From assembly GCF_003124125.1 (NCBI RefSeq), contig NZ_QCXQ01000001.1:228853-292852 (forward strand): 64,000 bases of DNA. Reading direction: 5' to 3'. Of the stretch, positions 1 through 64,000 are shown in pieces. The translations under genes and the position numbers were made by a program. The notes under the pieces were generated by a model, which saw only the letters and a program-made list of their open reading frames with translations, was not told where the DNA came from and searched no databases. Source of the stretch: Levilactobacillus bambusae. GTDB taxonomy: Bacteria; Bacillota; Bacilli; Lactobacillales; Lactobacillaceae. Within the stretch, counting starts at the first letter, position 1; every line of letters begins with the position of its first letter.

Positions 1-714
1 GAAGGGGATTCCGCGGGTGGCTCTGCCAAGCAGGGCCGGAACCGGAAGTTTCAAGCAATCCTGCCGCTCCGGGGAAAGGTATTAAATACCGAACGGGCCA
101 AGCTCGATGACATCATGAAAAACGAAGAAATCAGCACCATGATCTATACTATCGGCGCTGGGGTCGGAGCCGAATTTAACATCGACGACGCAAATTACGA
201 CAAGGTTATCATTATGACCGATGCGGATGATGACGGCGCCCACATTCAAATCCTACTGCTGACGTTCTTCTACGAGTATATGCGGCCGTTAATTGATGCT
301 GGTCGTGTATACATTGCGATGCCACCGCTGTACCGGATTCAAAAAAAGGTGGGGAAGCAAAATAAAATTGCCTACGCTTGGACTAACGAAGAATTAAACC
401 AAAAAACCAAGCAGATTGGTAAGGGATACCACCTCCAACGCTACAAGGGGTTAGGTGAAATGGATGCCGAACAACTCTGGGAAACCACTATGGACCCGGA
501 TTACCGGACCCTGATTCAGGTCAAAATTGACGATCCAGCCCTCGCAGAACGGCGCGTAACGACCCTGATGGGAAATAAAGTCGAACCCCGGCGAAAATGG
601 ATTGAAGAAAACATTGAGTTTAACCAGGAAGATGATGGAAGTATCCTGGATGATACCATGCTGAATGAAACTCACAGTATTGATCCCATTCAGGTTAACT
701 CAGATGCAGAATAA
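1..714 (+). CDS. parE: DNA topoisomerase IV subunit B, C-terminal part (gene begins before the window)
   Basis: The frame is open from base 1, so this is the 3' part of a gene whose start lies outside the window. The first codons give the TOPRIM motif EGDSAGGSAKQGR, followed by the acidic DADDDGAHI metal-binding motif (nt 220-246) and the QRYKGLGEMD motif (nt 436-465) typical of GyrB/ParE C-termini. ParE supplies ATP-driven strand passage and decatenates daughter chromosomes with ParC. The first ATG at 115 is internal and not a start. parC follows 20 bp downstream behind its own ribosome binding site, and this parE-parC pairing is what separates it from GyrB. Confidence 0.97.
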   Translation, partial: EGDSAGGSAKQGRNRKFQAILPLRGKVLNTERAKLDDIMKNEEISTMIYTIGAGVGAEFNIDDANYDKVIIMTDADDDGAHIQILLLTFFYEYMRPLIDAGRVYIAMPPLYRIQKKVGKQNKIAYAWTNEELNQKTKQIGKGYHLQRYKGLGEMDAEQLWETTMDPDYRTLIQVKIDDPALAERRVTTLMGNKVEPRRKWIEENIEFNQEDDGSILDDTMLNETHSIDPIQVNSDAE

Positions 715-734
715 GGATGAAAGGAGATTAGCCA

Positions 735-3200
735 ATGAGTGAGGCAAACGAACCTACCGGCCAAAAAATTGAAGATCTCACCCTCGAAGATATTATGGGG
801 GATCGATTTGGCCGTTATTCAAAGTCCATTATTCAAGAACGGGCCTTACCGGATATCCGGGACGGTTTAAAACCGGTTCAACGTCGGATTCTGTTCTCGA
901 TGAACAAAGACGGCAATACGTATGAAAAAGCCTTTCGGAAATCGGCCAAGGCAGTCGGAAACGTCATGGGAAATTTTCACCCACACGGTGACAGTTCAAT
1001 TTATGAGGCCTTAAACCGGATGAGCCAAGATTGGAAGGTCAGAGAGCCCTTAATTGAAATGCACGGGAATAATGGATCGATGGACGGTGATCCGCCTGCT
1101 GCCATGCGGTACACGGAAGCTCGGTTAAGCAAAATTGCGAGTGAAATGTTGCAAGACATCGATAAAGACACCGTAGACATGGTGTTAAACTTTGATGATA
1201 CTGAATATGAACCCACGGTCTTACCGGCTCGGTTCCCAAACTTATTAATTAACGGGGCCACTGGAATTTCAGCGGGGTACGCCACTAACATTCCACCGCA
1301 TAACCTGGGCGAAGTCCTAGATGCGTTAGACTACCTTATCATGCACCCAAACGCTTCATTAGACAGCCTCATGCAGTTTGTTCCTGGACCAGATTTTCCA
1401 ACGGGTGGGATCGCCCAAGGTAAGGATGGTATTCGGAAGGCCTATGAAACGGGTAAGGGAAAGATTGTCGTCCGGTCAAAGACTCGAATTGACGATCTAC
1501 GCGGAAATAAACAGCAAATTACCGTGACTGAAGTTCCCTATGAGGTCAATAAGGCCCAGTTAGTTAAAAAGATCGATGAGATTCGCCTGTTAAAGAAGGT
1601 CGAGGGCATCTCTGAAGTCCGGGATGAAACGGATCGTAACGGGCTACAGATTGCCATTGAACTAAAACGGGATGCGGATGCCAACGGGATCTTGAACTAC
1701 CTGTTTAAGAACACGGAACTCCAAGTGAACTATTCGTTTAACATGGTGGCAATTAACCACATGCGGCCAGAGCACGTGGGGTTAAAGACTATTTTAACGT
1801 CCTACCTTGAACATCAAAGCGACGTTGTCACCCGGCGGACCAAGTACGACCTTAAGAAGGCATTGGACCGACAGCACATTGTGGAAGGGCTAATTAAGGC
1901 GCTATCCATTTTGGACCAAGTGATCAAAACGATTCGAGCCAGTAAAAATCGCCGGGATGCACGGGATAACTTAGTTGCTCAGTATGAGTTCTCCGAACGA
2001 CAAGCAGACGCTATCGTGGCCCTGCAACTTTATCGCTTAACGAATACTGACGTGACTGAATTACAACGTGAGCATGATTCATTGGCTAAGCAAATCGAGG
2101 AGGATCAACGAATTCTGGAGGATCCCAAGGAATTGCGGAAGGTTTTACGCCGTGAATTAAAGGCGATTGCAAAAGAATACCGCAATCCACGCCGGACTGA
2201 AATCCAAGACGAAATTGCGGAAATTCAAATTAAAACGACGGTCACCGTTCCTGACGAACAAGTGGTCGTTATGGTTAGTCGGGACGGCTACCTTAAACGG
2301 TCTGGTGTGCGATCCTATAACGCATCGGATCCAGAAGATAACGGTTTAAAGGACGAAGACTTCTCGATTTTTACCGCAGAGTTAAGCACGCTAGACCACT
2401 TGTTTATGTTTACCAACAAGGGGAATTTAATCTACCGACCGATTCACGAAATTGCTGATGCAAAGTGGAAGGAAACGGGTGAACATATTTCCCAGATGAT
2501 TGGGTTGGCCGGGGATGAACGAATTTTAAAGACGTTCGCCTTCAAATCCCTGAATGAAACGGGAGCCTTTGTCATCGCCACAAATGACGGTTACATCAAA
2601 CAAACTAGTTTTGCCGACCTTACCCCCGGCCGATCTTACCGGTCGAAGGCCATGACCTACGAAAAGTTAAAGTCCGATGGGGCTGAAGTTGTCGCAATTG
2701 ATTACGTCACAGCCGATCAGGAAACAACTGAACAAGTATTGCTGATGTCTTACGACGGATTAGCTTTGCGTTACCCACTAGAAGAAGTTTCAACGAGTGG
2801 CGCTCGATCGACTGGGGTCAAGTCCATGAACCTAGGGGACGAAGATTACGTGGTCAACATGCAATTGGTTCACGACGATGATACCGTAGCCTTAATGACT
2901 CAGCGCGGAGCATTTAAACGGATGGCCGTTTCAGAAATTCCGGAAACGAGCCGTGCAAGAAAGGGCGTTATTGTTCTTCGGGAACTCAAACGTGATCCGC
3001 ACCGGATTGTTGACTTTATTCGGTTAGTTGGTAATTCTCCCGTCGAAGTCCTAACTTCCCGGAAGAAAACCCATGATATTTTGCCAACTGATCATTCTGA
3101 AAGCAGCCGCTATTCTAACGGAAGCTTCGTCATTGATGTGGATACCGAGGGAACCCCCGTTAGTCTCCGAATCAAACCCATTGATTTAGTATTAAGTTAA
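735..3200 (+). CDS. parC: DNA topoisomerase IV subunit A
   Basis: This 821-residue protein is the DNA-cleaving subunit of topoisomerase IV and pairs with ParE to decatenate chromosomes. The catalytic tyrosine is Tyr126 in the motif AAMRYTEAR. The quinolone-determining stretch [12 protein letters not shown] has Ser87 and Glu91, the unsubstituted residues at the two usual resistance positions. The breakage-reunion region covers roughly the first 490 residues and the rest is the beta-pinwheel DNA-wrapping domain. The ATG is preceded by AAGGAG at 720-725. It is co-transcribed with parE. Confidence 0.97.
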
Positions 3201-3219
3201 GGTTAATAATAACAATTCA

Positions 3220-3248
3220 TTGCATTTCGTCCTGTTTAATCTTATGAT
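3220..3248 (+). promoter_or_regulatory. Sigma-A promoter for the LysR-ppaC unit
   Basis: TTGCAT (3220-3225), a 17-bp spacer, then TATGAT (3243-3248). It lies between parC and the LysR gene, giving a leader of about 70 nt. Confidence 0.6.
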
Positions 3249-3326
3249 ATCTTTGAGGATATGGTTATATAAATGATTAGTTATTTTGAAAACATCATGA
3301 CCATAGCGAGTTAAGGGGCGAAAGAA

Positions 3327-4289
3327 ATGAAAACAAAACAGGAAACGATCTTTTCATCGAAAACATTGACCTATTTTTTGCAACTTGCTGAAACAATGAA
3401 TTACACTCAGGCTGCACAAATCTTAGGGATTACCCAACCAGCTTTAACCCAGCAAATTAAGAAATTAGAGCGAACAGTGGGGGCACCCCTCTTTTATTCC
3501 GTAGGAAAAAAGCTACGGTTATCTGATGCAGGCTATACCATGCTGGATGCCACCCACCAAATTTACGGGATTTTGAACCAGGCAACGGATGAAATTCAAC
3601 GTTCAACCAGTGCTACACAAGGCGAAATTAGCATTGGATTACTAGCCTCCATTGAAGATTCCGTTTTTGAAGATTTTGCCATTCAAGCCTATCGGAACAC
3701 ACCGGACATTAAGATTAGTTTCCATATGCTGACGCGGAAGGAAATTTGGGAGAACCTAGAAAATAACCGAATTGACTTAGCCGTCATGTATTTGCCCGAT
3801 GGGTCCATTAAAAATTGGAAGCCGTATGAGTCAAGCAAGATTATTTCGGACGATTTGCTTTATATTCACCATGACGCCCATTTTGCCGGTCGGAAACGTA
3901 TTAAGCTGAAGGACACAAACCAAGCACCTTGGGTAATGTATCCAGCGGATTACTACCTCAACTTGGTCCTTCGGGAAGCTTATAAGAACCACCTCGAGGA
4001 TTTACCCAAAACGGTTGCGAGTTTTACGACTCCCAATCAACTATTGAAATTCTCGATGGAGACGGGGACGGCAACAGCCTTGCCAAACTCTTTCATGGTT
4101 GGTAGAACAAATCTACCGAATACCTGGACCGCTAAGTTTGATCCGAACATTCACTTTGACTTAGCGTTTGTCTACCGTAAGGAAAAGGCGGAAATTCCCC
4201 GAATAAATCGGTTCTTACTGCAATTTGATCATTATTTGGCGGAAAAAGACTATATTTCACGGTTACAACTTTTAAATCAACCTAAATAA
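3327..4289 (+). CDS. LysR-family transcriptional regulator
   Basis: A 320-residue protein with an N-terminal winged helix-turn-helix: residues about 12-70 include YTQAAQILGITQPALTQQIKKLE, here broken as YTQAAQILGI then TQPALTQQIK. A C-terminal effector-binding domain of the periplasmic-binding-protein fold follows. ATG start behind AAGGGG. It sits 14 bp upstream of ppaC on the same strand, so the two are probably co-transcribed from the promoter at 3220-3248. LysR proteins usually control a divergent neighbour, but parC upstream reads the same way, so the target is not evident. Effector unknown. Confidence 0.9.
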   Translation: MKTKQETIFSSKTLTYFLQLAETMNYTQAAQILGITQPALTQQIKKLERTVGAPLFYSVGKKLRLSDAGYTMLDATHQIYGILNQATDEIQRSTSATQGEISIGLLASIEDSVFEDFAIQAYRNTPDIKISFHMLTRKEIWENLENNRIDLAVMYLPDGSIKNWKPYESSKIISDDLLYIHHDAHFAGRKRIKLKDTNQAPWVMYPADYYLNLVLREAYKNHLEDLPKTVASFTTPNQLLKFSMETGTATALPNSFMVGRTNLPNTWTAKFDPNIHFDLAFVYRKEKAEIPRINRFLLQFDHYLAEKDYISRLQLLNQPK

Positions 4290-4303
4290 AGGAGAGGTTA
4301 CTT

Positions 4304-5233
4304 ATGAGTAAAGAATTAGTTTTTGGTCACCAAAAACCAGATACTGATGCGATTGTCGCTGCGAAGGCATTTGCATACCTACAAAATAAATTAGGCAAGG
4401 ACGTTGAGGCAGTTGCCTTGGGAGAACCTAATGCCGAAACGGTTTTTGCATTAAACCATTTTGCTGAACCAATGCCAAGAATTATTAAAGCTGCTAAACC
4501 AGAAGTTGATGAAGTGATGTTAGTGGACCATAACGAACCCCAACAAAGTGTGAGCGATTTAGCCGACGTTACGGTAACGGACGTCGTGGATCACCACCGG
4601 ATTAACGGATTTAATACGGCTCAGCCCTTAAATTACCGGGCCGAAGCTATTGGTTGTACCAGTACCATCATTACCGAAATGTTTATTGAGGAGAAAATTG
4701 ATATTCCGGTTCAATTAGCCGGTTTAATGCTTTCAGCCATCATTTCGGATACCTTACTTTTGAAGTCCCCAACAACGACGGATAAGGATCGGGAAATTGC
4801 CCGGTTCTTAGCTCAAATTGCGGACATTGATATGGAAAGTTACGGAATTGATTTATTGAAGGCTGGGACTGACCTAGCTTCTAAGTCTGATAAAGAGTTA
4901 ATTGATACGGATGCTAAGTCTTATGATTTAAACGGGACTAACACCCGCATTGCACAAATCAATACCGTTGACTTAAACGATGTTTTATCCCGCGAAGACG
5001 GGATAAAACAAGCGATGAGTGACGAAATGGCTAGTGATAATTATCAATTGTTCCTCGTGTTAGCCACTAACGTACTTGATAGTAATTCAGAATTAATTGT
5101 TGTTGGTGATCACCAAGACCTAGTTGAAAAAGCATTCAATACGAAGCTTAATAACGGCCAAGCTAATCTTCCAGGAGTTGTTTCACGGAAGAAACAATTA
5201 GTTCCACCATTAACTGAAACTTTTAACGCCTAA
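4304..5233 (+). CDS. ppaC: Manganese-dependent inorganic pyrophosphatase (DHH family)
   Basis: A 309-residue cytosolic family II pyrophosphatase that hydrolyses PPi to phosphate and so drives nucleic acid and protein synthesis. Metal-ligand motifs are visible in order: GHQKPDTDA (residues about 8-16), MLVDHNE (about 73-79), VVDHHR, and the C-terminal substrate-binding SRKKQLVPPL. Length is normal for the family. The RBS is AGGAGAGG. A strong terminator follows at 5253-5292. Confidence 0.97.
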   Translation: MSKELVFGHQKPDTDAIVAAKAFAYLQNKLGKDVEAVALGEPNAETVFALNHFAEPMPRIIKAAKPEVDEVMLVDHNEPQQSVSDLADVTVTDVVDHHRINGFNTAQPLNYRAEAIGCTSTIITEMFIEEKIDIPVQLAGLMLSAIISDTLLLKSPTTTDKDREIARFLAQIADIDMESYGIDLLKAGTDLASKSDKELIDTDAKSYDLNGTNTRIAQINTVDLNDVLSREDGIKQAMSDEMASDNYQLFLVLATNVLDSNSELIVVGDHQDLVEKAFNTKLNNGQANLPGVVSRKKQLVPPLTETFNA

Positions 5234-5252
5234 CTAAGCGTTTTAAGACGGC

Positions 5253-5292
5253 AAAGCAATGTATTCCGGCGTTTGGAGGAATACATTGCTTT
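5253..5292 (+). terminator. Intrinsic terminator after ppaC
   Basis: A perfect 15-bp stem (5253-5267 with 5278-5292) and a 10-nt loop, followed by a T-rich run. Confidence 0.9.
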
Positions 5293-5330
5293 TTAGTTGC
5301 TTTTTTTCATCAAATGATTAAACTTAGGAG

Positions 5331-5351
5331 AAACCAGCTAGGGGCTGGTTT
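5331..5351. repeat. Perfect 8-bp inverted repeat upstream of msrB
   Basis: AAACCAGC, loop TAGGG, GCTGGTTT, about 28 bp before the msrB start codon. There is no T-run, so it is not a terminator. It could be an operator or a leader hairpin; no function is shown. Confidence 0.5.
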
Positions 5352-5379
5352 GGGTTAGTATGATGAGGAGGAGAGTTAT

Positions 5380-5826
5380 ATGGCAGAAAAGCATAATGAG
5401 ACAGATGAAGAGTTACGTGAACGTTTAACTCCAGAGGAATATGAAGTTACTCAGCATGCCGCTACGGAACGACCATTTAGTGGTAAATATGATGACTTCT
5501 ATAAGCCAGGAATCTACGTTGATGTTGTCAGTGGTCAACCATTATTTAGTTCTACCGACAAATATGATGCAGGTTGTGGTTGGCCATCGTTTACTCATCC
5601 TATTAATCAGGGTAATGTTGAGACAGATACGGATACGTCACATGGAATGGTCCGTGAAGAAGTTCGGAGTCAAGAAGCCAACTCTCACCTGGGTCACGTT
5701 TTTAATGATGGCCCTAAAGACGACGGGGGCCTGCGGTACTGTATTAACTCCGCTGCACTCCGGTTTATCCCTAAGGATCAGCTTGAAGCCCAAGGGTACG
5801 GTCAATATTTGAAGCTTTTTAACTAA
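5380..5826 (+). CDS. msrB: Peptide-methionine (R)-S-oxide reductase
   Basis: A 148-residue cytosolic enzyme that reduces methionine-R-sulfoxide in proteins. The catalytic Cys121 sits in [13 protein letters not shown] and the probable resolving Cys66 in DAGCGWPSF; the 55-residue spacing matches well-studied two-cysteine MsrB enzymes. The CxxC zinc pairs of many MsrB proteins are absent, since only these two cysteines exist. The start follows GAGGAGGAG. It forms an operon with msrA, 13 bp downstream. Confidence 0.97.
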
Positions 5827-5839
5827 GGGGGAACTTAAA

Positions 5840-6370
5840 ATGTCTGAAACTGCAATTTTTGCGGGTGGTTGTTTTTGGTGCATGGTTAAGCCGTTTGATC
5901 AAATGCCTGGGATTGAAAAGGTCGTCTCAGGTTATACCGGAGGCCACGTTCCTAATCCCACTTACCAACAAGTAGCGAGCCATAAGACGGGGCACACTGA
6001 GGCCGTTGAAATTACGTTTGACCCTAAAATCATTAGTTATAACGATCTGCTCAACATCTATTGGCACCAAACGGACCCAACTGATGCAAGCGGCCAGTTC
6101 CAAGACCGGGGTGACAGCTACCGGCCCGTCATTTTTGTGAACAGCCCGGAACAACGTAAGGAAGCTGAAGCCTCTAAGAAAGCGTTACAGGCCAGTGGCG
6201 AATTTGACGCTCCGATTGTGACCCAAATCGAAGATTCTCAGCCGTTTTATCCGGCCGAAGAAGAACACCAAGACTTCTACAAAAAAAATCCACTTCGCTA
6301 CCAGATTGAAGAAATGGGTGGCCGTGAACAATTCTTGAAGCAGCACTGGCAAAAGGATCAGCAAAAATAG
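5840..6370 (+). CDS. msrA: Peptide-methionine (S)-S-oxide reductase
   Basis: A 176-residue partner of MsrB that repairs the S epimer of methionine sulfoxide. The catalytic motif GGCFWC gives Cys11, with Cys14 close by. No other cysteine is present, so the usual C-terminal resolving cysteines are missing and recycling must use Cys14 or an external thiol. The RBS is AAGGGGG. The gene ends just before the terminator at 6382-6412. Together with MsrB it covers both sulfoxide epimers. Confidence 0.97.
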
Positions 6371-6381
6371 ATGTGTTGCTT

Positions 6382-6412
6382 AAAAGCTTGAGATCTAATA
6401 TCTCAAGCTTTT
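6382..6412 (+). terminator. Terminator of msrB-msrA
   Basis: A perfect 13-bp stem (6382-6394 with 6400-6412), loop CTAAT, then a T-run. Confidence 0.9.
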
Positions 6413-6471
6413 TTATTTGGATCCGACTGCGTTATACTAACTGAATTAGATGATCTAGGGGGCTTTAAGTT

Positions 6472-6822
6472 ATGGTACTGGTACAAACTAAAATTGTTTT
6501 TCACGTTGATGAGCTCAACAAATGGCCCGAAGTTTTAAGCAATGTAACTAACGTTTTAATGGATTTGGCACAGCATGATGATCATCACATTCAAATGGTG
6601 GTAGTGGCCAACGGCGATGGAATCATGGGATATTTAATTCCATCAATTAATGATCAAATTAGCGAGTTGGCCAAAACCGTAGAATTCCACGCATGTCACA
6701 ATTCGATGGTTAGCCACGGGTTAAATAGCGCTCGGATTCCATCAGGCGTTCATATTGTCCCAGTTGGCGTCATTGACTTGGCGAGTCTTCAAGACAATGG
6801 TTATCGGTATCTGAAACCTTAA
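6472..6822 (+). CDS. DsrE-family-like protein
   Basis: A 116-residue protein whose alternating beta-alpha pattern and segments (KIVFHVDEL, MVVVANGDGI, then a single Cys near residue 74 in HACHNSM) resemble small DsrE/DsrF-like proteins linked to sulfur relay. The lone cysteine sits where family members carry their reactive thiol. A TATACT -10 box at 6433-6438 and an AGGGGG ribosome site precede the ATG. No terminator separates its end from the opposing small gene at 6829-6918. Substrate unknown; the family call rests on pattern only. Confidence 0.65.
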   Translation: MVLVQTKIVFHVDELNKWPEVLSNVTNVLMDLAQHDDHHIQMVVVANGDGIMGYLIPSINDQISELAKTVEFHACHNSMVSHGLNSARIPSGVHIVPVGVIDLASLQDNGYRYLKP

Positions 6823-6828
6823 TGTGAA

Positions 6829-6918
6829 TCAGCTGCCAAAGACGCGAAACCAAAACACTGAAATTGATGCACCAATTAATAGGATGACGAGGATCAATTT
6901 AAGCCATTTTGTTAACAT
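6829..6918 (-). CDS. 29-residue hydrophobic membrane peptide
   Basis: The minus strand encodes a peptide beginning MLTKWLKLILV and ending FWFRVFGS: basic and aromatic residues flank one membrane span (residues about 8-24). AAAGGAAG lies 7 nt before the ATG, and a sigma-A promoter lies at 6963-6993, so the gene has full expression signals despite its size. It converges with the DsrE-like gene, leaving 6 bp between the stop codons. It could be a small membrane protein, a type I-like toxin or a short hydrophobic pheromone precursor; I do not recognise a family. Confidence 0.55.
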   Translation of the reverse strand: MLTKWLKLILVILLIGASISVFWFRVFGS

Positions 6919-6962
6919 TAAAAAACTTCCTTTGAATGAATTAGAGAACTCTAGTTACAACA

Positions 6963-6993
6963 ATTATAACGAGAGATGCCAATAAAGTGTAAA
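6963..6993 (-). promoter_or_regulatory. Promoter of the 29-residue peptide gene
   Basis: Minus-strand -10 TATAAT (6968-6963) with TTTACA (6993-6988) at 19-bp spacing, or TTACAC at 18 bp. Its leader runs about 40 nt to the start at 6918. Confidence 0.55.
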
Positions 6994-7879
6994 AAAAGCA
7001 AAGTATTGGCAAATTTTGTTTTTGCCTATTCTTTTAATAATATATATTATGTAAAGTAGAATTTATAGTTTAAATATTATCGTCTGAACCTTGCTCCCCC
7101 TTATTAGTCAATTTCCCAAACCGGTAAATTCAACTGACGATCACCAATGATCCAAGTCATGGTTTACCAGACCTTGAGTGCTGTACTTTGATCACAGCTT
7201 TTTAACGAGCTAATTCTTAAATTTATTTTACTAATCTGAACATGCACTGAGGTTTAAACCGATCCAGCGACATTAATATATCTAATTCGAGCTGGCTTTA
7301 TTTATGGTTCCAACCCAGTTATTTTGATCGAACGACTTAATCTGCTTGAGAAATGCATTCTGATGTCGTTTAAAGATGTTTAGTGATCAACTACTAATAA
7401 AAACGTTGAGTTTACGGTTAACCAGTCAGTCAAGCACCGTTCAATTAAACTAAAATTAAGCTGATTAGTAACTTAATTGAGACGTTATTTTGATGTCAGT
7501 TAATCACTTAAATGCCGTTGTGACGGCTTTTAGAGCTTATTTCAACCCAATTTCACTATTAACCATTAGGTATTTTTCAGAGATCGCAATGAATTGAACC
7601 AATCTTTTATAAGTTTGGAATTTATCATTAAGTGGTTGATTACCAAATCAAAGGCCCTAAGATCATTGATGCCAATTTATGTTAGTGGAAATGAAAATAA
7701 ATGGACTACTTTCATTAAAACACTAATTTTAATGAAAGATGAATGGAAACAAATGCGGGGGACTTTCTTATAGCTTCGTAACGTTGGTTAAGCTTCCTTT
7801 AATTCCCGATCGGATGTCTGCCCAATGACGTTGATATCCGTTACAGTGGGAATAATCAATTTTAAAAGGAGCTGATTGG
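6994..7879. other. AT-rich stretch without a recognisable gene
   Basis: About 880 bp in which I find no reading frame with a credible ribosome site and no RNA family I recognise. The only structure noted is a perfect 12-bp inverted repeat at 7709-7738. It may be decayed coding DNA. An RBS (AAAAGGAG) for the VanZ-like gene begins at its right end. Confidence 0.5.
7709..7738. repeat. Perfect 12-bp inverted repeat
   Basis: CTTTCATTAAAA and its reverse complement around the 6-nt loop CACTAA. No T-run follows, so an operator or relic is more likely than a terminator. Confidence 0.5.
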
Positions 7880-8392
7880 ATGATGCGTTGGAGTGTTGTT
7901 CTTGTGACCTGGTTTATTCTCGGCCTTGCTATCGTCGCGGTTCTAACGACGGCAAAATCACACCGAATCGTGAAGTTACTTAGTTTAGGTTACCTGATGA
8001 CAGGTGTTTTTCTTCTCTTCTCCCCGCTTTCCATTACTGGAATGCAGATTTCCGTCATGCCATGGGGTCTCGGTCGGACGAATTTGACTAATATTCAAAC
8101 CACGATGTCCCTCTCCTACTTTGAAAATATCTTACTAACGATTCCGTTGGGCCTATTAATTGCCCGATTTTTCCCCCGGATGTCGCTTGTTGGTAAAATT
8201 GGGGTCGGGCTGTTTGTTGGGGCTAGCATTGAAATTACCCAGCACTATCTCTCCCATGAAATCTTCATTAACCGGAGCTCAGATATCAATGATGTCTTGG
8301 CTAACGGATTAGGTATTGTTATTGGAATGGTTTTCTTCAGTTTGATGGCTTACGTTATCCTTCACAAAAAGCAGTCCCCAGTTAAAGCGTAG
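7880..8392 (+). CDS. VanZ-family membrane protein
   Basis: A 170-residue integral membrane protein with about four or five hydrophobic segments. The VanZ signature is present: ENILLTIPLGLL, then SIEITQH and SDINDVLANGLGIVIG near residues 130-155. VanZ homologues are widespread in Firmicutes; in enterococci VanZ confers low teicoplanin resistance, but most relatives are uncharacterised. There is no vancomycin cluster here, so a resistance role should not be assumed. RBS AAAAGGAG. Confidence 0.85.
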   Translation: MMRWSVVLVTWFILGLAIVAVLTTAKSHRIVKLLSLGYLMTGVFLLFSPLSITGMQISVMPWGLGRTNLTNIQTTMSLSYFENILLTIPLGLLIARFFPRMSLVGKIGVGLFVGASIEITQHYLSHEIFINRSSDINDVLANGLGIVIGMVFFSLMAYVILHKKQSPVKA

Positions 8393-8424
8393 CGTTGGGG
8401 CGTAAAACGCGTTTAGATCCATAA

Positions 8425-8484
8425 AAATAGGGCGACTGGCCGGTTCGATTATACGTTAATCGGACTTGGTCAGTCGCCCTATTT
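8425..8484. terminator. Bidirectional terminator between the VanZ-like gene and citG
   Basis: A 17-bp stem with one G-T pair (8425-8441 with 8468-8484). Further pairing lies inside the loop. A-rich on the left and T-containing on the right, serving two converging genes. Confidence 0.8.
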
Positions 8485-8521
8485 GATTAAAGTTTGCTTA
8501 TCTTGAGTCAGATGTTTCCGG

Positions 8522-9367
8522 TTAATCTAAGAGTCCCTCACGTTTACCTAAAAAAATCGTGATAATTAAAAGGTCCGCTGACCCTCCCAGGCTCAACTTT
8601 TTCTGATCAAAAGTCTGACAAATCTGCTGCATTTTATGCCGTCCCTCTGTCGTTTGACTGGCCCCTAAGTTGAAATATTCCTGAAATTGCTGGTGGGCCC
8701 ATGGCAAAATGGCAGCCGTCCCCGCCCTCTTAATCAGGTTACTATCTTCAGAGTTTAAGGCAATCATCATTAAGGTATCTAGTAAGCAGGCGTTAGTTGT
8801 TCCCTGAGCTTGCCGTAAGTAGGGTAAACTAACGGTCGAAACAACCGGAAACCCAGCCTCAGCCTCACCTCGGCTACCGGTCTTGCCGTACTTTAAGTAT
8901 TGGCGTTCACCAGCCGTTAAACGGGCGGGATCCTTCTCATTTAGATGGGCAAAATCATGGGCCACGAGACCTGTAAGCATCGCCTGGACGACCCGTATCA
9001 CCTCAGATGTTTGGGCCTCATCGCCAGCATAGGCCGAAGCCGTCACTAAAATTCCGAGCGCAAAGATGGCACCCTTATGGGTATTGACCCCATTAGTTGC
9101 TGCAAACATGGTTTGCTCCGCCTGAATCCCGGCAGGACGAATCGCCGCAAAAAGCTTTGGGCTGGCCGCTTCCTTGTAGTTACGGCCAATGGTTTCGCAA
9201 GTTTCAAAGTATGGAACCAAACTGGTTGCACTATTAATGAAGGTAAAGACGTCCATATCCGGGTGTGGGCCCTGAGATACAGGGTCCACAAGGCCGGGTT
9301 TAGGCGTGACACTCACTTCTGCTAATAGCGATTGAACAGCCATTTGGGCGAGATTTAGGTGTGCCAT
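8522..9367 (-). CDS. citG: Triphosphoribosyl-dephospho-CoA synthase
   Basis: A 281-residue enzyme making 2'-(5''-triphosphoribosyl)-3'-dephospho-CoA from ATP and dephospho-CoA, the precursor of the citrate lyase prosthetic group. The family motif EVSVTPKPGLVDP lies at residues about 17-29, with further CitG-like segments (THKGAIFALG, KTGSRGEAEAGFP). Its ATG overlaps the citX stop by one base (TAATG), so the two are translationally coupled. It is the last gene of the leftward cit cluster and ends at the terminator at 8425-8484. Confidence 0.95.
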   Translation of the reverse strand: MAHLNLAQMAVQSLLAEVSVTPKPGLVDPVSQGPHPDMDVFTFINSATSLVPYFETCETIGRNYKEAASPKLFAAIRPAGIQAEQTMFAATNGVNTHKGAIFALGILVTASAYAGDEAQTSEVIRVVQAMLTGLVAHDFAHLNEKDPARLTAGERQYLKYGKTGSRGEAEAGFPVVSTVSLPYLRQAQGTTNACLLDTLMMIALNSEDSNLIKRAGTAAILPWAHQQFQEYFNLGASQTTEGRHKMQQICQTFDQKKLSLGGSADLLIITIFLGKREGLLD

Positions 9368-9912
9368 TAAACTTTACCCCCTCCTTGGATCGTCGACCAA
9401 TATAACGCGCTAATGGCCGCTTGAAGGTCAGCGATAGAGTGAGTTCGGCTCCTAGCGCACTCCTTAGCTGGCTTTTGGCACAGAAAGCACTGCCGAACGG
9501 GTAAGTGTAAATCGCGTCGGGACAATGTCTGACCATTGGACATGATGTCAACGTCAAAGAGCCGCCCAAGTGAAGCTCGATCCTCAAAGTGAACCCCCAG
9601 CGTTTTGGCCTCCCTTAGGGTTCCTTTCGTTAGCCGAATAAAGGCCTCCTTGCCAGTTGGTCGATCCCAAATTGCAATTTTAACGGGGTTGAGCCTAGCC
9701 AAGTCGCTTAAGAGGTCCCCCAAGCCTTGATCAAATAATCGGCTTAGCTCGACATTATTTTTTATGGGTCCTGGAACGTTTAATTTAACCGCAATGATAA
9801 CGTTCGACGGGTAACAGGTCATAAGAGAGCCTTGATAGGCCGCCCGGGCATCCTTATTTGTCAAAACCTGGGTAATCTCTTGGGGTTTACCCCTGATAAA
9901 AATTGATTTCAT
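9367..9912 (-). CDS. citX: Apo-citrate lyase phosphoribosyl-dephospho-CoA transferase
   Basis: CitX attaches the CitG product to the acyl carrier subunit CitD. The motif GRLFDVDIM and the CFLCQKPAKECAR segment are typical. I place the start at the internal ATG 9912 (protein MKSIFIRGK, 181 residues) because AGGTGAG lies a proper distance upstream; an in-frame ATG at 9945 has no such site. citX and citG overlap by one base. A strong hairpin at 9970-10006 separates citX from citF and may lower citXG expression relative to the structural subunits. Confidence 0.93.
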   Translation of the reverse strand: MKSIFIRGKPQEITQVLTNKDARAAYQGSLMTCYPSNVIIAVKLNVPGPIKNNVELSRLFDQGLGDLLSDLARLNPVKIAIWDRPTGKEAFIRLTKGTLREAKTLGVHFEDRASLGRLFDVDIMSNGQTLSRRDLHLPVRQCFLCQKPAKECARSRTHSIADLQAAISALYWSTIQGGGKV

Positions 9913-9969
9913 ATTTTTCTCACCTTTTTTGAATGCCACCATCATCTACGTTTTTTAAAATAAGGGAAA

Positions 9970-10006
9970 GCCCCCAAACGATCTGCCAAGGCAGCGGTTT
10001 GGGGGC
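9970..10006 (-). terminator. Terminator-like hairpin between citF and citX
   Basis: On the minus strand a 10-bp GC-rich stem (10006-9997 with 9979-9970) encloses a second 5-bp stem and is followed by a T-rich stretch. Because citX and citG lie beyond it on the same strand, partial termination or 3' protection is the likely role. Confidence 0.65.
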
Positions 10007-10012
10007 AATCAC

Positions 10013-11551
10013 TTAATCCTTTACTTCTTTGATTTGATCAATAATTGTACCGTCGCGGTACTCAACTAATGCGACAGTCCGATCGGTATATTCAAGGGGT
10101 TTAGGTTCCCCCACAATTTTTTCTGCCTCAGCTTGTAAATCAGCAATTGACACCAATTTCATACCGGGAACTTGGTTAAACCGATCAATGAGGTCCTGCC
10201 GTTTAGGGTTAACTGCAATCCCTCGTTCGGTAACGACAACGTCAACGGAATCACCTGGGGTAACAACCGTTGCGACATCCTTAACCACGGTGGCATTCCG
10301 TCCCCGGACCAACGGGGAACAGATAATGGTGAGTTTGGCGGTCGCCGCATCTTGGTGGCCTCCGACTGCGCCACGAATGACACCATCTGACCCTGTCATC
10401 ACGTTCACGTTGAAGTTCGTATCAACTTCAAGGGCACTTAGGATAACGACATCTAACTGATCAACCATGGCCCCTTTATTATCGGGATCAGCGTACCAAG
10501 AAGCATCAATTTCCTGTTGATTTTTATTATCCGCCATTGATGAGGCCGCGCCTTTATCGAAGTCTTGGACGTCCATTACCTTATCCACTAGGCCTTCCTT
10601 TAACAGATCAATCATTGGTGAGGTAATCCCGCCTAAGGTGAAGGAAGCCTTGATATGATTTTCAACCATGGATTCCTTTAAGTAACGGGTTACCGCTAAC
10701 GCTGCCCCACCCGAACCGGTTTGAAACGAGAAACCATCCTGAAAGTACTGGGAATTAGTAATCACACTGTTAACCATTTCGGCAATTTTAAGTTCCTTTG
10801 GATCCTTAGTGAACCGAGTTGCACCCGAACCAATTTTATCGGGATCCCCAACTTTGTCAACCTCAACAACGTAGTCAACCTGAGTCTGCTTAATGGAGGC
10901 TGGGGTATTAGGATAGCTAACGAGGTTATCCGTTAATAAAACAACCTTATTCGCATATTGCGCATCCATTAGGGCGTAACCGAGTGACCCGAATACTGCG
11001 TCCCCATACATCCCGTTAGCATTTCCTAGCCGATCGGCGTTCGGAACCCCTAAGAAGGCGACGTCAATCTTAATGTCACCATTTTCAATGGCCCGAGCTC
11101 GTCCACCGTGGGAACGGAAGATGACGGGAGCCTTTAGGGCACCGTGAGAAACGGCATCCCCAAGACTGCCTCGCATCCCTGAACTGGTAATGTGAGTTAC
11201 CGTTCCGCTATTGATGGCCTTAACGACCGTATCATTCATCACGTTTGTTAAGGATGAAGGCGCTAAGGTAAGATCCTTAATTCCTAAGTCCATAATAATG
11301 CCCATTACCCGGTTAAAGACAAAGTCGCCTTCCCGGAAGTGGTGGTGAAACGAAATGGTCATTCCATCGTGAACGTTATTTTTTACGACGGCTTCTAAAT
11401 CATCGGTCACCTTGTCATTTCCGGTTGTTACCCGGACAACGGGTGCCGTCCGTTGGATTTCCGGGTGGCCAATCTCAGTTGATTCAAACGGCCGATAATT
11501 TAAGTCGGACATAATCTGATCGGGTAGTTCCCGGTTTAAACTATTTTTCAA
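10013..11551 (-). CDS. citF: Citrate lyase alpha subunit
   Basis: A 512-residue subunit that transfers the acetyl-ACP thioester to citrate, giving citryl-ACP. It matches the CitF family along its length, for example [17 protein letters not shown] near residue 80, [10 protein letters not shown] and [14 protein letters not shown]. The start is a TTG at 11551, overlapping the end of citE, with AGGAGGG 8 nt upstream; no ATG fits better. It forms the lyase complex with CitE and CitD in the cytoplasm. Confidence 0.96.
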
Positions 11552-12455
11552 TGTAGTTTCCCTCCTGATCCACTAAATGTGAAGCCTTGGCTAACCGCAT
11601 CACGCGTTCGGCCCGTAATACAACCGGCCGATCAACCATCTGACCGTTCATGGAGATAACGCCAGACCCCTTTTGATGGGCGGCCTCAATGGCAGCAATC
11701 ACGTTTTGGGCGTCCTTGATCTCCTTTTTGCTTGGTGCATAAATGGCGTTAACCATCGGAATCTGTCGTGGATTAACTAAGGATTTCCCATCATAGCCTA
11801 ACTGGTGGATGTATTCCGTTTCACGCTTAAACCCATCAACGTCATCCATATTAGTAAATACCGTATCAAAGGCAGCAATTCCCGCTGCTCGGGCGGCGTG
11901 CAGGACCATATTCCGGGCAAATTCAAGTTCACGCCCGTCCTTGTAACGGTGGGTCTTCATATCCGTCGTATAGTCTTCCGCTGATAGAGCAATTCCAATC
12001 ATGCGGTCGGATGCGGCAGCAATTTCCGGCGCGTTTAAAACACCCTTGGCACTTTCAATGGCGGCCATCAAGTGCGTTGACCCTACTGGAAGGTTAAATT
12101 GTTCTTCGGCCTTGACAACTTCAGCCTCTAATTGCTGAATCATCTCAGCTGACTCCGTCTTAGGCAGCCGAATAACATCAATCCCAGCCTTGACCATGGC
12201 CTTAATGTCATTTTGATAGTACGGGGTATCGAGTCCGTTAATTCGGACAACCAGTTCGGCATCCCCGTAGTCAACGGTGTGGAGCGCCTCAAAAACCAGA
12301 TCCCGAGCCGCATCCTTTTCCGTCATGGAGACCGCATCCTCTAAGTCAAACATGATGGAATCCGCCCCGTAAATTCCGGCGTCCTTTACCATGCCGGGGT
12401 TATTACCCGGAACAAACATCATTGTACGGCGTAATCGTTCCTTACTTTCCGTCAT
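11541..12455 (-). CDS. citE: Citrate lyase beta subunit
   Basis: A 304-residue citryl-ACP lyase that releases oxaloacetate and regenerates acetyl-ACP. The family features [23 protein letters not shown] and the metal-binding [10 protein letters not shown] are visible. The start is set at ATG 12455, seven bases after GGGAGG and overlapping the citD stop by one base (TAATG); an upstream in-frame ATG at 12470 would bury that site. Its 3' end overlaps the TTG start of citF. Confidence 0.96.
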
Positions 12456-12748
12456 TATAGAACCTCCCATGCTGGCTCGTTGACCGTATCTAGGGCGCGT
12501 TGGGCTGCGGCAATTGTTCGCGCCTTAATGACACAGTCTAGAGCGCCCTTATCAACGGCCTTAACGTTAACATCGGTAATGTTGAAATCCGTTAAAACGG
12601 TCGTAATGACCCGGCGAATGTCATCACCAAAACTTTTGGCTACTTCTGAATCAAGGTCAATTTGAATGCCATTTGTTCCCTTACTGAGCATAATTTGAAT
12701 GTCTGAGGATTCTAACGTTCCGGCGAGTGCCGTTTTTTTAATTTCCAT
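12455..12748 (-). CDS. citD: Citrate lyase acyl carrier protein (gamma subunit)
   Basis: A 97-residue carrier of the phosphoribosyl-dephospho-CoA group. With the ATG at 12748, Ser14 falls in ALAGTLESSD, exactly the modified serine position of characterised CitD; an in-frame TTG one codon earlier would shift it. GAAAGGA lies 10 nt upstream. The start overlaps the end of citC by 11 bp. Substrate of CitC (acetylation) and of CitX/CitG (prosthetic group attachment). Confidence 0.96.
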   Translation of the reverse strand: MEIKKTALAGTLESSDIQIMLSKGTNGIQIDLDSEVAKSFGDDIRRVITTVLTDFNITDVNVKAVDKGALDCVIKARTIAAAQRALDTVNEPAWEVL

Positions 12749-13784
12749 CAATCTTCATTCCTTTCTTAATTCGTTTCTGAAGGTCGGTTAAATGCTCCTG
12801 AATGTACTTGGCAGTGGTATCTGGAACCAATACCGCGAGGTGGGTTAAATCGTCAGCCGCAATCATTTCACGAACGGTTCGGGCGGAAATAACATCATGG
12901 TTAGCGCTACGTCGTTCGATAACCTTTACTGCTACTTCCGGTGGGAGTTCCCGCTGCAAAACGGAATTGTAGATAGCGGTCGTCCGGGATCGTGGTTCAC
13001 TACCAACGTACCGGGTAGTAATGTGCCGTTCCTTTGCAACCCAGTTCTTAAAGATTCGGGCATCTAAAGTTGTTTGATAAGTAATCTCTTTTTCGGGACT
13101 GGTTAAGAAGTACGCCGGGAAGGTGGCGTAACTCACCATGTAATCCCCCCCGCTGACCACTAGCACGTTGTTAAGGTCAGCCAATCCCGCAGTTACGAGT
13201 CCCACCCGCTCTTCGGTGGTAAATAGCGAGGAATCCGTATTGACCACAAAGACGTAAACGGCGTCTGCTTCTTCGGCCGCCCGTTCAACGAGGTACCGGT
13301 GCCCCCGCGTAAATGGATTGGCATTCATGACAATCCCAGCAATGCTTTGACCCGGTAGTTGGGGAATGGTATCTAAGTATGTCTGAATCGTGACGTCCCC
13401 TGTTTCGAGTAGGGCGCCGTCAGCTGATTGGGCCAACTCAGAAAATCCAAGGTGTTGAAAGCTCTGCGAATATTGGGGCTTAGTGAAGACAAAAACATGA
13501 AAGATTCCCCGTTGAGCTAATCGCGCGAGTAGTTCGGTGACAATCATATTAAAGTAGGTTCCCTGCGTTTGGTTTTGATTGCAGACCCCAATATACTTTA
13601 GAACGTTATTAGAAACCGATCCGGTCGCCACTAACCGATCCCCATCAAAAATTCCGACCGTTTCATCAATAACGCTGGTCTCCGTAGTTGAAAAATTTGA
13701 AATCCCTAAGGATTGTAGGAAGGTTTGCCATTCATTAAAGGTCCCCTCCTGATTTAAATATAGATCGACAACTTGACCGGCCAC
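12738..13784 (-). CDS. citC: Citrate lyase ligase
   Basis: A 348-residue enzyme that acetylates the CitD prosthetic thiol with acetate and ATP, switching citrate lyase on. The N-terminal third looks like an acetyltransferase fold and the C-terminal half is a nucleotidyltransferase domain with NANPFTRGHRYLVE near residues 153-166. GTG start with GGGGTGA upstream. First gene of the leftward cit operon, divergent from citI across 222 bp that hold its promoter at 13847-13875. Confidence 0.95.
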   Translation of the reverse strand: MAGQVVDLYLNQEGTFNEWQTFLQSLGISNFSTTETSVIDETVGIFDGDRLVATGSVSNNVLKYIGVCNQNQTQGTYFNMIVTELLARLAQRGIFHVFVFTKPQYSQSFQHLGFSELAQSADGALLETGDVTIQTYLDTIPQLPGQSIAGIVMNANPFTRGHRYLVERAAEEADAVYVFVVNTDSSLFTTEERVGLVTAGLADLNNVLVVSGGDYMVSYATFPAYFLTSPEKEITYQTTLDARIFKNWVAKERHITTRYVGSEPRSRTTAIYNSVLQRELPPEVAVKVIERRSANHDVISARTVREMIAADDLTHLAVLVPDTTAKYIQEHLTDLQKRIKKGMKIDGN

Positions 13785-13803
13785 CGTTAGTCACCCCACT
13801 TTC

Positions 13804-13817
13804 GTACAAACTTGTAC
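13804..13817. promoter_or_regulatory. Palindrome in the citC leader
   Basis: GTACAA-AC-TTGTAC lies between the citC promoter and start codon. It could be an operator for CitI or another regulator, or an RNA hairpin. Regulator not identifiable from sequence. Confidence 0.4.
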
Positions 13818-13846
13818 CTTTATTCACGAATCGTTTTGCACCGTTG

Positions 13847-13875
13847 ATTATAGCGCTATTTTTTAAAATTGTAAA
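13847..13875 (-). promoter_or_regulatory. Promoter of the citCDEFXG operon
   Basis: Minus-strand TTTACA (13875-13870), 17-bp spacer, TATAAT (13852-13847). The surrounding intergenic DNA is very AT-rich and has a further inverted repeat (TTTTTGA/TCAAAAA) near 13912-13929. CitI of Weissella binds AT-rich operators in the equivalent divergent region, so CitI binding here is a reasonable inference. Confidence 0.65.
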
Positions 13876-13967
13876 ATTAAAGTTATATTTTTAATATTGT
13901 CGATTAATATTTTTGATTTTTCAAAAATAAAGTTACTATTTTTAAACATTATAAAAAATCCAGCTTA

Positions 13968-13976
13968 TGCTATAAT
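13968..13976 (+). promoter_or_regulatory. Extended -10 promoter of citI
   Basis: TGCTATAAT, an extended -10 element, about 30 bp before the citI start; no good -35 is visible. Confidence 0.55.
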
Positions 13977-14006
13977 TAAAGGCAACATCAAACAATGGAG
14001 GTTCCC

Positions 14007-14960
14007 ATGGAGAATATTGAACAGCGTAAGCAGCAGGCGCTAATCGCCCAGGATTTTTATCTATCCCATATGTCAATTGCGGATCTCTCAAAGAAGTATC
14101 ACCTAAGCCGCTATTTAATTACCAAGGGGTTAGATGAAGCAATGGAAACGGGCTTGGTTGACATTAAAATTAATGCCCCCCTTGCCCGGAACTATGAATT
14201 AGAGGCTTCGCTTAAAAAACAGTTTCCGGTCCCTAATATTTACATCTTAAAGGATGCTGACAATCCAAATCATAACGCCGAAAACGTGATTCAATTTGCG
14301 GCGGGACAGGCCCAACTCCTGATTGAAGAAAGCCATATCGTTGGTTTGGCTTGGGGCGCAACCGTTTTTGATATGATTGATCACTGCCGAAGTACCGTTC
14401 GGGATGATCTCACTTTTACGCAGTTTATGGGTGAAAACATGCGGTATAACTCATTAGCGGGTTCCATGCGAATGGTTGAGAAGGCCGCTTCAAAGTTTAA
14501 CGCCCACTACGTGACTATGGTTGGGCCCCTCTATATGGTTAATGATGAGGGTCGCCAACTCCTCCAGCAGGAACCCGCAGTTGCCCCGACGTTTAGTGTG
14601 GCCTCCCGAATGGATTGTATTCTAACGGGGATTGGAACACTTGCTTCGGTTGACTCCATCAGCGCATGGCGCAATAATAAGTCAGCAATTTTTCCGGGTA
14701 TCGATCCGAATGAAATCGTGGGAATGCTCTATGGACGGCCATATGATATTAACGGCACGCTTCTGAATCAAAATGACGATAAGGTGTTAGGCGTAGACAT
14801 GAATACCATTATGGCGGTCCCACGTCGACTAGGAGTCATTAAGAGCAAGTTTAAGAGTCGTGCCGCTCTGGGAGCGTTACGTGGCGGCCTGCTAACGGAT
14901 GCCATTATGGATGAGGCCGTAGCCAATCGAATTCTAATGGAAGCCAACCAGACCGAATAA
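14007..14960 (+). CDS. citI: CitI-like SorC-family transcriptional regulator
   Basis: A 317-residue regulator with an N-terminal helix-turn-helix (residues about 20-45, MSIADLSKKYHLSRYLITKG) and a C-terminal sugar-binding-like domain of the SorC/DeoR type. Divergent placement from citCDEF matches citI of Weissella, a citrate-responsive activator. Start set at ATG 14007 because GGAGG (13997-14001) lies just upstream; the in-frame ATG at 13995 overlaps that site. It probably activates both divergent promoters in response to citrate. Confidence 0.88.
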   Translation: MENIEQRKQQALIAQDFYLSHMSIADLSKKYHLSRYLITKGLDEAMETGLVDIKINAPLARNYELEASLKKQFPVPNIYILKDADNPNHNAENVIQFAAGQAQLLIEESHIVGLAWGATVFDMIDHCRSTVRDDLTFTQFMGENMRYNSLAGSMRMVEKAASKFNAHYVTMVGPLYMVNDEGRQLLQQEPAVAPTFSVASRMDCILTGIGTLASVDSISAWRNNKSAIFPGIDPNEIVGMLYGRPYDINGTLLNQNDDKVLGVDMNTIMAVPRRLGVIKSKFKSRAALGALRGGLLTDAIMDEAVANRILMEANQTE

Positions 14961-14961
14961 A

Positions 14962-15007
14962 AACCGCTCAGTATTAGGAAATTCCTAATCTGAACGGTTT
15001 TTTATTT
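14962..15007 (+). terminator. Terminator of citI
   Basis: A composite hairpin (AAACCG with CGGTTT; inner ATTAGGAA with TTCCTAAT) followed by TTTATTT. Confidence 0.85.
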
Positions 15008-15055
15008 GGCCCTTTCAAATCTTCTTGGGATGATTTATCATTTTAAATCCCAGCC

Positions 15056-15085
15056 TTGCATTATCAATGATTAATTCGATATGAT
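15056..15085 (+). promoter_or_regulatory. Promoter of the candidate toxin RNA
   Basis: TTGCAT (15056-15061), 18-bp spacer, TATGAT (15080-15085). No annotated-size gene follows on this strand before a terminator at 15332-15363. Confidence 0.6.
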
Positions 15086-15203
15086 ATACCTATCGTCAAC
15101 CAAGGGAGTAGCTACCCAAGCATGGCGAGAGCGAGTTTATTAAACGGTTTAGCCTTCCCAATCGCGAATAAGGGGGCGAGAACATGTTTAATAAAAGAGG
15201 TGA

Positions 15204-15305
15204 ATGGGCATTTACCTAGCATGGACATTGCTAGTATTGTCGCGCGCCGCAATTGGCTTTGCCAAAGCTTACGCGATAATAAAAAAAGCTAACCACAACG
15301 GTTAG
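15204..15305 (+). CDS. 33-residue hydrophobic peptide, candidate type I toxin
   Basis: ATG at 15204 behind AAAGAGGTGA. The product starts MGIYLAWTLLVLS, has one hydrophobic stretch over about residues 3-26 with an internal Arg and Lys, and ends with KKANHNG. Single-span peptides with a charged tail made from a long structured mRNA and opposed by an antisense RNA are the rule in type I toxin-antitoxin loci. A 56-codon frame (15122-15292) overlaps it in another phase but its ribosome site is 13 nt from the ATG, too far. No named toxin family recognised. Confidence 0.45.
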   Translation: MGIYLAWTLLVLSRAAIGFAKAYAIIKKANHNG

Positions 15306-15306
15306 C
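15281..15306 (-). terminator. Terminator of the candidate antisense RNA
   Basis: On the minus strand GCTAACC, loop, GGTTAGC (15306-15288) followed by seven T (15287-15281). It overlaps the end of the 33-codon frame on the other strand. Confidence 0.8.
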
Positions 15307-15331
15307 CACCCAATAACCGAAACTCGCGACG

Positions 15332-15363
15332 GAACGGAGCCAGTGCAATGGCTTCGTTCTTTT
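15332..15363 (+). terminator. Terminator of the candidate toxin RNA
   Basis: A 10-bp stem with one G-U pair (15332-15341 with 15350-15359), loop AGTGCAAT, then TTTT. Confidence 0.8.
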
Positions 15364-15379
15364 AATTTCGATTACGGTT

Positions 15380-15408
15380 ATTATAGCATGGTAGATTACT
15401 CATGACAA
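15380..15408 (-). promoter_or_regulatory. Promoter of the candidate antisense RNA
   Basis: Minus-strand TTGTCA (15408-15403), 17-bp spacer, TATAAT (15385-15380) with a TGC extension. One of the best matches to the sigma-A consensus in the window. Confidence 0.75.
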
Positions 15409-15510
15409 GAAGTGACGTCTTGACGCCAGTTGGCCAACCTCCCCTAAAAATGACTACCGAAATAATTATAAGTATTGAACAGCCACAATCTTTCCGGATA
15501 GCTAGACTAA

Positions 15511-15548
15511 CAAACTCCCCCACCCGAGTCATCGAGTGAGGGAGTTTG
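15511..15548. terminator. Terminator downstream of the DASS transporter
   Basis: CAAACTCCC (15511-15519) pairs with GGGAGTTTG (15540-15548), with extra pairing inside the loop. Confidence 0.75.
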
Positions 15549-15572
15549 TTTAGTGAAGCGAACCTTTAAGTT

Positions 15573-16994
15573 TTACCACATTCCGATCAGTTTCATCCAT
15601 AGACCACCAATTCCGATCCAAATGATCAGGTAAACGGGGCCTAAAATGGCGTTCATTCGCCACCAATCCGATTGTTTGACGTAACCGGCCGCAAATAATA
15701 CGCTGGCCGGGCCATTAGCGTAGTGGGTAGTTGATGCAAAGATACTTCCCGTAAAAGCTAACGCCATTGCGGCTAAAGATCCGGGAGTTCCGGCAGATAG
15801 TAAAATAGCGAGCAAGGCTGGGTACATGGCCGTCACGTGAGCTGTTCCGCTCGCAAATAAGTAGTGACTGTAGAAGTAGAAGAGGATAACAATCACGAAC
15901 ACAATAGCCCAGTTATACCCCTTCAAGGCACTCCCCATTGCGTTAGATAACCATGTAATTAAGCCTAATTTATTTAATTCGTTTGCCATAAAAATTAGCA
16001 CTGAAAACCAAATCAACGTACTCCACGCTCCGGTCTCGTGTAAAATATCACTTACATCCAGAACACCCGTTACGAGTAACGCCGAAACCGCTAAGAAAGC
16101 GACTAAGGTGGCATCCATTCCCGTTAGACTGGAGGTCATCCACAGGACGAGGGCGACCACAAAGACCCCAGCCATGATTTTTTCGGCCGTACTCATTTTT
16201 CCCTGTGTCTTTAACTGATCCTCGGCCCAAGCCTTAGCGTTGGGCGTCTCCTTAATTTCTGGTGGATACATCTTGTAGATTAACCACGGAATAACAATAA
16301 TACTAATGATTGCTGGAACAATTGCGGCGATTAACCATTCCATCCATGAAATATGAATTCCCCGTTGGCCCGCCATCGAAACGGCTAACACATTGGGAGC
16401 CATAGCCGTCATAAAGGTGGCTGCCGCAATAATATCACTATGAAAGGCAATAAAAGAGAGGTAGGCGCCTAGTTTACGTGAGGACGCCTGATCATTTGGG
16501 TGAGAATCAAAGGCGTTAGCTAAGGATTCCATGATGGGGAAAACGATTCCCCCAACCCGGGCGGTACTACTTGGCGTTGCAGGAGCGGTCACAAAGTCAA
16601 CTGCCATTAATGAATAGGCTAAGCCCGTTGTTTTCCGGCCAAACCATTTAATGAAAAGGTAAGCAATCCGACTGCCCAGTCCCGTTTTAATAAATCCTCG
16701 GGACATAAAGTACGCGGCCACAATCATCCAAACGGTATTATTACCAAAGGCTTCCGCCCCTTCGTCCATGGTCGTAATACCAGCTAAGACCATTAGCGAG
16801 AAACCAACAATGGTTACCCCCGCGATGGGTAGCGGCTGCGTAATACAACCTACAATTGTTGCAACGAAAATTGCCAGCATGTACCAAGCGTTTAAAGCAA
16901 TCCCTTCCGGTCGGATTGGGGTACACGCCCAAATAATGAGCCCAATTAAAATTGGCCAGGCCCATTTTTTCCATTGAAATTTTGCAAGAGTCAT
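15573..16994 (-). CDS. DASS-family citrate/dicarboxylate transporter
   Basis: A 473-residue anion permease with about 12 hydrophobic segments. The two family carboxylate-binding signatures are TPSSTAR (residues about 136-142, where many relatives have TPSNTAR) and the C-terminal ATTHYANGPA segment (here STTHYANGPASVLF). E. coli CitT, a citrate/succinate antiporter, belongs to this family. It lies 17 bp downstream of the dehydrogenase gene in one operon and next to the citrate lyase cluster. This suggests uptake of citrate, possibly in exchange for malate or succinate. Exact substrates cannot be read from sequence. Confidence 0.88.
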   Translation of the reverse strand: MTLAKFQWKKWAWPILIGLIIWACTPIRPEGIALNAWYMLAIFVATIVGCITQPLPIAGVTIVGFSLMVLAGITTMDEGAEAFGNNTVWMIVAAYFMSRGFIKTGLGSRIAYLFIKWFGRKTTGLAYSLMAVDFVTAPATPSSTARVGGIVFPIMESLANAFDSHPNDQASSRKLGAYLSFIAFHSDIIAAATFMTAMAPNVLAVSMAGQRGIHISWMEWLIAAIVPAIISIIVIPWLIYKMYPPEIKETPNAKAWAEDQLKTQGKMSTAEKIMAGVFVVALVLWMTSSLTGMDATLVAFLAVSALLVTGVLDVSDILHETGAWSTLIWFSVLIFMANELNKLGLITWLSNAMGSALKGYNWAIVFVIVILFYFYSHYLFASGTAHVTAMYPALLAILLSAGTPGSLAAMALAFTGSIFASTTHYANGPASVLFAAGYVKQSDWWRMNAILGPVYLIIWIGIGGLWMKLIGMW

Positions 16995-17011
16995 GATGTT
17001 CTCTCCCTACT

Positions 17012-17944
17012 TTAGATAGCGGCCTGCTCAACAATTTGTTTGAGCATTGCCGCTGAGTTCTGCATTTTCTCTAATTCTGAATCCGAAAGTGGCATCGTTA
17101 AGGTGGTAGCCCCATTTCGGTTAATGATAGCTGGCGACCCACAGTAGACCCCGGAAATCCCGTATTCACCGTCGAGTGCAGTGCCTACGGAAAGGACCAA
17201 GTTCTCATTATTAAAAATGGCCTTAGTTAACGTGGCTAAGCTGGTGGCAACCCCATAGAAAGTGGCCCCCTTTTGACTAATGATTTGGCCGCCCTTGGTC
17301 CGCACGTCAGCTTCAATTTGATCTAGATCAGCATTAGTGATCCCGTGATCCACCGCATACTTTCGAAGCGGTTGGTCCTTAACGGTTGCTTCATCATACG
17401 CAGCAAATTCACTATCACCATGTTCGCCAAGCACGTAGGCGTTCACCTCTAGGACGCTTACCCCTAACGTATGGGCCAGCGCAACTTGCAATCTGGCACT
17501 ATCCAGTGAGGTTCCCGTTCCGATAATTCGATTCTTTGGAAACCCAGAAAGTTTGGCCGTGGCAGTCGTTAAGACGTCAACCGGGTTGGCCGATACTAAA
17601 AAGATCCCGTGAAAACCACTCTGAACGATTGGTTCAACAATCGCCTTGAGAATCGTCATATTTTTATTAACCAGGTCTAACCGGCTTTCCCCGGGTTTAC
17701 GTGGGACACCCGCGGTGATTACCGCAATATCTGCGTCGCTTGCCTCGGAATATGATCCACCGTGTACATCAACGTTACCGTTAAAGGCGGTCACGTCTTC
17801 AAGATCCAATGAATCGCCGTTACTCTTACCAGGCTTTGTGTCAACGATCACGAGTTCATCGACCAGGTGTTGTTGAATCGCCGAAAACGCGAAACTGGAA
17901 CCAACCGCGCCATCGCCGGCTAAAATTACCTTTTTATGTGTCAT
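17012..17944 (-). CDS. Lactate dehydrogenase-fold enzyme with malate dehydrogenase specificity residue
   Basis: A 310-residue NAD-dependent 2-hydroxyacid dehydrogenase. The Rossmann start is GDGAVGSSF, with Asp35 for NAD. The catalytic loop reads AGVPRKPGESR: the residue equivalent to Gln102 of lactate dehydrogenases is Arg82, the classic change that switches specificity to oxaloacetate/malate. Asp148, Arg151 and catalytic His175 (LGEHGDSE) are intact. The rest of the protein (RLDLVNKNM, KGATFYG) looks like a Lactobacillus L-LDH. Co-transcribed with the DASS transporter; it probably reduces oxaloacetate from citrate lyase to malate, reoxidising NADH. RBS GGAGG. Confidence 0.85.
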   Translation of the reverse strand: MTHKKVILAGDGAVGSSFAFSAIQQHLVDELVIVDTKPGKSNGDSLDLEDVTAFNGNVDVHGGSYSEASDADIAVITAGVPRKPGESRLDLVNKNMTILKAIVEPIVQSGFHGIFLVSANPVDVLTTATAKLSGFPKNRIIGTGTSLDSARLQVALAHTLGVSVLEVNAYVLGEHGDSEFAAYDEATVKDQPLRKYAVDHGITNADLDQIEADVRTKGGQIISQKGATFYGVATSLATLTKAIFNNENLVLSVGTALDGEYGISGVYCGSPAIINRNGATTLTMPLSDSELEKMQNSAAMLKQIVEQAAI

Positions 17945-18015
17945 TTAGGTACCTCCAATATTTTCTATTTTAACGAGCGCTAAAACCGACCCGATATGTT
18001 TCTCATTTCACAAAA

Positions 18016-18044
18016 AGTATAGGCTACTTCATCCACTTTTTCAA
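18016..18044 (-). promoter_or_regulatory. Promoter of the dehydrogenase-transporter operon
   Basis: Minus-strand TTGAAA (18044-18039), 17 bp, TATACT (18021-18016). The 317-bp interval 17945-18261 otherwise holds only AT-rich DNA and the opposing promoter at 18169. Confidence 0.65.
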
Positions 18045-18168
18045 TATTTTTTAAAATTTGGCGTCTATTTTGCATTATTTTAAAATGATGTTTATAAACA
18101 TTGCAAATTTAACCCTATTTTTACAATAGTTTCGACTTAAAAAATATTTTACTAATGAGTCATTATTT

Positions 18169-18197
18169 TTTACTTCAATCCCAAATCGGATTATACT
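18169..18197 (+). promoter_or_regulatory. Promoter of the KGG-repeat protein
   Basis: TTTACT (18169-18174), 17 bp, TATACT (18192-18197). Confidence 0.6.
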
Positions 18198-18261
18198 ATG
18201 AATCATCTTATAGCTGTTCAACCGAATGTTATTCGTTTGATTCTAAGGGAGGTAATTAGAT

Positions 18262-18456
18262 ATGGCAGAAAACAAGAAGATGTCTCGTCAAGAAGCAGGT
18301 CACAAGGGTGGAGAAGTTACATCACAACGTCACGGTAAGGAATTTTACCAGGACATTGGTCACGAAGGCGGCGAAACTACCGCCCAAACTCATGGATCAG
18401 AATTTTACCATGAAATTGGTGAAAAAGGTGGCCACGAGAGTCACAAACGTTCTTAA
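18262..18456 (+). CDS. KGG-repeat general stress protein (GsiB/LEA group 1-like)
   Basis: A 64-residue, very hydrophilic protein built from about three copies of a unit like GHKGGEVTSQRHGKEFYQDI (copies begin near residues 13, 33 and 53). KGG repeats are the mark of GsiB-type stress proteins and plant Em-type LEA proteins, thought to protect against desiccation. Single-gene unit with its own promoter, a GGGAGG ribosome site and a strong terminator. Confidence 0.9.
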   Translation: MAENKKMSRQEAGHKGGEVTSQRHGKEFYQDIGHEGGETTAQTHGSEFYHEIGEKGGHESHKRS

Positions 18457-18519
18457 TTGATTCCATCACTAAGCAACTGACTTTAATTACAGCTATAAGA
18501 TGCTAATTACAGCAAAAAA

Positions 18520-18554
18520 TCGCTGCGTTTACTAAAAAATAGTAAACGCAGCGA
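18520..18554. terminator. Bidirectional terminator
   Basis: A perfect 15-bp stem (18520-18534 with 18540-18554) with an A5 loop; A-rich before and T-rich after. Serves the KGG gene and the converging hydrolase. Confidence 0.9.
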
Positions 18555-18569
18555 CTTTTTTTATTTTTA

Positions 18570-19367
18570 TCATTCATTAGCCAGTTGAGCCAAAAAGTCT
18601 AGGAGCACCTGGTTAAATTGTTCAGGCTGTTCGGCCATCACCAAGTGGCCCGCCTCGGGAATCACAACCGACGAACCATGTTCTGCTAACCTCGCCGTCA
18701 CTTCGGCAAAATCGGAATCGTAGTACGGCGATTGACCACCGGCGACCACTAACAACGGTATCTGCAGCTCGCTAATAATGTCACGCCAGTCTTGAAAGGC
18801 GTGGTCAACCAGCAAATCATAGTTCGTGTCTGGATTATAGGGATTTTCAGCCGCCTGCTGCTTCATTCCGGCAAATAAAGTGGAATTGATTTGATGTGCC
18901 GTTGCCTTCCCTAGCGGAAACCTCAAGTAACCGGGAAAACTATCCCAGCCCAACTCTTTAAACCCAAATGGCCACGATTGATCAGCTATCATTTTAGGCG
19001 TTTGATCAATATCAACAACTCCCCGAACGTGAGCTTGGCCAACGAGACTAATTAGGGCAAAAATCGTTGAGGCCCCCATGGAATTACCGATTAGGACGGG
19101 ACGGTCTAGTTTGAGCGCCGTCATTAACTCTTGAACGTCTAGGGCGTGCCGACTCATGCGCTGCCCCCTCCCCGTTCGCTGCGACTCCCCCTGATTACGC
19201 GCATCGATGTTAATAACCCGGTATCCAGCGGCCGTTAATGCCTGAACGGTAGGTGAAAAGACAACTCGATTTGCCCCAATCCCCGACAACAAAACGATGG
19301 GGCTTCCCGTTCGTTCCCCTAGGTCATCGTATTTGATCATGACGTGATCACTTGTTTTAAACTGCAT
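18570..19367 (-). CDS. Alpha/beta-fold hydrolase
   Basis: A 265-residue soluble hydrolase. The nucleophile elbow GNSMG places Ser96; the oxyanion region LLSGIGANR and a late PEAGHLVMAEQPEQ give the catalytic histidine. The start is set at ATG 19367, which follows GGGAGG by 6 nt; a longer in-frame start at 19466 would add 33 residues without a ribosome site. Divergent from the XerS-like gene. Substrate unknown. Confidence 0.88.
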   Translation of the reverse strand: MQFKTSDHVMIKYDDLGERTGSPIVLLSGIGANRVVFSPTVQALTAAGYRVINIDARNQGESQRTGRGQRMSRHALDVQELMTALKLDRPVLIGNSMGASTIFALISLVGQAHVRGVVDIDQTPKMIADQSWPFGFKELGWDSFPGYLRFPLGKATAHQINSTLFAGMKQQAAENPYNPDTNYDLLVDHAFQDWRDIISELQIPLLVVAGGQSPYYDSDFAEVTARLAEHGSSVVIPEAGHLVMAEQPEQFNQVLLDFLAQLANE

Positions 19368-19485
19368 GGTTAACCTCCCGACTTTTTCCTTAATTATACA
19401 CGTTATTCTAAAAATCCTAGTCTTGTTTTTCTGGGCTAAAGTCGGTAAAATAAAGGAAGCAAACATATGTTTGGAGGATGATGAG

Positions 19486-20544
19486 TTGCAAAAAAGCGAC
19501 TACTTAAACTTAATTGACCGGGAGCTCGTGTCTTCCCCCTGGTATATTCAGGAATACTATCAGGCTAAGGCCACCGTTCCATTATCTCCAGCAACGCTTT
19601 ACCAGTATTTAACGGAATACCGTCGCTTCTTTGAATGGTTAATCCAGGAGGGTGTCACCCCTGTCAAAAAATATTGCGATGTTACCTTAGAAACGCTTGA
19701 ACACTTAAAAAAAGAAGATATTGAGTTATATAAATCGTACTTATTGAACCGAACCAAGGAAAATGGTCGATCCCTATCGCGTCGATCCATTAACCGATCC
19801 CTAAATGCACTTTCCTCTCTCTTTAAGTACCTCACGGAGGATACCGAAAACTCGGACGGCGAACCCTATTTTTACCGTAATGTGATGCGCAAGGTTCATT
19901 TAGTTCGGGATAACGAAACTTACGCAACCCGGGCAGCCAATATCAAATCCGAACTCATGCTGGGGACAGATGACCATGACTATTTGGACTATATTGATCG
20001 GACGTATGAAACGACCCTGTCACCAACCCAAATGCGTTATTTTAAACGTGATAAACTCCGCGATTTAGCGATTAACGCCCTTTTACTAGGGAGTGGAATC
20101 CGGGTATCCGAAGCAGCGAACGCCAATGTTGACCAGCTAAATCTTAAGGTTGCAACCCTTGGTGTCACACGAAAAGGTGGGATGCGCGATACCGTTCCAA
20201 TTGCTCCTTGGACGCTCCCCTTCATTCAAGCGTATATGGAGCAACGGGAGACCTTATACCACCCCCAATCAACCGAAAAAGCTTTATTTCTAACAACCTA
20301 CCGGGGAAAGGGATCCCGAATGACCTCCAGCTCCATTGAAAAAATGGTTAGTAAATATTCGGCTGCCTTTAAGGTTCGGGTGACACCCCACAAACTCCGG
20401 CACACCCTAGCCTCTAAGCTATATCTAGCAACTAAGAATGAGCAATTGGTCGCTACCCAGCTTGGGCAGAATACGACAACTGCCACAGGACTCTACACCC
20501 ATATTATTGACGACGAACAACGCAAGGGTCTGGATAAAATGTAA
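19486..20544 (+). CDS. xerS: XerS-like tyrosine recombinase
   Basis: A 352-residue recombinase, close in size to XerS of streptococci and lactococci, which resolves chromosome dimers alone at difSL. The SAM-like N-terminal domain (about residues 15-130) is followed by the catalytic domain. Its active-site residues are Arg in GSGIRVSE, Lys in VTRKGG, HKLR and Tyr in GLYTHI. The C-terminal THIIDDEQRKGLDKM is XerS-like. The usual His of box II (LGH) is Gln here (QLGQNT). The start is a TTG eight bases after GGAGG; no ATG in this frame fits. A dif site was not recognised in the upstream DNA. Confidence 0.82.
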   Translation: MQKSDYLNLIDRELVSSPWYIQEYYQAKATVPLSPATLYQYLTEYRRFFEWLIQEGVTPVKKYCDVTLETLEHLKKEDIELYKSYLLNRTKENGRSLSRRSINRSLNALSSLFKYLTEDTENSDGEPYFYRNVMRKVHLVRDNETYATRAANIKSELMLGTDDHDYLDYIDRTYETTLSPTQMRYFKRDKLRDLAINALLLGSGIRVSEAANANVDQLNLKVATLGVTRKGGMRDTVPIAPWTLPFIQAYMEQRETLYHPQSTEKALFLTTYRGKGSRMTSSSIEKMVSKYSAAFKVRVTPHKLRHTLASKLYLATKNEQLVATQLGQNTTTATGLYTHIIDDEQRKGLDKM

Positions 20545-20545
20545 C

Positions 20546-20593
20546 ACTAAATAACGGGATGCCTTCCACATAGGAGGCATCCCGTTATTTAGT
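20546..20593. terminator. Bidirectional terminator after xerS
   Basis: A perfect 19-bp stem (20546-20564 with 20575-20593) and 10-nt loop, between converging genes. Confidence 0.85.
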
Positions 20594-20643
20594 AGTGGAA
20601 TGATTTGGTTTTTACCCGTAGCATCTTAACGACTAAACCAGGT

Positions 20644-21315
20644 TTACATGACGGCAAGAAGTGCTAAATTGACTATTACACGCATCCCCCATACCGCCCA
20701 AAAGTTATTTTGGGTTCTAGCATATAACAAGCTAAAGAGGATGACGGGACTTAATGTCCAAAAAGCGCCGGCCGAAAACATAGGTAATTCAGGGTGCCAG
20801 CTTAAATAAGTCATGTATAACAAGGTCGTTAACCCAATACAACTGACTAGGCAGGCGTGTCGTGAAAGGCCAAGCTTAGTAAAGAAGTACGGAAAAAGGC
20901 GGCCCTGTAGATAATAATGGAACAGCACGGTTTCAAAGAAGGGATTAATTAAAATACCAAAAACTAAAAGTAACCCCATCTGCCATCCGTGCTGGGGCGT
21001 CAAAATCACGGGACTAACGAATCCAGACCGGAATAACCCCGCCGTGACGGCGATAAAGGCAGCCGCAAATAATAATAATTGAGTGAGGTCCCGCACGCCA
21101 AAGTGTTCAGCACTTTCGGAGAGGTAAATACTTAGCATGCCGATAAAGATTGGAACGCTAATACATTCCAAAACCATTTGCCACCAAGCAAATTGAGCAA
21201 CCGCAATCGAACCCATCCCGCATATTAAAATAAGGGTCGTCCAAGGTCCCCAAATACAATAGCATTCCGCTTGCAGTGAATGGGCCGATTTGACGTAGTG
21301 TGGGTTATGAATCAC
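20644..21315 (-). CDS. Polytopic membrane protein, possibly a degenerate CPBP family member
   Basis: A 223-residue protein with about seven hydrophobic segments. The region NPFFETVLFHYYLQGRLF resembles CPBP protease motif 1 (EExxxR), but the second Glu is Thr and the Arg is His. YLSWH resembles motif 2 and RVIVN stands where HxxxN is expected. If it is CPBP-related it is probably not a protease. GTG start behind AGGAGG. Function unknown. Confidence 0.5.
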   Translation of the reverse strand: MIHNPHYVKSAHSLQAECYCIWGPWTTLILICGMGSIAVAQFAWWQMVLECISVPIFIGMLSIYLSESAEHFGVRDLTQLLLFAAAFIAVTAGLFRSGFVSPVILTPQHGWQMGLLLVFGILINPFFETVLFHYYLQGRLFPYFFTKLGLSRHACLVSCIGLTTLLYMTYLSWHPELPMFSAGAFWTLSPVILFSLLYARTQNNFWAVWGMRVIVNLALLAVM

Positions 21316-21389
21316 GGTTGCCGCCTCCTGATAGATTTGAGTTGATTATAACCGCTTTTTCAAAAAAATCCTAAGAATCCGTCAACGAC

Positions 21390-21851
21390 TTACTTTTTAA
21401 TGGTTTCCGTCTCCTTAAAAATTAACCACTTACTAAAGACGTAGTTAGCAACGACGATGATAATCTGATCAATTAACTTAACGACCAATGAATTTCCGTC
21501 CAATACGGAAATCCCAACCCACATGATGAAATCATCAAGGATTAACGTTAGGCCCCGGTAAAAGAAGAACTTAGCCGCCTCAACTAAAAGTGCTCTGGGG
21601 GTCGTGTAGTGGGAACCAAAGACCCAAACCTTATTCGTTAAATAGGCCACTAAAACGGATAAGAACCAAGCAATGGTATTAGCCACCTGATAGTTCCAGT
21701 GAAGACCCGAGTGCAGGCCAACAAAAGCCACAATATCAACTAGCGTCGTTACCCCACCCCAGAACAAGTAAAGGATAATCGTTTCGTATTTATGATACAA
21801 ATCAATCAGTTTCTGCATAAGTGACACACAACTTTCAGTAAATTTCGTCAT
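21390..21851 (-). CDS. GtrA-family membrane protein
   Basis: A 153-residue protein with four membrane helices. The family pattern ILYLFWGGVTTLVDIVAF, NTIAWFLSVLVAYLTNKVWVF (written in parts: NTIAWFLSVL, VAYLTNKVWVF) and NYVFSKWLIF is clear. GtrA proteins take part in moving lipid-linked sugars for cell-surface glycosylation. The first ATG lies immediately after the T-run of the folT terminator and has no ribosome site, so the true start may be Met12 (21818). Transcription would then depend on read-through or an unseen promoter. Confidence 0.85.
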   Translation of the reverse strand: MTKFTESCVSLMQKLIDLYHKYETIILYLFWGGVTTLVDIVAFVGLHSGLHWNYQVANTIAWFLSVLVAYLTNKVWVFGSHYTTPRALLVEAAKFFFYRGLTLILDDFIMWVGISVLDGNSLVVKLIDQIIIVVANYVFSKWLIFKETETIKK

Positions 21852-21858
21852 AAAAAAA

Positions 21859-21882
21859 CGTCAGCGGCCTTTGCTGCTGACG
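21859..21882 (-). terminator. Terminator of folT
   Basis: On the minus strand CGTCAGC (21882-21876) pairs with GCTGACG (21865-21859), followed by seven T that run into the GtrA gene start. Confidence 0.85.
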
Positions 21883-21890
21883 GTAAAAAC

Positions 21891-22418
21891 TTAAAGACGA
21901 TTTTTTAGCGATTGAACAATTTGATTATTCAGCAAGAGGTAAATCAAAATAATTTGAATGGGGGTCATCAGAATTTCCTTAAGCAGTCGGGTTGGCAAAA
22001 TGGCCCAAATTGGTGTTTGGTACATTAAATACAACCAAAGCGTGTTCAACCCCGCGTTAACAAAAACGGCAATCACTAATTGGGCAACAATGATCCGGCT
22101 CCAACCAACATGGTTCCGCCCGTAGAAGGCAACCCCATAAATAAGCGCCGCAACAACGGCTGAGATGGTAAACCCAATGAAATACTGGCCGCCCATCATG
22201 ACGGTACCAATAATATCAACCAGGCCAGCCGCAATTGCCGCCCAAAACGGGCCAAACCACTCGGCCATTAGTGCAACCACTAGAAAGGTAAAACTGAACC
22301 GTAAATACTGGTTGCCAATTGTTAGCCGGCTCAATATTAATTGGGCAGCCATTAAGATCCCTAATGTGACTACCTGTAGCGTTGACAGCTTGCGTGGTCC
22401 AAATGCAAGTGTTTTCAT
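21891..22418 (-). CDS. folT: Folate ECF transporter S component
   Basis: A 175-residue six-helix membrane protein that binds folate and docks with the shared ECF energy-coupling module encoded elsewhere. Family segments include GILMAAQLILSRLTIGN, RFSFTFLVVALM and GGQYFIGFTISA. The start is set at ATG 22418, nine bases after AGGAGA; an in-frame extension to 22463 would run into the riboswitch. The upstream tetrahydrofolate riboswitch supports folate as the ligand. Confidence 0.92.
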   Translation of the reverse strand: MKTLAFGPRKLSTLQVVTLGILMAAQLILSRLTIGNQYLRFSFTFLVVALMAEWFGPFWAAIAAGLVDIIGTVMMGGQYFIGFTISAVVAALIYGVAFYGRNHVGWSRIIVAQLVIAVFVNAGLNTLWLYLMYQTPIWAILPTRLLKEILMTPIQIILIYLLLNNQIVQSLKNRL

Positions 22419-22420
22419 AA

Positions 22421-22446
22421 GACAACATCTCCTAAATGGAGTTGTC
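22421..22446 (-). promoter_or_regulatory. Hairpin sequestering the folT ribosome binding site
   Basis: On the minus strand GACAAC-TCC pairs with GGA-GAT-GTTGTC around loop ATTTA. The right arm contains the AGGAG ribosome site and the left arm uses the 3' strand of riboswitch helix P1, so the two structures exclude each other. Confidence 0.65.
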
Positions 22447-22546
22447 CACATTCCTGCGGCCAATGCGAACGTAAAATCGCGGAAAAATCCTTCGTCTGGC
22501 GTTCACATTGCGTTCCACCAGCACTTAACGCTTTACGTTCTACTCC
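22438..22546 (-). promoter_or_regulatory. Tetrahydrofolate (THF) riboswitch
   Basis: The minus-strand RNA opens with GGAGTAG, contains GCGTTAAGTG and AACGCCAGACGAAG, then GTTCGCATTGG, and closes with ACTCC. These match the order of conserved blocks in the THF riboswitch (Rfam RF01831), and P1 forms from GGAGT (22546-22542) with ACTCC (22442-22438). THF riboswitches are known upstream of folT in Firmicutes, and folT is the next gene. Confidence 0.88.
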
Positions 22547-22567
22547 GTAAATTTTATTACATCGATC

Positions 22568-22576
22568 ATTCTAACA
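22568..22576 (-). promoter_or_regulatory. Extended -10 promoter of folT
   Basis: Minus-strand TGTTAGAAT, placing the transcript start about 15 nt before the riboswitch. The -35 is weak. Confidence 0.5.
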
Positions 22577-22888
22577 TAAATCCTTAGTTTTGCGGCCAAA
22601 AATCCAGATTAACAGCCATTATTAACCAGATCCTAATTTTTCCAGATTGACCTTAAATTCCTCAAAGAATAACCTAGGTAGTTTTACTAATTTAAATAAA
22701 CCGTAATCAAATTATAAATACATATGGTAATCTTATATAGTTAGCGCTATGATTGAATAGTCACAATTTATAATTAATATTAAGATGAATTGGATTTATT
22801 TTTATAAACGTTATTGGTTTACCGTTTCTTACGTCCAAACCTGACGACGATAAAAGCTGAAAACGATATTTGGGAGGAACGCCGTACC
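22577..22888. other. Intergenic region upstream of the DUF2628-like gene
   Basis: An AT-rich gap of about 310 bp. A weak plus-strand promoter can be proposed (TTGAAT at 22753-22758, 16 bp, TAATAT at 22775-22780) and GGGAGG precedes the next gene. No reading frame or RNA recognised. Confidence 0.4.
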
Positions 22889-23215
22889 ATGATGATTAAT
22901 ATGAAAAACCCCGTTACTAACCAGGTTAAGCAATGTAAAGTTGGCTTTTCATGGACAACCTTTTTCTGGGGCTTTTGGCCAGCCGTTTTTCGGGGCGACT
23001 GGAAGTGGTTTGCGATTATTTTAATTACTGATTTAGTTTTAGGAGTCTGGAGCTTTGGGATTGGATCAGGCTTTATCAATCTTATTTTTGCTTTTATTTA
23101 CAACAAATTATATATCAATGATCTTATCTCTAGCGGATGGCAACCTGCCGATACTGCTTCCCGTGATATTCTAATCAGTCGCGGTTTTATTACACCTAGT
23201 AACACCGCCCTTTAA
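22889..23215 (+). CDS. Small membrane protein, DUF2628-like
   Basis: A 108-residue protein: a polar N-terminus, then KVGFSWTTFFWGFWPAVFRG and DWKWFAIILITDL (two or three membrane helices), then a short polar tail. The FSWTxFFFGxxPAxxRGDWKWF pattern is that of small DUF2628-type proteins of unknown function. Start at ATG 22889, eleven bases after GGGAGG. Same strand as the similar-sized membrane protein at 23346. Confidence 0.65.
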   Translation: MMINMKNPVTNQVKQCKVGFSWTTFFWGFWPAVFRGDWKWFAIILITDLVLGVWSFGIGSGFINLIFAFIYNKLYINDLISSGWQPADTASRDILISRGFITPSNTAL

Positions 23216-23265
23216 AATAAAGCCAGGTGCCATATAAAACGGTTCCTGGTTAGGAAGTAACGCAA

Positions 23266-23310
23266 TCCCACGTCTGGTGACCCCATAGCAGTTCGATTCT
23301 GCTGGTGGGA
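23266..23310 (+). other. tRNA-like hairpin (T-arm and acceptor mimic)
   Basis: A 5-bp stem AGCAG/CTGCT (23287-23303) closes a 7-nt loop TTCGATT, an exact T-arm geometry and sequence. The following GTGGGA (23305-23310) pairs with TCCCAC (23266-23271) like an acceptor stem. D-arm and anticodon arm are absent and there is no CCA. It sits between two small membrane protein genes, 36 bp before the second start codon. A truncated tRNA copy or a regulatory mimic are both possible. Confidence 0.35.
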
Positions 23311-23345
23311 ATTGAAACATATTACATATTCATTGGAGAGAAGAC

Positions 23346-23681
23346 ATGCAAGAAAATAGCAAGGTAACACCACAAGAAATTAAGGGATGGAACTGGGGCG
23401 CCTTTATGTTTAGTTGGATTTGGGGAATTGGAAATAAAACGTATCTTCCATTACTCAATCTAATTCCTGTTTTTAACATCGTTTGGATTTTTGTCACCGG
23501 CTTTAAAGGTAACGAATGGGCTTGGCAAAAGGGTAACTACGATAGCATCGATACTTTTAAACAAGTTCAAGCTACCTGGAGTCGTGCTGGATTAGTTAAA
23601 TTTCTATTAGTCATTGTTGGGATTATTCTATACTTCATCTTTGTTGCCGGTATGGTCGCAACTTTTTTAAACAACTACTAA
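23346..23681 (+). CDS. Small membrane protein with KGWNWGAF motif
   Basis: A 111-residue protein with a start KGWNWGAFMFSWIWGIGN at residues 13-30, three hydrophobic segments, and an internal GFKGNEWAWQKGNYDS. This pattern recurs in uncharacterised small membrane proteins of lactic acid bacteria, some of which have been mislabelled ribonuclease G. No enzymatic motif is visible. RBS GGAGAG. Confidence 0.7.
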   Translation: MQENSKVTPQEIKGWNWGAFMFSWIWGIGNKTYLPLLNLIPVFNIVWIFVTGFKGNEWAWQKGNYDSIDTFKQVQATWSRAGLVKFLLVIVGIILYFIFVAGMVATFLNNY

Positions 23682-23778
23682 AGTCTCCCACTCTAACAGC
23701 AACTTACGGATTGACTTTATTTGAGAGGTTAATTTTGTACCCCAAAAGCAGTCCTTTCTAGCAATTATATAACCATAC

Positions 23779-23819
23779 AAAAAGACTCAAACGTGATTTG
23801 ATCGCGTTTGAGTCTTTTT
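23779..23819. terminator. Bidirectional terminator
   Basis: A perfect 15-bp stem (23779-23793 with 23805-23819), A-run before and T-run after. Confidence 0.85.
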
Positions 23820-23832
23820 CAGCCTGACTGAA

Positions 23833-23851
23833 TCGATATCAATCATTCAAG
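23833..23851. repeat. Left attachment-site-like repeat
   Basis: TCGATATCAATCATTCAAG matches 18 of 19 bases at 26994-27012, which is the 3' end of degV. Interpreted as the phage-side copy of an integration core. Confidence 0.6.
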
Positions 23852-24146
23852 ATGATGGCCTTTCAGAGCTAGTATAAGTCGTTTCTCGGGTTAAGAAACC
23901 CTTTTTATACTTAAAATCTAGAATTTGACTAGCCTGGGGTGCAGTTACTTAATGCGGAACGGCCTACTATTTGGTGGTTTTTGTTTGCCTCTGCTTTACG
24001 CTTATAAAGGAAATAAGTTGCAAAAGAAATGCAATCTTAACCCCTTTATATCAGGCTTTAAGTATACTTTATTGTACGTGAAAACCCACAGATGAACTAG
24101 ATGAATTTCAGACACTACTAGATATTCGCAAGGCCCAACTTAGTGC

Positions 24147-24950
24147 CTATAAATAGCACGTAAAAAATCCCAATTCGAGAATCTCTGACGTTATATCCTT
24201 CACCCCTTCTGACATTGTAACCAATAACCGGATAACGTTTCGATGCAGAAAATCAATGGTTTCACCTGTAATACTGAACCGCTGATGGTTACATATATCA
24301 TAAGACATAATTAACATCTTACCTGTACGCACTGAACCGTCAGAGATTAGCGCAAGGAAGGTATCACCACTGGGTTTCACAAATGTATTTGCTTGATGCC
24401 ACTTAATGGGATTATCATCAGTGTCCAGAAGGCGTCCTTTCTTCATCGGTCAGTACCTCTTCATAAACTTTGTAATCTAAAACATCCCCAAAGGACGCGG
24501 TGGCTTGCTTTACGTACTCTTTGAGGATATCATTGGTATCTAGATATAGATCAGCAGTCTGCTGTTGTTTGAGTGCATCGAGTTCCTCTTTCACTTCAAC
24601 ATTTCTTAGCAAGCGGTTCTCAGCTATCTCAGCCGTTCGTTGGTCAACTTGACAAGCCTTTTGGTAAGCCCAGGTAGCATTGAAACGTTGTAAGTAATAT
24701 AAACAAAAGAGTTTTTGCTTTTCCGTAAGCGTCGAGTCTTCAAGTTCTTGGATAACATTTGGGGGTGCACCCTTTCAATAGGTGCGCCCCTTGCCTTCAG
24801 TTGCGTCTTTTTCTTAGAACCACGTTGCCAATCATAGCAACGCATCCAAGATTTTAATGTGTTAAGTGGAATATTATACTTAGTGGAAATATCCTTGTAC
24901 TTCATCCCCGCTATATAATCTCGTTCATCCCGTCCGACTACTTTTTTCAT
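24147..24950 (-). pseudogene. Phage terminase small subunit, frameshifted
   Basis: Three frames together read as one terminase small subunit. The N-terminal helix-turn-helix (YIAGMKYKDISTKYNIP, then LKSWMRCYDWQRGSKKK) comes first. A shift near 24770 leads into a frame reading IQELEDSTLTEKQKLFCLYY and on through LLRNVEVKEELDALK. A second shift in GAAGAAAGG near 24438 leads to LDTDDNPIKWHQANTF. The 3' part has no convincing similarity. Small terminase subunits recognise phage DNA for packaging; this one cannot be made whole. Its presence identifies the region as prophage-derived. Confidence 0.8.
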
Positions 24951-24993
24951 TACATATCACCTACACCTCCAATTGGGCAAAATAAAAAGACGC

Positions 24994-25857
24994 CTAAGCG
25001 TCTGATCTTATGAATAAATTTTCTAAATCATTAACTTTTTTGTTATCTTGTCGAATCATAGTATCAGATCCATAGGCCTTCGTTAAGGCATCCCCCTGGA
25101 TAAAATAATAGGTCAATTTTTCCAATAATCCCTCACCATTCGTAAAGAATGAATCACTATTAATTGCTTCTGCAAAGCCTGTTTCGCCTTTATCCGTAGT
25201 AAACTTCAAGACAATCCTAGAATAATAAGTATTATCCATGTCTTTGCCATTCCCAACGTTAATTCCATTATTATTTTTTAGATACGTTGTTGGGGGAGCA
25301 ATATATAAATCCTGACCTTTCTTTAACGGACCTAATATAAATTTTTTATGATGCTGTTCTTCAGATTCCGGCGTCCAAAACATATCAGGGAATGTCTCAG
25401 ATTTGGTTACCAAACAATATTCGCAGTAAAACGATAAATCAATTATCGGTTTGCCCAGAACGTCTGTGACACTAATAAAAGAAGTTCCGACAGGATCATT
25501 TTTAATTTTTTTCGATAGGGTTTCGTCCTCGTTATTTTCCATAATCGGAATCCAATAATTAGTTAAATTAGCATCACCCTTTAATGTTACAATATTGAGT
25601 TTCAAATGAGGTCGATGATCTTCGATTTCTCGTGCCCGTGTTAATTCATTTTGATGTCGCAGCGTTTCCTCTGATTCTTTAACTTGCCAAACAACCAATA
25701 ATAAAGCAATAACTGTACCAATCGATCCGATCCATGTTCCTAGATCTCCAATACCATTGGCCTTTTTATATGTCACATAATGTGTAATCGTCAGTCCAAT
25801 TCCTACTAATATTCCAAGTGTTAATACGCTTACTAGTTCTCCTCGGTCTCGTTTCAA
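24994..25857 (-). CDS. Unknown protein with two membrane helices and a soluble domain
   Basis: A 287-residue protein. Two helices (residues about 8-28 and 39-59, the second GTWIGSIGTVIALLLVVWQV) form a hairpin. A charged, probably coiled stretch (KESEETLRHQNELTRAREIE) comes next, and then a soluble domain of about 200 residues rich in beta pattern. The start is a TTG at 25857 nine bases after GGAGG. It lies inside the prophage remnant, beside terminase debris and the hicAB relic, and is the only intact gene there apart from hicB. I recognise no family. Location and build are compatible with a phage-borne accessory or defence gene, but there is no direct evidence. Confidence 0.6.
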   Translation of the reverse strand: MKRDRGELVSVLTLGILVGIGLTITHYVTYKKANGIGDLGTWIGSIGTVIALLLVVWQVKESEETLRHQNELTRAREIEDHRPHLKLNIVTLKGDANLTNYWIPIMENNEDETLSKKIKNDPVGTSFISVTDVLGKPIIDLSFYCEYCLVTKSETFPDMFWTPESEEQHHKKFILGPLKKGQDLYIAPPTTYLKNNNGINVGNGKDMDNTYYSRIVLKFTTDKGETGFAEAINSDSFFTNGEGLLEKLTYYFIQGDALTKAYGSDTMIRQDNKKVNDLENLFIRSDA

Positions 25858-26011
25858 TATCTCTAACCTCCGTAAAATCAATACTTCGATTATACAGATT
25901 AGCAGTCTTTTTCGTGGACTCTTTTTTCTTTTTATCCTTTAGCCACTTCTCCAACCGTGCATCCGCGTTAACGAACGCTCTTGGTTCATAGCCAAACTTA
26001 CTGTAAATCAT
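25766..26011 (-). CDS. Short hypothetical protein, doubtful
   Basis: An 81-codon frame with a good ribosome site (AAAGG close to the ATG, GGGAGGGG further up), beginning MIYSKFGYEPRAFV and continuing through a lysine-rich KWLKDKKKKES. The last third overlaps the start of the membrane protein gene in another frame and looks random, so the frame may be a truncated relic. It would be co-transcribed with the gene below. Confidence 0.35.
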   Translation of the reverse strand: MIYSKFGYEPRAFVNADARLEKWLKDKKKKESTKKTANLYNRSIDFTEVRDIETRPRRTSKRINTWNISRNWTDDYTLCDI

Positions 26012-26050
26012 ATCCTTTGGGCACCCCTCCCAATATTATTTTTTGTGCAC

Positions 26051-26234
26051 ATGCCAATGACGCAAAAAGCCATGGTGAAGTTGCTAACAGCCAACGGTTG
26101 GATAAAAACAACCGGAGGCAAGGGGATCCTATATCAAAATGGAAAAGCCCGGCGAGCGACCCATTACTGTGCCACACGGTGAACTTAACAAATACACCGA
26201 ACGTGGTATCAGAAAAGAAGCTGGACTGTTATAG
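26051..26234 (+). pseudogene. hicA: HicA toxin (mRNA interferase), frameshifted
   Basis: The first 24 codons read MPMTQKAMVKLLTANGW and on to TTGGKG. Then an extra G in the run 26122-26125 shifts the frame and translation would stop at 26175-26177. In the restored frame the rest reads GSYIKMEKPGERPITVPHG and ends ERGIRKEAGLL at 26234, a full-length HicA. In addition the catalytic His of the conserved GSH motif is Tyr (GSY), so toxicity would be lost even without the shift. No clear ribosome site precedes the ATG. HicB follows 36 bp downstream. Confidence 0.85.
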
Positions 26235-26270
26235 TCAAGCTTCTTTGGCATATCAAAGGAGGAATGAACC

Positions 26271-26720
26271 ATGCTTGTTAGTTATCCTGCCATGTTCTAC
26301 TACGACGCTAGTGAATCAGTTCCCTACTTCGTCCATTTTCCTGATTTTAAAAACTCAGCCACTCAAGGTGATAGTATCTCGGACGCCATGTTTATGGCTT
26401 CTGACTGGTTAGGTGGAATGGTTGCCAGTTATATTGAAGATGACCAAGATATCCCAACGCCAACTTCCATCAATGACTTATCACTGGAAGGTAACAATCC
26501 CTTTAAGGATGATCCTGACTTCCAATTGACTTATGATAAGGATAAATCATTCATTTCGATGGTCACCGTTAACGTAACCAACTATATCGACGATCAGAAA
26601 ACAGTGAAAAAAACTCTAACTATTCCCGAGTTGGCCGATAAAGCTGGTAAGAAAATGAAGCTTAATTTCTCAAAAACTTTAACGGAAGACATCGCGGAAA
26701 AGAAATTGCGTCAAAACTAA
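26271..26720 (+). CDS. hicB: HicB family antitoxin
   Basis: A 149-residue protein. The N-terminal HicB fold reads YPAMFYYDASESVPYFVHFP, with DFKNSATQGDSISDAMFMA next. The C-terminal 60 residues end with TLTIPELADKAGKKMKLNFS and a basic tail, a likely DNA-binding domain. Start behind AAAGGAGG. HicB neutralises HicA and represses the operon. Here it is intact although its toxin partner is broken, so it is either a relic or protects against other HicA toxins. Confidence 0.9.
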   Translation: MLVSYPAMFYYDASESVPYFVHFPDFKNSATQGDSISDAMFMASDWLGGMVASYIEDDQDIPTPTSINDLSLEGNNPFKDDPDFQLTYDKDKSFISMVTVNVTNYIDDQKTVKKTLTIPELADKAGKKMKLNFSKTLTEDIAEKKLRQN

Positions 26721-26832
26721 GCGGAGCAATTATGCTGCGCTTTTATTTTGCGTACAAAAATAGCCCAATCGCATAAACGATTGAGCATCTACCTATCGAA
26801 TTGTCGCGCTCTATTTTGGATCTACAATATTT

Positions 26833-26865
26833 GGTGTTGATGAAGAAATTCATCAACACCCTTTT
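26833..26865 (+). terminator. Terminator downstream of hicB
   Basis: A perfect 12-bp stem (26833-26844 with 26849-26860), a GAAA tetraloop, then CTTTTT. A weaker hairpin (GCGGAGCA/TGCTGCGC, 26722-26743, with TTTTATTTT) lies directly after the hicB stop. Confidence 0.8.
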
Positions 26866-26916
26866 TGCGCATAACAATCGGATTCAGATTGAATTTATGC
26901 TACGCCCAGAAAAAAG

Positions 26917-26942
26917 AAAACAGTTCAAAAATGAACTGTTTT
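26917..26942. terminator. Terminator of degV
   Basis: AAAACAGTTCA pairs with TGAACTGTTTT around a short A loop; T-rich on the minus-strand exit side. Confidence 0.7.
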
Positions 26943-26983
26943 TCTAAATTAACTTTCATTAACACTATTTGATTTAGAGCCAT

Positions 26984-27853
26984 TTATATTCTGTCGATAT
27001 CAATCATCCAAGCCAGCGCCAATGCTTTTTCCCCTAAATGTGTTCCAATTACGGGACCAAACTCGCCCTGTTCAATGGGTAAATCAGGATACATTGCGGA
27101 AATTTTCTTAGTCCACTGGGCTCCCCCATCAGGATCATTAGCATTAATTACAATGGCACGGAGCGGATAATCAACGTTTTTAACCACCTCAGAAAAGAGA
27201 GTTTCCACGCGTAATAGAGCTTTTTTGCGGGACCGGACCTTTTCAAAGGCCACGATTTCGTGGGAGGTATCATCAAACGTTAAAAGCGGCTTGATTTTCA
27301 GGACACTCCCAATAAAAGCGGATGCGTTTGATAACCGGCCACCCCGAACGAGGTTTTGCAAATCATCGACAATGAAATATTCACCGATGGTTTTACGAAT
27401 TTCGTCTAACCGGGTCATAATTTCTTCTGGCGTATAGGTCCCTGCCTTTGCCATTCTAGCAGCGGCAATAACTAAGTAGCCCATTAATTTAACGGTAATT
27501 TGTGAATCATATGGATACACCTTAATGCCATCGATTGACCCAGCGATGTTATTTAGTGAATTAACAAAACCAGAAATGGTACTAGCTAAATGAATGCTGA
27601 TGACCGCTTCATAGCCCTCATCCGAAAGGCGTTGGTAAAGTTCAATCATCTCACCTAGTGGTGGCTGAGACGTACTTGGAAATGACTTAGAGTGACGGAG
27701 CTTATCATAAAATTCTTCATTAGTAATATCGACGCCTTCGTTATAGGAACGCCCGTCAATGACGACGGGAATCGGAACGACACTAATATTATTTTGTTTG
27801 ACTTCATCGTCCGACAAATAGCTGGTACTGTCGGTGACAACAGCTATCTTCAT
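26984..27853 (-). CDS. DegV family protein (fatty acid binding)
   Basis: A 289-residue cytosolic protein with the DegV start VVTDSTSYLSDDEV, the PSTSQPP loop near residues 59-65, and SIHLASTISG. DegV/FakB proteins bind a fatty acid for phosphorylation by FakA and its entry into phospholipid. The last codons (LAWMIDIDRI) overlap the 19-bp repeat at 26994-27012, the apparent integration site, and the gene's 3' end is intact. Confidence 0.93.
   Translation of the reverse strand: MKIAVVTDSTSYLSDDEVKQNNISVVPIPVVIDGRSYNEGVDITNEEFYDKLRHSKSFPSTSQPPLGEMIELYQRLSDEGYEAVISIHLASTISGFVNSLNNIAGSIDGIKVYPYDSQITVKLMGYLVIAAARMAKAGTYTPEEIMTRLDEIRKTIGEYFIVDDLQNLVRGGRLSNASAFIGSVLKIKPLLTFDDTSHEIVAFEKVRSRKKALLRVETLFSEVVKNVDYPLRAIVINANDPDGGAQWTKKISAMYPDLPIEQGEFGPVIGTHLGEKALALAWMIDIDRI
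26994..27012. repeat. Right attachment-site-like repeat within degV
   Basis: TCGATATCAATCATCCAAG, the chromosomal copy of the sequence at 23833-23851 (one mismatch), encoding part of the DegV C-terminus. Confidence 0.6.
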
Positions 27854-27951
27854 TAACTTACACCTGCTTTGTAAAAAATAAGAATCACATAATTTTCCAA
27901 TATTAAAAAGAATACCATATTTACTTTAAGAGCTCCAGCCGTCTCCCGGAG

Positions 27952-29244
27952 TTACGGTTTAAAAACGCCGTCCAAGGGATGACCAGGCAGCGTATGCGAA
28001 AGCCGAAGACCTAGGAGCCTAGCAAATGTTGGCGCTTCATCAATTAAATCAGCGTTAGCAAATTGACGGTTGGGAATAATTGCTGGCCCGTTTAACACCA
28101 TCGTTGTGGCGTAGTTGGCCTTATCAGGTGAGTAGCCATGGACGGCTCGGTATCGGTCTGGCTGACCGATACTGGAGTCATCCACGGATAATACAATTTC
28201 AGATCCCTTGGCCTCATCCGTAAAGTAATAGCCTCGGTCAGCTTCAACCATAAAGGTACAATCCGGGTCAGCTCCCATGCTTACGGCCTCTTGCTTCGTA
28301 TAAACGTGAGCAACCCCCGGAACATTTGTGATTAGTGCCTGCAAATTCTTAATGTCAGCAAACTGATGGGTATAAACGTAAGTTGAACCATCACATGATT
28401 TAGCCCAAACGTGCCAGTCATGTTTAACGGCTCCGTCCCGTCGCGCCCTTAACCATCCCGCCTGACGAAAAGCAACATTAAGGCGAATCATCTTGGTGAC
28501 GTCAATTTGGTCGTGATCCCCTAATAACACAATATTAGTATCATCGGCTAATCCGGCGGATTGGACGGCCTGGATAATTTGACCAACGTGTTCATCCTGT
28601 CGTTGAAGAGCGGCGTTAGCTTCTTTGGATTGAACCCCGAATCGATGACGCATACTATCAAGACCAACTAAATGAATCATCGTTAAATTAGGCTGCTTAG
28701 TTTTAATCGTATCAATGGCGCACGCCGTAATAAAATTATCCAGTTCGGGCTGGTGAATTCCGTTTCTCAAGTGACCAAACTTATGGTTCATCTGCCAAAG
28801 GAAATAGGATGAACTTCCATGCAGAGACACTAAGGTTTGACTAGTCCAAATCCGGTTAGGGAAAATTTCCGCTAGGTTATAGTCAATTTCGCTTCCTGCG
28901 GTTACCGGCCATAAAAATGATGCGGTGGAATATCCGACGTCATGGGCTAATCCGTAAAGGGTCTTCGTCTGAATTGATTTTTGGTACCAAAACCAATCGG
29001 GCGAACGCCGGTTGGGCTGACGTTTGGTATTGTTAACAATCCCATGCTCACTCGGGTACCGGCCCGTCATAATTGTTGTGTGTGAGGGATAAGTTAACGA
29101 TGGATAGATTCCATCGATTGCTTTCACCCAGGTTCCCGTCTTGATGAGTTGATTAATATTTGGTAAGTCATTTCTGCTTGTGGCGAGGTCGCGGGCTGCC
29201 AATGCATCAACAGAAATAACGATTAGGTGCTGATTCCCCTTCAT
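27952..29244 (-). CDS. Alkaline phosphatase superfamily phosphodiesterase
   Basis: A 430-residue protein of the nucleotide pyrophosphatase/phosphodiesterase type. The metal site starts with VISVDALAA (Asp near residue 13); the nucleophile Thr is in YPSLTYPSHTTIM; later ligands are in LVGLDSMRHRFG and LLGDHDQ; GYSPD follows near the end. No signal peptide or anchor is seen, so it is probably cytosolic. It lies 26 bp downstream of a MarR regulator in one unit. Substrate unknown. Confidence 0.9.
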   Translation of the reverse strand: MKGNQHLIVISVDALAARDLATSRNDLPNINQLIKTGTWVKAIDGIYPSLTYPSHTTIMTGRYPSEHGIVNNTKRQPNRRSPDWFWYQKSIQTKTLYGLAHDVGYSTASFLWPVTAGSEIDYNLAEIFPNRIWTSQTLVSLHGSSSYFLWQMNHKFGHLRNGIHQPELDNFITACAIDTIKTKQPNLTMIHLVGLDSMRHRFGVQSKEANAALQRQDEHVGQIIQAVQSAGLADDTNIVLLGDHDQIDVTKMIRLNVAFRQAGWLRARRDGAVKHDWHVWAKSCDGSTYVYTHQFADIKNLQALITNVPGVAHVYTKQEAVSMGADPDCTFMVEADRGYYFTDEAKGSEIVLSVDDSSIGQPDRYRAVHGYSPDKANYATTMVLNGPAIIPNRQFANADLIDEAPTFARLLGLRLSHTLPGHPLDGVFKP

Positions 29245-29270
29245 GTTATCGAGATCCTTCTCTCACTTGA

Positions 29271-29696
29271 CTATTGGTCGCTACTAACTCGCGTAAGGCT
29301 TTTATCGAGTCGGTTTAGCAAAATTTGGAGTAAGTTCCGTTCATCTTCAGGCCAATGATCAAATACGGAATCCGAAAGGGTTTCAAACTGTCCGTTAACT
29401 TGAGTTAACGCTTCTGCTCCCCTTGCCGTCATTGAATAAATCAGTTGCCGTTTATCTCGGCCAACCGCGGTCTTAGTTACAAATTCTTTCTTCAATAGCC
29501 CCTTTAACTGACGACTTAGGGTTGAAGTATCTAACGAAGTAACTTCCGATAATTTTTCCTGGGTGGTAATCCCTTCGTTAATATGCCCTAATAAAATCCA
29601 TTCAGAAACGGTAATATGATTTTTTTTAGTTAATTGTTGTAGTAAATGCTGGTGGGCTTTGCTAACGTCTAATAGTGCCAATAAGTTTGATTTCAT
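29271..29696 (-). CDS. MarR-family transcriptional regulator
   Basis: A 141-residue winged-helix regulator; the recognition region is TQEKLSEVTSLDTSTLSRQL and the wing follows at TKTAVGRDKRQLIYS. The gene begins behind GGAGGG and reads into the phosphodiesterase gene, so the two form an operon. A palindrome at 29716-29727 overlaps its promoter, which suggests autorepression. Ligand unknown. Confidence 0.9.
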   Translation of the reverse strand: MKSNLLALLDVSKAHQHLLQQLTKKNHITVSEWILLGHINEGITTQEKLSEVTSLDTSTLSRQLKGLLKKEFVTKTAVGRDKRQLIYSMTARGAEALTQVNGQFETLSDSVFDHWPEDERNLLQILLNRLDKSLTRVSSDQ

Positions 29697-29715
29697 CTTT
29701 ATCCCTCCATAATTG

Positions 29716-29727
29716 TATTGTACAATA
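29716..29727. promoter_or_regulatory. Palindromic operator candidate for the MarR gene
   Basis: TATTGTACAATA, a perfect palindrome 20 bp upstream of the marR start, next to a minus-strand promoter (TTGTAT, 18 bp, TACAAT). MarR proteins commonly bind such sites. Confidence 0.5.
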
Positions 29728-29776
29728 ACTTATTTGCTTAATACAAGCTCAATTTGAGTTGAAAACCAGGAATTCT

Positions 29777-29805
29777 TTGCACCGACTGTCTTTTGCCGGT
29801 ATACT
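29777..29805 (+). promoter_or_regulatory. Promoter of rqcH
   Basis: TTGCAC (29777-29782), 17 bp, TATACT (29800-29805). Confidence 0.65.
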
Positions 29806-29842
29806 TAGTGTAATTATTCTATATAGAAAAGAAGTGGCTCCT

Positions 29843-31549
29843 ATGTCGTTTGATGGTGCTTTTACGCATGCCATGGTTCATGAATTAGATACCACGCTTT
29901 CAACGGGCCGCATTACTAAAATTAACCAGCCCTACGATAACGAGGTTGTGGTAACGGTTCGGGCAAACGGACACAATTACCCCTTGTTATTATCCGCTAA
30001 TCCAACCTATGCGCGGATTCAAATTACGACGATTCCCTATGTAAATCCTCCGGTCCCAACTAACTTTACCATGATGATGCGTAAGTATCTGAGTGGTGGA
30101 ATTATTCAATCTGTCACTCAAATGGCTAATGACCGGGTCGTTCGAATTAATTTAACGAGTCGAAACGAATTAGGCGACCAACAAAATCTCATCCTGATCA
30201 TTGAAATTATGGCACGCCATAGTAATGTAATCTTAGTCGATGCGGCTTCAATGAAGATTTTAGATGCTATTAAACACGTTGGCTCAGATCAAAATCGGTA
30301 CCGGTTACTTCTCCCGGGTGCCCAATATATTGAACCCCCAAAACAGGAACTCACAGATCCCTTTGGTGGACCACTAGCCAACTTAGCAGAAACGGTTGCT
30401 AACTACCCCAATGTTGAAGTTTTGGCTAAGGAACTTCAGCATCAGTATCAGGGATTGGGTAAGGATACGGCCATTGCACTAGCCGATGACCTTCACCAAC
30501 CGGGGGATTTAGTGGATCTGTTTAATCATTTCTTCACTCGTTTCAACGATCCCCAACCAACCTTAACCATTTACAGTAACAACAAAACAAGTTTTTCGGC
30601 CTTTCCTTATCCGGCTCCTGAAGATAGTCAACGGGACGAGGATTCAACGTTAAGCGAACTTTTAGACCATTACTACTCTGATAAAGCTGAACGGGACCGC
30701 GTTCAGCAGCAGGGATCCGTCTTAATCCATGTGGTACGCAATGAATTAAAGAAGAACCGAACCAAACTCAAGAAATTGCAGCAGACCCTCTCACAGTCGG
30801 ATTCAGCCGATGAGTACCGCATCCGTGGGGAAATTTTAACCACTTATCTAAGTCAGCTTAACCGGGGAATGACCAGTATTGAGCTTCCGAATTTCTACGA
30901 TGAAATGAAGCCGATTCAAATCACCCTTTCAAACCAACTGACCCCTAGCCAGAACGCCCAGAAATACTTCAAGAAGTACCAAAAACTCAAGAATGCTGTT
31001 GCTTACGTTAACGAACAAATCACGCTAACGGAAGCCAACATTAACTACTTTGATAGCATTGAATCGCAGATTGAACTGGCGGCGCCTAAAGACTTAACTG
31101 ATATTCGACTTGAGTTAGAGCAAGGCGGTTACCTGAGGGATCACGATCATAATAAAAAGAAGAATAAACGAAAAGCAAAAGTATCGGCTCCCGAAACGTT
31201 TACTTCGACCGATGGCGTTAAAATCAGCGTCGGTAAAAATAACCTGCAAAATGATAAACTGACGCTCCATACGGCAAAAAAGACGGATATTTGGCTCCAC
31301 GTCCAGAAAATGCCAGGGTCACACGTTATCATTCATGATTCTCACCCCTCTGATGCCACCATTAAAGAAGCGGCAGAATTAGCGGCCTATTTCTCAAAGG
31401 GACGCCAGTCAAGCAACGTTCCCGTAGATTATGTCCAAGTTAAACGCGTTCATAAGCCAAACGGTGCTAAACCAGGCTTCGTTATTTTTACGGGACAAAA
31501 GACCATATATGTTACACTGGACGCAGAAATTGTTAATCAATTAAAATAA
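29843..31549 (+). CDS. rqcH: RqcH, ribosome quality control factor (NFACT/FbpA family)
   Basis: A 568-residue protein with NFACT-N (to about 200), a coiled-coil middle (about 280-430) and the C-terminal NFACT-R domain containing TDIWLHVQKMPGSHVIIHD. RqcH binds obstructed 50S subunits and adds alanine tails to stalled chains. Asp97 and Arg98 (MANDRVV), shown to be essential in Bacillus RqcH, are at exactly the same numbers when the start is ATG 29843. An upstream in-frame ATG at 29759 precedes the promoter's -10 and is not used. Confidence 0.93.
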   Translation: MSFDGAFTHAMVHELDTTLSTGRITKINQPYDNEVVVTVRANGHNYPLLLSANPTYARIQITTIPYVNPPVPTNFTMMMRKYLSGGIIQSVTQMANDRVVRINLTSRNELGDQQNLILIIEIMARHSNVILVDAASMKILDAIKHVGSDQNRYRLLLPGAQYIEPPKQELTDPFGGPLANLAETVANYPNVEVLAKELQHQYQGLGKDTAIALADDLHQPGDLVDLFNHFFTRFNDPQPTLTIYSNNKTSFSAFPYPAPEDSQRDEDSTLSELLDHYYSDKAERDRVQQQGSVLIHVVRNELKKNRTKLKKLQQTLSQSDSADEYRIRGEILTTYLSQLNRGMTSIELPNFYDEMKPIQITLSNQLTPSQNAQKYFKKYQKLKNAVAYVNEQITLTEANINYFDSIESQIELAAPKDLTDIRLELEQGGYLRDHDHNKKKNKRKAKVSAPETFTSTDGVKISVGKNNLQNDKLTLHTAKKTDIWLHVQKMPGSHVIIHDSHPSDATIKEAAELAAYFSKGRQSSNVPVDYVQVKRVHKPNGAKPGFVIFTGQKTIYVTLDAEIVNQLK

Positions 31550-31556
31550 TCTAAAT

Positions 31557-31590
31557 AAAGCCCATCGATTTTTGATCGATGGGCTTTTGT
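31557..31590 (+). terminator. Terminator of rqcH
   Basis: A 13-bp stem (31557-31569 with 31575-31587), then T-run. Confidence 0.85.
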
Positions 31591-31646
31591 ATATCACAAA
31601 AAGGATTTAATCCACATAATAATAAGTACTTGTATCTAACAACCTA

Positions 31647-32069
31647 TTAACTTTTTCCGGCAAATTGCTCACGGCAAGTTGGACATGTAATTTCAATTTT
31701 TCCGTGGCCCCGGGGAATCCGAATTCGCTGATGACATGCGGGGCAATGGAAAAATTTATAGTGCCGGGATTGAATAACTCGACGTTTAAGTCGGCTAAAG
31801 GGGCGAGTTAAAGGCAGCCACACCCGTTCAAAGCCCCGGTTTAATCGTACCTGTAAGTATATTTTTTTGGAAAATAGGTGCCAGTAAGCAAACCCAATTA
31901 AGATTAACGCCCCCCAATTTAACCAACCTAGCCGGCTGACCCAACTAACGATAATTAAAATGAAGGCTACCGCCATACTCACCTTATAGAGCGAGTCATT
32001 CTGGCCGTATCGGCCAATGAGCCATTTCTGGGCTTGGGCTATCCGATCCGCCCTTGTTTTCGTTCGCAC
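31647..32069 (-). CDS. Membrane protein with C-terminal zinc ribbon
   Basis: A 140-residue protein: basic N-terminus, two membrane helices (about residues 30-45 and 50-65), a basic linker, and a zinc ribbon formed by CPAC and CPTC in the last 40 residues (HCPACHQRIRIP, ITCPTCREQF). Start GTG 32069, seven bases after GGGAGG. Role unknown. Confidence 0.75.
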   Translation of the reverse strand: MRTKTRADRIAQAQKWLIGRYGQNDSLYKVSMAVAFILIIVSWVSRLGWLNWGALILIGFAYWHLFSKKIYLQVRLNRGFERVWLPLTRPFSRLKRRVIQSRHYKFFHCPACHQRIRIPRGHGKIEITCPTCREQFAGKS

Positions 32070-32142
32070 ATGATTACCTCCCATTATTAATCAATAAAAC
32101 TACTGTACCGAAAGCAATTTTTGATTTCAAATAGTTTCACAA

Positions 32143-32182
32143 AAAACGTCGAGGTAACCGGTTAGAGTTATCTCGACGTTTT
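32143..32182 (-). terminator. Terminator downstream of the carB-like gene
   Basis: CTCGACGTTTT / AAAACGTCGAG stem (32182-32172 with 32153-32143), T-run on the minus-strand exit. Confidence 0.85.
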
Positions 32183-32208
32183 GACAGATAAATAATACCC
32201 TGTCTACC

Positions 32209-34773
32209 TTAAATCGTTGGATTCATAAGTGACTTAAACGCATCCGCATCAGCTAGGATATCTTGACCGAGACGGTCAGCCGAGCCAAAGATTAGGGCTG
32301 CCCCCGCCTCTTGTGCGGACGTCCCGGGGCGATTGATCGTCCTTAACTGTCTAAACGGAAATTCTCCCGCCATTAGGGCAATTCGGTCTGGATGAAGGTT
32401 GACCTTAATGCGGGCGAGTTCCTTCTCGTTAATTGACCCTACGTGCAACCGGGTCAGCATTCGAACCCAGTTAATTCCGGTTGCCTTGCTCAAAAAGGCA
32501 ATTTCAGTTAACCGAGTTGGTCGAATCCCCACGGCCTCAAAGCCCTCTGCGGTTTTCTTAAACAGAACTTGAACCATGCCGCGTAAATGATGCGTTCTTG
32601 CCATCGCTTGGGCCAGACTAACTAAGTGATCATCCGCTCCCTGAGTTTGTGCTGGCAGCCGGAGGACAGTGACGTGGGCTGTACCATGTTGATCCCCCGG
32701 GGTTAGCATATCGATTACCCCCACGGGAATCACCTGGTGATCTGTAACAAACAGGGCAACGCTGACATCCACTTCACTGGGTTTCACCAACCCCGTTTCC
32801 TGGTCGGGCGGCAACACGTGAATGTTAGTCATTCTTTTCTTTAATTCACGGGTTAAAAAGTGTCGGTTACCTGGGACAATAACCATTTTCGGCTGTTCAA
32901 GGTCAATAATATTCAATACGTCCCCCAGCTGAATGGGATCGAGATACTGCTTGTCCGAAAATTCCGGAACCATACTCAACGAATTGGGATTCGTATTGAC
33001 CATAATGGTCCGATAGCCCGATCGTTTCAGCTGCTTTAACATTTCGGTGGTGAAATAGTCGGCCGCCGTATTGGGGCCCAACTGATTACCGCCCCGACCG
33101 AGAACCAGAACGGTTTCGCTGCCTAACCGTTCTGATTCATTTTCGTATTCGAACGTACTGTAAAAACTGGTGGTATGCTCATCAAATTCACCAGCGGTTG
33201 GTTCAATCATTTTATACGTTGGGTGCATGCCGCCCTCAACGGCTAATTGGCGTACGGCTTCAGTTTCTACGTTCCACATTCCGGCAATCATCCCATCCCC
33301 AAACCCATAATAACGTGCAACGTTCAGGGTTTCTAAGTCCATGGGATGATCCTGAATTCGCTTTTCAATTTCTAACAGGTGCTTTAGCTTATAGAAATAA
33401 AACCCGTCAACCCGGGTAATTTCGGCTAATTCATCAACCGAATACCCCCGCCGCAGGGCCTCAATTAAGACTAACACCCGGTTAGCTAACGGGTGAATTA
33501 ATTGGCTAATCAGTTCGTTATCATCAATTCCACTAACACTTGGTAAAACATCCCGGGGTGAGAATTGTGAGCTCCGCACCCCCTTAAGAATGGCCTCTTC
33601 TAAGGATCGGCCGACTCCAACCGTTCCCCCGACTGATTTCATCACGGTATCTAGGTGTTCATCGGCATCGGGAACATCCTGAAACGGCCAAAGTGGTAAC
33701 CGAACGACGATATGATCAGGGGTTGGTTCCATTAAAGCCGTCTGTTTAGCGTAATTCTGCGGCAGTTTAATGTCTGGAAGTGTCACACCCATGATGAGGT
33801 TTGCGGCGACTAACGCCACGGGATAACCCGTAGTTCTTGCAGCCAACGCCATTCCCCGGTTATTGTAGGGAGAAATTTTCGTAATAAAATAGTTTTCAAC
33901 TTGCGGCTCTAAGGCAAACTGAACGTGTAATGCTCCCTCAATATTTAATGCTTGTGCAATTTTGAAGGTAGCATCCCGCAACCGTTGATACTCCCGATCC
34001 GTTAAGGTTTGGGCCGGCGAAACCAAGATGGAATCCCCTGAATGGATGCCAATCGAATCCACGTTTTCAATACTGTCAATAAGCACCCGGGTATTGGCCG
34101 AATCCCGGACCGCAACCATTTCAACCTCTTTATACCCAACAATGGATTTCTCTAGGCTGCACTGATGAAACCGGGACTGAGAAAAGCCCAGCTGCACCGC
34201 TTCATATAAATCCTCAGGCGAATCACAAATGACCCGATTCGCATCATAGTGGGAGGCAATGGGCTTGACAATCAGCGGGTAGCCAATCTGCATTCCAATG
34301 GTCAACGCATCGTCACTGGTGCTCACCACTTCCGTTTCGATGTGAGGTTCATTTAAACGGGTTAACGTTTCATTCATTAACGTGGGATTATTGATCTGAT
34401 TAAGCGTGGTTTTTGGCATCCCCAGTAGTTGAACCTGATTATCCGCCAGTACCCCATTTTCTAAGAGTTCCTGGGTAATTCGTATGGCTAGAATCCCGCC
34501 CAGACTGGGAATGAGGGCCTCTGGCTGTTCTCGCTCAATGATGTGCTGGACATTATCCGTCGTGACCGGTTGAATAAATCGATTACTGGGCTGCGTTTCT
34601 TCCAGCGCAACGGAAAAGGGATTGTTATCAATCAGTAGCACTTGAATTCCCATCTTTTTTAAAACGGTCAACGTTTGAACGGTCGCATCGTCCAACTCCG
34701 TTTCATGACCGATATTTGTGGGACCCGCCCCGATAATTAACACTTTATGAATCGTTGTTAGGTCAATTGCCAT
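32209..34773 (-). CDS. CarB-like protein, predicted inactive carbamoyl phosphate synthase large chain
   Basis: An 854-residue protein clearly related to CarB (about 1060 residues in active enzymes): IGAGPTNIGHETELDDATVQ at the start, GYKEVEMVAVRD, IGIHSGDSI and FLSKATG later. Key residues are gone. At E. coli positions 299, 301 and 303 it has Lys, Ser and Tyr instead of the metal and phosphate ligands Glu, Asn and Arg (TKISPY). The glycine-rich ATP loop is ASHYDANR. In the second half most of the ATP-grasp domain is deleted, Glu-Val-Asn-Pro-Arg has become Gly-Ile-Arg-Pro-Thr, and the C-terminal allosteric domain is missing. The frame is open with no stop. It starts 3 nt after the carA-like stop. 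Confidence 0.85.
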   Translation of the reverse strand: MAIDLTTIHKVLIIGAGPTNIGHETELDDATVQTLTVLKKMGIQVLLIDNNPFSVALEETQPSNRFIQPVTTDNVQHIIEREQPEALIPSLGGILAIRITQELLENGVLADNQVQLLGMPKTTLNQINNPTLMNETLTRLNEPHIETEVVSTSDDALTIGMQIGYPLIVKPIASHYDANRVICDSPEDLYEAVQLGFSQSRFHQCSLEKSIVGYKEVEMVAVRDSANTRVLIDSIENVDSIGIHSGDSILVSPAQTLTDREYQRLRDATFKIAQALNIEGALHVQFALEPQVENYFITKISPYNNRGMALAARTTGYPVALVAANLIMGVTLPDIKLPQNYAKQTALMEPTPDHIVVRLPLWPFQDVPDADEHLDTVMKSVGGTVGVGRSLEEAILKGVRSSQFSPRDVLPSVSGIDDNELISQLIHPLANRVLVLIEALRRGYSVDELAEITRVDGFYFYKLKHLLEIEKRIQDHPMDLETLNVARYYGFGDGMIAGMWNVETEAVRQLAVEGGMHPTYKMIEPTAGEFDEHTTSFYSTFEYENESERLGSETVLVLGRGGNQLGPNTAADYFTTEMLKQLKRSGYRTIMVNTNPNSLSMVPEFSDKQYLDPIQLGDVLNIIDLEQPKMVIVPGNRHFLTRELKKRMTNIHVLPPDQETGLVKPSEVDVSVALFVTDHQVIPVGVIDMLTPGDQHGTAHVTVLRLPAQTQGADDHLVSLAQAMARTHHLRGMVQVLFKKTAEGFEAVGIRPTRLTEIAFLSKATGINWVRMLTRLHVGSINEKELARIKVNLHPDRIALMAGEFPFRQLRTINRPGTSAQEAGAALIFGSADRLGQDILADADAFKSLMNPTI

Positions 34774-34776
34774 GGT

Positions 34777-35850
34777 TTATCCCTCCCGAGAGCCCATAAT
34801 TTCCATAAATTCATCAAATAGATCGCGATTATCGTCGGGACCTGGCCCGCCATCGGGGAAAAACTGAACGGAAAATGCCGGAAAGTCACGGTGCCGTAAA
34901 CCCTGCACGGTGCCGTTAATTAAATCAACGTACGTCGTAATTAATCGTTCCCGGTTGATGGACTTTGCTTCAACAGCATAGCCTTGGCCCTGAGAAGCAA
35001 AGACAATATCATTTGTAATGATTCGGCGAATGGGATGGCTGCTTCCGTGGTATTCAGCGTCTAACGGGACCACATTTGCTCCGTTGGCTAAGCCAAATAA
35101 TTCGTGCCCTAACCCAATAGCAAATAGCGGAATTCGTTCCTCCACCACTTGAATCATCTCCAAGACCGACTGGGGCAAATCCATTGGCGATCCCGGCCCA
35201 GATGACAAAATCACGCCGTCTGGATCCAGGTTTAAAATATTTTCCGCAGTCGTATCCCATGGGACTACGGTCACGTTACACCGCCGTTCCGACAGCTGAC
35301 GTAAGAGTCCGTTTTTAAGGCCAAAATCAATAACCACAACGTTATAACCCGTCCCTGGATTAGGATACGGTTTGGGTGTCGCTACGGCGGCTACCTGCCG
35401 GTTGGTTAAAACGGTTGCATGTAATTGATCAAATGCGTGGGCATCATCCACGGCAACGATACTACCGTTCATGGGACCAGCATCACGCAATTTACGAATT
35501 AAATGCCGGGTATCAATCCCACTAATTCCGGGAATATTATGCTGCTTTAAGTAAGTATCTAGCGTTAATCGGCGCGAACGATCCACCGAAAAATTCGTGA
35601 CATCTCGAACGACCATTCCCTTGGCGGTCGGTAAAATGGATTCATAGGCATCATGACTAATTCCAGTGTTGCCGATTGATGGCTGGCTAAAAATGATAAT
35701 TTGATTATGATAAATTTGATTGGTTACCACCTCTTGGTAACCCGTCAGGTTCGTATTATAGATAAGTTCACCCGTAGTTGTCGCTTCGGCGCCGAACCCT
35801 TCACCCCGGTAAGATGAACCATCCTCTAAGATTAGATAGCGTTCTGCCAT
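34777..35850 (-). CDS. CarA-like protein, predicted inactive glutamine amidotransferase chain
   Basis: A 357-residue homologue of the carbamoyl phosphate synthase small chain, full length: N-terminal domain YLILEDGSSYRGEGFG to about 165, then a class I amidotransferase domain. The catalytic Cys is Gly246 (PLFAIGLGHE, normally GICLGHQ). The catalytic His is Phe331 and the Glu is Asp333 (SVQFFPD, normally SVQYHPE). It therefore cannot release ammonia from glutamine. It is paired with the equally degenerate CarB-like protein and follows pyrR by 31 nt in one operon. Conservation of an intact frame argues for a non-catalytic role. Confidence 0.88.
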   Translation of the reverse strand: MAERYLILEDGSSYRGEGFGAEATTTGELIYNTNLTGYQEVVTNQIYHNQIIIFSQPSIGNTGISHDAYESILPTAKGMVVRDVTNFSVDRSRRLTLDTYLKQHNIPGISGIDTRHLIRKLRDAGPMNGSIVAVDDAHAFDQLHATVLTNRQVAAVATPKPYPNPGTGYNVVVIDFGLKNGLLRQLSERRCNVTVVPWDTTAENILNLDPDGVILSSGPGSPMDLPQSVLEMIQVVEERIPLFAIGLGHELFGLANGANVVPLDAEYHGSSHPIRRIITNDIVFASQGQGYAVEAKSINRERLITTYVDLINGTVQGLRHRDFPAFSVQFFPDGGPGPDDNRDLFDEFMEIMGSREG

Positions 35851-35881
35851 ATCAACAGGACTCCTTTGATGAAGTCAAATT

Positions 35882-36469
<588 letters not shown>

Positions 36470-36483
36470 CTAGTTGCAAAACC

Positions 36484-36517
36484 GGCGGGTCTTCCCACTA
36501 AATCGGGAAAACTCGCC
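36484..36517 (-). terminator. Attenuator-like hairpin between rluD and pyrR
   Basis: On the minus strand a 13-position stem with 12 pairs (36517-36505 with 36496-36484), followed by GGTTTTGC. Located 48 nt before the pyrR start, so it could attenuate pyrR-carAB. I do not see the PyrR-binding consensus loop. Confidence 0.55.
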
Positions 36518-36558
36518 GTAAGTTCAGTTTGTTTTTTCCTATTTTTAGGATAGGAAAT

Positions 36559-37485
36559 CTATACCAGTTTGTCAACAACTAATCCGGCCCGTTGTCGCAA
36601 CTTCGCAACCGTTTTCTGAAAGAGTTCAGGAGCATTGACCCGAAAAACCAGCTGTTCTTTGGTTACCGGATGATAAAAACCCAGTTCTTCAGCATGGAGA
36701 AATTGCCCGTGGCCTGGCAACGTCTGCTTTGGACCGTATAACGGATCGCCCGCTAAGGGATGGCCAATGTACGCAAAGTGCACCCGGATTTGGTGGGTTC
36801 GTCCCGTTTCTAACCGGCAGCTAATTAACGTGTATTCGCCGTACCGTTCCAAAACCTGAAAGTGCGTCACTGCACGCCGACCATCGGCAACAATTGCCTG
36901 CTTTTTCCGGTCCTTAGGCGACCGGCCGAGGGGCGCATCAATGGTACCCGTCTCTTCCTTAATGTTGCCGTGCACTAGTGCAACGTATTCTCTCAGCGAC
37001 GTTTTATCCTTTAACTGGGCTGATAGACTTCGATGAGCCCGGTCATTTTTAGCCACCATCAGCAGTCCGGAGGTATCCTTATCAATTCGATGCACGATCC
37101 CCGGCCGGAATTCACCGTTAATGGTTGATAAAGGACTATGAAAGAGCAGCGCATTCACTAACGTCTGATCTGGGTGGCCGGGCGCAGGGTGAACAACCAT
37201 TCCCTGTGGTTTATTCACCACAAGCACATCGTCATCCTCAAAGATAATATCCAGTGGAATATCCTGAGGTTCAAGTGACAAAGAGGTCGGTTCTGGGATT
37301 TCAATGGTAATTTGATCACCAGGCTGGACTTGATACTTTGCTTTTTCCCCGTGACCGTTGACGAGCAACCGGTTTTCATCAATGGCCGTTTTAACCTGTG
37401 ATCGACTAAGATCAACAATTTGGTCGCTAACGACCTTGTCTAACCGGCCGGTTTCATCATGAATTTGAACTTCGTAGTTTGGCAC
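36559..37485 (-). CDS. rluD: RluA-family rRNA pseudouridine synthase (RluD-like)
   Basis: A 308-residue enzyme with an N-terminal S4 RNA-binding domain (RLDKVVSDQI to about residue 75) and a catalytic domain with the HRIDKDTSGLLMVAK motif, whose Asp attacks uridine. GTG start 37485 behind GGGGGCGG; an in-frame TTG five codons earlier abuts the lspA stop. Probably co-transcribed with lspA. Confidence 0.93.
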   Translation of the reverse strand: MPNYEVQIHDETGRLDKVVSDQIVDLSRSQVKTAIDENRLLVNGHGEKAKYQVQPGDQITIEIPEPTSLSLEPQDIPLDIIFEDDDVLVVNKPQGMVVHPAPGHPDQTLVNALLFHSPLSTINGEFRPGIVHRIDKDTSGLLMVAKNDRAHRSLSAQLKDKTSLREYVALVHGNIKEETGTIDAPLGRSPKDRKKQAIVADGRRAVTHFQVLERYGEYTLISCRLETGRTHQIRVHFAYIGHPLAGDPLYGPKQTLPGHGQFLHAEELGFYHPVTKEQLVFRVNAPELFQKTVAKLRQRAGLVVDKLV

Positions 37486-37502
37486 ACTGCCCGCCCCCAA
37501 TT

Positions 37503-37967
37503 CTAAAATTTTTCTGCCTGATCATCACGAATAATGGTGATTAGAATAATAATGACGCCAACGGTTAAACAAAGGTCAGCAAAATTAAAAATCGGAAAAT
37601 TAATAAAATCTAATTGAAACATGTCAATCACGTATCCGTTGTGGACCCGATCAATAAAATTGCCAAATGTTCCTGCTAACATAAAGGCCAACCCAATTTC
37701 ATAGCCCCGGTTGTCTCGATCATTCCGATACCGCCAAAAAAAGTAGCCTAAGGTACCAATTGCAATAATCGTTACCAGGGTAAAAAACCATTGCTGACCC
37801 TCTAAAATACTCCAGGCGGCCCCCGAGTTTCGCAGATTAGTCAATGAAATAACGTTTGGAATTAGTTCGTGAGTTGCACCTAGCGGAATGGATGCGGCAA
37901 CCCACAACTTAATCAGTTGATCTGCCAAGATTAACAAACAAATGGCAACGATTAGAATAATAAACAA
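37503..37967 (-). CDS. lspA: Lipoprotein signal peptidase
   Basis: A 154-residue aspartic membrane protease that cleaves prolipoprotein signal peptides. Four membrane helices; catalytic aspartates in GNFIDRVHNGYVID and NFADLCLTVG; NSGAAWS loop conserved. The start is set at TTG 37967 behind GAGAGG, because a GTG start at 38015 would lie upstream of the transcript start: an extended -10 (38006-38014) overlaps its first codons. Confidence 0.93.
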   Translation of the reverse strand: MFIILIVAICLLILADQLIKLWVAASIPLGATHELIPNVISLTNLRNSGAAWSILEGQQWFFTLVTIIAIGTLGYFFWRYRNDRDNRGYEIGLAFMLAGTFGNFIDRVHNGYVIDMFQLDFINFPIFNFADLCLTVGVIIILITIIRDDQAEKF

Positions 37968-38005
37968 GAAATTGAACCTCTCTTTCCGATTTCGGGTTAT
38001 AAACG

Positions 38006-38014
38006 AGTATATCA
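38006..38014 (-). promoter_or_regulatory. Extended -10 promoter of lspA-rluD
   Basis: Minus-strand TGATATACT. It decides the lspA start in favour of the downstream TTG. Confidence 0.6.
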
Positions 38015-38051
38015 CACCCTAAATTAGGCGGTGACGCACATTTTATAGGCT

Positions 38052-38095
38052 AAAAAAGGATAACGGCCAAATCCATCTGGTCATTATCCTTTTTT
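38052..38095. terminator. Bidirectional terminator between fhs and lspA
   Basis: AAAAAAGGATAA (38052-38063) pairs with TTATCCTTTTTT (38084-38095). Confidence 0.85.
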
Positions 38096-38139
38096 GGTAC
38101 AGCCTAAAAGTCTCGGGCGCTAGACGGCTAACTTTTAAA

Positions 38140-39804
38140 TTAGAACAGGCCCGTAATTTTACCCGTTTCATCAATATCCATATCTAGTGCCGCTGGATGC
38201 TTAGGTAGCCCAGGCATCGTTAACACGTTGCCCGTTAACGCCACAATAAACCCGGCTCCCAGCCGTGGAGCGAACTCCCGGACGTGGATGGTAAAGCCCG
38301 TGGGTGCCCCCAATAGCTTGGGATCATCAGATAGTGAGTACTGGGTCTTAGCCATGCAAACGGGTAGGTTATCCCAACCGTTTTGGGCAAAGGTCCTTAA
38401 CTGACGACTGGCCTTAGCTGACAGTTCAACGCCTTGGCCCCCATAAATTTCGGTGACGATTTTAGTCATTTTTTCCGTCAAACTATCCTGGTTATTATAC
38501 AGTGGCACAAACTGGCTCGATTCTTCAGTTGCTTCCACAACCGCATCAGCCAAATCAATGGCACCAGCGCCACCATCAGCCCAAACCGTCGTGACGTACC
38601 CCGTCACCCCGAGTTCCTGAATATAGGCCAACAGCGCGCTAATTTCGCTATCCGTATCGCTGGAAAACCGGTTAATTGCGACGATAACGGGAACCCCATA
38701 GCGTTGCATCCCGCGAACGTGTCGTTCTAAATTGGGAGCGCCCTTTAATAATGCAGCAACGTTTTCCTGGGTAAGGTCGCCCTTAGCTACGCCGCCGTTG
38801 TATTTCAATGCCCGAACGGTTGCAACCACTACCACGGCGTCTGGCGTTTTCCCTAGTGCAGGCACCGTAATATCCATAAACTTTTCGCCACCTAAATCGG
38901 CCCCAAAGCCAGCTTCAGTCACGGTATAATCCGCCAGCTGCATTGCGGTATGGGTAGCCAAAATAGAATTACACCCGTGGGCAATGTTGGCAAATGGTCC
39001 ACCATGAATAATGGCAGGCGTATGTTCTAGCGTTTGAACCAGGTTTGGCATCAAAGCGTCCTTCAGTAGCAGCGTAATGGCTCCGCCAACCTTTAAGTCG
39101 CGGACATAGACCGGTTGCCGATCGTAGGTATACCCAATTAAAATTTGATTTACCCGGTGTTTAAGGTCGGGTAAATCTTTGCTCAAACACAAGACAGCCA
39201 TGAGCTCGCTTGCCACCGTAATATCAAACCCGTCTTGGCGGGGTTCGCCTGAAGTCCGGCCACCTAATCCGACGACGATATTTCGTAATTCACGGTCATT
39301 AATATCGAGTACCCGTTTCCACACAATTTGGCGGGGGTCAAGGTTAAGTTCATTTCCCTGCTGAATATGATTATCAATTAGAGCAGCTAACGTATCGTGG
39401 GCTTCAGTCAATGCGTGCATATCCCCGGTAAAATGGAGGTTAATATCCTCCATTGGGACAACTTGTGCGTGGCCGCCTCCCGTTGCCCCCCCTTTAAGTC
39501 CCATTACCGGACCCAAAGAAGGCTCACGCAGAGCAATAATGGTTCGTTTTCCCTGTCGGGTTAACGCATCGCCCAAACCAACCGTTACCGTTGATTTTCC
39601 TTCACCCGCTGGTGTTGGATTAATCGACGTCACTAACACTAATTTTTGCTTGGTTGGTCGATCAACGGTCACTGGTAAATGAATCTTAGCCTTGGTGTGC
39701 CCGTATGGATCAATGTCAGTCGCCGATAAACCAATCCGCTCGGCAATCTGCTTGATTGGCAACAACGGGGTATTTTGTGAGATTTCAATGTCAGTTTCTG
39801 TCAT
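38140..39804 (-). CDS. fhs: Formate-tetrahydrofolate ligase
   Basis: A 554-residue enzyme that makes 10-formyl-THF from formate, THF and ATP, feeding purine synthesis. The P-loop [18 protein letters not shown] is at residues 67-84, and [27 protein letters not shown] (in parts [23 protein letters not shown]) follows. Lies 17 bp downstream of the EbsA-like gene in the same unit. Length is normal. Another folate function, folT, is also in this window under THF control. Confidence 0.97.
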
Positions 39805-39821
39805 AAATAGAGGCCCTCTTT

Positions 39822-40217
39822 CTAACGGTGGGCAGTTTGATCAATAATTTCCTTTAATTCAAGAACCGAGTTATGGGGCAAAAGGAACTGATAAATCCGC
39901 CCGTGAACAATGATCGCAAGCCGATAGCGACTCGCTGTAACACTTTCAATATCATCTAAGGGGATCGTTAACCAGTGGTGATTTAAGATTCGGCTGACCT
40001 GCAACCGGTTATCCTTGAGGGTTACATTCCGATAATGAACTTCGGCCCAACATAAGACGGCGAACACTAGAAAAATACTAAAGGTCGCCCACTGAAACTT
40101 AGTGGCTTCAAGCCAAATAATAATGCCGAGCCACGCAACGGAAAATGTCCAAGACCAATTAATAATCGTGCTTAATGGCCCTGGCTGATACAAAAAGCGA
40201 CGTTCCTGGTTAAGCAA
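39822..40217 (-). CDS. EbsA-like membrane protein
   Basis: A 131-residue protein: polar start with [18 protein letters not shown], two membrane helices (about residues 20-40 and 45-60), and a C-terminal beta-rich domain of about 70 residues. The pattern resembles the EbsA family of lactic acid bacteria, whose function is uncertain. TTG start 40217 behind AAGGAG; a TTG at 40244 would include that site inside the gene. Confidence 0.55.
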
Positions 40218-40260
40218 AAAATCACTCCTTAGTTGATTAAACAAAAAAACTTTAAATTAG

Positions 40261-40348
40261 TTTGTCCCGCCCAGAACGGAGCAGCTAAACTGCCAGTTAC
40301 TAACGACGCGCTAGGCCGATAGTCCTGTTGTTATTAACCTGTATTCTA
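40261..40348 (-). promoter_or_regulatory. Structured leader of the ebsA-fhs unit, possible ZTP-type riboswitch
   Basis: An extended -10 (TGCTAGAAT, minus strand, -10 at 40348-40343) gives a leader of about 120 nt. The minus-strand RNA carries GCGTCGTTAGTAACTGGC and then CCGTTCTGGGCG. These recall the ZTP (pfl) riboswitch blocks GGUCGUG..ACUGGC and CCGCCUGGGC, which often precede fhs, but the middle conserved block is not seen. Treat as unproven. Confidence 0.3.
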
Positions 40349-40414
40349 GCATACATCGTCCCATAACCGACCCGAATCGGAGAAGATCAGTAGCAAACTA
40401 ACGATTTCTTAATC

Positions 40415-40978
40415 TTAACTAGTTAGAACCCGCAGAAGACTTCGTACCCAGGCGACATCAGCGAGCTCATGGGTTTGACGTAGTAAATTGGCGTACCCAA
40501 TCATGACCGCCCAAATTCGTTGAGTGAGGACTGGCACGGTAACCTCCAAGTCGTTTTGCGCAATTAGGAGGGTTGCAATCGTTGATAAACTCTTTTGTCC
40601 CGGTAATTTTTTATCGGTTGGTAACTCATACGGACTACTGAATAAAAATCGAAACGCTTCCGTTCGCTCCGTAGAAAACGTTAAACAGTTCATCACCATC
40701 TGAGTTAACATCTGGCTAGCCTCTGGTGAATTAAGCACCTGGGCGTGTAGTTGATCATCGAACTCTTGTGAAATCTTAATCAAAAGATTGCTCATTAAAG
40801 AACTTTTATCAGGAAAATGACGGTAAACGGCTGCTGGTGTTACCTCTAAGTCCCGGGCGATTTCTCTGAGAGAAACGTTTTCGTATCCTTGTTCCTCGAG
40901 TTTTTCTTCTCCAAGGGTTAAGATGTCTTGGCCTAAATTCTTGTGGTGGTATTGATCAGTCTTGCTTTTTTCTGCCAT
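40415..40978 (-). CDS. TetR-family transcriptional regulator
   Basis: A 187-residue regulator; helix-turn-helix at about residues 28-55 (VSLREIARDLEVTPAAVYRH). The C-terminal part is a helical ligand domain. A promoter with overlapping inverted repeat at 41018-41061 suggests autorepression. The target and ligand are unknown; neighbours do not include an efflux gene. Confidence 0.92.
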   Translation of the reverse strand: MAEKSKTDQYHHKNLGQDILTLGEEKLEEQGYENVSLREIARDLEVTPAAVYRHFPDKSSLMSNLLIKISQEFDDQLHAQVLNSPEASQMLTQMVMNCLTFSTERTEAFRFLFSSPYELPTDKKLPGQKSLSTIATLLIAQNDLEVTVPVLTQRIWAVMIGYANLLRQTHELADVAWVRSLLRVLTS

Positions 40979-41017
40979 TGATTTGTCCCTCCCCTTAACT
41001 CATGGTCTTCTACATTT

Positions 41018-41061
41018 ATAATACCACCCGTTTTTTAATATGTAAACAATGTAAACATATT
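41018..41061 (-). promoter_or_regulatory. Promoter and operator of the tetR gene
   Basis: Minus-strand TTTACA (41046-41041), 17 bp, TATTAT (41023-41018). AATATGT (41037-41043) and ACATATT (41055-41061) form an inverted repeat over the -35, with a direct repeat TGTAAAC inside. Typical layout for a self-regulated TetR gene. Confidence 0.55.
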
Positions 41062-41204
41062 GTAACAACGCTGTTTGGGCACCGCCATTATTCTCCCCTT
41101 CTCACTTTTTTGAGAAGTTTTTATTCCACATGTTATTCTTTAGAATATAAAAATAAATACTGATCTGTGTTATATATTCTTAAGAATAACAAATACAATA
41201 AAAA

Positions 41205-41238
41205 AGCTAGCAGGCGGAAGTGCCCTCCGCTGCTAGCT
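41205..41238 (-). terminator. Terminator of the small membrane protein gene
   Basis: AGCTAGCAG/CTGCTAGCT outer stem with CGGA/TCCG inner pairing; six T at the minus-strand exit. Confidence 0.8.
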
Positions 41239-41257
41239 AAATTATATTATCAAATGG

Positions 41258-41455
41258 TTATGACGCTTCTTGCTGCTTCTTTTGCTGCCACTGATCGTAA
41301 ACGCGATCAATGCTGTAACTCAGTACGCCAACTACGGCTACCCCGATTGTCCAGGCCATAACACCAAAGCTTGATTCTAAGAATACTAGCAGTCCACTAA
41401 GAAAAACTGCTAGCACAACCGCAACTAAGATTATTGGCCAAACTGTGTTTTTCAT
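41258..41455 (-). CDS. Small membrane protein
   Basis: A 65-residue protein with two hydrophobic helices (about residues 5-26 and 31-50) and a charged C-terminus DQWQQKKQQEAS. Own terminator. No family recognised. Confidence 0.6.
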   Translation of the reverse strand: MKNTVWPIILVAVVLAVFLSGLLVFLESSFGVMAWTIGVAVVGVLSYSIDRVYDQWQQKKQQEAS

Positions 41456-41474
41456 CGTTAACGCCCCCCAAGCG

Positions 41475-41521
41475 AAATTGATAAATTAATCATTATTGGT
41501 ACACGGTTAATTTATCAATTT
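41475..41521. repeat. Perfect 15-bp AT-rich inverted repeat
   Basis: AAATTGATAAATTAA (41475-41489) and its reverse complement (41507-41521), followed by T5 on the plus strand. Lies between the HIT pseudogene and the small membrane gene; terminator or operator. Confidence 0.5.
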
Positions 41522-41551
41522 TTACAGATAAACTCAAGAATTTTTACTTCT

Positions 41552-41936
41552 TTAATTACCCTTTGGGCCGGGAAGCATTTTGCGAATTCCACCCTGGGGA
41601 TCCTTTACATCCCCACTATACCTTGGACTTAAATAAATGTGAGCATGCATAACGGTCTGACCGGTATCGAGGTCCACGTTAATTCCGATACTATACCCAT
41701 CAGGCAAATACATTTCATCTAATATCAATTTAGCTTGATTCATCAGATCGTCCTCAGATCGTCCATAGCCGCCCGATAAACTCGGGGCACGTCAAAGTGG
41801 GTCGAAAAATGACTTTCCGGAACAATCAACAGGTTGCCCTTTCTAACGGGGTGAGTATCATAAAACGCCTTTACCAGCTCGTTTTCAATTAAAACGTCTT
41901 CCTTTTTTTGCAAAACAGGCACCCCTGTTCCTTCAT
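41552..41936 (-). pseudogene. HIT family hydrolase, frameshifted twice
   Basis: Joined frames read as a HIT protein: CLFCKK, then VLIENELVKAFYDTHPVRKG, LLIVPESHF, and in the last frame GYSIGINVDLDTGQTVMHAHIYLSPRY. One lesion is a single-base shift in the A-rich run after CLFCKK. The other is an 11-bp tandem duplication at 41744-41765 that interrupts the frame at the junction DDL/MNQAKL. The HIT motif itself is HAHIY, so the third histidine is Tyr. It begins 2 bp after the stop of the methyltransferase gene. Confidence 0.8.
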
Positions 41937-41938
41937 CA

Positions 41939-43099
41939 CTAGCTATCCTTCCCCTTAGTGAACTTTTGGGACCGTTCCTTCGCCCAGTACTGGAAGTAAT
42001 CCGTACGAAGGGCCCCGTTATAAAGCTTTCGTTTCTTAGTGGCCTTTTCGCCGTAGTATTCTTCGAATTCCAAATCCGCAGTCAAGAAGTAGGCGGAACT
42101 AGTTCGCATCGGTCGAAAAACATGGCCCATTTGACGGTAAAGCTTATGGACACTCTCACGGTCACTCATCCGTTCACCATAGGGCGGATTAGAAATAATC
42201 ACCCCATCATCGAGCTCTAGCTTTAGGTCAGCTACTGCAACCTGTTTAAATTGAATGTCATGCAGAACGCCCGCTTCTTGGGCGTTCACCCGAGAAATAT
42301 CAATCATACTTCCATCGATATCTGAACCATAAATCTCTAATTCCGCGTCGTAATCCGCTAAGCTATCTGCCTCTGCCCGTAAATCCTTACTGATTTGAGC
42401 ATCCACCCAATCCCATGATTCGCAAACAAAGTCCCGGTTAAAGCCGGGGGCAATGTTTCTACCAATCAATGCAGCTTCAATTGGTAAGGTCCCTGAACCA
42501 CAAGTAGGGTCTAAAAACGGCATTGTCTTAGGGTGCCACGTCGTAATATCAATTAATGCGGCGGCCATGTTTTCTTTAAGGGGCGCCGTTCCTTTGTCCA
42601 AACGGTAACCCCGCTTAAATAAACTGGCTCCCGTCGTATCCAAGGTCAGTAAAACATGATCCTTATTGATAGCGACTTCAAGCGGATAAAGCTGGCCAGT
42701 TTCAGGCAATCGCGTTCGGCGGTGATAAACGTCAGATAGCTTGTTGACGATCGCCTTTTTAACGATGGCTTGAACGTTCGGAACACTATGCAGCTGTGAT
42801 TTTTGGGATCGGCCCTCTACCGGAAATCTCGCGTCCATTGGTAAAAGTTGGTCCCATGGATAAGCCTTAGTTTTTTCGAATAGTTCATCAAAAGTGCGGG
42901 CGTCAAACTCTGCCACAATGATTTTAATCCGATCAGCCGTTCTTAACCATAAATTCGTCCGAATAGCATCCGCAATCGTCCCATCAAACCTAACGCGGCC
43001 GTTTTCCACTTTCGTCTCATAACCTAGATCACGAAGTTCGCGACCTGCTAACGCCTCAATTCCACTAGCAGTCGCCGCGTACATATGAAAATTTTGCAT
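41939..43099 (-). CDS. THUMP-domain RNA methyltransferase (YpsC/RlmL-N type)
   Basis: A 386-residue SAM-dependent methyltransferase: N-terminal ferredoxin-like and THUMP domains (to about 160), then the catalytic domain with DPTCGSGTLPIEAA and NPPYGERM. Family members methylate guanine N2 in rRNA. The gene adjoins rnpB and gpsB as in Bacillus. RBS AAGGAGG. Confidence 0.92.
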   Translation of the reverse strand: MQNFHMYAATASGIEALAGRELRDLGYETKVENGRVRFDGTIADAIRTNLWLRTADRIKIIVAEFDARTFDELFEKTKAYPWDQLLPMDARFPVEGRSQKSQLHSVPNVQAIVKKAIVNKLSDVYHRRTRLPETGQLYPLEVAINKDHVLLTLDTTGASLFKRGYRLDKGTAPLKENMAAALIDITTWHPKTMPFLDPTCGSGTLPIEAALIGRNIAPGFNRDFVCESWDWVDAQISKDLRAEADSLADYDAELEIYGSDIDGSMIDISRVNAQEAGVLHDIQFKQVAVADLKLELDDGVIISNPPYGERMSDRESVHKLYRQMGHVFRPMRTSSAYFLTADLEFEEYYGEKATKKRKLYNGALRTDYFQYWAKERSQKFTKGKDS

Positions 43100-43182
43100 A
43101 TTTTCCTCCTTGGGAGTACGTTATTCATTCGGTTGATTAACCGTACCCATTAACCAACTAACCAAAAATAGGCACAAAAAAA

Positions 43183-43200
43183 GTGGGAGCAAGCTCCCAC
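43183..43200 (-). terminator. Terminator of rnpB
   Basis: GTGGGAGC, 2-nt loop, GCTCCCAC, then seven T on the minus strand. Confidence 0.85.
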
Positions 43201-43212
43201 CCGTCGCCTGAA

Positions 43213-43617
43213 ACAGAGTGCAAATCCCTGTAAGCCATGTTTTGTACCAAATCAGGATTCAGGCTCACTGACTTGGTGGTAATCATCTATCTCGAGAACA
43301 ATAACTTGTTCTCCCCCCACATTTAGTTCATTTCCAGATGTGAAGCTCCCCTACCATAAGTTTGGGTTTCCCGCTCGAGGGGTTTACCGCGTTCCACCAA
43401 CACAGTTTCCCATGTTGTATCGTCACTGTGGCACTTTTCAGGAATACTCGGACATAGCCGAAGCCTTAGTCGTTTTTTCCGCCGTAACGCCAATTAAGAC
43501 GTCCGCCAGCTTATTTTTTCGCTGACCACGAACACTACAAGCATCTCAGCTTGTGCGAGAATGGACTTTCCTCAGCCGACAATTGCCGACCGCAATTACC
43601 CAGGATTTGCACTCAGT
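43213..43617 (-). ncRNA. rnpB: RNase P RNA, type B
   Basis: The catalytic RNA that matures tRNA 5' ends. The minus strand shows the Bacillus-type blocks in order: GAGGAAAGTCCATTCTCGCA, GCTGAGATGC, GTAGTGTTCGTG, AAGTGCCACAGTGACG, GTGGAACGCGGTAAACCCC, CGAGCGGGAAACCCAAA and GTACAAAACATGGCTTACAG. The outer helix P1 forms between GAGTGCAAATCC (from 43614) and GGATTTGCACTC (ending 43216). Ends are therefore good to a few bases. Confidence 0.96.
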
Positions 43618-43623
43618 AAATTA

Positions 43624-43971
43624 TCACAAACGATGCGATTCGTTTGGATCATTATCAAATTGTGGGCCGTACACCTTACGTTCTAACATCGATAACCGTT
43701 TGAGAATATCCATATTAGATGTACTTGCCGTTTGCTGGCTGCTGCTGGAAGGCGCTTGGCTCCTAACAGACAGCTGCTTATCAAGTTCATCTACCTTATT
43801 ACGCAAGCGCTCATTTTCATCTTGTAACGTCTGCGTTTCCTTAGAGAACGTATCATAATCTTTAATGACGCTATCCAAAAATTCATCAACGTCTGCAGGA
43901 TCGTATCCCCGCATCTTTTGGCGAAACTCCTTCTGCAGGATATCTTTTGGAGTAAAATTAATATTTTGCAT
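43624..43971 (-). CDS. gpsB: Cell division protein GpsB
   Basis: A 115-residue coiled-coil protein of the DivIVA family. The lipid-binding N-terminus reads FTPKDILQKEFRQKMRGYDP, followed by a long coiled coil (EVDEFLDSVIKDYD region) and a small C-terminal trimerisation domain (SNMDILKRLSMLERKVYG). GpsB links septal and peripheral wall synthesis by binding PBP1-type enzymes; pbp1A is 1.5 kb away. Confidence 0.95.
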   Translation of the reverse strand: MQNINFTPKDILQKEFRQKMRGYDPADVDEFLDSVIKDYDTFSKETQTLQDENERLRNKVDELDKQLSVRSQAPSSSSQQTASTSNMDILKRLSMLERKVYGPQFDNDPNESHRL

Positions 43972-44028
43972 CGATCATTACACCTCGTCATTTGTATAAA
44001 CCAGCATAAATTATGTTAGCATACTTTT

Positions 44029-44610
44029 TTAAAATTGGGAATCCCTTTTTAAATTTTCTTGTTCGGCATACTCAGAAGCACTTTCTTGCAGCCAGTCCAT
44101 ATCGATTAATACGACTGGGTAGTTATGTTCCTCGGAAAACCGGTGGGCAGCGTCATAATCGTACTTCGGTTTCCCCGGCATATCTAAATCATAAACTAAC
44201 GCAGCTTCGTCCGTATGGCTTAACATAAATTCTTGATAATTTCTTAACTGTTGGGGTGACTGATAGGGTGCATTAGTCACTGAATCAGTAAAATCAACCC
44301 GACTTTCTAAGGTGGCCAGAGCGGCCTGTTTATCTTCCTTCCAGTTACTTCCAAACTGAGCAAACGGCAGCATCATGGCAACCTGAAGTTCAGGATACTC
44401 CGCTTTAAGTTCCAGCCCCACCTCGATGCTCCACTGCTCAGTTCCTAGTTGTCCCCCGCTAATCAGCCAGTCTACCCCATCCTCAATTCGTGAAATTAAA
44501 TAGTTTTTTAGGGCAAACTTGATGACCTTTAATTTTTTATCATCGTTTCCCCAAATTCCTAATTCATAACTCCGGTAACCCGTTAGCCAAAGTCGACTCA
44601 TCCGATTCAC
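44029..44610 (-). CDS. ypsA: YpsA family protein (DUF1273)
   Basis: A 193-residue SLOG-fold protein: LWLTGYRSYELGIW at the start, DWLISGGQLGTEQWSIEVGL (GxDxG-like nucleotide pocket) near residue 48, and YPVVLIDMDWLQE near 165. In Bacillus and Staphylococcus YpsA affects cell division. The recU-ypsA-gpsB neighbourhood is the conserved one. Confidence 0.92.
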   Translation of the reverse strand: MNRMSRLWLTGYRSYELGIWGNDDKKLKVIKFALKNYLISRIEDGVDWLISGGQLGTEQWSIEVGLELKAEYPELQVAMMLPFAQFGSNWKEDKQAALATLESRVDFTDSVTNAPYQSPQQLRNYQEFMLSHTDEAALVYDLDMPGKPKYDYDAAHRFSEEHNYPVVLIDMDWLQESASEYAEQENLKRDSQF

Positions 44611-44697
44611 CTTACTTTTTTATACTTATAATTTACCGCAAATTTATCGGTTCGAACAGGTTAAAGTTGGTCTAAGACTGTTTTTCTTGATTTTGAT

Positions 44698-44706
44698 TGG
44701 TATAAT
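44698..44706 (+). promoter_or_regulatory. Extended -10 promoter of recU-pbp1A
   Basis: TGGTATAAT about 70 bp before the recU start; the -35 is poor. Confidence 0.55.
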
Positions 44707-44775
44707 ACAAATAGCTGAATTTTAATAATGGCCATATTGTCGGTTAATGACCCTATTTAGAAAGGTGATGAGAAG

Positions 44776-45423
44776 GTGACCATTCGTTATCCAAACGGCA
44801 CGGTGTTTCATGCTAACGCCACTTCTACCCGTCCCAAGCTAGTTCAACGCACAACCACCTATGGGAAACGCGGAATGGCGTTAGAAGATGAGATTAACGC
44901 GTCAAATACTTATTATTTGGAGCATCAAGTTGCCGTCATTCATAAAAAACCGACCCCGATTAACATTGTTAAGGTGGACTATCCCAAGCGTAGTTCAGCG
45001 GTAATCCGCGAAGCCTACTTTTCAGAGGCTTCCACCACGGATTATAACGGAATCTACCGTGGCCGCTACATTGACTTTGACGCTAAGGAGACCCGAAATA
45101 AAACCGCATTTCCCCTCAAAAATTTTCACCAACATCAAGTCGAACACCTGCGTCGATGTGTCGCTCAGGGAGGGATCTGTTTTGCTTTAATTAAGTTTAA
45201 AGTCGTTGACCGAGTTTTCCTATTAAAGGCTTCTGACTTATTCAACTACTGGGATTCCGCTGAACAATCATCGGGTCGCAAATCAATCCCCTTTACCGAC
45301 GTAGAACAGATTGGCTACGAGGTTCGCTATAAAATGCAGCCTCTCATCCCCTACTTGGACGCCGTTGATAATTTGATTGATGATAACCTGAACTCTGAAA
45401 AATTTGACGTTAAAGGAGATTAA
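44776..45423 (+). CDS. recU: Holliday junction resolvase RecU
   Basis: A 215-residue endonuclease that cuts Holliday junctions during recombination and segregation. Family blocks: KRGMALEDEINASN, then AYFSEASTTDYNGIYRGRYIDFDAKETRNK (in parts STTDYNGIYRGRYIDFDAKE), GGICFALIKF, and SIPFTDVE. GTG start behind AAAGGTGATGAG. Its stop codon lies 2 bp before the pbp1A ATG, giving a tight operon as in other Firmicutes. Confidence 0.95.
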   Translation: MTIRYPNGTVFHANATSTRPKLVQRTTTYGKRGMALEDEINASNTYYLEHQVAVIHKKPTPINIVKVDYPKRSSAVIREAYFSEASTTDYNGIYRGRYIDFDAKETRNKTAFPLKNFHQHQVEHLRRCVAQGGICFALIKFKVVDRVFLLKASDLFNYWDSAEQSSGRKSIPFTDVEQIGYEVRYKMQPLIPYLDAVDNLIDDNLNSEKFDVKGD

Positions 45424-45424
45424 C

Positions 45425-47767
45425 ATGTCGAGCAATAATCCAAACTCCCGGGTCGCCCGTAATAAACAAAATTATCAAAAGGGGCCTCGCCGGGGCTTAA
45501 AAATTTTCCGCCGGATTTTATTTGTGATCGTCGCCGTAATTGTGTTTGCTGTGGTTGCCGGTGCCGGGCTATTTTTCTTCTACGCCCAAGGCGCACCGCA
45601 CATTAGTGAGGCACAGCTGTCAAGCGATAACTCAACTAAGATCTACGATGCGAACGGTACGGTTATTTCACGGTTAGGAGCTCAGAACCGGGACTACGTG
45701 AGTTCCAAGGATATTCCAGACACCCTCAAAAAGGCCGTTGTATCCATCGAAGATCGCCGGTTTTACAAAAACAAGGGGGTTGACCCCATCCGGATCGCTG
45801 GGGCTGCCGTTGCGGATTTGACCGGATCATCGACCCTCGGGATGCAGGGTGGAAGTACCCTGACCCAACAACTGGTTAAACTATCCGTTTTTTCAACTAA
45901 CGCTTCTGATCAAACCCTAAAGCGGAAGTCCCAGGAAGCTTGGTTGGCTATCAAGGTGAACCAAAAGTATTCCAAAGATAAGATCCTTGAGTTCTATATT
46001 AATAAGGTTTATATGGGGAACGGGGTCTACGGGATGCAGACCGCTGCGCATTACTACTATGATAAATCCCTAGATGAGCTAACTCTCCCTCAACTCGCCC
46101 TGTTAGCCGGCATGCCACAGTCGCCAACCGGTTATGACCCAATCCGCTACCCACAATACGCAAAACAGCGACGGGATCAGGTCCTCACGGCGATGACAGA
46201 AAACCGAGAAATCACTGCCGGGGATGCCGCCAAAGCCAAGGCAGTAAGTGTTACTGACGGCCTGTCTAAAACGCATACCTCAACCTCTGTTAACGCGAAG
46301 ACCAGTAAGGTTGCCGATGCCTACCTTAAACAAGTTTACGCTGAATTGAAGGGCAAGGGCTACAACCTCCAAACGGGTGGCCTAAAAGTTTACACTAACT
46401 TAGATATGGGCGCGCAGGAACACCTTTACAACATCGTCAATTCCGACGTCTATCTCAGCTACCCAAGCGATAAGTTCCAAGTCGGTGCTACGGTGACCGA
46501 TCCGAACACGGGAAAGGTCACAGCAATGATTGGCGGCCGGAAAACCGGTAACGTCAGCCTTGGTCTGAACCGGGCCGTTCAAACTGATCGGTCCTCCGGG
46601 TCAACGGCTAAACCGTTAATGGATTACGGTCCGGCCATTCAGGATCTTTACTACCCGACTTACCAACCGGTCCAGGATACGGCCTTTACCTACCCGGGTA
46701 CCAGCAAGACTCTGAACGACTTTGATAACAAACATGAGGGAACCATTACCATGCGAAAAGCGCTGGTTGAATCCCGGAATATTCCGGCAATTCGGACCTT
46801 GCAAAACGTAGGAATCTCACGGGCCACAACCTTCTTAAAGGGGTTAGGAATGACCTTTGATAACACCCTATCATTACAAAACGGAATTGGACTTTACGTC
46901 TCAACGGAACAGGAAGCAGCAGCTTACGGGGCCTTCGCGAATGGTGGAACCTACTACAAACCTTACCTGGTTAATAAGGTCGTTGATAAGTCTGGGGAAA
47001 CAAACACCTACTCTTCGAACGGCAAACGGGCAATGTCACAAGCAACTGCCTTTATGATGACAGATATGCTTAAAGGTGTCATGACCAGTTCTAACGGATC
47101 AGGAACGGCGGCTAAGATCAGCGGTGTTTATCAGGCAGGTAAAACCGGGACGACCCAGTACCCCGACGATTTTAAGGACCAAGTTCCGAGTGATTCCGCC
47201 ATGGACTCTTGGTTTACCGGGTACACCAAAAACCAGGCCGTCTCAGTTTGGACGGGGTATGACAAGCAGTATACGACTGGCCACTATCTGACTCAGGACC
47301 AAACGAAGATTGCCCAAGAGATCTATAAGTACGAAATGCAGTATCTGCAAATGAACAACCCAAGTAGTGACTGGACGCAGCCTAGCGATGTTGGAATGAC
47401 CAAGAAGAACGGTGTCTCCGAATACTACGTTGTTGGCCATGATCAAGCCGTTGGAACCGCAGCAATTACTTCCAGTAATTCTAGTGTCACGGGAGCCTCC
47501 TCATCGGCTTCGTCCACTACTGGAAGTAACGCAAGCAACACCAACCGGTCATCGTCTTCAACATCTAAGTCATCTTCATCATCTAGTTCATCTAGTTCCT
47601 CATCCTCAACGACTTCCAAGGAGTCTTCATCCACAGAGGAACCGAGTGCCTCCTCATCGTCTAAGAGTAATTCCTCATCTGCTTCTAGTGAGAAAGCCTC
47701 GTCTGCAACAACTTCTTCAAAGTCAGATCGAGCAGCCACACCGGCAACGACTCAAACCGATAAATAA
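45425..47767 (+). CDS. pbp1A: Bifunctional class A penicillin-binding protein 1A
   Basis: A 780-residue wall synthase. A cytoplasmic basic tail and one helix (about 26-50) are followed by the glycosyltransferase domain with SIEDRRFYKNKGVD and GGSTLTQQLVK. The transpeptidase domain has SSGSTAKPL (active serine), SRN and KTGTT. The last roughly 100 residues are Ser/Thr-rich and of low complexity, ending with TPATTQTDK. Start ATG 45425 behind AAAGGAG. Acts outside the membrane; GpsB nearby is a likely partner. Confidence 0.96.
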   Translation: MSSNNPNSRVARNKQNYQKGPRRGLKIFRRILFVIVAVIVFAVVAGAGLFFFYAQGAPHISEAQLSSDNSTKIYDANGTVISRLGAQNRDYVSSKDIPDTLKKAVVSIEDRRFYKNKGVDPIRIAGAAVADLTGSSTLGMQGGSTLTQQLVKLSVFSTNASDQTLKRKSQEAWLAIKVNQKYSKDKILEFYINKVYMGNGVYGMQTAAHYYYDKSLDELTLPQLALLAGMPQSPTGYDPIRYPQYAKQRRDQVLTAMTENREITAGDAAKAKAVSVTDGLSKTHTSTSVNAKTSKVADAYLKQVYAELKGKGYNLQTGGLKVYTNLDMGAQEHLYNIVNSDVYLSYPSDKFQVGATVTDPNTGKVTAMIGGRKTGNVSLGLNRAVQTDRSSGSTAKPLMDYGPAIQDLYYPTYQPVQDTAFTYPGTSKTLNDFDNKHEGTITMRKALVESRNIPAIRTLQNVGISRATTFLKGLGMTFDNTLSLQNGIGLYVSTEQEAAAYGAFANGGTYYKPYLVNKVVDKSGETNTYSSNGKRAMSQATAFMMTDMLKGVMTSSNGSGTAAKISGVYQAGKTGTTQYPDDFKDQVPSDSAMDSWFTGYTKNQAVSVWTGYDKQYTTGHYLTQDQTKIAQEIYKYEMQYLQMNNPSSDWTQPSDVGMTKKNGVSEYYVVGHDQAVGTAAITSSNSSVTGASSSASSTTGSNASNTNRSSSSTSKSSSSSSSSSSSSSTTSKESSSTEEPSASSSSKSNSSSASSEKASSATTSSKSDRAATPATTQTDK

Positions 47768-47807
47768 GCAGCAATAGATCGGCGATGAGCACCGACTTAA
47801 TCTAACC

Positions 47808-47863
47808 AAAAGCAGCCTTACCAAATTCGATTGCAGGATAATCGAACTGGTAAGGCTGCTTTT
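47808..47863. terminator. Bidirectional terminator between pbp1A and dnaD
   Basis: A 16-bp stem (47808-47823 with 47848-47863) with A- and T-runs. Confidence 0.85.
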
Positions 47864-47913
47864 TTATTATAAACCGTGTTATCGGCTATTGTTTTTATCC
47901 CAACACGAGTCCC

Positions 47914-48642
47914 TTAGGAATCCAGGTTTTTAAAATGATCGGGGTCAGTTAAGTTAAATAAAGGAATATGGGGAAGCTTTTGCTGGCCGGGCTGCTTGCC
48001 CGTCCCTTTATCCTGCTGACTTTCTAATTGGCGTTCCCGCTCCTTTTGAACCTGCTGTGCCGTCGTCAAGTTTTTACGTTCCCAATTCAATAGAATTTTA
48101 TCCATATAGCGTAAGGAATAGGCTTGATTCAGCACGGCTTCCTTTAAGGCTAAAACAATCAAATTCGGTTCATAATGATCCTCGTCTAACCAGCCGTTGA
48201 CCTCCTGCATTTCCATCGGCGAAAGTAACCGGCCAAATTCCTGTTGGATTTGTTCAAAAACTACTTTTCGCTCGAACTTCTTATTAGTGGCCGAAATGAC
48301 ATTCACCGTTTGCTGATCCAACATGGATAGTTTTTCGGCTAGTAGGCTAAAGTCATACTGATCGTGACTTAATCCATCAGCTTCACGTTTGGTATTAATC
48401 TGCATCAGCTTAGCCGAAATCATTTGGTGTAACACTGAATAAACCTCTTGAACGTCCCAGCCTAATGCTGACGCAATGTCATCTGCCTTAGGTGATTCAT
48501 TGCCCCGGTCAAGCTGTCCCTTTAGCTGAAGATAAACTAAAAATTGATCGTTAGTCATCCCTAACTCATGGTAGTGACTTAATAGGTAATTTGAAAGACT
48601 TGTCTGCCCCGCCGCTAAATAATGCTTTGCAAAATTGTCCAT
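47914..48642 (-). CDS. dnaD: DNA replication initiation protein DnaD
   Basis: A 242-residue primosomal protein with an N-terminal winged helix (about residues 10-95) and a C-terminal DnaB/DnaD domain (about 125-200) carrying YxxxIxxxW as YMDKILLNW. A glutamine- and lysine-rich tail follows. DnaD loads the replicative helicase with DnaB and DnaI. Downstream of the ypmB-like gene. Confidence 0.95.
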   Translation of the reverse strand: MDNFAKHYLAAGQTSLSNYLLSHYHELGMTNDQFLVYLQLKGQLDRGNESPKADDIASALGWDVQEVYSVLHQMISAKLMQINTKREADGLSHDQYDFSLLAEKLSMLDQQTVNVISATNKKFERKVVFEQIQQEFGRLLSPMEMQEVNGWLDEDHYEPNLIVLALKEAVLNQAYSLRYMDKILLNWERKNLTTAQQVQKERERQLESQQDKGTGKQPGQQKLPHIPLFNLTDPDHFKNLDS

Positions 48643-48670
48643 GTGGATCTCCTTATCATTGTGATGATGC

Positions 48671-48710
48671 GGCTAAGGCCATACCAAATTTGTATGGTAT
48701 GGCCTTAGCC
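48671..48710. repeat. Perfect 16-bp inverted repeat between the ypmB-like gene and dnaD
   Basis: GGCTAAGGCCATACCA (48671-48686) and its reverse complement (48695-48710), loop 8 nt. No T-run on either side, so mRNA processing or stability is likelier than termination. Confidence 0.6.
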
Positions 48711-48723
48711 TGAAACATTAATC

Positions 48724-49230
48724 TTAGATATTCATGATTTTTTGAAGGGTCTCACCCGTCTTAAAAGCGTAGGTAACGTAACATAACTTACCCGATTGAT
48801 TCACGTAACTAACCTGCCAGGCAGGATCCCCGTTGAATAATCCGAGTGCCGCCTGCAATACCTTTTTAGGTTTTTGCTGACTCCAAACCTTTTTTAAAAT
48901 ATCGTTTCTGGTTAGCCCCGAATTCTGTTTAACGACGGTCGTTTTAAGTTGCTTGCTCTTTGGTACAATCGCGTAGACTGATTGCTTATTTTTAGTTCCC
49001 GGAACGGTATAGTACACATCGTTTAAATTCGTCCAGTAAAAGCCCGAGGTCGGTTTGACGCCTGACTGCTTAGCCTTTGATACGGCAGCTGACTGTGCGT
49101 GAACTAACGGGGAGGTGGCGTGGCCCACCAGATAGAGCCCACCAAAAATAATTAATATTATTACAATCAGTATCCCCCACAGCCATCGCAGTCGATGACT
49201 ACGGGTCCGCTGATAATCACTTCTCATCAT
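48724..49230 (-). CDS. YpmB-like protein (DUF5590)
   Basis: A 168-residue protein with one N-terminal helix (about residues 15-37) and an extracytoplasmic domain (FYWTNLNDVYYTVPGTKNKQ, DPAWQVSYVN, CYVTYAFKTGE) of the PepSY-like DUF5590 type. Position between dinG and dnaD matches Bacillus ypmB. Function unknown. Confidence 0.85.
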   Translation of the reverse strand: MMRSDYQRTRSHRLRWLWGILIVIILIIFGGLYLVGHATSPLVHAQSAAVSKAKQSGVKPTSGFYWTNLNDVYYTVPGTKNKQSVYAIVPKSKQLKTTVVKQNSGLTRNDILKKVWSQQKPKKVLQAALGLFNGDPAWQVSYVNQSGKLCYVTYAFKTGETLQKIMNI

Positions 49231-49289
49231 TGCTTAACAGCTCCCTTTATTCACTGTTGTTCAGTGTACCAAACTTTGAGGGTCTTAAA

Positions 49290-52121
49290 TTAAATTCCGC
49301 TTGAGTTTTCAAAAAAATTAACGAGTCTCATTCGCAGCTGTTCCGTGGTTCCCGTAATCATGGGTAAATCAGCCGGCAAGGCATTCAGCATTGATTTTCC
49401 GTACGGCTTATCAATTAAGCGGCGATCAAGAATCACAATTGCCCCGGTGTCTTGATCCGTCCGAATCAAGCGGCCAACTCCCTGTCGAAGCCGCAGTGTA
49501 GCCTTTGGCAACGCCGCATTATAAAACGGACTTTTTCCCTCCGCGGTGAGGCGATTATACTCGGCTTTGACAAATACTTGGTCGGGCGATTCAAACGGCA
49601 GTCTCGTAATCAGTAATAACTCTAACTGTTCATTTGGTAGATCGACACCCTCCCAAAAGCTACCCGCACCGAGGAGAATGGCATCCGTGCCGTGACTAAA
49701 CCGCTTGGCAATCCGTTCCCGCGATCCGGTTACCCCCTGAGCTAATATTTCACGATCTTGGAACACGGGTGATAGAGTTAACCAATCGTACACTTCCTGA
49801 ATGAGACTTAACGAATTAAAAAGAACCATGGTCTGCTTATGGACGCTTCCCGCCAGATCCTCGATGGCACCCACTAAGTAAGAAACGTAATCCCGATTGC
49901 TAACCTGAGCAACATCAGGCCCATCTGTGGCTACCAAAAGTTCTGCTTGCTGACGGTAGTCAAAATTACTGTGCAACCGATGCGTTGCCACCTGTTCGCG
50001 GTCTAAATCATAACGGTCTAATAAGAATGTCGAACGTTTAGATGAAAATAGCGTCGCCCCGGTAAATAAGGGGGGCTGAAAGTACTGGTAAACGTGGCGA
50101 CTTAAAAAGCCCTCGGTAGAAAGAAGTCCCCCGGATAGCTGCAGACTGTTTTGATCGCCTGCATGCCCCAGGGTCAGCCAAAATAGGTTTGCGGTGTCAC
50201 TGACCATCGATTCGTCCACGATTGCCAACATTTGTGCGAGTAACTCATCCAACTGTCGAGCATACCGTTCAAACCTTGTAAACGCATAGTCATCGGCTTC
50301 TTCCCACTGTTCGGGATCACCCTCAAATTTTTGCCGCAGTTTTGCCAGTTCATCTAGTAAAATATCCCCTGCACTACGACAAACCTTAAGGGCGGCTTGA
50401 AGGTCGGCAAACTGGCGGCTTAACGCTTGCCGATCGACTAATTGCTCATAAGTCTGATCATTCTCAGGTCGACGATGTTGACCGATAAATTTGTGGTAAA
50501 GCGAATGGGTAATCGTCTGAATGGCATCATCCAACGTTAACAGCAAGTGGTCAATCCCAACGAGTTGGGTCGTCATCGCTGCGTCGGCCACAAAGGTATC
50601 CGTTAAGGACCGACCGTGCTCGCTTTTTACCGTCCGTTGAACGTGATGAATCGCATTAATAATTTGAGAAAACCGAATGGTCGATCGTCTTTGATGAATG
50701 GTACTTCGGACAAAATCCTGGGCTTCATCAATCACTAAATACGGTTGGTTCAATAACTCCCCGAGTGCTTGGGCGTGCTCCGCTAAATAGGCGTGGTTAA
50801 CAATGACAAACTGAGCGGACTGAACCGCCCGATTACGGCGGCGTAAGAAATCATCCGCATAAAAGGGACTATCAACGGGTACCGATTCTACGGGGCCGTG
50901 GACAATCTCACTAAAATAAGGGGCAGAATACGTTGCCAGATGCAACTCATCTAAATCACCAGTAGTCGTTTGGGTCAGCCATACCAACAGCCTTAGCTTA
51001 AGTAACTGGGTCTGTTTGGAGGGTTCATCAATCGCAAGTGTCAAAGCAAATCGATTCAGATCAATATAGTGCCGGTTTCCTTTGACAATGACGGCCGATA
51101 CGTTAAACGGCACAATGGCATTCAACGCCGGAATGGTGTCCGCCTTAAATTGTTCTTGCAATAGCGTCGTCGCCGTACTAACGACCGTTTGCCCCCCTAC
51201 CTGGGTTAAATAGGCAAACGGTAGTCCATACCCTAGACTTTTACCGAGGCCGGTCGGTGCCTCAACTAGCAGCGTCTTAACGGGATGCTGATCGGTGTCG
51301 TGATAATTCTTATAAATCAAGTTCATCATTTTTGATTGCTCGGCTCGCCACGTTAAGTCGGCCGGCATTAACCTTAGCTTTTGCCGTTTAGTCTTGGGGT
51401 AGTCAACTGCTTCAGGCGTGAGTGGTTCTAATTCCATTGAAGGTGATTCCCGTAAGGCCAACCCATTTTTAATATAGGTTCCCTTTGGCAAGGGTTTAGG
51501 GCGATTCAAATTCAATTCTAGCGCTGACCCAAATAGATCAGCAGTATCACGAGGTAAATCGGCCCGTAAATCAACCATTTGTTGAAGGGTAACGATCGGT
51601 AATTGCCGGAGTCGGTGCAGCAGATGAATAAATAGTTGGGCCGTTGCGTCGGCATCACTATCTGCTGAATGCGGGTTACGATGTTCAATGGCAAGTGTCC
51701 GGCTAAGATCCCTAAGGCGAAAACTAGTCGCCGTAGGCATCAAAATTTGGCTGAGGGAAACCGTATCAACCGCTTCGATTTCAAGAATTGGGTAGCCAAC
51801 CCGTTCAAACTCAGCGTTAATAAAGGGTAAATCAAAATTAACGTTATGGGCCACAAAGACCGTGTTGGTCAATAAACTATAGAGCGTCCCCGCAATATCA
51901 TCAAATAACGGTGCCTTTTTAACCCGCTTGTTGGTGATACCTGTTAGCCGCTCAATGGCTGCCGGAATCGCCCGTTCGGGGTTAACGTCCGTGGCAAACC
52001 GATTAATAATTTTATGGTTTTGAATAAAAACGCAGCCGATTTGAATAATTCGGTCCCCATCCTTAACTGAGGTCCCGGTCGTTTCAATGTCAACTACTGC
52101 GTAAATTGTTTTATTATTCAT
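49290..52121 (-). CDS. dinG: DinG-family helicase with N-terminal exonuclease domain
   Basis: A protein of about 943 residues. The N-terminal DEDDh exonuclease domain shows VDIETTG, HNVNFDLPF and HSADSDADA (to about 165). The XPD-like helicase has Walker A EAPTGLGKS and the VIDEAQDF box. The C-terminal part has LLGAGSFWEGVDLPNEQL and QGVGRLIRTDQDTG. The Fe-S cysteines of E. coli DinG are absent, as in other Firmicutes DinG. Start chosen at ATG 52121 by family length; the ribosome site is weak (GGTGA). Confidence 0.93.
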   Translation of the reverse strand: MNNKTIYAVVDIETTGTSVKDGDRIIQIGCVFIQNHKIINRFATDVNPERAIPAAIERLTGITNKRVKKAPLFDDIAGTLYSLLTNTVFVAHNVNFDLPFINAEFERVGYPILEIEAVDTVSLSQILMPTATSFRLRDLSRTLAIEHRNPHSADSDADATAQLFIHLLHRLRQLPIVTLQQMVDLRADLPRDTADLFGSALELNLNRPKPLPKGTYIKNGLALRESPSMELEPLTPEAVDYPKTKRQKLRLMPADLTWRAEQSKMMNLIYKNYHDTDQHPVKTLLVEAPTGLGKSLGYGLPFAYLTQVGGQTVVSTATTLLQEQFKADTIPALNAIVPFNVSAVIVKGNRHYIDLNRFALTLAIDEPSKQTQLLKLRLLVWLTQTTTGDLDELHLATYSAPYFSEIVHGPVESVPVDSPFYADDFLRRRNRAVQSAQFVIVNHAYLAEHAQALGELLNQPYLVIDEAQDFVRSTIHQRRSTIRFSQIINAIHHVQRTVKSEHGRSLTDTFVADAAMTTQLVGIDHLLLTLDDAIQTITHSLYHKFIGQHRRPENDQTYEQLVDRQALSRQFADLQAALKVCRSAGDILLDELAKLRQKFEGDPEQWEEADDYAFTRFERYARQLDELLAQMLAIVDESMVSDTANLFWLTLGHAGDQNSLQLSGGLLSTEGFLSRHVYQYFQPPLFTGATLFSSKRSTFLLDRYDLDREQVATHRLHSNFDYRQQAELLVATDGPDVAQVSNRDYVSYLVGAIEDLAGSVHKQTMVLFNSLSLIQEVYDWLTLSPVFQDREILAQGVTGSRERIAKRFSHGTDAILLGAGSFWEGVDLPNEQLELLLITRLPFESPDQVFVKAEYNRLTAEGKSPFYNAALPKATLRLRQGVGRLIRTDQDTGAIVILDRRLIDKPYGKSMLNALPADLPMITGTTEQLRMRLVNFFENSSGI

Positions 52122-52336
52122 AAGGATCTTAATCACCAAATTCTCTTGCTAAATTCTTACTCCAATCATACACCACTTACGGTAACAAGGCTACGGAGGA
52201 GTAAACCCGACCCTTGATTTTCATTTGATTTACTCGATCGGTCCCCGTTAAAATCACTATCAGTTGATTAAAAACCTATAAGCATTCTGGCGATTTTTTT
52301 AAAGTTAGGGTATGATAAAGGTTCGAGGTAATTCGA

Positions 52337-53317
52337 ATGAAAGTGAGCGATAGTATGGTAAAAACGGCCATTGGTAAAAGTCACGCCAAAATCATCCTTA
52401 TTGGGGAACATAGCGCAGTCTATGGCGAACCGGCCATTGTCCTTCCCCTCTCTTCAGTGGTCACTACCGTCACCATTAAATCTAACAGTAGTAACGGACA
52501 GTGGTTAGACTGTCGTTATTATTCTGGTCCAATTCAGCGGTTAAGCGATAATATGCAAGGGATCCGCACTTTGATTGAAACCCTGCTAACCCGGTTTGAC
52601 GCCCAAACCACCAGCTTTAAAATGCACATTGAGAGTGAATTACCGGCTGAACGTGGCATGGGTTCTTCTGCTGCCACTGCGGTCGCCATTATTCGGGCAA
52701 TGTACCAATATTTTGATCGGCCCCTAACGAGAAGTCAACTATTAGCGGATGCCGACATCGAAGAAACCATTACCCACGGAAACCCTAGCGGAATGGATGC
52801 CGCTACCACGAGTTCCGACGTCCCAATTTGGTTTGTCAACGACCGGCACCTGAAGGAAATCATTCAAATTCCAATCACCCTGTCCTCTTATTTAGTCATT
52901 GCTGACAGTGGGATCAAGGGAAAGACCGGTCAAGCTGTGAAACACGTGGCCGAACAGAAAATGACCAGTCCTGAAAAAACCGATCAACACCTGCAAAGGT
53001 TAGGCCAGTTAGCTAATGAGGCTAAGGAGGCAGTGGCTAGCGATAATTCCCGTGACTTAGGCCAAATGATGACTGAAGCCCAATGGGAGTTAAATCAATT
53101 AAATGTGAGTTCTCCCGAATTAGATCGGTTAATTACGACCGCTATGGCTACGGGAGCACTGGGGGCTAAACTGACGGGCGGCGGCTTAGGCGGCTGCATG
53201 ATTGCACTCTGTGCCGATGAAGAAAAAGCCCTCCAGGTTTCGGACGCCCTGCTTGCAACTGGAGCTACCCGAACCTGGATTGAGTCCTTTAACTTTGAGG
53301 AGGAAAAAACACAATGA
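52337..53317 (+). CDS. mvk: Mevalonate kinase
   Basis: A 326-residue GHMP kinase phosphorylating mevalonate at position 5. Blocks: KIILIGEHSAVYGEPAIVLP near residue 15, the ATP loop PAERGMGSSAATAVA near residue 100, and GGLGGCMIAL near the C-terminus. First of four isoprenoid genes; its stop overlaps the mvaD start by 4 bp. An in-frame ATG six codons in is an alternative start. A TATGAT -10 at 52311-52316 precedes it. Confidence 0.96.
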   Translation: MKVSDSMVKTAIGKSHAKIILIGEHSAVYGEPAIVLPLSSVVTTVTIKSNSSNGQWLDCRYYSGPIQRLSDNMQGIRTLIETLLTRFDAQTTSFKMHIESELPAERGMGSSAATAVAIIRAMYQYFDRPLTRSQLLADADIEETITHGNPSGMDAATTSSDVPIWFVNDRHLKEIIQIPITLSSYLVIADSGIKGKTGQAVKHVAEQKMTSPEKTDQHLQRLGQLANEAKEAVASDNSRDLGQMMTEAQWELNQLNVSSPELDRLITTAMATGALGAKLTGGGLGGCMIALCADEEKALQVSDALLATGATRTWIESFNFEEEKTQ

Positions 53318-54300
53318 CCCAGTTATTTTCAAAGAGTACGGCAAGGGCCCATACGAACATTGCGCTCGTAAAATACTGGGGGAAGGCTGATTCTGACTTG
53401 AAATTACCGATAACAGATAGCTTATCTCTGACGTTAGATGGGTTTTACACGGATACCAGTGTGGTTTTTGACGATTGCTTAACGGCCGATGAAGTCACCC
53501 TTAATTCCCACCGTTTGTCACTCGACGAAGCATCCCGGGTACATCAATTTTTAGATGTTGTGCGCGAGTGGAGTCACCTGACAACGTTTGCTCGGGTTCA
53601 GTCCGTTAACCATGTTCCGACGTCGGCGGGCCTCGCTTCATCCGCATCCGCTTTTGCCGCATTAGCTGGAAGTGCTAGCCGGGCGGCAGGGTTAAATCTT
53701 AGCCGTAAAGATCTATCACGACTCGCTCGACGGGGTTCAGGTTCTGCTAGCCGTTCGATTTATGGTGGATTTGTCCAGTGGCAAAAGGGAAACGACGAGA
53801 CCTCCTACGCTTTTCCGGTCGAGGAAGATGTGACTTGGCCCATTAGTATGGTGGCATTAATCGTTGATGCCAACCAAAAGAAAGTTTCATCAACCCTTGG
53901 AATGCAAACCAGTGTGGCTAGTTCCCCCTTTTACGCCCAGTGGCCCACTATCGTGGCAAAGGATCTAGAGGAAATTAAGCCGGCCATTCTAAACCATGAT
54001 CTGACACATGTCGGTCAGATCATGGAGGCAAATGCTATGCGGATGCACGCTCTAACCCTATCTGCTGCACCGAGTTTTACCTATTTTAATGGTGAAACTA
54101 TTCGGGCCATGAACCTTGTTCAAAGCCTTCGACAAACTGGCGTTGAATGTTACTTTACTTTAGATGCTGGACCCAACCTAAAAATTCTTTGTGAATCTGA
54201 AAATGAAACCACTGTGGTAGCTGCCCTGGCAAGTGAATTTGGGGCAGATCATGTATTGGCCACACGCCCTGGTAAGGGGTTAACCTACCTCTCTGATTAA
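53314..54300 (+). CDS. mvaD: Diphosphomevalonate decarboxylase
   Basis: A 328-residue GHMP enzyme that converts diphosphomevalonate to isopentenyl diphosphate with ATP. HTNIALVKYWGK opens the protein; the phosphate loop is PTSAGLASSASAFAALA near residue 105; RRGSGSASRSIYGGF follows. ATG overlaps the mvk stop. RBS GAGGAGG inside mvk. Confidence 0.96.
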   Translation: MTQLFSKSTARAHTNIALVKYWGKADSDLKLPITDSLSLTLDGFYTDTSVVFDDCLTADEVTLNSHRLSLDEASRVHQFLDVVREWSHLTTFARVQSVNHVPTSAGLASSASAFAALAGSASRAAGLNLSRKDLSRLARRGSGSASRSIYGGFVQWQKGNDETSYAFPVEEDVTWPISMVALIVDANQKKVSSTLGMQTSVASSPFYAQWPTIVAKDLEEIKPAILNHDLTHVGQIMEANAMRMHALTLSAAPSFTYFNGETIRAMNLVQSLRQTGVECYFTLDAGPNLKILCESENETTVVAALASEFGADHVLATRPGKGLTYLSD

Positions 54301-54316
54301 TTGTTGCTGAAAGGAC

Positions 54317-55402
54317 ATGATGTTTTTGATTTCCGTGCAAGCTCCCGGAAAATTATATATTGCAGGCGAATATGCGGTGGTTGAATCTGGATACCCTGCA
54401 ATTATTGTCGCTGTTGATCAATTTGTGACGGTTTCCGTTGAAAATAGTGAGGACGTGGGTAGTCTTATTTCTACCCAATATCAAGAAACCCCCATTGTAT
54501 GGCGCCGAGAGGGAGACGAAATGGTTTTTGATGACCGTGATAATCCCTTTCAGTATATTTTATCGGCCATTCGACTGACCGAATCCTACGCCCGTGAAAT
54601 TGGACGTAAGATGACCGTTTATCATATGAAAATCGATAGCGACTTAGATAGTCCGGACGGAAAAAAATACGGTCTTGGATCGTCAGCAGCTGTAACCGTT
54701 GCTACCATTAAAGCGCTCAATGAGTTTTACCAATTAGGCTTAAAAAAAGCTCAACTATTTAAATTAGCCGCCATCGCCCACTTAGATATTCAGGGTAATG
54801 GGTCTCTGGGAGATATTGCGGCCAGTGTATACGGTGGTTGGATGGCTTACCAATCGTTTGATCATGATTGGCTAGCTTCTGAACGCCACCTGAAGGGACT
54901 ACCAGAACTAATTAATGAGGACTGGCCCGGGCTTTCCATCGAGTTGCTTACCCCACCCGATAAATTAGAGTTGTTAATTGGGTGGACGGGATCACCTGCT
55001 TCGACCTCCCATCTCGTCGACCGGGTGGCCGTCATGAAGGCGGAACAACCTGATCACTACCAGGCCTTTTTAAATCAGAGCAAGCAGTGCATTAACCGCC
55101 TTGTAACTGGATTTCGAACCAACCAATTACCGGTTATCCAAAGGGAAATCACAGTTAACCGGCGACTGCTTAAGAAACTAGCCGATTTTAGTCACGTGGT
55201 CATTGAAACCCCCGTTTTAACTAAAATGTGTGATATTGCTGAACGGTTTGGCGGTGCAGCTAAATCGTCCGGTGCGGGTGGTGGTGACTGTGGGATTGTC
55301 ATTATTAACAAGGATCAGGACATTAATACGATGGTTAAAGAGTGGTCGGCAAACGGCATTAAACGGTTAAAAATGAACGTTCACCATGTCTTAGGTGAAT
55401 GA
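54317..55402 (+). CDS. pmk: Phosphomevalonate kinase
   Basis: A 361-residue GHMP kinase. VQAPGKLYIAGEYAVVESG starts the protein; YGLGSSAAVTVATIKAL is the ATP loop; GGAAKSSGAGGGDCGI is the C-terminal motif. AAAGGAC lies too close to the first ATG (54317), so translation may begin at the TTG three codons later (54326). Third gene of the isoprenoid operon. Confidence 0.95.
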   Translation: MMFLISVQAPGKLYIAGEYAVVESGYPAIIVAVDQFVTVSVENSEDVGSLISTQYQETPIVWRREGDEMVFDDRDNPFQYILSAIRLTESYAREIGRKMTVYHMKIDSDLDSPDGKKYGLGSSAAVTVATIKALNEFYQLGLKKAQLFKLAAIAHLDIQGNGSLGDIAASVYGGWMAYQSFDHDWLASERHLKGLPELINEDWPGLSIELLTPPDKLELLIGWTGSPASTSHLVDRVAVMKAEQPDHYQAFLNQSKQCINRLVTGFRTNQLPVIQREITVNRRLLKKLADFSHVVIETPVLTKMCDIAERFGGAAKSSGAGGGDCGIVIINKDQDINTMVKEWSANGIKRLKMNVHHVLGE

Positions 55403-55417
55403 TGAAGGAGGATTTTC

Positions 55418-56452
55418 ATGGCATCAAGTCATTCGCACCGCAAAGATGAACATGTTTCGCTTGCTGAAAAATTCTATCAACCGACAGCCACTTCCGGCTT
55501 TGATGACGTCCAATTTATCCACCAAAGTCTTCCAGAAATATCACTCAATGAAGTTTCTTATGCGACCCACTTAGGTCCCCTAAAACTGGAGATCCCCTTC
55601 TTTATCGAAGCCATGACCGGAGGCAGTCCTAAAACGGGCCAGTTAAACACCCGCTTAAGTAAAATTGCTGCGGCAACTGGACTAGCGATGGCAACGGGGT
55701 CAGAAAGCGTGGCCCTAAAGGAACCCGAATTAAAAGAGTCGTTTAGTGTCGTTCGCCAAACTAACCCCACTGGATTAGTTTTTGGTAACATTGGCGCTGG
55801 TCATAGTCTTGAGCAAGCCCAAAAGAGTGTTGATTTATTAAGGGCGGACGCATTAGAGATCCATCTGAATACCCCCCAAGAATTAGTGATGCCTGAAGGA
55901 GACCGGTCTTTTTTTTGGCAAGCTGAATTGCAACAAACCATTGCCTTGCTTCCGGTACCTGTCATTGTTAAGGAAGTCGGGTTTGGGATGTCCATGGAAA
56001 CCCTAACCCAGTTAAAAACGCTCGGGGCAACCATTGTCGACTTAGGTGGCCGGGGAGGCACAAACTTTGCGGAAATCGAAAACTTTCGGCGCCCTAAAAA
56101 AGATCTAGCCTACCTTTCTGATTGGGGCTTAACTACAGTGCAATCCCTTATGGAGGCTCGAATGGTTTCTGGATTAGACGTGATTGCAACGGGTGGGATC
56201 CGGAACCCCCTCGATATTGTAAAGGCGTTAGCCCTTGGTGCAAACGCGGTTGGAATTGCCGGTGCCCTTCTCCACCTGTTAATTCATGAAGATGATGCCA
56301 CTATCATTGCCACCCTTAATGATTGGAAGCAAGGGGTTAAAACGATTATGACCCTATTGGGGGTTAGAACCCTTGCGGAACTTCAGCAGGTAAAACTACT
56401 CGTTTCACCTAACATGGAAAGCTACTTAAGGCAACGCAAAATCCCCTATTAA
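55418..56452 (+). CDS. fni: Type 2 isopentenyl-diphosphate delta-isomerase
   Basis: A 344-residue FMN- and NADPH-dependent isomerase between IPP and [17 protein letters not shown] at the start, [12 protein letters not shown] near residue 62, [14 protein letters not shown] near 208 and [14 protein letters not shown] near 262 are the FMN and substrate segments. RBS AAGGAGG. It completes the mvk-mvaD-pmk-fni route from mevalonate to both isoprene units; HMG-CoA reductase and synthase are not in the window. Confidence 0.96.
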
Positions 56453-56466
56453 TTTTACGGGAATGT

Positions 56467-56505
56467 AAAACGGAAGGATAACCAAATTGGTTATCCTTCC
56501 GTTTT
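56467..56505 (+). terminator. Terminator of the isoprenoid operon
   Basis: An 18-bp perfect stem (56467-56484 with 56488-56505) with a 3-nt loop and T-run. Confidence 0.9.
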
Positions 56506-56623
56506 TAGTAAGTGCTAAATACCCTTTTGATCATATGCGAAGAATTAATCCCCCTAGGTGCGGGGTTGTGTTTAAGGTAATAAGTTAAAGTAAGAATTGA
56601 CGTGTTACTTAATAAGATAAAAA

Positions 56624-56652
56624 GGTCTGCGGATTAAGATTATCCGCAGACC
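56624..56652 (-). terminator. Terminator of rsmF
   Basis: GGTCTGCGGAT/ATCCGCAGACC stem with TTTTT at the minus-strand exit. Confidence 0.85.
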
Positions 56653-56658
56653 AATCAT

Positions 56659-58017
56659 TTAGTCATAGACTTGGAACCGAAGTCCCTTAGGAAAGAAATT
56701 TTTAATCGTTTTACCGACTAATTTGCCATATGCAACTGGTTGATTGTCGCATACAAGAAGGTACCATCCCTTAGAATGTTCTTCATCAATCGTAATGGTC
56801 TCACCATGTACTACCTTCGCCCACTGTTCGTGATTAATCGTCAATTGATGCTGGGCCTGTTCCGGTTTTACCGCTAAGGCTAACGCGTAGGAAGGTTCAA
56901 ACCGTTTTTTCTTAAACGTTCCAAGGTGTAATCCGGGCCGTTCAACCTTCAATTTTCCGAAGGCCGGCATCTCAGCCGGCACCGAGTAGAGTTGATCTCC
57001 AAATGTCAGCAAATGAGGAAAAGTTATCCCGATTAACTGATCGGCTGAAAACTCCGTCCACAGTTTTTGCTGTTCACGGGTAAGGCCAACTTGCTGTGGC
57101 TTGGCCGGTTTTGCACCTTGATTCCAATCGGCATCGGCCTGTAATTTAGCCACAAAATGCCCCTCGCCTAACATCTGATTGGGAAAAAGGCGGGCGGCCT
57201 TCTTTAATTCTGGATTGCCGTTAGCCCATTCCGGTCTAGCGTCCGAAATTCCGGCCGTTTTCTCAATTGGTATGAGGTGAAATTCAGGGTATTGGTCTAA
57301 CAACCACGCGATAGTCTGTTCATCTTCCTCCGGTGCAAACGTACACGTTGAGTAGACTAGCTGTCCGCCAGGCCGTACCATCTTAACGGCCTCCGTCAGG
57401 ATTTCCCTTTGCAGAGCGGCGCACTTTTGCGGGTAATCAGCGTCCCAATACGCCATTGCCTCTGGATCCTTCCGGAACATCCCTTCGCCCGAACAGGGAG
57501 CATCCACAACCACCTTATCAAAAAAGCCGGCAAACGGTCGCGTTAATCGTTCCGGACTTTCATTTAAAATTACCGTGTTATGGGGGCCAAATCGCTCAAT
57601 ATTTTCAGCCAGAACACCAACCCGTTTTTTCATAATTTCATTGGAAACTAAGAGGCCGGTATTATCTAAGTAACTCGCTAAGTGAGTTGATTTGCCACCC
57701 GGAGCCGCACAAAGATCGAGCACCCGGTCGCCGCGTTCAGGGTGTGCGGTAGCCCCGACAAACATGGCACTCGGTTCCTGACTGTAGATGGCCCCGCTCT
57801 GGTGAGCTACCGATCGACCGTGAACTTCACCGTAATACCCCCACTTAGCGTACGGCACCGGTTCAGATAAATCCAATCCGGTGGGGATCGATTGTTTTAA
57901 TGGATTAATCCGAAATCCGTGCTTCACTGGTTCATCAAAGCTAGCAAAGAAGGCCTGCGCCTCAGGACCCATTAATTGCTGATATTTATCAATAAATGCT
58001 TGTGGTAACTTAGCCAC
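56659..58017 (-). CDS. rsmF: RsmF-type rRNA cytosine-C5 methyltransferase (NOL1/NOP2/sun family)
   Basis: A 452-residue SAM-dependent enzyme. SAM motif VLDLCAAPGGKSTHLA near residue 105; the two catalytic cysteines in DAPCSGEGMF and STCTFAPEED. The C-terminal part has a ferredoxin-like RsmF domain and a PUA-like end (KGWYLLVCDNQPVAYGK). RBS weak, ATG start, preceding DNA divergent from the HAD gene. Confidence 0.92.
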   Translation of the reverse strand: MAKLPQAFIDKYQQLMGPEAQAFFASFDEPVKHGFRINPLKQSIPTGLDLSEPVPYAKWGYYGEVHGRSVAHQSGAIYSQEPSAMFVGATAHPERGDRVLDLCAAPGGKSTHLASYLDNTGLLVSNEIMKKRVGVLAENIERFGPHNTVILNESPERLTRPFAGFFDKVVVDAPCSGEGMFRKDPEAMAYWDADYPQKCAALQREILTEAVKMVRPGGQLVYSTCTFAPEEDEQTIAWLLDQYPEFHLIPIEKTAGISDARPEWANGNPELKKAARLFPNQMLGEGHFVAKLQADADWNQGAKPAKPQQVGLTREQQKLWTEFSADQLIGITFPHLLTFGDQLYSVPAEMPAFGKLKVERPGLHLGTFKKKRFEPSYALALAVKPEQAQHQLTINHEQWAKVVHGETITIDEEHSKGWYLLVCDNQPVAYGKLVGKTIKNFFPKGLRFQVYD

Positions 58018-58153
58018 ACTTAATTCCTCCCTGATCCGATTTCTTTATTTCCTCATTATACTCGTCTAGCGGACCGCACGAAAGTCGACCTTTTTTCAAC
58101 ACTATGGTATATTGGGAACATCGTTTTAACTCTAAAGAAATCAGGTGACTTAA

Positions 58154-58969
58154 TTGACTCAAAAACTGATCGCCCTTGATCTCGACGGCACAACCCTTAA
58201 TAATGAATCAAAGCTTTCATCAAAAACTAAACGGGTCCTAACTTCGGCAGTTCAAGCAGGCCACATTGTCAGTATCGTAACGGGCCGGCCTTACCGGTTA
58301 AGTGCCGAGATCTACGATGACCTCCACTTAAACACGCCCCTCATCAACTTTAACGGGAGCCTTGGTCATATGCCCCATAACCAAAATTGGGATTTGGAAT
58401 ACCAATATACCATTGACCGCGGGATTGCGTTTGACCTGATGGCCCACCACTATGAATTCGGGATTAATTACCTCGCTGCAGAAGGTAAGTCGCTGTTCCT
58501 AGCGGCCCAGGATAATCCCATTCACCTCGGCTTTTTTCCAACGACCTTAGCCACTAATCAGATTCTAAGCCAAACCACCCTATCAGAAGACCCCACTAGC
58601 CTCACGATCGCACTCGACCGCGATAAACAGCCGGCCGTGATTCAATACCTTAACGATCACTTTGGCGATCAAGTGGACGTTGCTCCTTGGGGTGGCCCCG
58701 ACTCCGTCCTCGAGATTGGTGCCAAGGGGATCCAAAAAGCTACTGGCGTTGAATTTATCGCCAATCAATATCAAATTGACCGGCAAAACATCATTGCGTT
58801 TGGTGACGAACACAATGATACCGCCATGATTGACTACGCCGGTTGGGGCGTCGTCATGCAAAACGGAACACCCCAACTTAAATCAATTGCCAATGATATT
58901 ACGGAGGCCACAAACGAAGAGGACGGCGTTGCCAACTACCTCACAGACTACCTCGGTTTAGCAGAATAG
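58154..58969 (+). CDS. Cof-type HAD-IIB phosphatase
   Basis: A 271-residue haloacid dehalogenase-type phosphatase: nucleophile motif ALDLDGTTLN, then VTGRPYR, KGIQKATGV (Lys) and AFGDEHNDTAMIDYAG (metal aspartates). Members dephosphorylate sugar phosphates, nucleotides or cofactors; substrate not predictable. TTG start behind AGGTGA. Confidence 0.93.
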   Translation: MTQKLIALDLDGTTLNNESKLSSKTKRVLTSAVQAGHIVSIVTGRPYRLSAEIYDDLHLNTPLINFNGSLGHMPHNQNWDLEYQYTIDRGIAFDLMAHHYEFGINYLAAEGKSLFLAAQDNPIHLGFFPTTLATNQILSQTTLSEDPTSLTIALDRDKQPAVIQYLNDHFGDQVDVAPWGGPDSVLEIGAKGIQKATGVEFIANQYQIDRQNIIAFGDEHNDTAMIDYAGWGVVMQNGTPQLKSIANDITEATNEEDGVANYLTDYLGLAE

Positions 58970-58986
58970 GAATTCCACGGCACGCC

Positions 58987-59035
58987 AAGGGGCCCGGCAA
59001 ATTCGGTGAACAACATCGAATTTGCCGGGCCCCTT
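58987..59035. terminator. Bidirectional terminator
   Basis: A perfect GC-rich 19-bp stem (58987-59005 with 59017-59035), loop 11 nt, serving the HAD gene and the converging YhgE/Pip gene. Confidence 0.85.
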
Positions 59036-59072
59036 TTAGGTTTTCTAACTAAATGATTAACCGGTGACTTGC

Positions 59073-62000
59073 TTAGATATCAAACTCTTCGTCATTGGTT
59101 TCTGGTAAGCCGTTTGATGGACGAACCTTCAACGCAATGAGTGCCAAACAAATCGTAAGCAACACTAGTGCGGCACTAATTCCTTGAGCAATGGTTAACG
59201 CACTAATTCCTGATCCCATAGCCTCGGATAGGCCCGCGTTTGAATACGTAATTGGCATGTACTTAGCCAACCCTGCGTACCCGGTCTTAACCGTTTGACT
59301 TGGGAAAATATTATTTGAAACACATAGTTGAATAAAGAGAAGTCCCGCAACAACCACCAGCCCAATTCGACCTAGGTAGAGTCGCAAGGTAACCTCAAAG
59401 AACATGACAGCCCAGGCTAAGAGAATTGCCACACTCATAAACCCGAATAAGTGAGCAGCGTGGGTCAATAAACCAAACGTCAAACTAAACAAGATTGCCT
59501 GGGCAGTAACAAGGCCCAGTAACTGTAAAATTTGACCTGGTGTTCTAAGTCGGCGTAAATGAGCGTAAATCCCAACTAGAACGGTAACTCCCGCGAACGT
59601 CATTAAGGAAACGATAAATGGTGTCATTGCGGCCCCAAAGGTTGGCATCGTACTTGTACTCTCGTGTGTTAACTTAGACGGACTCGCAAACATGTTCGCT
59701 GTCTTACTCGTGAGTGGTTGAGCCTGAACTTGATTGGCCCCGTCTTGAAGGGAACTAGCAAGTGTCCCGCCACCATTCTTTAACTGTTTAACCCCGTCCA
59801 TTAACTTGGCTGAATTAGCATCCAGTTGAGAACCTCCGTCCACTAACTGGTTCACCCCGTTCATGAGGGCTGGCGTACTCCCATTTAACTGTTGCAGCCC
59901 GGCTGTCAGCTGGTTACTGCCATCAGCTAATCGAGTCACCCCAGATGTTAACGTTGGTACTTGCGCGTTAAGCGTATTTAATCCCGTTGATAGTTGACCC
60001 GAACCATTATACAGTTGGGCGACTCCCGACGTTAACGTCGGCACCTGAGCGTTTAACGTTCCGAGGCCGGTTGAAAGTTGACGGGATCCCGTATAAAGCT
60101 GGCTCACCCCACTCGTTAACGTTGGCACCTGACTATTTAATGATCCTAGTCCCGTTGATAGCTGGCTAGCACCCGTATAGAGTTGACTCACGCCGGAGGT
60201 CAACGCTGGAACTTTAGCGTTCACTTCGGTTAATCCGTTGGTAACCTGCTTCGAACCATCTAACAATTGGAAAACTCCTGAAGCAAGTATCGGAGTCTGG
60301 CCGTTCAAGGATGATAAGCCAGCGTTTAACTGTTGAGAACCATCGGCTAGTTTGGCCACTCCCGACGTTAACTCGGGTACCTGACCGTTTAGTTGGGTCA
60401 AGCCCGTTGAAACCTGACTTGAGCCGTTAAACAGCTGTGTAATTCCCGACGTCAAGGCTGGAACTTGGCCGTTAAGCTGAGCCGTTCCATCAGCTAGTTG
60501 ACTGGTCCCAGAGAGGACAGCAGATCCGTTATCGCTTAACTGCTGAGTGCCATTCTTGAGTTCAGTCAACCCAGAAAGTTGACCCATAATACTATTCAGA
60601 TCGACGTTTTGGAAACTCTTCTGTAACTGTTGCAACTGTGGAATTAAGGCCTCTAATTCAGGTTCCTTGGCCATTAAGGCTTGGAGCCCCTCAATCGTTT
60701 GCTGGTTACTTAATGCAGACAACAGCGGCTTTAAATCATTCATTGAGGTCTCTGTACTGGTGAGTTGCCCGGCTAGAATCGTTTGCAAGCTGGCTAACGT
60801 AGAGGCATTGGCCTTGGCTGCGGCCAACGCTTTAGCAGAGGTTGATGAAGTGGCCCCTGCAGTTGGCAGTGTCTCAAGGTTTTCACTAATGGCCGATGCC
60901 TGCTGACTAATTGCGTTCATGGCCGCCTGCTGATTCGTCTTCTGGTCTTGCAGTGAGGCAACGCTAGTTTGAAGCGAGCTAACCGAATTCTTAACGGCCG
61001 ATAAATCAGTGCCACTCGTTGTTGAAGTTGACGTTGTCGAATTCTTAGATAACCCCGCCTTTAAACTAGCTAGATCACTCTTCAAGGCACTAGTATCCGG
61101 CGTTGAGGATGTGGTTTTAGTGGTTGAAGCCGACGACGATGATGTTCCCGCCCCGGATAAGGCACTCTTCATGGCTGCCGTTTGAGCACTCGTCATCTTT
61201 TGGGCACTGGCAACTGAATCCACTTTGGCGTTAATTTCAGCCTGCGTCATATGGCTACTTGAATCATTACTGGTCGAACTCGTCGTGGTGGATTGGTTAG
61301 TGAGTGCTGAAACATCGCTCTCTACCTTAGCCAATTGACTGGATACATTCGCCGAATTGGTTGATTGACTCGTTGTCGTGGTCTTGGTTGACGAAGCCGA
61401 ATTGACCTCATCACTAAGGCTGGCCAATTGGCGTTGGACATCAGTCAGGTCGCTGTTCTTAGCCGATGTCGATAGGGTTGATGCAGACTGAGCCAAGCTA
61501 TTGGCGGCCTGCGAAAGCTTCGAAGACGTCGTTGTCGACGTTGTTCCTCCATCAAGATCAATTTTATTAAGGTTGCTTTGAAGGGACGTTGTTTGGGACT
61601 TATACAGGGTTTGGAAAAGCTTCAAGTTCGACGTTACCTTTGATAACGACGCAATTTCACTCGACAATGTTTTCGCATCCATTTGACTTAACGCACTTAA
61701 TGAACTCAGAGAACTTAAATTCAGTCCACTTACATCGGCGTTCTTTAGGGCGTCTAAGCTGCTAGTGTCAATGGCACTCGATAAATTCCCGTTGGCGTCT
61801 TCAGTCACTAACCCCGAGTTGGTGATGGCCGAATAAAGTTGTTGAACACCACCATTAACCTGGTAAACACCATTAACATATGTCACCATGTTATCATTTA
61901 AGGATTTGCTGCCGTCCGCTAATTTCTGGGTACCATCTGCCAGTTGTCCGGTCTTTCCGTTTAAGGTGCCCAGTCCCGCGGTAACTTGATTGGACCCCGT

Positions 62001-63170
62001 GGATAACTGAGAAACCCCGGATGCGAGCCGACTGGTACTGCCGTTTAAGGTGTTGATCCCGTTATTTAGACTCGTCGAACCCCCGTACAGCTTTGAAACC
62101 CCGGCCGATAACTCACCCGTTTTATCGTAAAGTGAGCCCAATCCGTTCGTGACCTGACCCGACCCCGTGGTTAGCTGACTAATTCCGGATGATAACGTTC
62201 CCGTACTACTATTCAGCGTTCCTAACCCGTTTGTTAGCTGGTTCGAACCGGCGTAGAGTTTGCTAACGCCGCTACCGAGGGCGCCCGTACTTCCGTTCAG
62301 GGTGCCCAGTCCACTAGTTAACTGATTTGAGCCCGTTGCCAACTGAGAAACACCAGATGCCAAGGCCCCGGTACTATCATTTAACGTCTTAAGGCCAGCT
62401 GTCTCCCTGTTCGCACCATTTGCCAGCTGGCTGACCCCATCGGCTAATGGACCGGTACTTTTCTTCAGAGTTCCCAGTCCCGCTGATAAGGTCTCAGACC
62501 CCGTGGTTAGTTTTTGAACCCCGGTTGGCAATGAGCTGACACTCGATTTTAAACTGAGCAGTCCATTGCTTAAAGTATGTACCCCAGTGGTGTAGGTGTT
62601 CATGCCATCCGTTAGGGTCACCGTGCCATCGCTTAACTGCTTAGCGCCGTTTGCGGCCTTCTGAAATCCGTCCCCCGCCGACTTAACCTGCTTGAAGGTG
62701 GCTAAGGCATAGGCCTTGGTGACCGCCGACTGAATCTGTGAGTTAAGTTTAGAGGCTGCCGTGTCACTAATGATTCGCCCAATGTAGTTAAAGGAATCAT
62801 TGGTTTTATACGATAGCCGCATTTGCTTCGGTTTGGCGTCCGTCACGGTAGTCGCAGACTTCGAGAAATTCTTTGGGATTGTCACAACGGTGTAATACTT
62901 GTTGTGGGCTAATCCCGCTTGAGCCTGCTCGGCCGAGACGACCTTCCAACCAAGCTGGTGGTTCTTCTTAAGTTGATCCACCATGGTTTTTCCAACGGCC
63001 ATTTTTTGGCCCTGGTAGTTCACCGGCTGGTCCAAATTGACAACCGCCACGGGTAACTGGCTGGTTTGTCCAAATGGATCCCAGATCGAGTGAACAAACA
63101 ACGCGGCAGCGCCCACCGGAATCACAATGGCGGCCCCAATAGCTGCGCGTGTAGCTATTTTTTTGTCCAT
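59073..63170 (-). CDS. YhgE/Pip-domain membrane protein with 28-residue repeats
   Basis: A 1365-residue protein. One N-terminal helix (about 9-28), then the extracellular YhgE domain (PVAVVNLDQPVNYQGQKMAVG, VSAEQAQAGL). A first array of about seven 28-residue repeats (about 211-440, consensus LxSGVSQLxTGSNQLTxGLG then TLNxS) leads to a Ser/Thr/Ala linker of roughly 400 residues with coiled-coil character. A second array of about eight repeats precedes a C-terminal block of five or six membrane helices. Homologues are Lactococcus Pip (phage receptor) and parts of type VII-like exporters; the repeats predict a long rod outside the cell. Single-gene unit. Confidence 0.9.
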   Translation of the reverse strand: MDKKIATRAAIGAAIVIPVGAAALFVHSIWDPFGQTSQLPVAVVNLDQPVNYQGQKMAVGKTMVDQLKKNHQLGWKVVSAEQAQAGLAHNKYYTVVTIPKNFSKSATTVTDAKPKQMRLSYKTNDSFNYIGRIISDTAASKLNSQIQSAVTKAYALATFKQVKSAGDGFQKAANGAKQLSDGTVTLTDGMNTYTTGVHTLSNGLLSLKSSVSSLPTGVQKLTTGSETLSAGLGTLKKSTGPLADGVSQLANGANRETAGLKTLNDSTGALASGVSQLATGSNQLTSGLGTLNGSTGALGSGVSKLYAGSNQLTNGLGTLNSSTGTLSSGISQLTTGSGQVTNGLGSLYDKTGELSAGVSKLYGGSTSLNNGINTLNGSTSRLASGVSQLSTGSNQVTAGLGTLNGKTGQLADGTQKLADGSKSLNDNMVTYVNGVYQVNGGVQQLYSAITNSGLVTEDANGNLSSAIDTSSLDALKNADVSGLNLSSLSSLSALSQMDAKTLSSEIASLSKVTSNLKLFQTLYKSQTTSLQSNLNKIDLDGGTTSTTTSSKLSQAANSLAQSASTLSTSAKNSDLTDVQRQLASLSDEVNSASSTKTTTTSQSTNSANVSSQLAKVESDVSALTNQSTTTSSTSNDSSSHMTQAEINAKVDSVASAQKMTSAQTAAMKSALSGAGTSSSSASTTKTTSSTPDTSALKSDLASLKAGLSKNSTTSTSTTSGTDLSAVKNSVSSLQTSVASLQDQKTNQQAAMNAISQQASAISENLETLPTAGATSSTSAKALAAAKANASTLASLQTILAGQLTSTETSMNDLKPLLSALSNQQTIEGLQALMAKEPELEALIPQLQQLQKSFQNVDLNSIMGQLSGLTELKNGTQQLSDNGSAVLSGTSQLADGTAQLNGQVPALTSGITQLFNGSSQVSTGLTQLNGQVPELTSGVAKLADGSQQLNAGLSSLNGQTPILASGVFQLLDGSKQVTNGLTEVNAKVPALTSGVSQLYTGASQLSTGLGSLNSQVPTLTSGVSQLYTGSRQLSTGLGTLNAQVPTLTSGVAQLYNGSGQLSTGLNTLNAQVPTLTSGVTRLADGSNQLTAGLQQLNGSTPALMNGVNQLVDGGSQLDANSAKLMDGVKQLKNGGGTLASSLQDGANQVQAQPLTSKTANMFASPSKLTHESTSTMPTFGAAMTPFIVSLMTFAGVTVLVGIYAHLRRLRTPGQILQLLGLVTAQAILFSLTFGLLTHAAHLFGFMSVAILLAWAVMFFEVTLRLYLGRIGLVVVAGLLFIQLCVSNNIFPSQTVKTGYAGLAKYMPITYSNAGLSEAMGSGISALTIAQGISAALVLLTICLALIALKVRPSNGLPETNDEEFDI
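59760..60570 (-). repeat. C-terminal array of 84-bp repeats in the YhgE/Pip gene
   Basis: About eight tandem units of 84 bp (28 codons, VPxLTSGVxQLYTGSxQLST then GLxxLNxQ), the four near 59920-60240 almost identical in protein. The near-identity suggests recent duplication. Confidence 0.85.
61850..62545 (-). repeat. N-terminal array of 84-bp repeats in the YhgE/Pip gene
   Basis: About seven tandem units of 84 bp (28 codons, TGxLxSGVSQLxTGSNQLTx then GLGTLNxS). Confidence 0.85.
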
Positions 63171-63197
63171 TTCACTAACTTCCCCAATTAATTAGTT

Positions 63198-63270
63198 AAT
63201 GTCATGTCGTAGTTTAGTTAAAAATATGTAATGCCATTTATTAACCAAACTACTAAAGGTTCATGACATT
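63198..63270. repeat. Two nested inverted repeats upstream of the YhgE/Pip gene
   Basis: AATGTCATG (63198-63206) with CATGACATT (63262-63270), and GTAGTTTAGTTAA (63209-63221) with TTAACCAAACTAC (63241-63253, one mismatch). They cover the likely promoter on the minus strand (TTGGTT, 16 bp, TATTTT). Probably a regulator-binding region. Confidence 0.55.
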
Positions 63271-63414
63271 ACGTTTTTGAGTGTACACTTTTCCATTTTT
63301 TCAATCAATACTAAATTTTAAGGGTTAAACCTAGTGAAGTCCCTTTACTTGCGCTGGGCCTACATTCCGGTTAGGTTAGAAATAATGCAAAATATTTTAT
63401 AGGGGGTTATTTTT

Positions 63415-63951
63415 ATGCCAGCATACTTTGACTTTACGGCCGGTCGTGGTTACCAAGCAACCGATGAAACGGTCAAACAGCGTCAGCGTCATACGCAGTC
63501 GTTAACCTACCAACTAAGTCAGTTAGCACCCGCTGCCGAATCAGAACGAACTGCGGTTCTAAACCAGCTCTTCGGTGACTGGAACCCGTTAGTCTTCATC
63601 GGCCACAACTTTAACTGTGAGTTTGGCTTTAACATCCACTTCACGGGTCTCGCCCTGATCGATTTTAACGTCGTAATGATTGATACCGCACCCATTACCA
63701 TTGGCAAATCCGTTTCCATCGGGGCGAATACCGTCCTCGCTTGTAACGAAGTTGACGTTACCATGACCGAAACTAACACGCGGGGGCAGTCGATTACCCT
63801 TGGTGATCACGTGGCCGTGGGGGCTAATTCAACCATTCTTGGCGGCGTCACAATTGGCGAAAAGTCGATAATTGGGGCCGGTTCTGTCGTTGTGCATGAT
63901 TTACCCGCAAACGTCAAAGCAACCGGTAACCCATGCGAAGTCATCCACTAG
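63415..63951 (+). CDS. Left-handed beta-helix acyltransferase of the maltose/galactoside O-acetyltransferase type
   Basis: A 178-residue hexapeptide-repeat protein. A helical N-terminal part (residues 1-50) precedes the helix coils: FNCEFGFNIHFTGLALIDFN, PITIGKSVSIGANTVL, SITLGDHVAVGANSTILGGV and TIGEKSIIGAGSVVVHDLP. It ends with KATGNPCEVIH. The usual catalytic His of this family, in a TATHP-type segment after the IGAN block, is not present; the corresponding stretch is LACNEVDVT. It may therefore not be an acetyltransferase. RBS AGGGGG. Confidence 0.8.
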   Translation: MPAYFDFTAGRGYQATDETVKQRQRHTQSLTYQLSQLAPAAESERTAVLNQLFGDWNPLVFIGHNFNCEFGFNIHFTGLALIDFNVVMIDTAPITIGKSVSIGANTVLACNEVDVTMTETNTRGQSITLGDHVAVGANSTILGGVTIGEKSIIGAGSVVVHDLPANVKATGNPCEVIH

Positions 63952-64000
63952 GTTAGTCATAACCTTCTTTTAACCCATTAAATTAGGCGCATCCATCAAA

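Follow-up and report, generated by a model that had tools for sequence, protein, structure and literature searches.

A candidate type I toxin-antitoxin module of Levilactobacillus bambusae, provisionally assigned to a new family in Lactobacillaceae

INTRODUCTION

In the Hok/Sok system the mok leader overlaps the toxin start and the antisense RNA lies opposite the mok start. In TxpA/RatA and BsrG/SR4, the overlap with the antisense RNA is at the 3' end of the toxin mRNA. The par/Fst locus (RNA I-RNA II of pAD1) is described, in the sections of the cited papers that we drew on, as a pair of convergent RNAs that carry repeats, with a single-span peptide of about 30 residues that has a charged tail; one copy of the repeat lies close to the start of translation and another opposite the antisense RNA (PMC7472228, PMC5608710). 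The Fst signature given there is PxxxG within the span and a Trp before the charged tail (PMC7472228), and the only type I toxins that the cited text names in lactobacilli are of the Fst type (Lpt).

Here we analyzed a 64,000-nucleotide stretch of the L. bambusae genome (the window, to which all coordinates refer unless another contig is named), in which a preliminary description had proposed a type I toxin-antitoxin module at 15056-15408. Our results support that reading: the peptide frame is conserved, the antisense unit is conserved with it, and the locus has no gathering-level match to a known RNA family. By its architecture we provisionally file the module as a type I system outside Fst and Hok, in a new family.

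RESULTS

Predicted convergent transcription units downstream of a citI-like gene

The module is flanked by a citI-like regulator gene (Sugar-bind domain), which ends at 14960 and is followed by a terminator-like hairpin, and by a gene on the minus strand for a Na_sulph_symp/CitMHS-type transporter, which ends at 15573. The space that separates the module from the transporter gene holds a near-perfect inverted repeat (15509-15550), probably a terminator; sub-threshold Rfam matches to miRNAs at the same place are taken as chance. Elsewhere the window holds a tetrahydrofolate riboswitch (RF01831, 73.2 bits; 22455-22549, minus strand) at the start of a frame (21891-22463, minus strand) that by eye resembles the membrane component of a vitamin transporter, and a bacterial class B RNase P RNA (RF00011, 330.8 bits; 43226-43607, minus strand).

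Two convergent transcription units are predicted within 15056-15408, a plus RNA of about 275 nt and a minus RNA of about 93 nt. The sequence features of the two opposing units claimed in the preliminary description were confirmed, and their layout recurs in relatives above shuffled controls. The plus promoter (15056-15085), read directly from the sequence, has a good -10 element (TATGAT, 15080-15085) and, across an 18-nt spacer, a -35 element (TTGCAT) that matches at only 3 of 6 positions; the promoter is weaker than had been implied, and because of its -35 it is absent from the scan list. The predicted toxin mRNA, RNA I (15092-15366, plus strand), would run from this promoter to a terminator of 12 pairs that the scan placed at 15331-15360, close to the 15332-15363 given before, and its length of about 275 nt agrees with the earlier estimate of about 270. 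Full-length RNA I (MFE -99.3) folds far better than shuffled sequences (z -6.25).

On the minus strand, the scan recovered the proposed promoter at 15380-15408 (TTGTCA-17-TATAAT with a TG-extended -10, 11/12). It also found the antisense terminator, previously placed at 15281-15306, as 9 pairs followed by a T-run at 15307-15287, overlapping the 3' end and stop codon of the toxin frame. The predicted antisense RNA, RNA II (15281-15373, minus strand), is complementary to the 3' part of RNA I and at about 93 nt fits the proposed RNA of about 90 nt; it also folds better than shuffles (z -3.42). In a 1.8-kb stretch we counted seven promoter-like sites, compared with 3.4 +/- 1.8 in shuffles, and three terminators, compared with 1.7 +/- 1.4. 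Since these counts are barely above the shuffles, single sites prove little and conservation in relatives decides.

Near its 5' end RNA I has a stem-loop, GGG AGUAGCUA CCC (15104-15117, plus strand), recognized by comparing 26 sequences by eye. Several relatives (for example L036, L047, L041 and L035) carry a GGATTAGCTACCC or GGGTCGCTCCC hairpin near the 5' end, followed by a CTTAGTGA-like stretch. Positions 15131-15137 (plus strand) are predicted to form a long-range pairing with 15321-15327 (probability 1.0 for five of the seven pairs, 0.85 and 0.52 for the other two); as a family feature, long-range pairing of the 5' segment was not significant in a family-wide test.

The toxin candidate is a conserved single-span peptide

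The 33-codon single-span frame named earlier is present at 15204-15305 on the plus strand. Its product, MGIYLAWTLLVLSRAAIGFAKAYAIIKKANHNG, is our toxin candidate on the basis of the frame list, family alignments and synonymous bias in relatives; it has a single hydrophobic span (best 19-residue hydropathy 1.55) and a basic tail. Related peptides end in AYxIIKK followed by a short polar tail. The A, A-Y and I-K-K residues are invariant in the eight peptides found without a motif filter and again in a larger alignment of 25, although the DNA pattern used to read the 18 added peptides already requires most of those residues.

The expectation in the preliminary description that the frame would be conserved with synonymous-biased changes was borne out. 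Across 16 close pairs (of 93 possible, with each sequence used once and with one pair having a stop inside the compared stretch), single-change codons in the peptide frame were synonymous in 37 cases and non-synonymous in 25, where 24.7% synonymous is expected (p=5e-9), and the same pairs gave 16:44 and 7:51 in the other two frames. Within the 66 bases before the AY motif, 43, 26 and 12 changes fell at codon positions 3, 1 and 2.

The first reading had recognized no named toxin family, and we likewise obtained nothing convincing from Pfam, NCBIfam, PHROGs, PADLOC, PDB or Rfam. Matches in Pfam, NCBIfam and PHROGs were scattered and weak, common to at most three members (best E 0.006), and the family peptides had no match in PADLOC or PDB. 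The Pfam and NCBIfam families to which the 25 peptides had matches included no type I toxin model, and at E<=1 no Hok model. In the proposed check against known RNAs, housekeeping RNAs included, neither the locus nor any of 15 relatives reached the gathering level of an Rfam family, and permissive scans gave sub-threshold matches only.

The family spans Lactobacillaceae chromosomes, plasmids and viral contigs

DNA of the region matched in 2 of 40 genomes, one of which is its own, and the peptide search, at E<=1, gave matches in 8 of the 36 genomes of the genus. Four weak peptide matches (L005 in G045, L006 and L012 in G016, and L007 in G004) proved on reading to have a related peptide and the same 3' layout. 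The distribution in the genus is patchy, with 5 of 36 genomes carrying a copy: the source genome, G004, G016 and G045 by peptide and G023 by profile. The G023 copy has AD for AY, has no called minus promoter and looks degenerate, and in both this copy and L005 a neighbouring terminator-like hairpin stands in place of the leader. The L006 core is identical to that of L098 from Levilactobacillus brevis, and the L005 core to that of L070 from L. namurensis. In an empty-site search, citI DNA matched in 10 of 36 genus genomes including its own, mostly over short stretches.

Homologues across Lactobacillaceae, for which the preliminary description had suggested looking, were found with a profile of eight peptides. 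At E<=0.05 it matched in 99 of the 397 genomes of the family, in 23 of 40 genera (some of the weakest of these matches lie within long frames and are doubtful), and at E<=1e-3 in 76 of 397, with up to six matches in one genome. A 25-peptide profile matched in 22 of 395 genomes of the order at E<=1e-3, all of them Lactobacillaceae, and in a profile search of 398 phylum genomes only the window's own was found. The family spans Levilactobacillus, Lactobacillus amylovorus plasmids, Ligilactobacillus salivarius megaplasmids, viral contigs and others, and the homologues occupy unrelated neighbourhoods. Plasmid searches gave three records of L. amylovorus, and the peptide search of plasmids at E<=10 gave nine records, six from L. 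salivarius and three from L. amylovorus. The E-values are weak, but inspection of three of the six L. salivarius loci and of two from L. amylovorus supports the matches. No annotated feature lies beneath the plasmid matches listed.

The DNA pattern found 52 stretches in genome contigs, of which 41 are in Lactobacillaceae (nine named genera) and 11 elsewhere look like chance. Another 33 were found in viral contigs, four being rejected for a match within a long frame. Among 10 proteins flanking the viral members (four contigs), eight match PHROGs and six have a named function (three contigs): HNH endonuclease, primase, major head protein, terminase and two transcriptional activators. Viral-contig members accordingly lie near late-activator, HNH, primase, head and terminase genes; a search of deposited phage records gave no match. 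Pairs of oppositely oriented members, separated by a few hundred bases, were seen in G336 (contig C1, 549871-551424), which carries two such pairs, and in G283 (contig C8, 72180-72585); they offer a natural case in which to look for cross-talk. Six loci (L053, L056, L104, L043, L005 and L179) keep the 3' half of the module but have either a degenerate leader, no leader, or a neighbouring terminator-like hairpin where the leader would be; they are apparently decaying modules.

The antisense architecture is conserved with the frame

The architecture was compared in 34 representatives, all of which carry the DNA pattern; loci lacking it were left out, among them 14 of the 29 profile-found loci L018-L046. 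Fifteen pattern loci were removed by hand (11 outside Lactobacillaceae and four viral ones in a long frame) and L014 was skipped as a duplicate. Matches in which the next stop lay over 35 codons away were discarded by script, three loci excepted, leaving 62 distinct cores; after six truncated or degenerate cores were left out, the representatives were picked from the remaining 56 by k-mer distance. The pattern includes the A-run, and therefore only parts outside it count as evidence.

Outside the pattern, a minus terminator, with its hairpin directly after the A-run, was found in 27 of 34 representatives, compared with 6.3% in shuffles that keep the A-run, and a plus terminator in 30 of 34 (10.9% in shuffles). 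A downstream minus promoter scoring at least 9 was present in 29 of 34, against 26.5% in shuffles. The terminator stems vary in sequence and keep their pairing (GCTAACC/GGTTAGC, GCTACTTC/GAAGTAGC, GCTAATCGC/GCGGTTAGC), as compensatory change would give.

A leader frame overlaps the toxin start

An 11-codon mok-like leader frame (MFNKRGEWAFT; 15184-15219, plus strand) with a ribosome site (SD GGGGG, 15172-15176) overlaps the toxin start, in line with the preliminary description, and most members have a leader. A leader start with an SD score of at least 7 was found in 19 of 34 representatives, compared with 2.8% in shuffles, and at a score of at least 6 in 31 of 34 (14.4%); the loosest cut-off gave 32 of 34 (27%). 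The offset between leader and toxin frame in these 32 was 2 in 16, 1 in 11 and 0 in five. Of the same-frame calls (L005, L035, L049, L066 and L106), only L106 is a clear separate leader and the other four are probably upstream toxin starts. A frameshift from the leader into the toxin is disfavoured, as the frame relation differs among members, which makes coupling the likelier arrangement.

The toxin ribosome site (GAGGUGA, 15197-15203) and AUG (15204-15206) are held by a hairpin at 15198-15217 on the plus strand, AGGUGAAU/GGGC/AUUUACCU, with 8 pairs and -7.2 kcal/mol in the local fold. The hairpin claimed earlier is therefore real locally; however, in the full-length MFE it is replaced by a competing fold, in which about half of the ribosome-site bases are paired. 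The leader stop (15217-15219) overlaps the last base of the hairpin, which suggests a direct mechanical link. In the window, the G bases of the leader SD are paired at about 0.99 with bases of 15152-15159, and in the family (28 of 34 members) leader SD pairing is modestly higher than expected, at 0.76 compared with 0.66 by chance (p=5e-4).

Eight of the 34 representatives (L023, L024, L032, L036, L043, L057, L071 and L117) lack an in-frame ATG, GTG or TTG at position -45 or further upstream, and several members have, by eye, AUU, ACG or GUU about 7 bases after a purine-rich site. We regard near-cognate toxin starts in several members as a lead; to our knowledge, such a start as an extra brake is undescribed for type I toxins.

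Many 3' UTRs in the family share a repeat with their leader

A gapped alignment defines a repeat element with one copy in the leader (15157-15180, plus strand), where it covers the leader ribosome site, and one in the 3' UTR (15317-15343, plus strand), the complement of which lies within the antisense RNA. Many 3' UTRs in the family repeat part of their own leader near the leader ribosome site, for example CTGAACTGCG in L058 and TCTAGATTA in L023. A first, crude ungapped test was weakly positive (self 7.7, cross 6.5), and the gapped score across the 34 representatives was 20.2 for self compared with 15.0 for cross, with none of 20,000 permutations as high. Par-type repeats in the leader and the antisense region are thus found at the family level and are weak for the window alone, where the pair scores 16.0 compared with a cross mean of 15.0 and is not significant by itself.

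Because the 3' copy repeats its own leader, the antisense RNA opposite binds its own leader better. For the antisense 5' arm against the leader, self minus cross was -3.62 kcal/mol, compared with -0.33 +/- 0.48 for shuffled tails. The toxin-coding control had no self preference (+0.58), and a 5'-end control had a small one (-1.17 compared with -0.22 +/- 0.40 in shuffles, below all 24). The own tail was the best in only 9 of 34 cases, and the window's leader-antisense duplex ranked third of 34 tails and fifth of 34 leaders. Sense-sense pairing of leader and tail was nearly as self-specific (-3.37), as many of the repeats are palindromic, so that intramolecular folding and antisense recognition are inseparable in this data, and what the covariation of leader and tail maintains may be the fold of the mRNA and not recognition by the antisense RNA.

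DISCUSSION

We consider it likely, from the sequence, that the module belongs to an unnamed Lactobacillaceae type I toxin-antitoxin family that would combine convergent RNAs and repeats of the par kind with leader coupling of the hok/mok kind. Consistent with a type I system, the locus has a small hydrophobic peptide on a short predicted mRNA and an antisense RNA gene, recognized by its conserved promoter and terminator, that overlaps the toxin gene. From these features we infer toxicity of the peptide, production of both transcripts and an antisense effect. No title or abstract listed in searches of the open-access literature describes the family, and the text matches listed for 'IIKKAN' were unrelated words.

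In the mechanism that we propose, both ribosome sites can lie in hairpins, the toxin's in one and the leader's in another, and toxin translation should therefore need prior reading of the leader. A ribosome reaching the leader stop would open the toxin hairpin and hand over to the toxin start. RNA II, expected from the stronger convergent promoter, would be complementary to the 3' end of RNA I over about 90 nt; as part of the leader ribosome-site element recurs in the 3' UTR, RNA II could also pair with the leader and, as the covariation suggests, block it as in par. If the module were lost or RNA II fell, RNA I would be translated and the peptide, by analogy with known toxins, would damage the membrane. 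More speculatively, and with doubt outweighing confidence, the family may form a Lactobacillaceae-specific type I toxin superfamily, in which a leader and hairpin would lock translation and the antisense RNA would recognize a repeat that diversifies in step with the leader, keeping paralogues in one cell from cross-talk; several members would start at near-cognate codons (AUU, ACG, GUU) about 7 bases after a purine-rich site.

The purifying selection on the peptide and the position of the chromosomal copy between citrate genes would also suit a non-toxic small membrane protein with an antisense-regulated mRNA, such as a modulator of a transporter or of a stress response that is kept low by RNA II. 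We think this unlikely, as the neighbourhoods of the homologues are unrelated and include plasmids and phage-like contigs, with up to six matches per genome, and a house-keeping protein would hardly be expected to sit behind stacked translational locks. A chance combination of a spurious short frame with unrelated promoter-like sites could draw on single promoter and terminator matches being within reach of shuffles; the conservation of the family, the synonymous bias and the conserved architecture contradict it, and we give it next to no weight.

It is also quite improbable that the module belongs to the Fst/Ldr par family as a divergent member and not to a toxin family of its own, even though it shares the convergent layout and the repeat in the leader and 3' UTR, and par is the closest mechanism described in the text cited (PMC7472228). 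In the Pfam search at E<=1, none of 25 members matched the Fst model (Fst_toxin, PF13955). Seven genomes have matches to both PF13955 and the family (G110, G136, G165, G171, G186, G188 and G194), and among the places listed the two are always at different positions. An hhalign comparison with one Fst peptide (L174) gave a probability of 0.7%, and by eye the 25-peptide alignment has neither the PxxxG motif nor a conserved Trp before the charged tail. In the same taxa PF13955 does recover other loci, in 18 of 151 genomes at E<=1e-3; next to this the family, with 76 of 397 at the same threshold, appears at least as common in Lactobacillaceae, in samples and with profiles that differ.

If the type I reading is true, the family would account for small RNAs from intergenic regions of probiotic and food strains, supply plasmid-stabilising parts for such strains and provide a natural set of paralogous antisense pairs for studying RNA specificity.

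The preliminary description had placed the layout beside TxpA/RatA, BsrG/SR4 and Hok/Sok. Our analysis upholds the type I architecture, and the nearest system described in the sources cited is the Fst par locus, not TxpA/RatA or BsrG/SR4. With TxpA/RatA and BsrG/SR4 the module shares an antisense RNA over the 3' end of the toxin mRNA, to which it adds a leader frame and a repeat. Its likeness to Hok/Sok lies in the overlapping leader, the translation of which should control the toxin, and in an antisense RNA that may target the leader ribosome site; the antisense RNA of the module is at the 3' end, whereas that of Hok/Sok is opposite the mok start, and Hok differs in sequence and host. With par/Fst and Lpt, as far as the cited text describes them, the module has in common the convergent RNAs, the small single-span peptide with a charged tail and the repeat in the leader and 3' region, Lpt being likened by description only. 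In contrast to par/Fst, the toxin sequence is unrelated by the tests run, the single bidirectional terminator gives way to two separate ones (15287-15307, minus strand; 15331-15360, plus strand), and a leader frame precedes the toxin.
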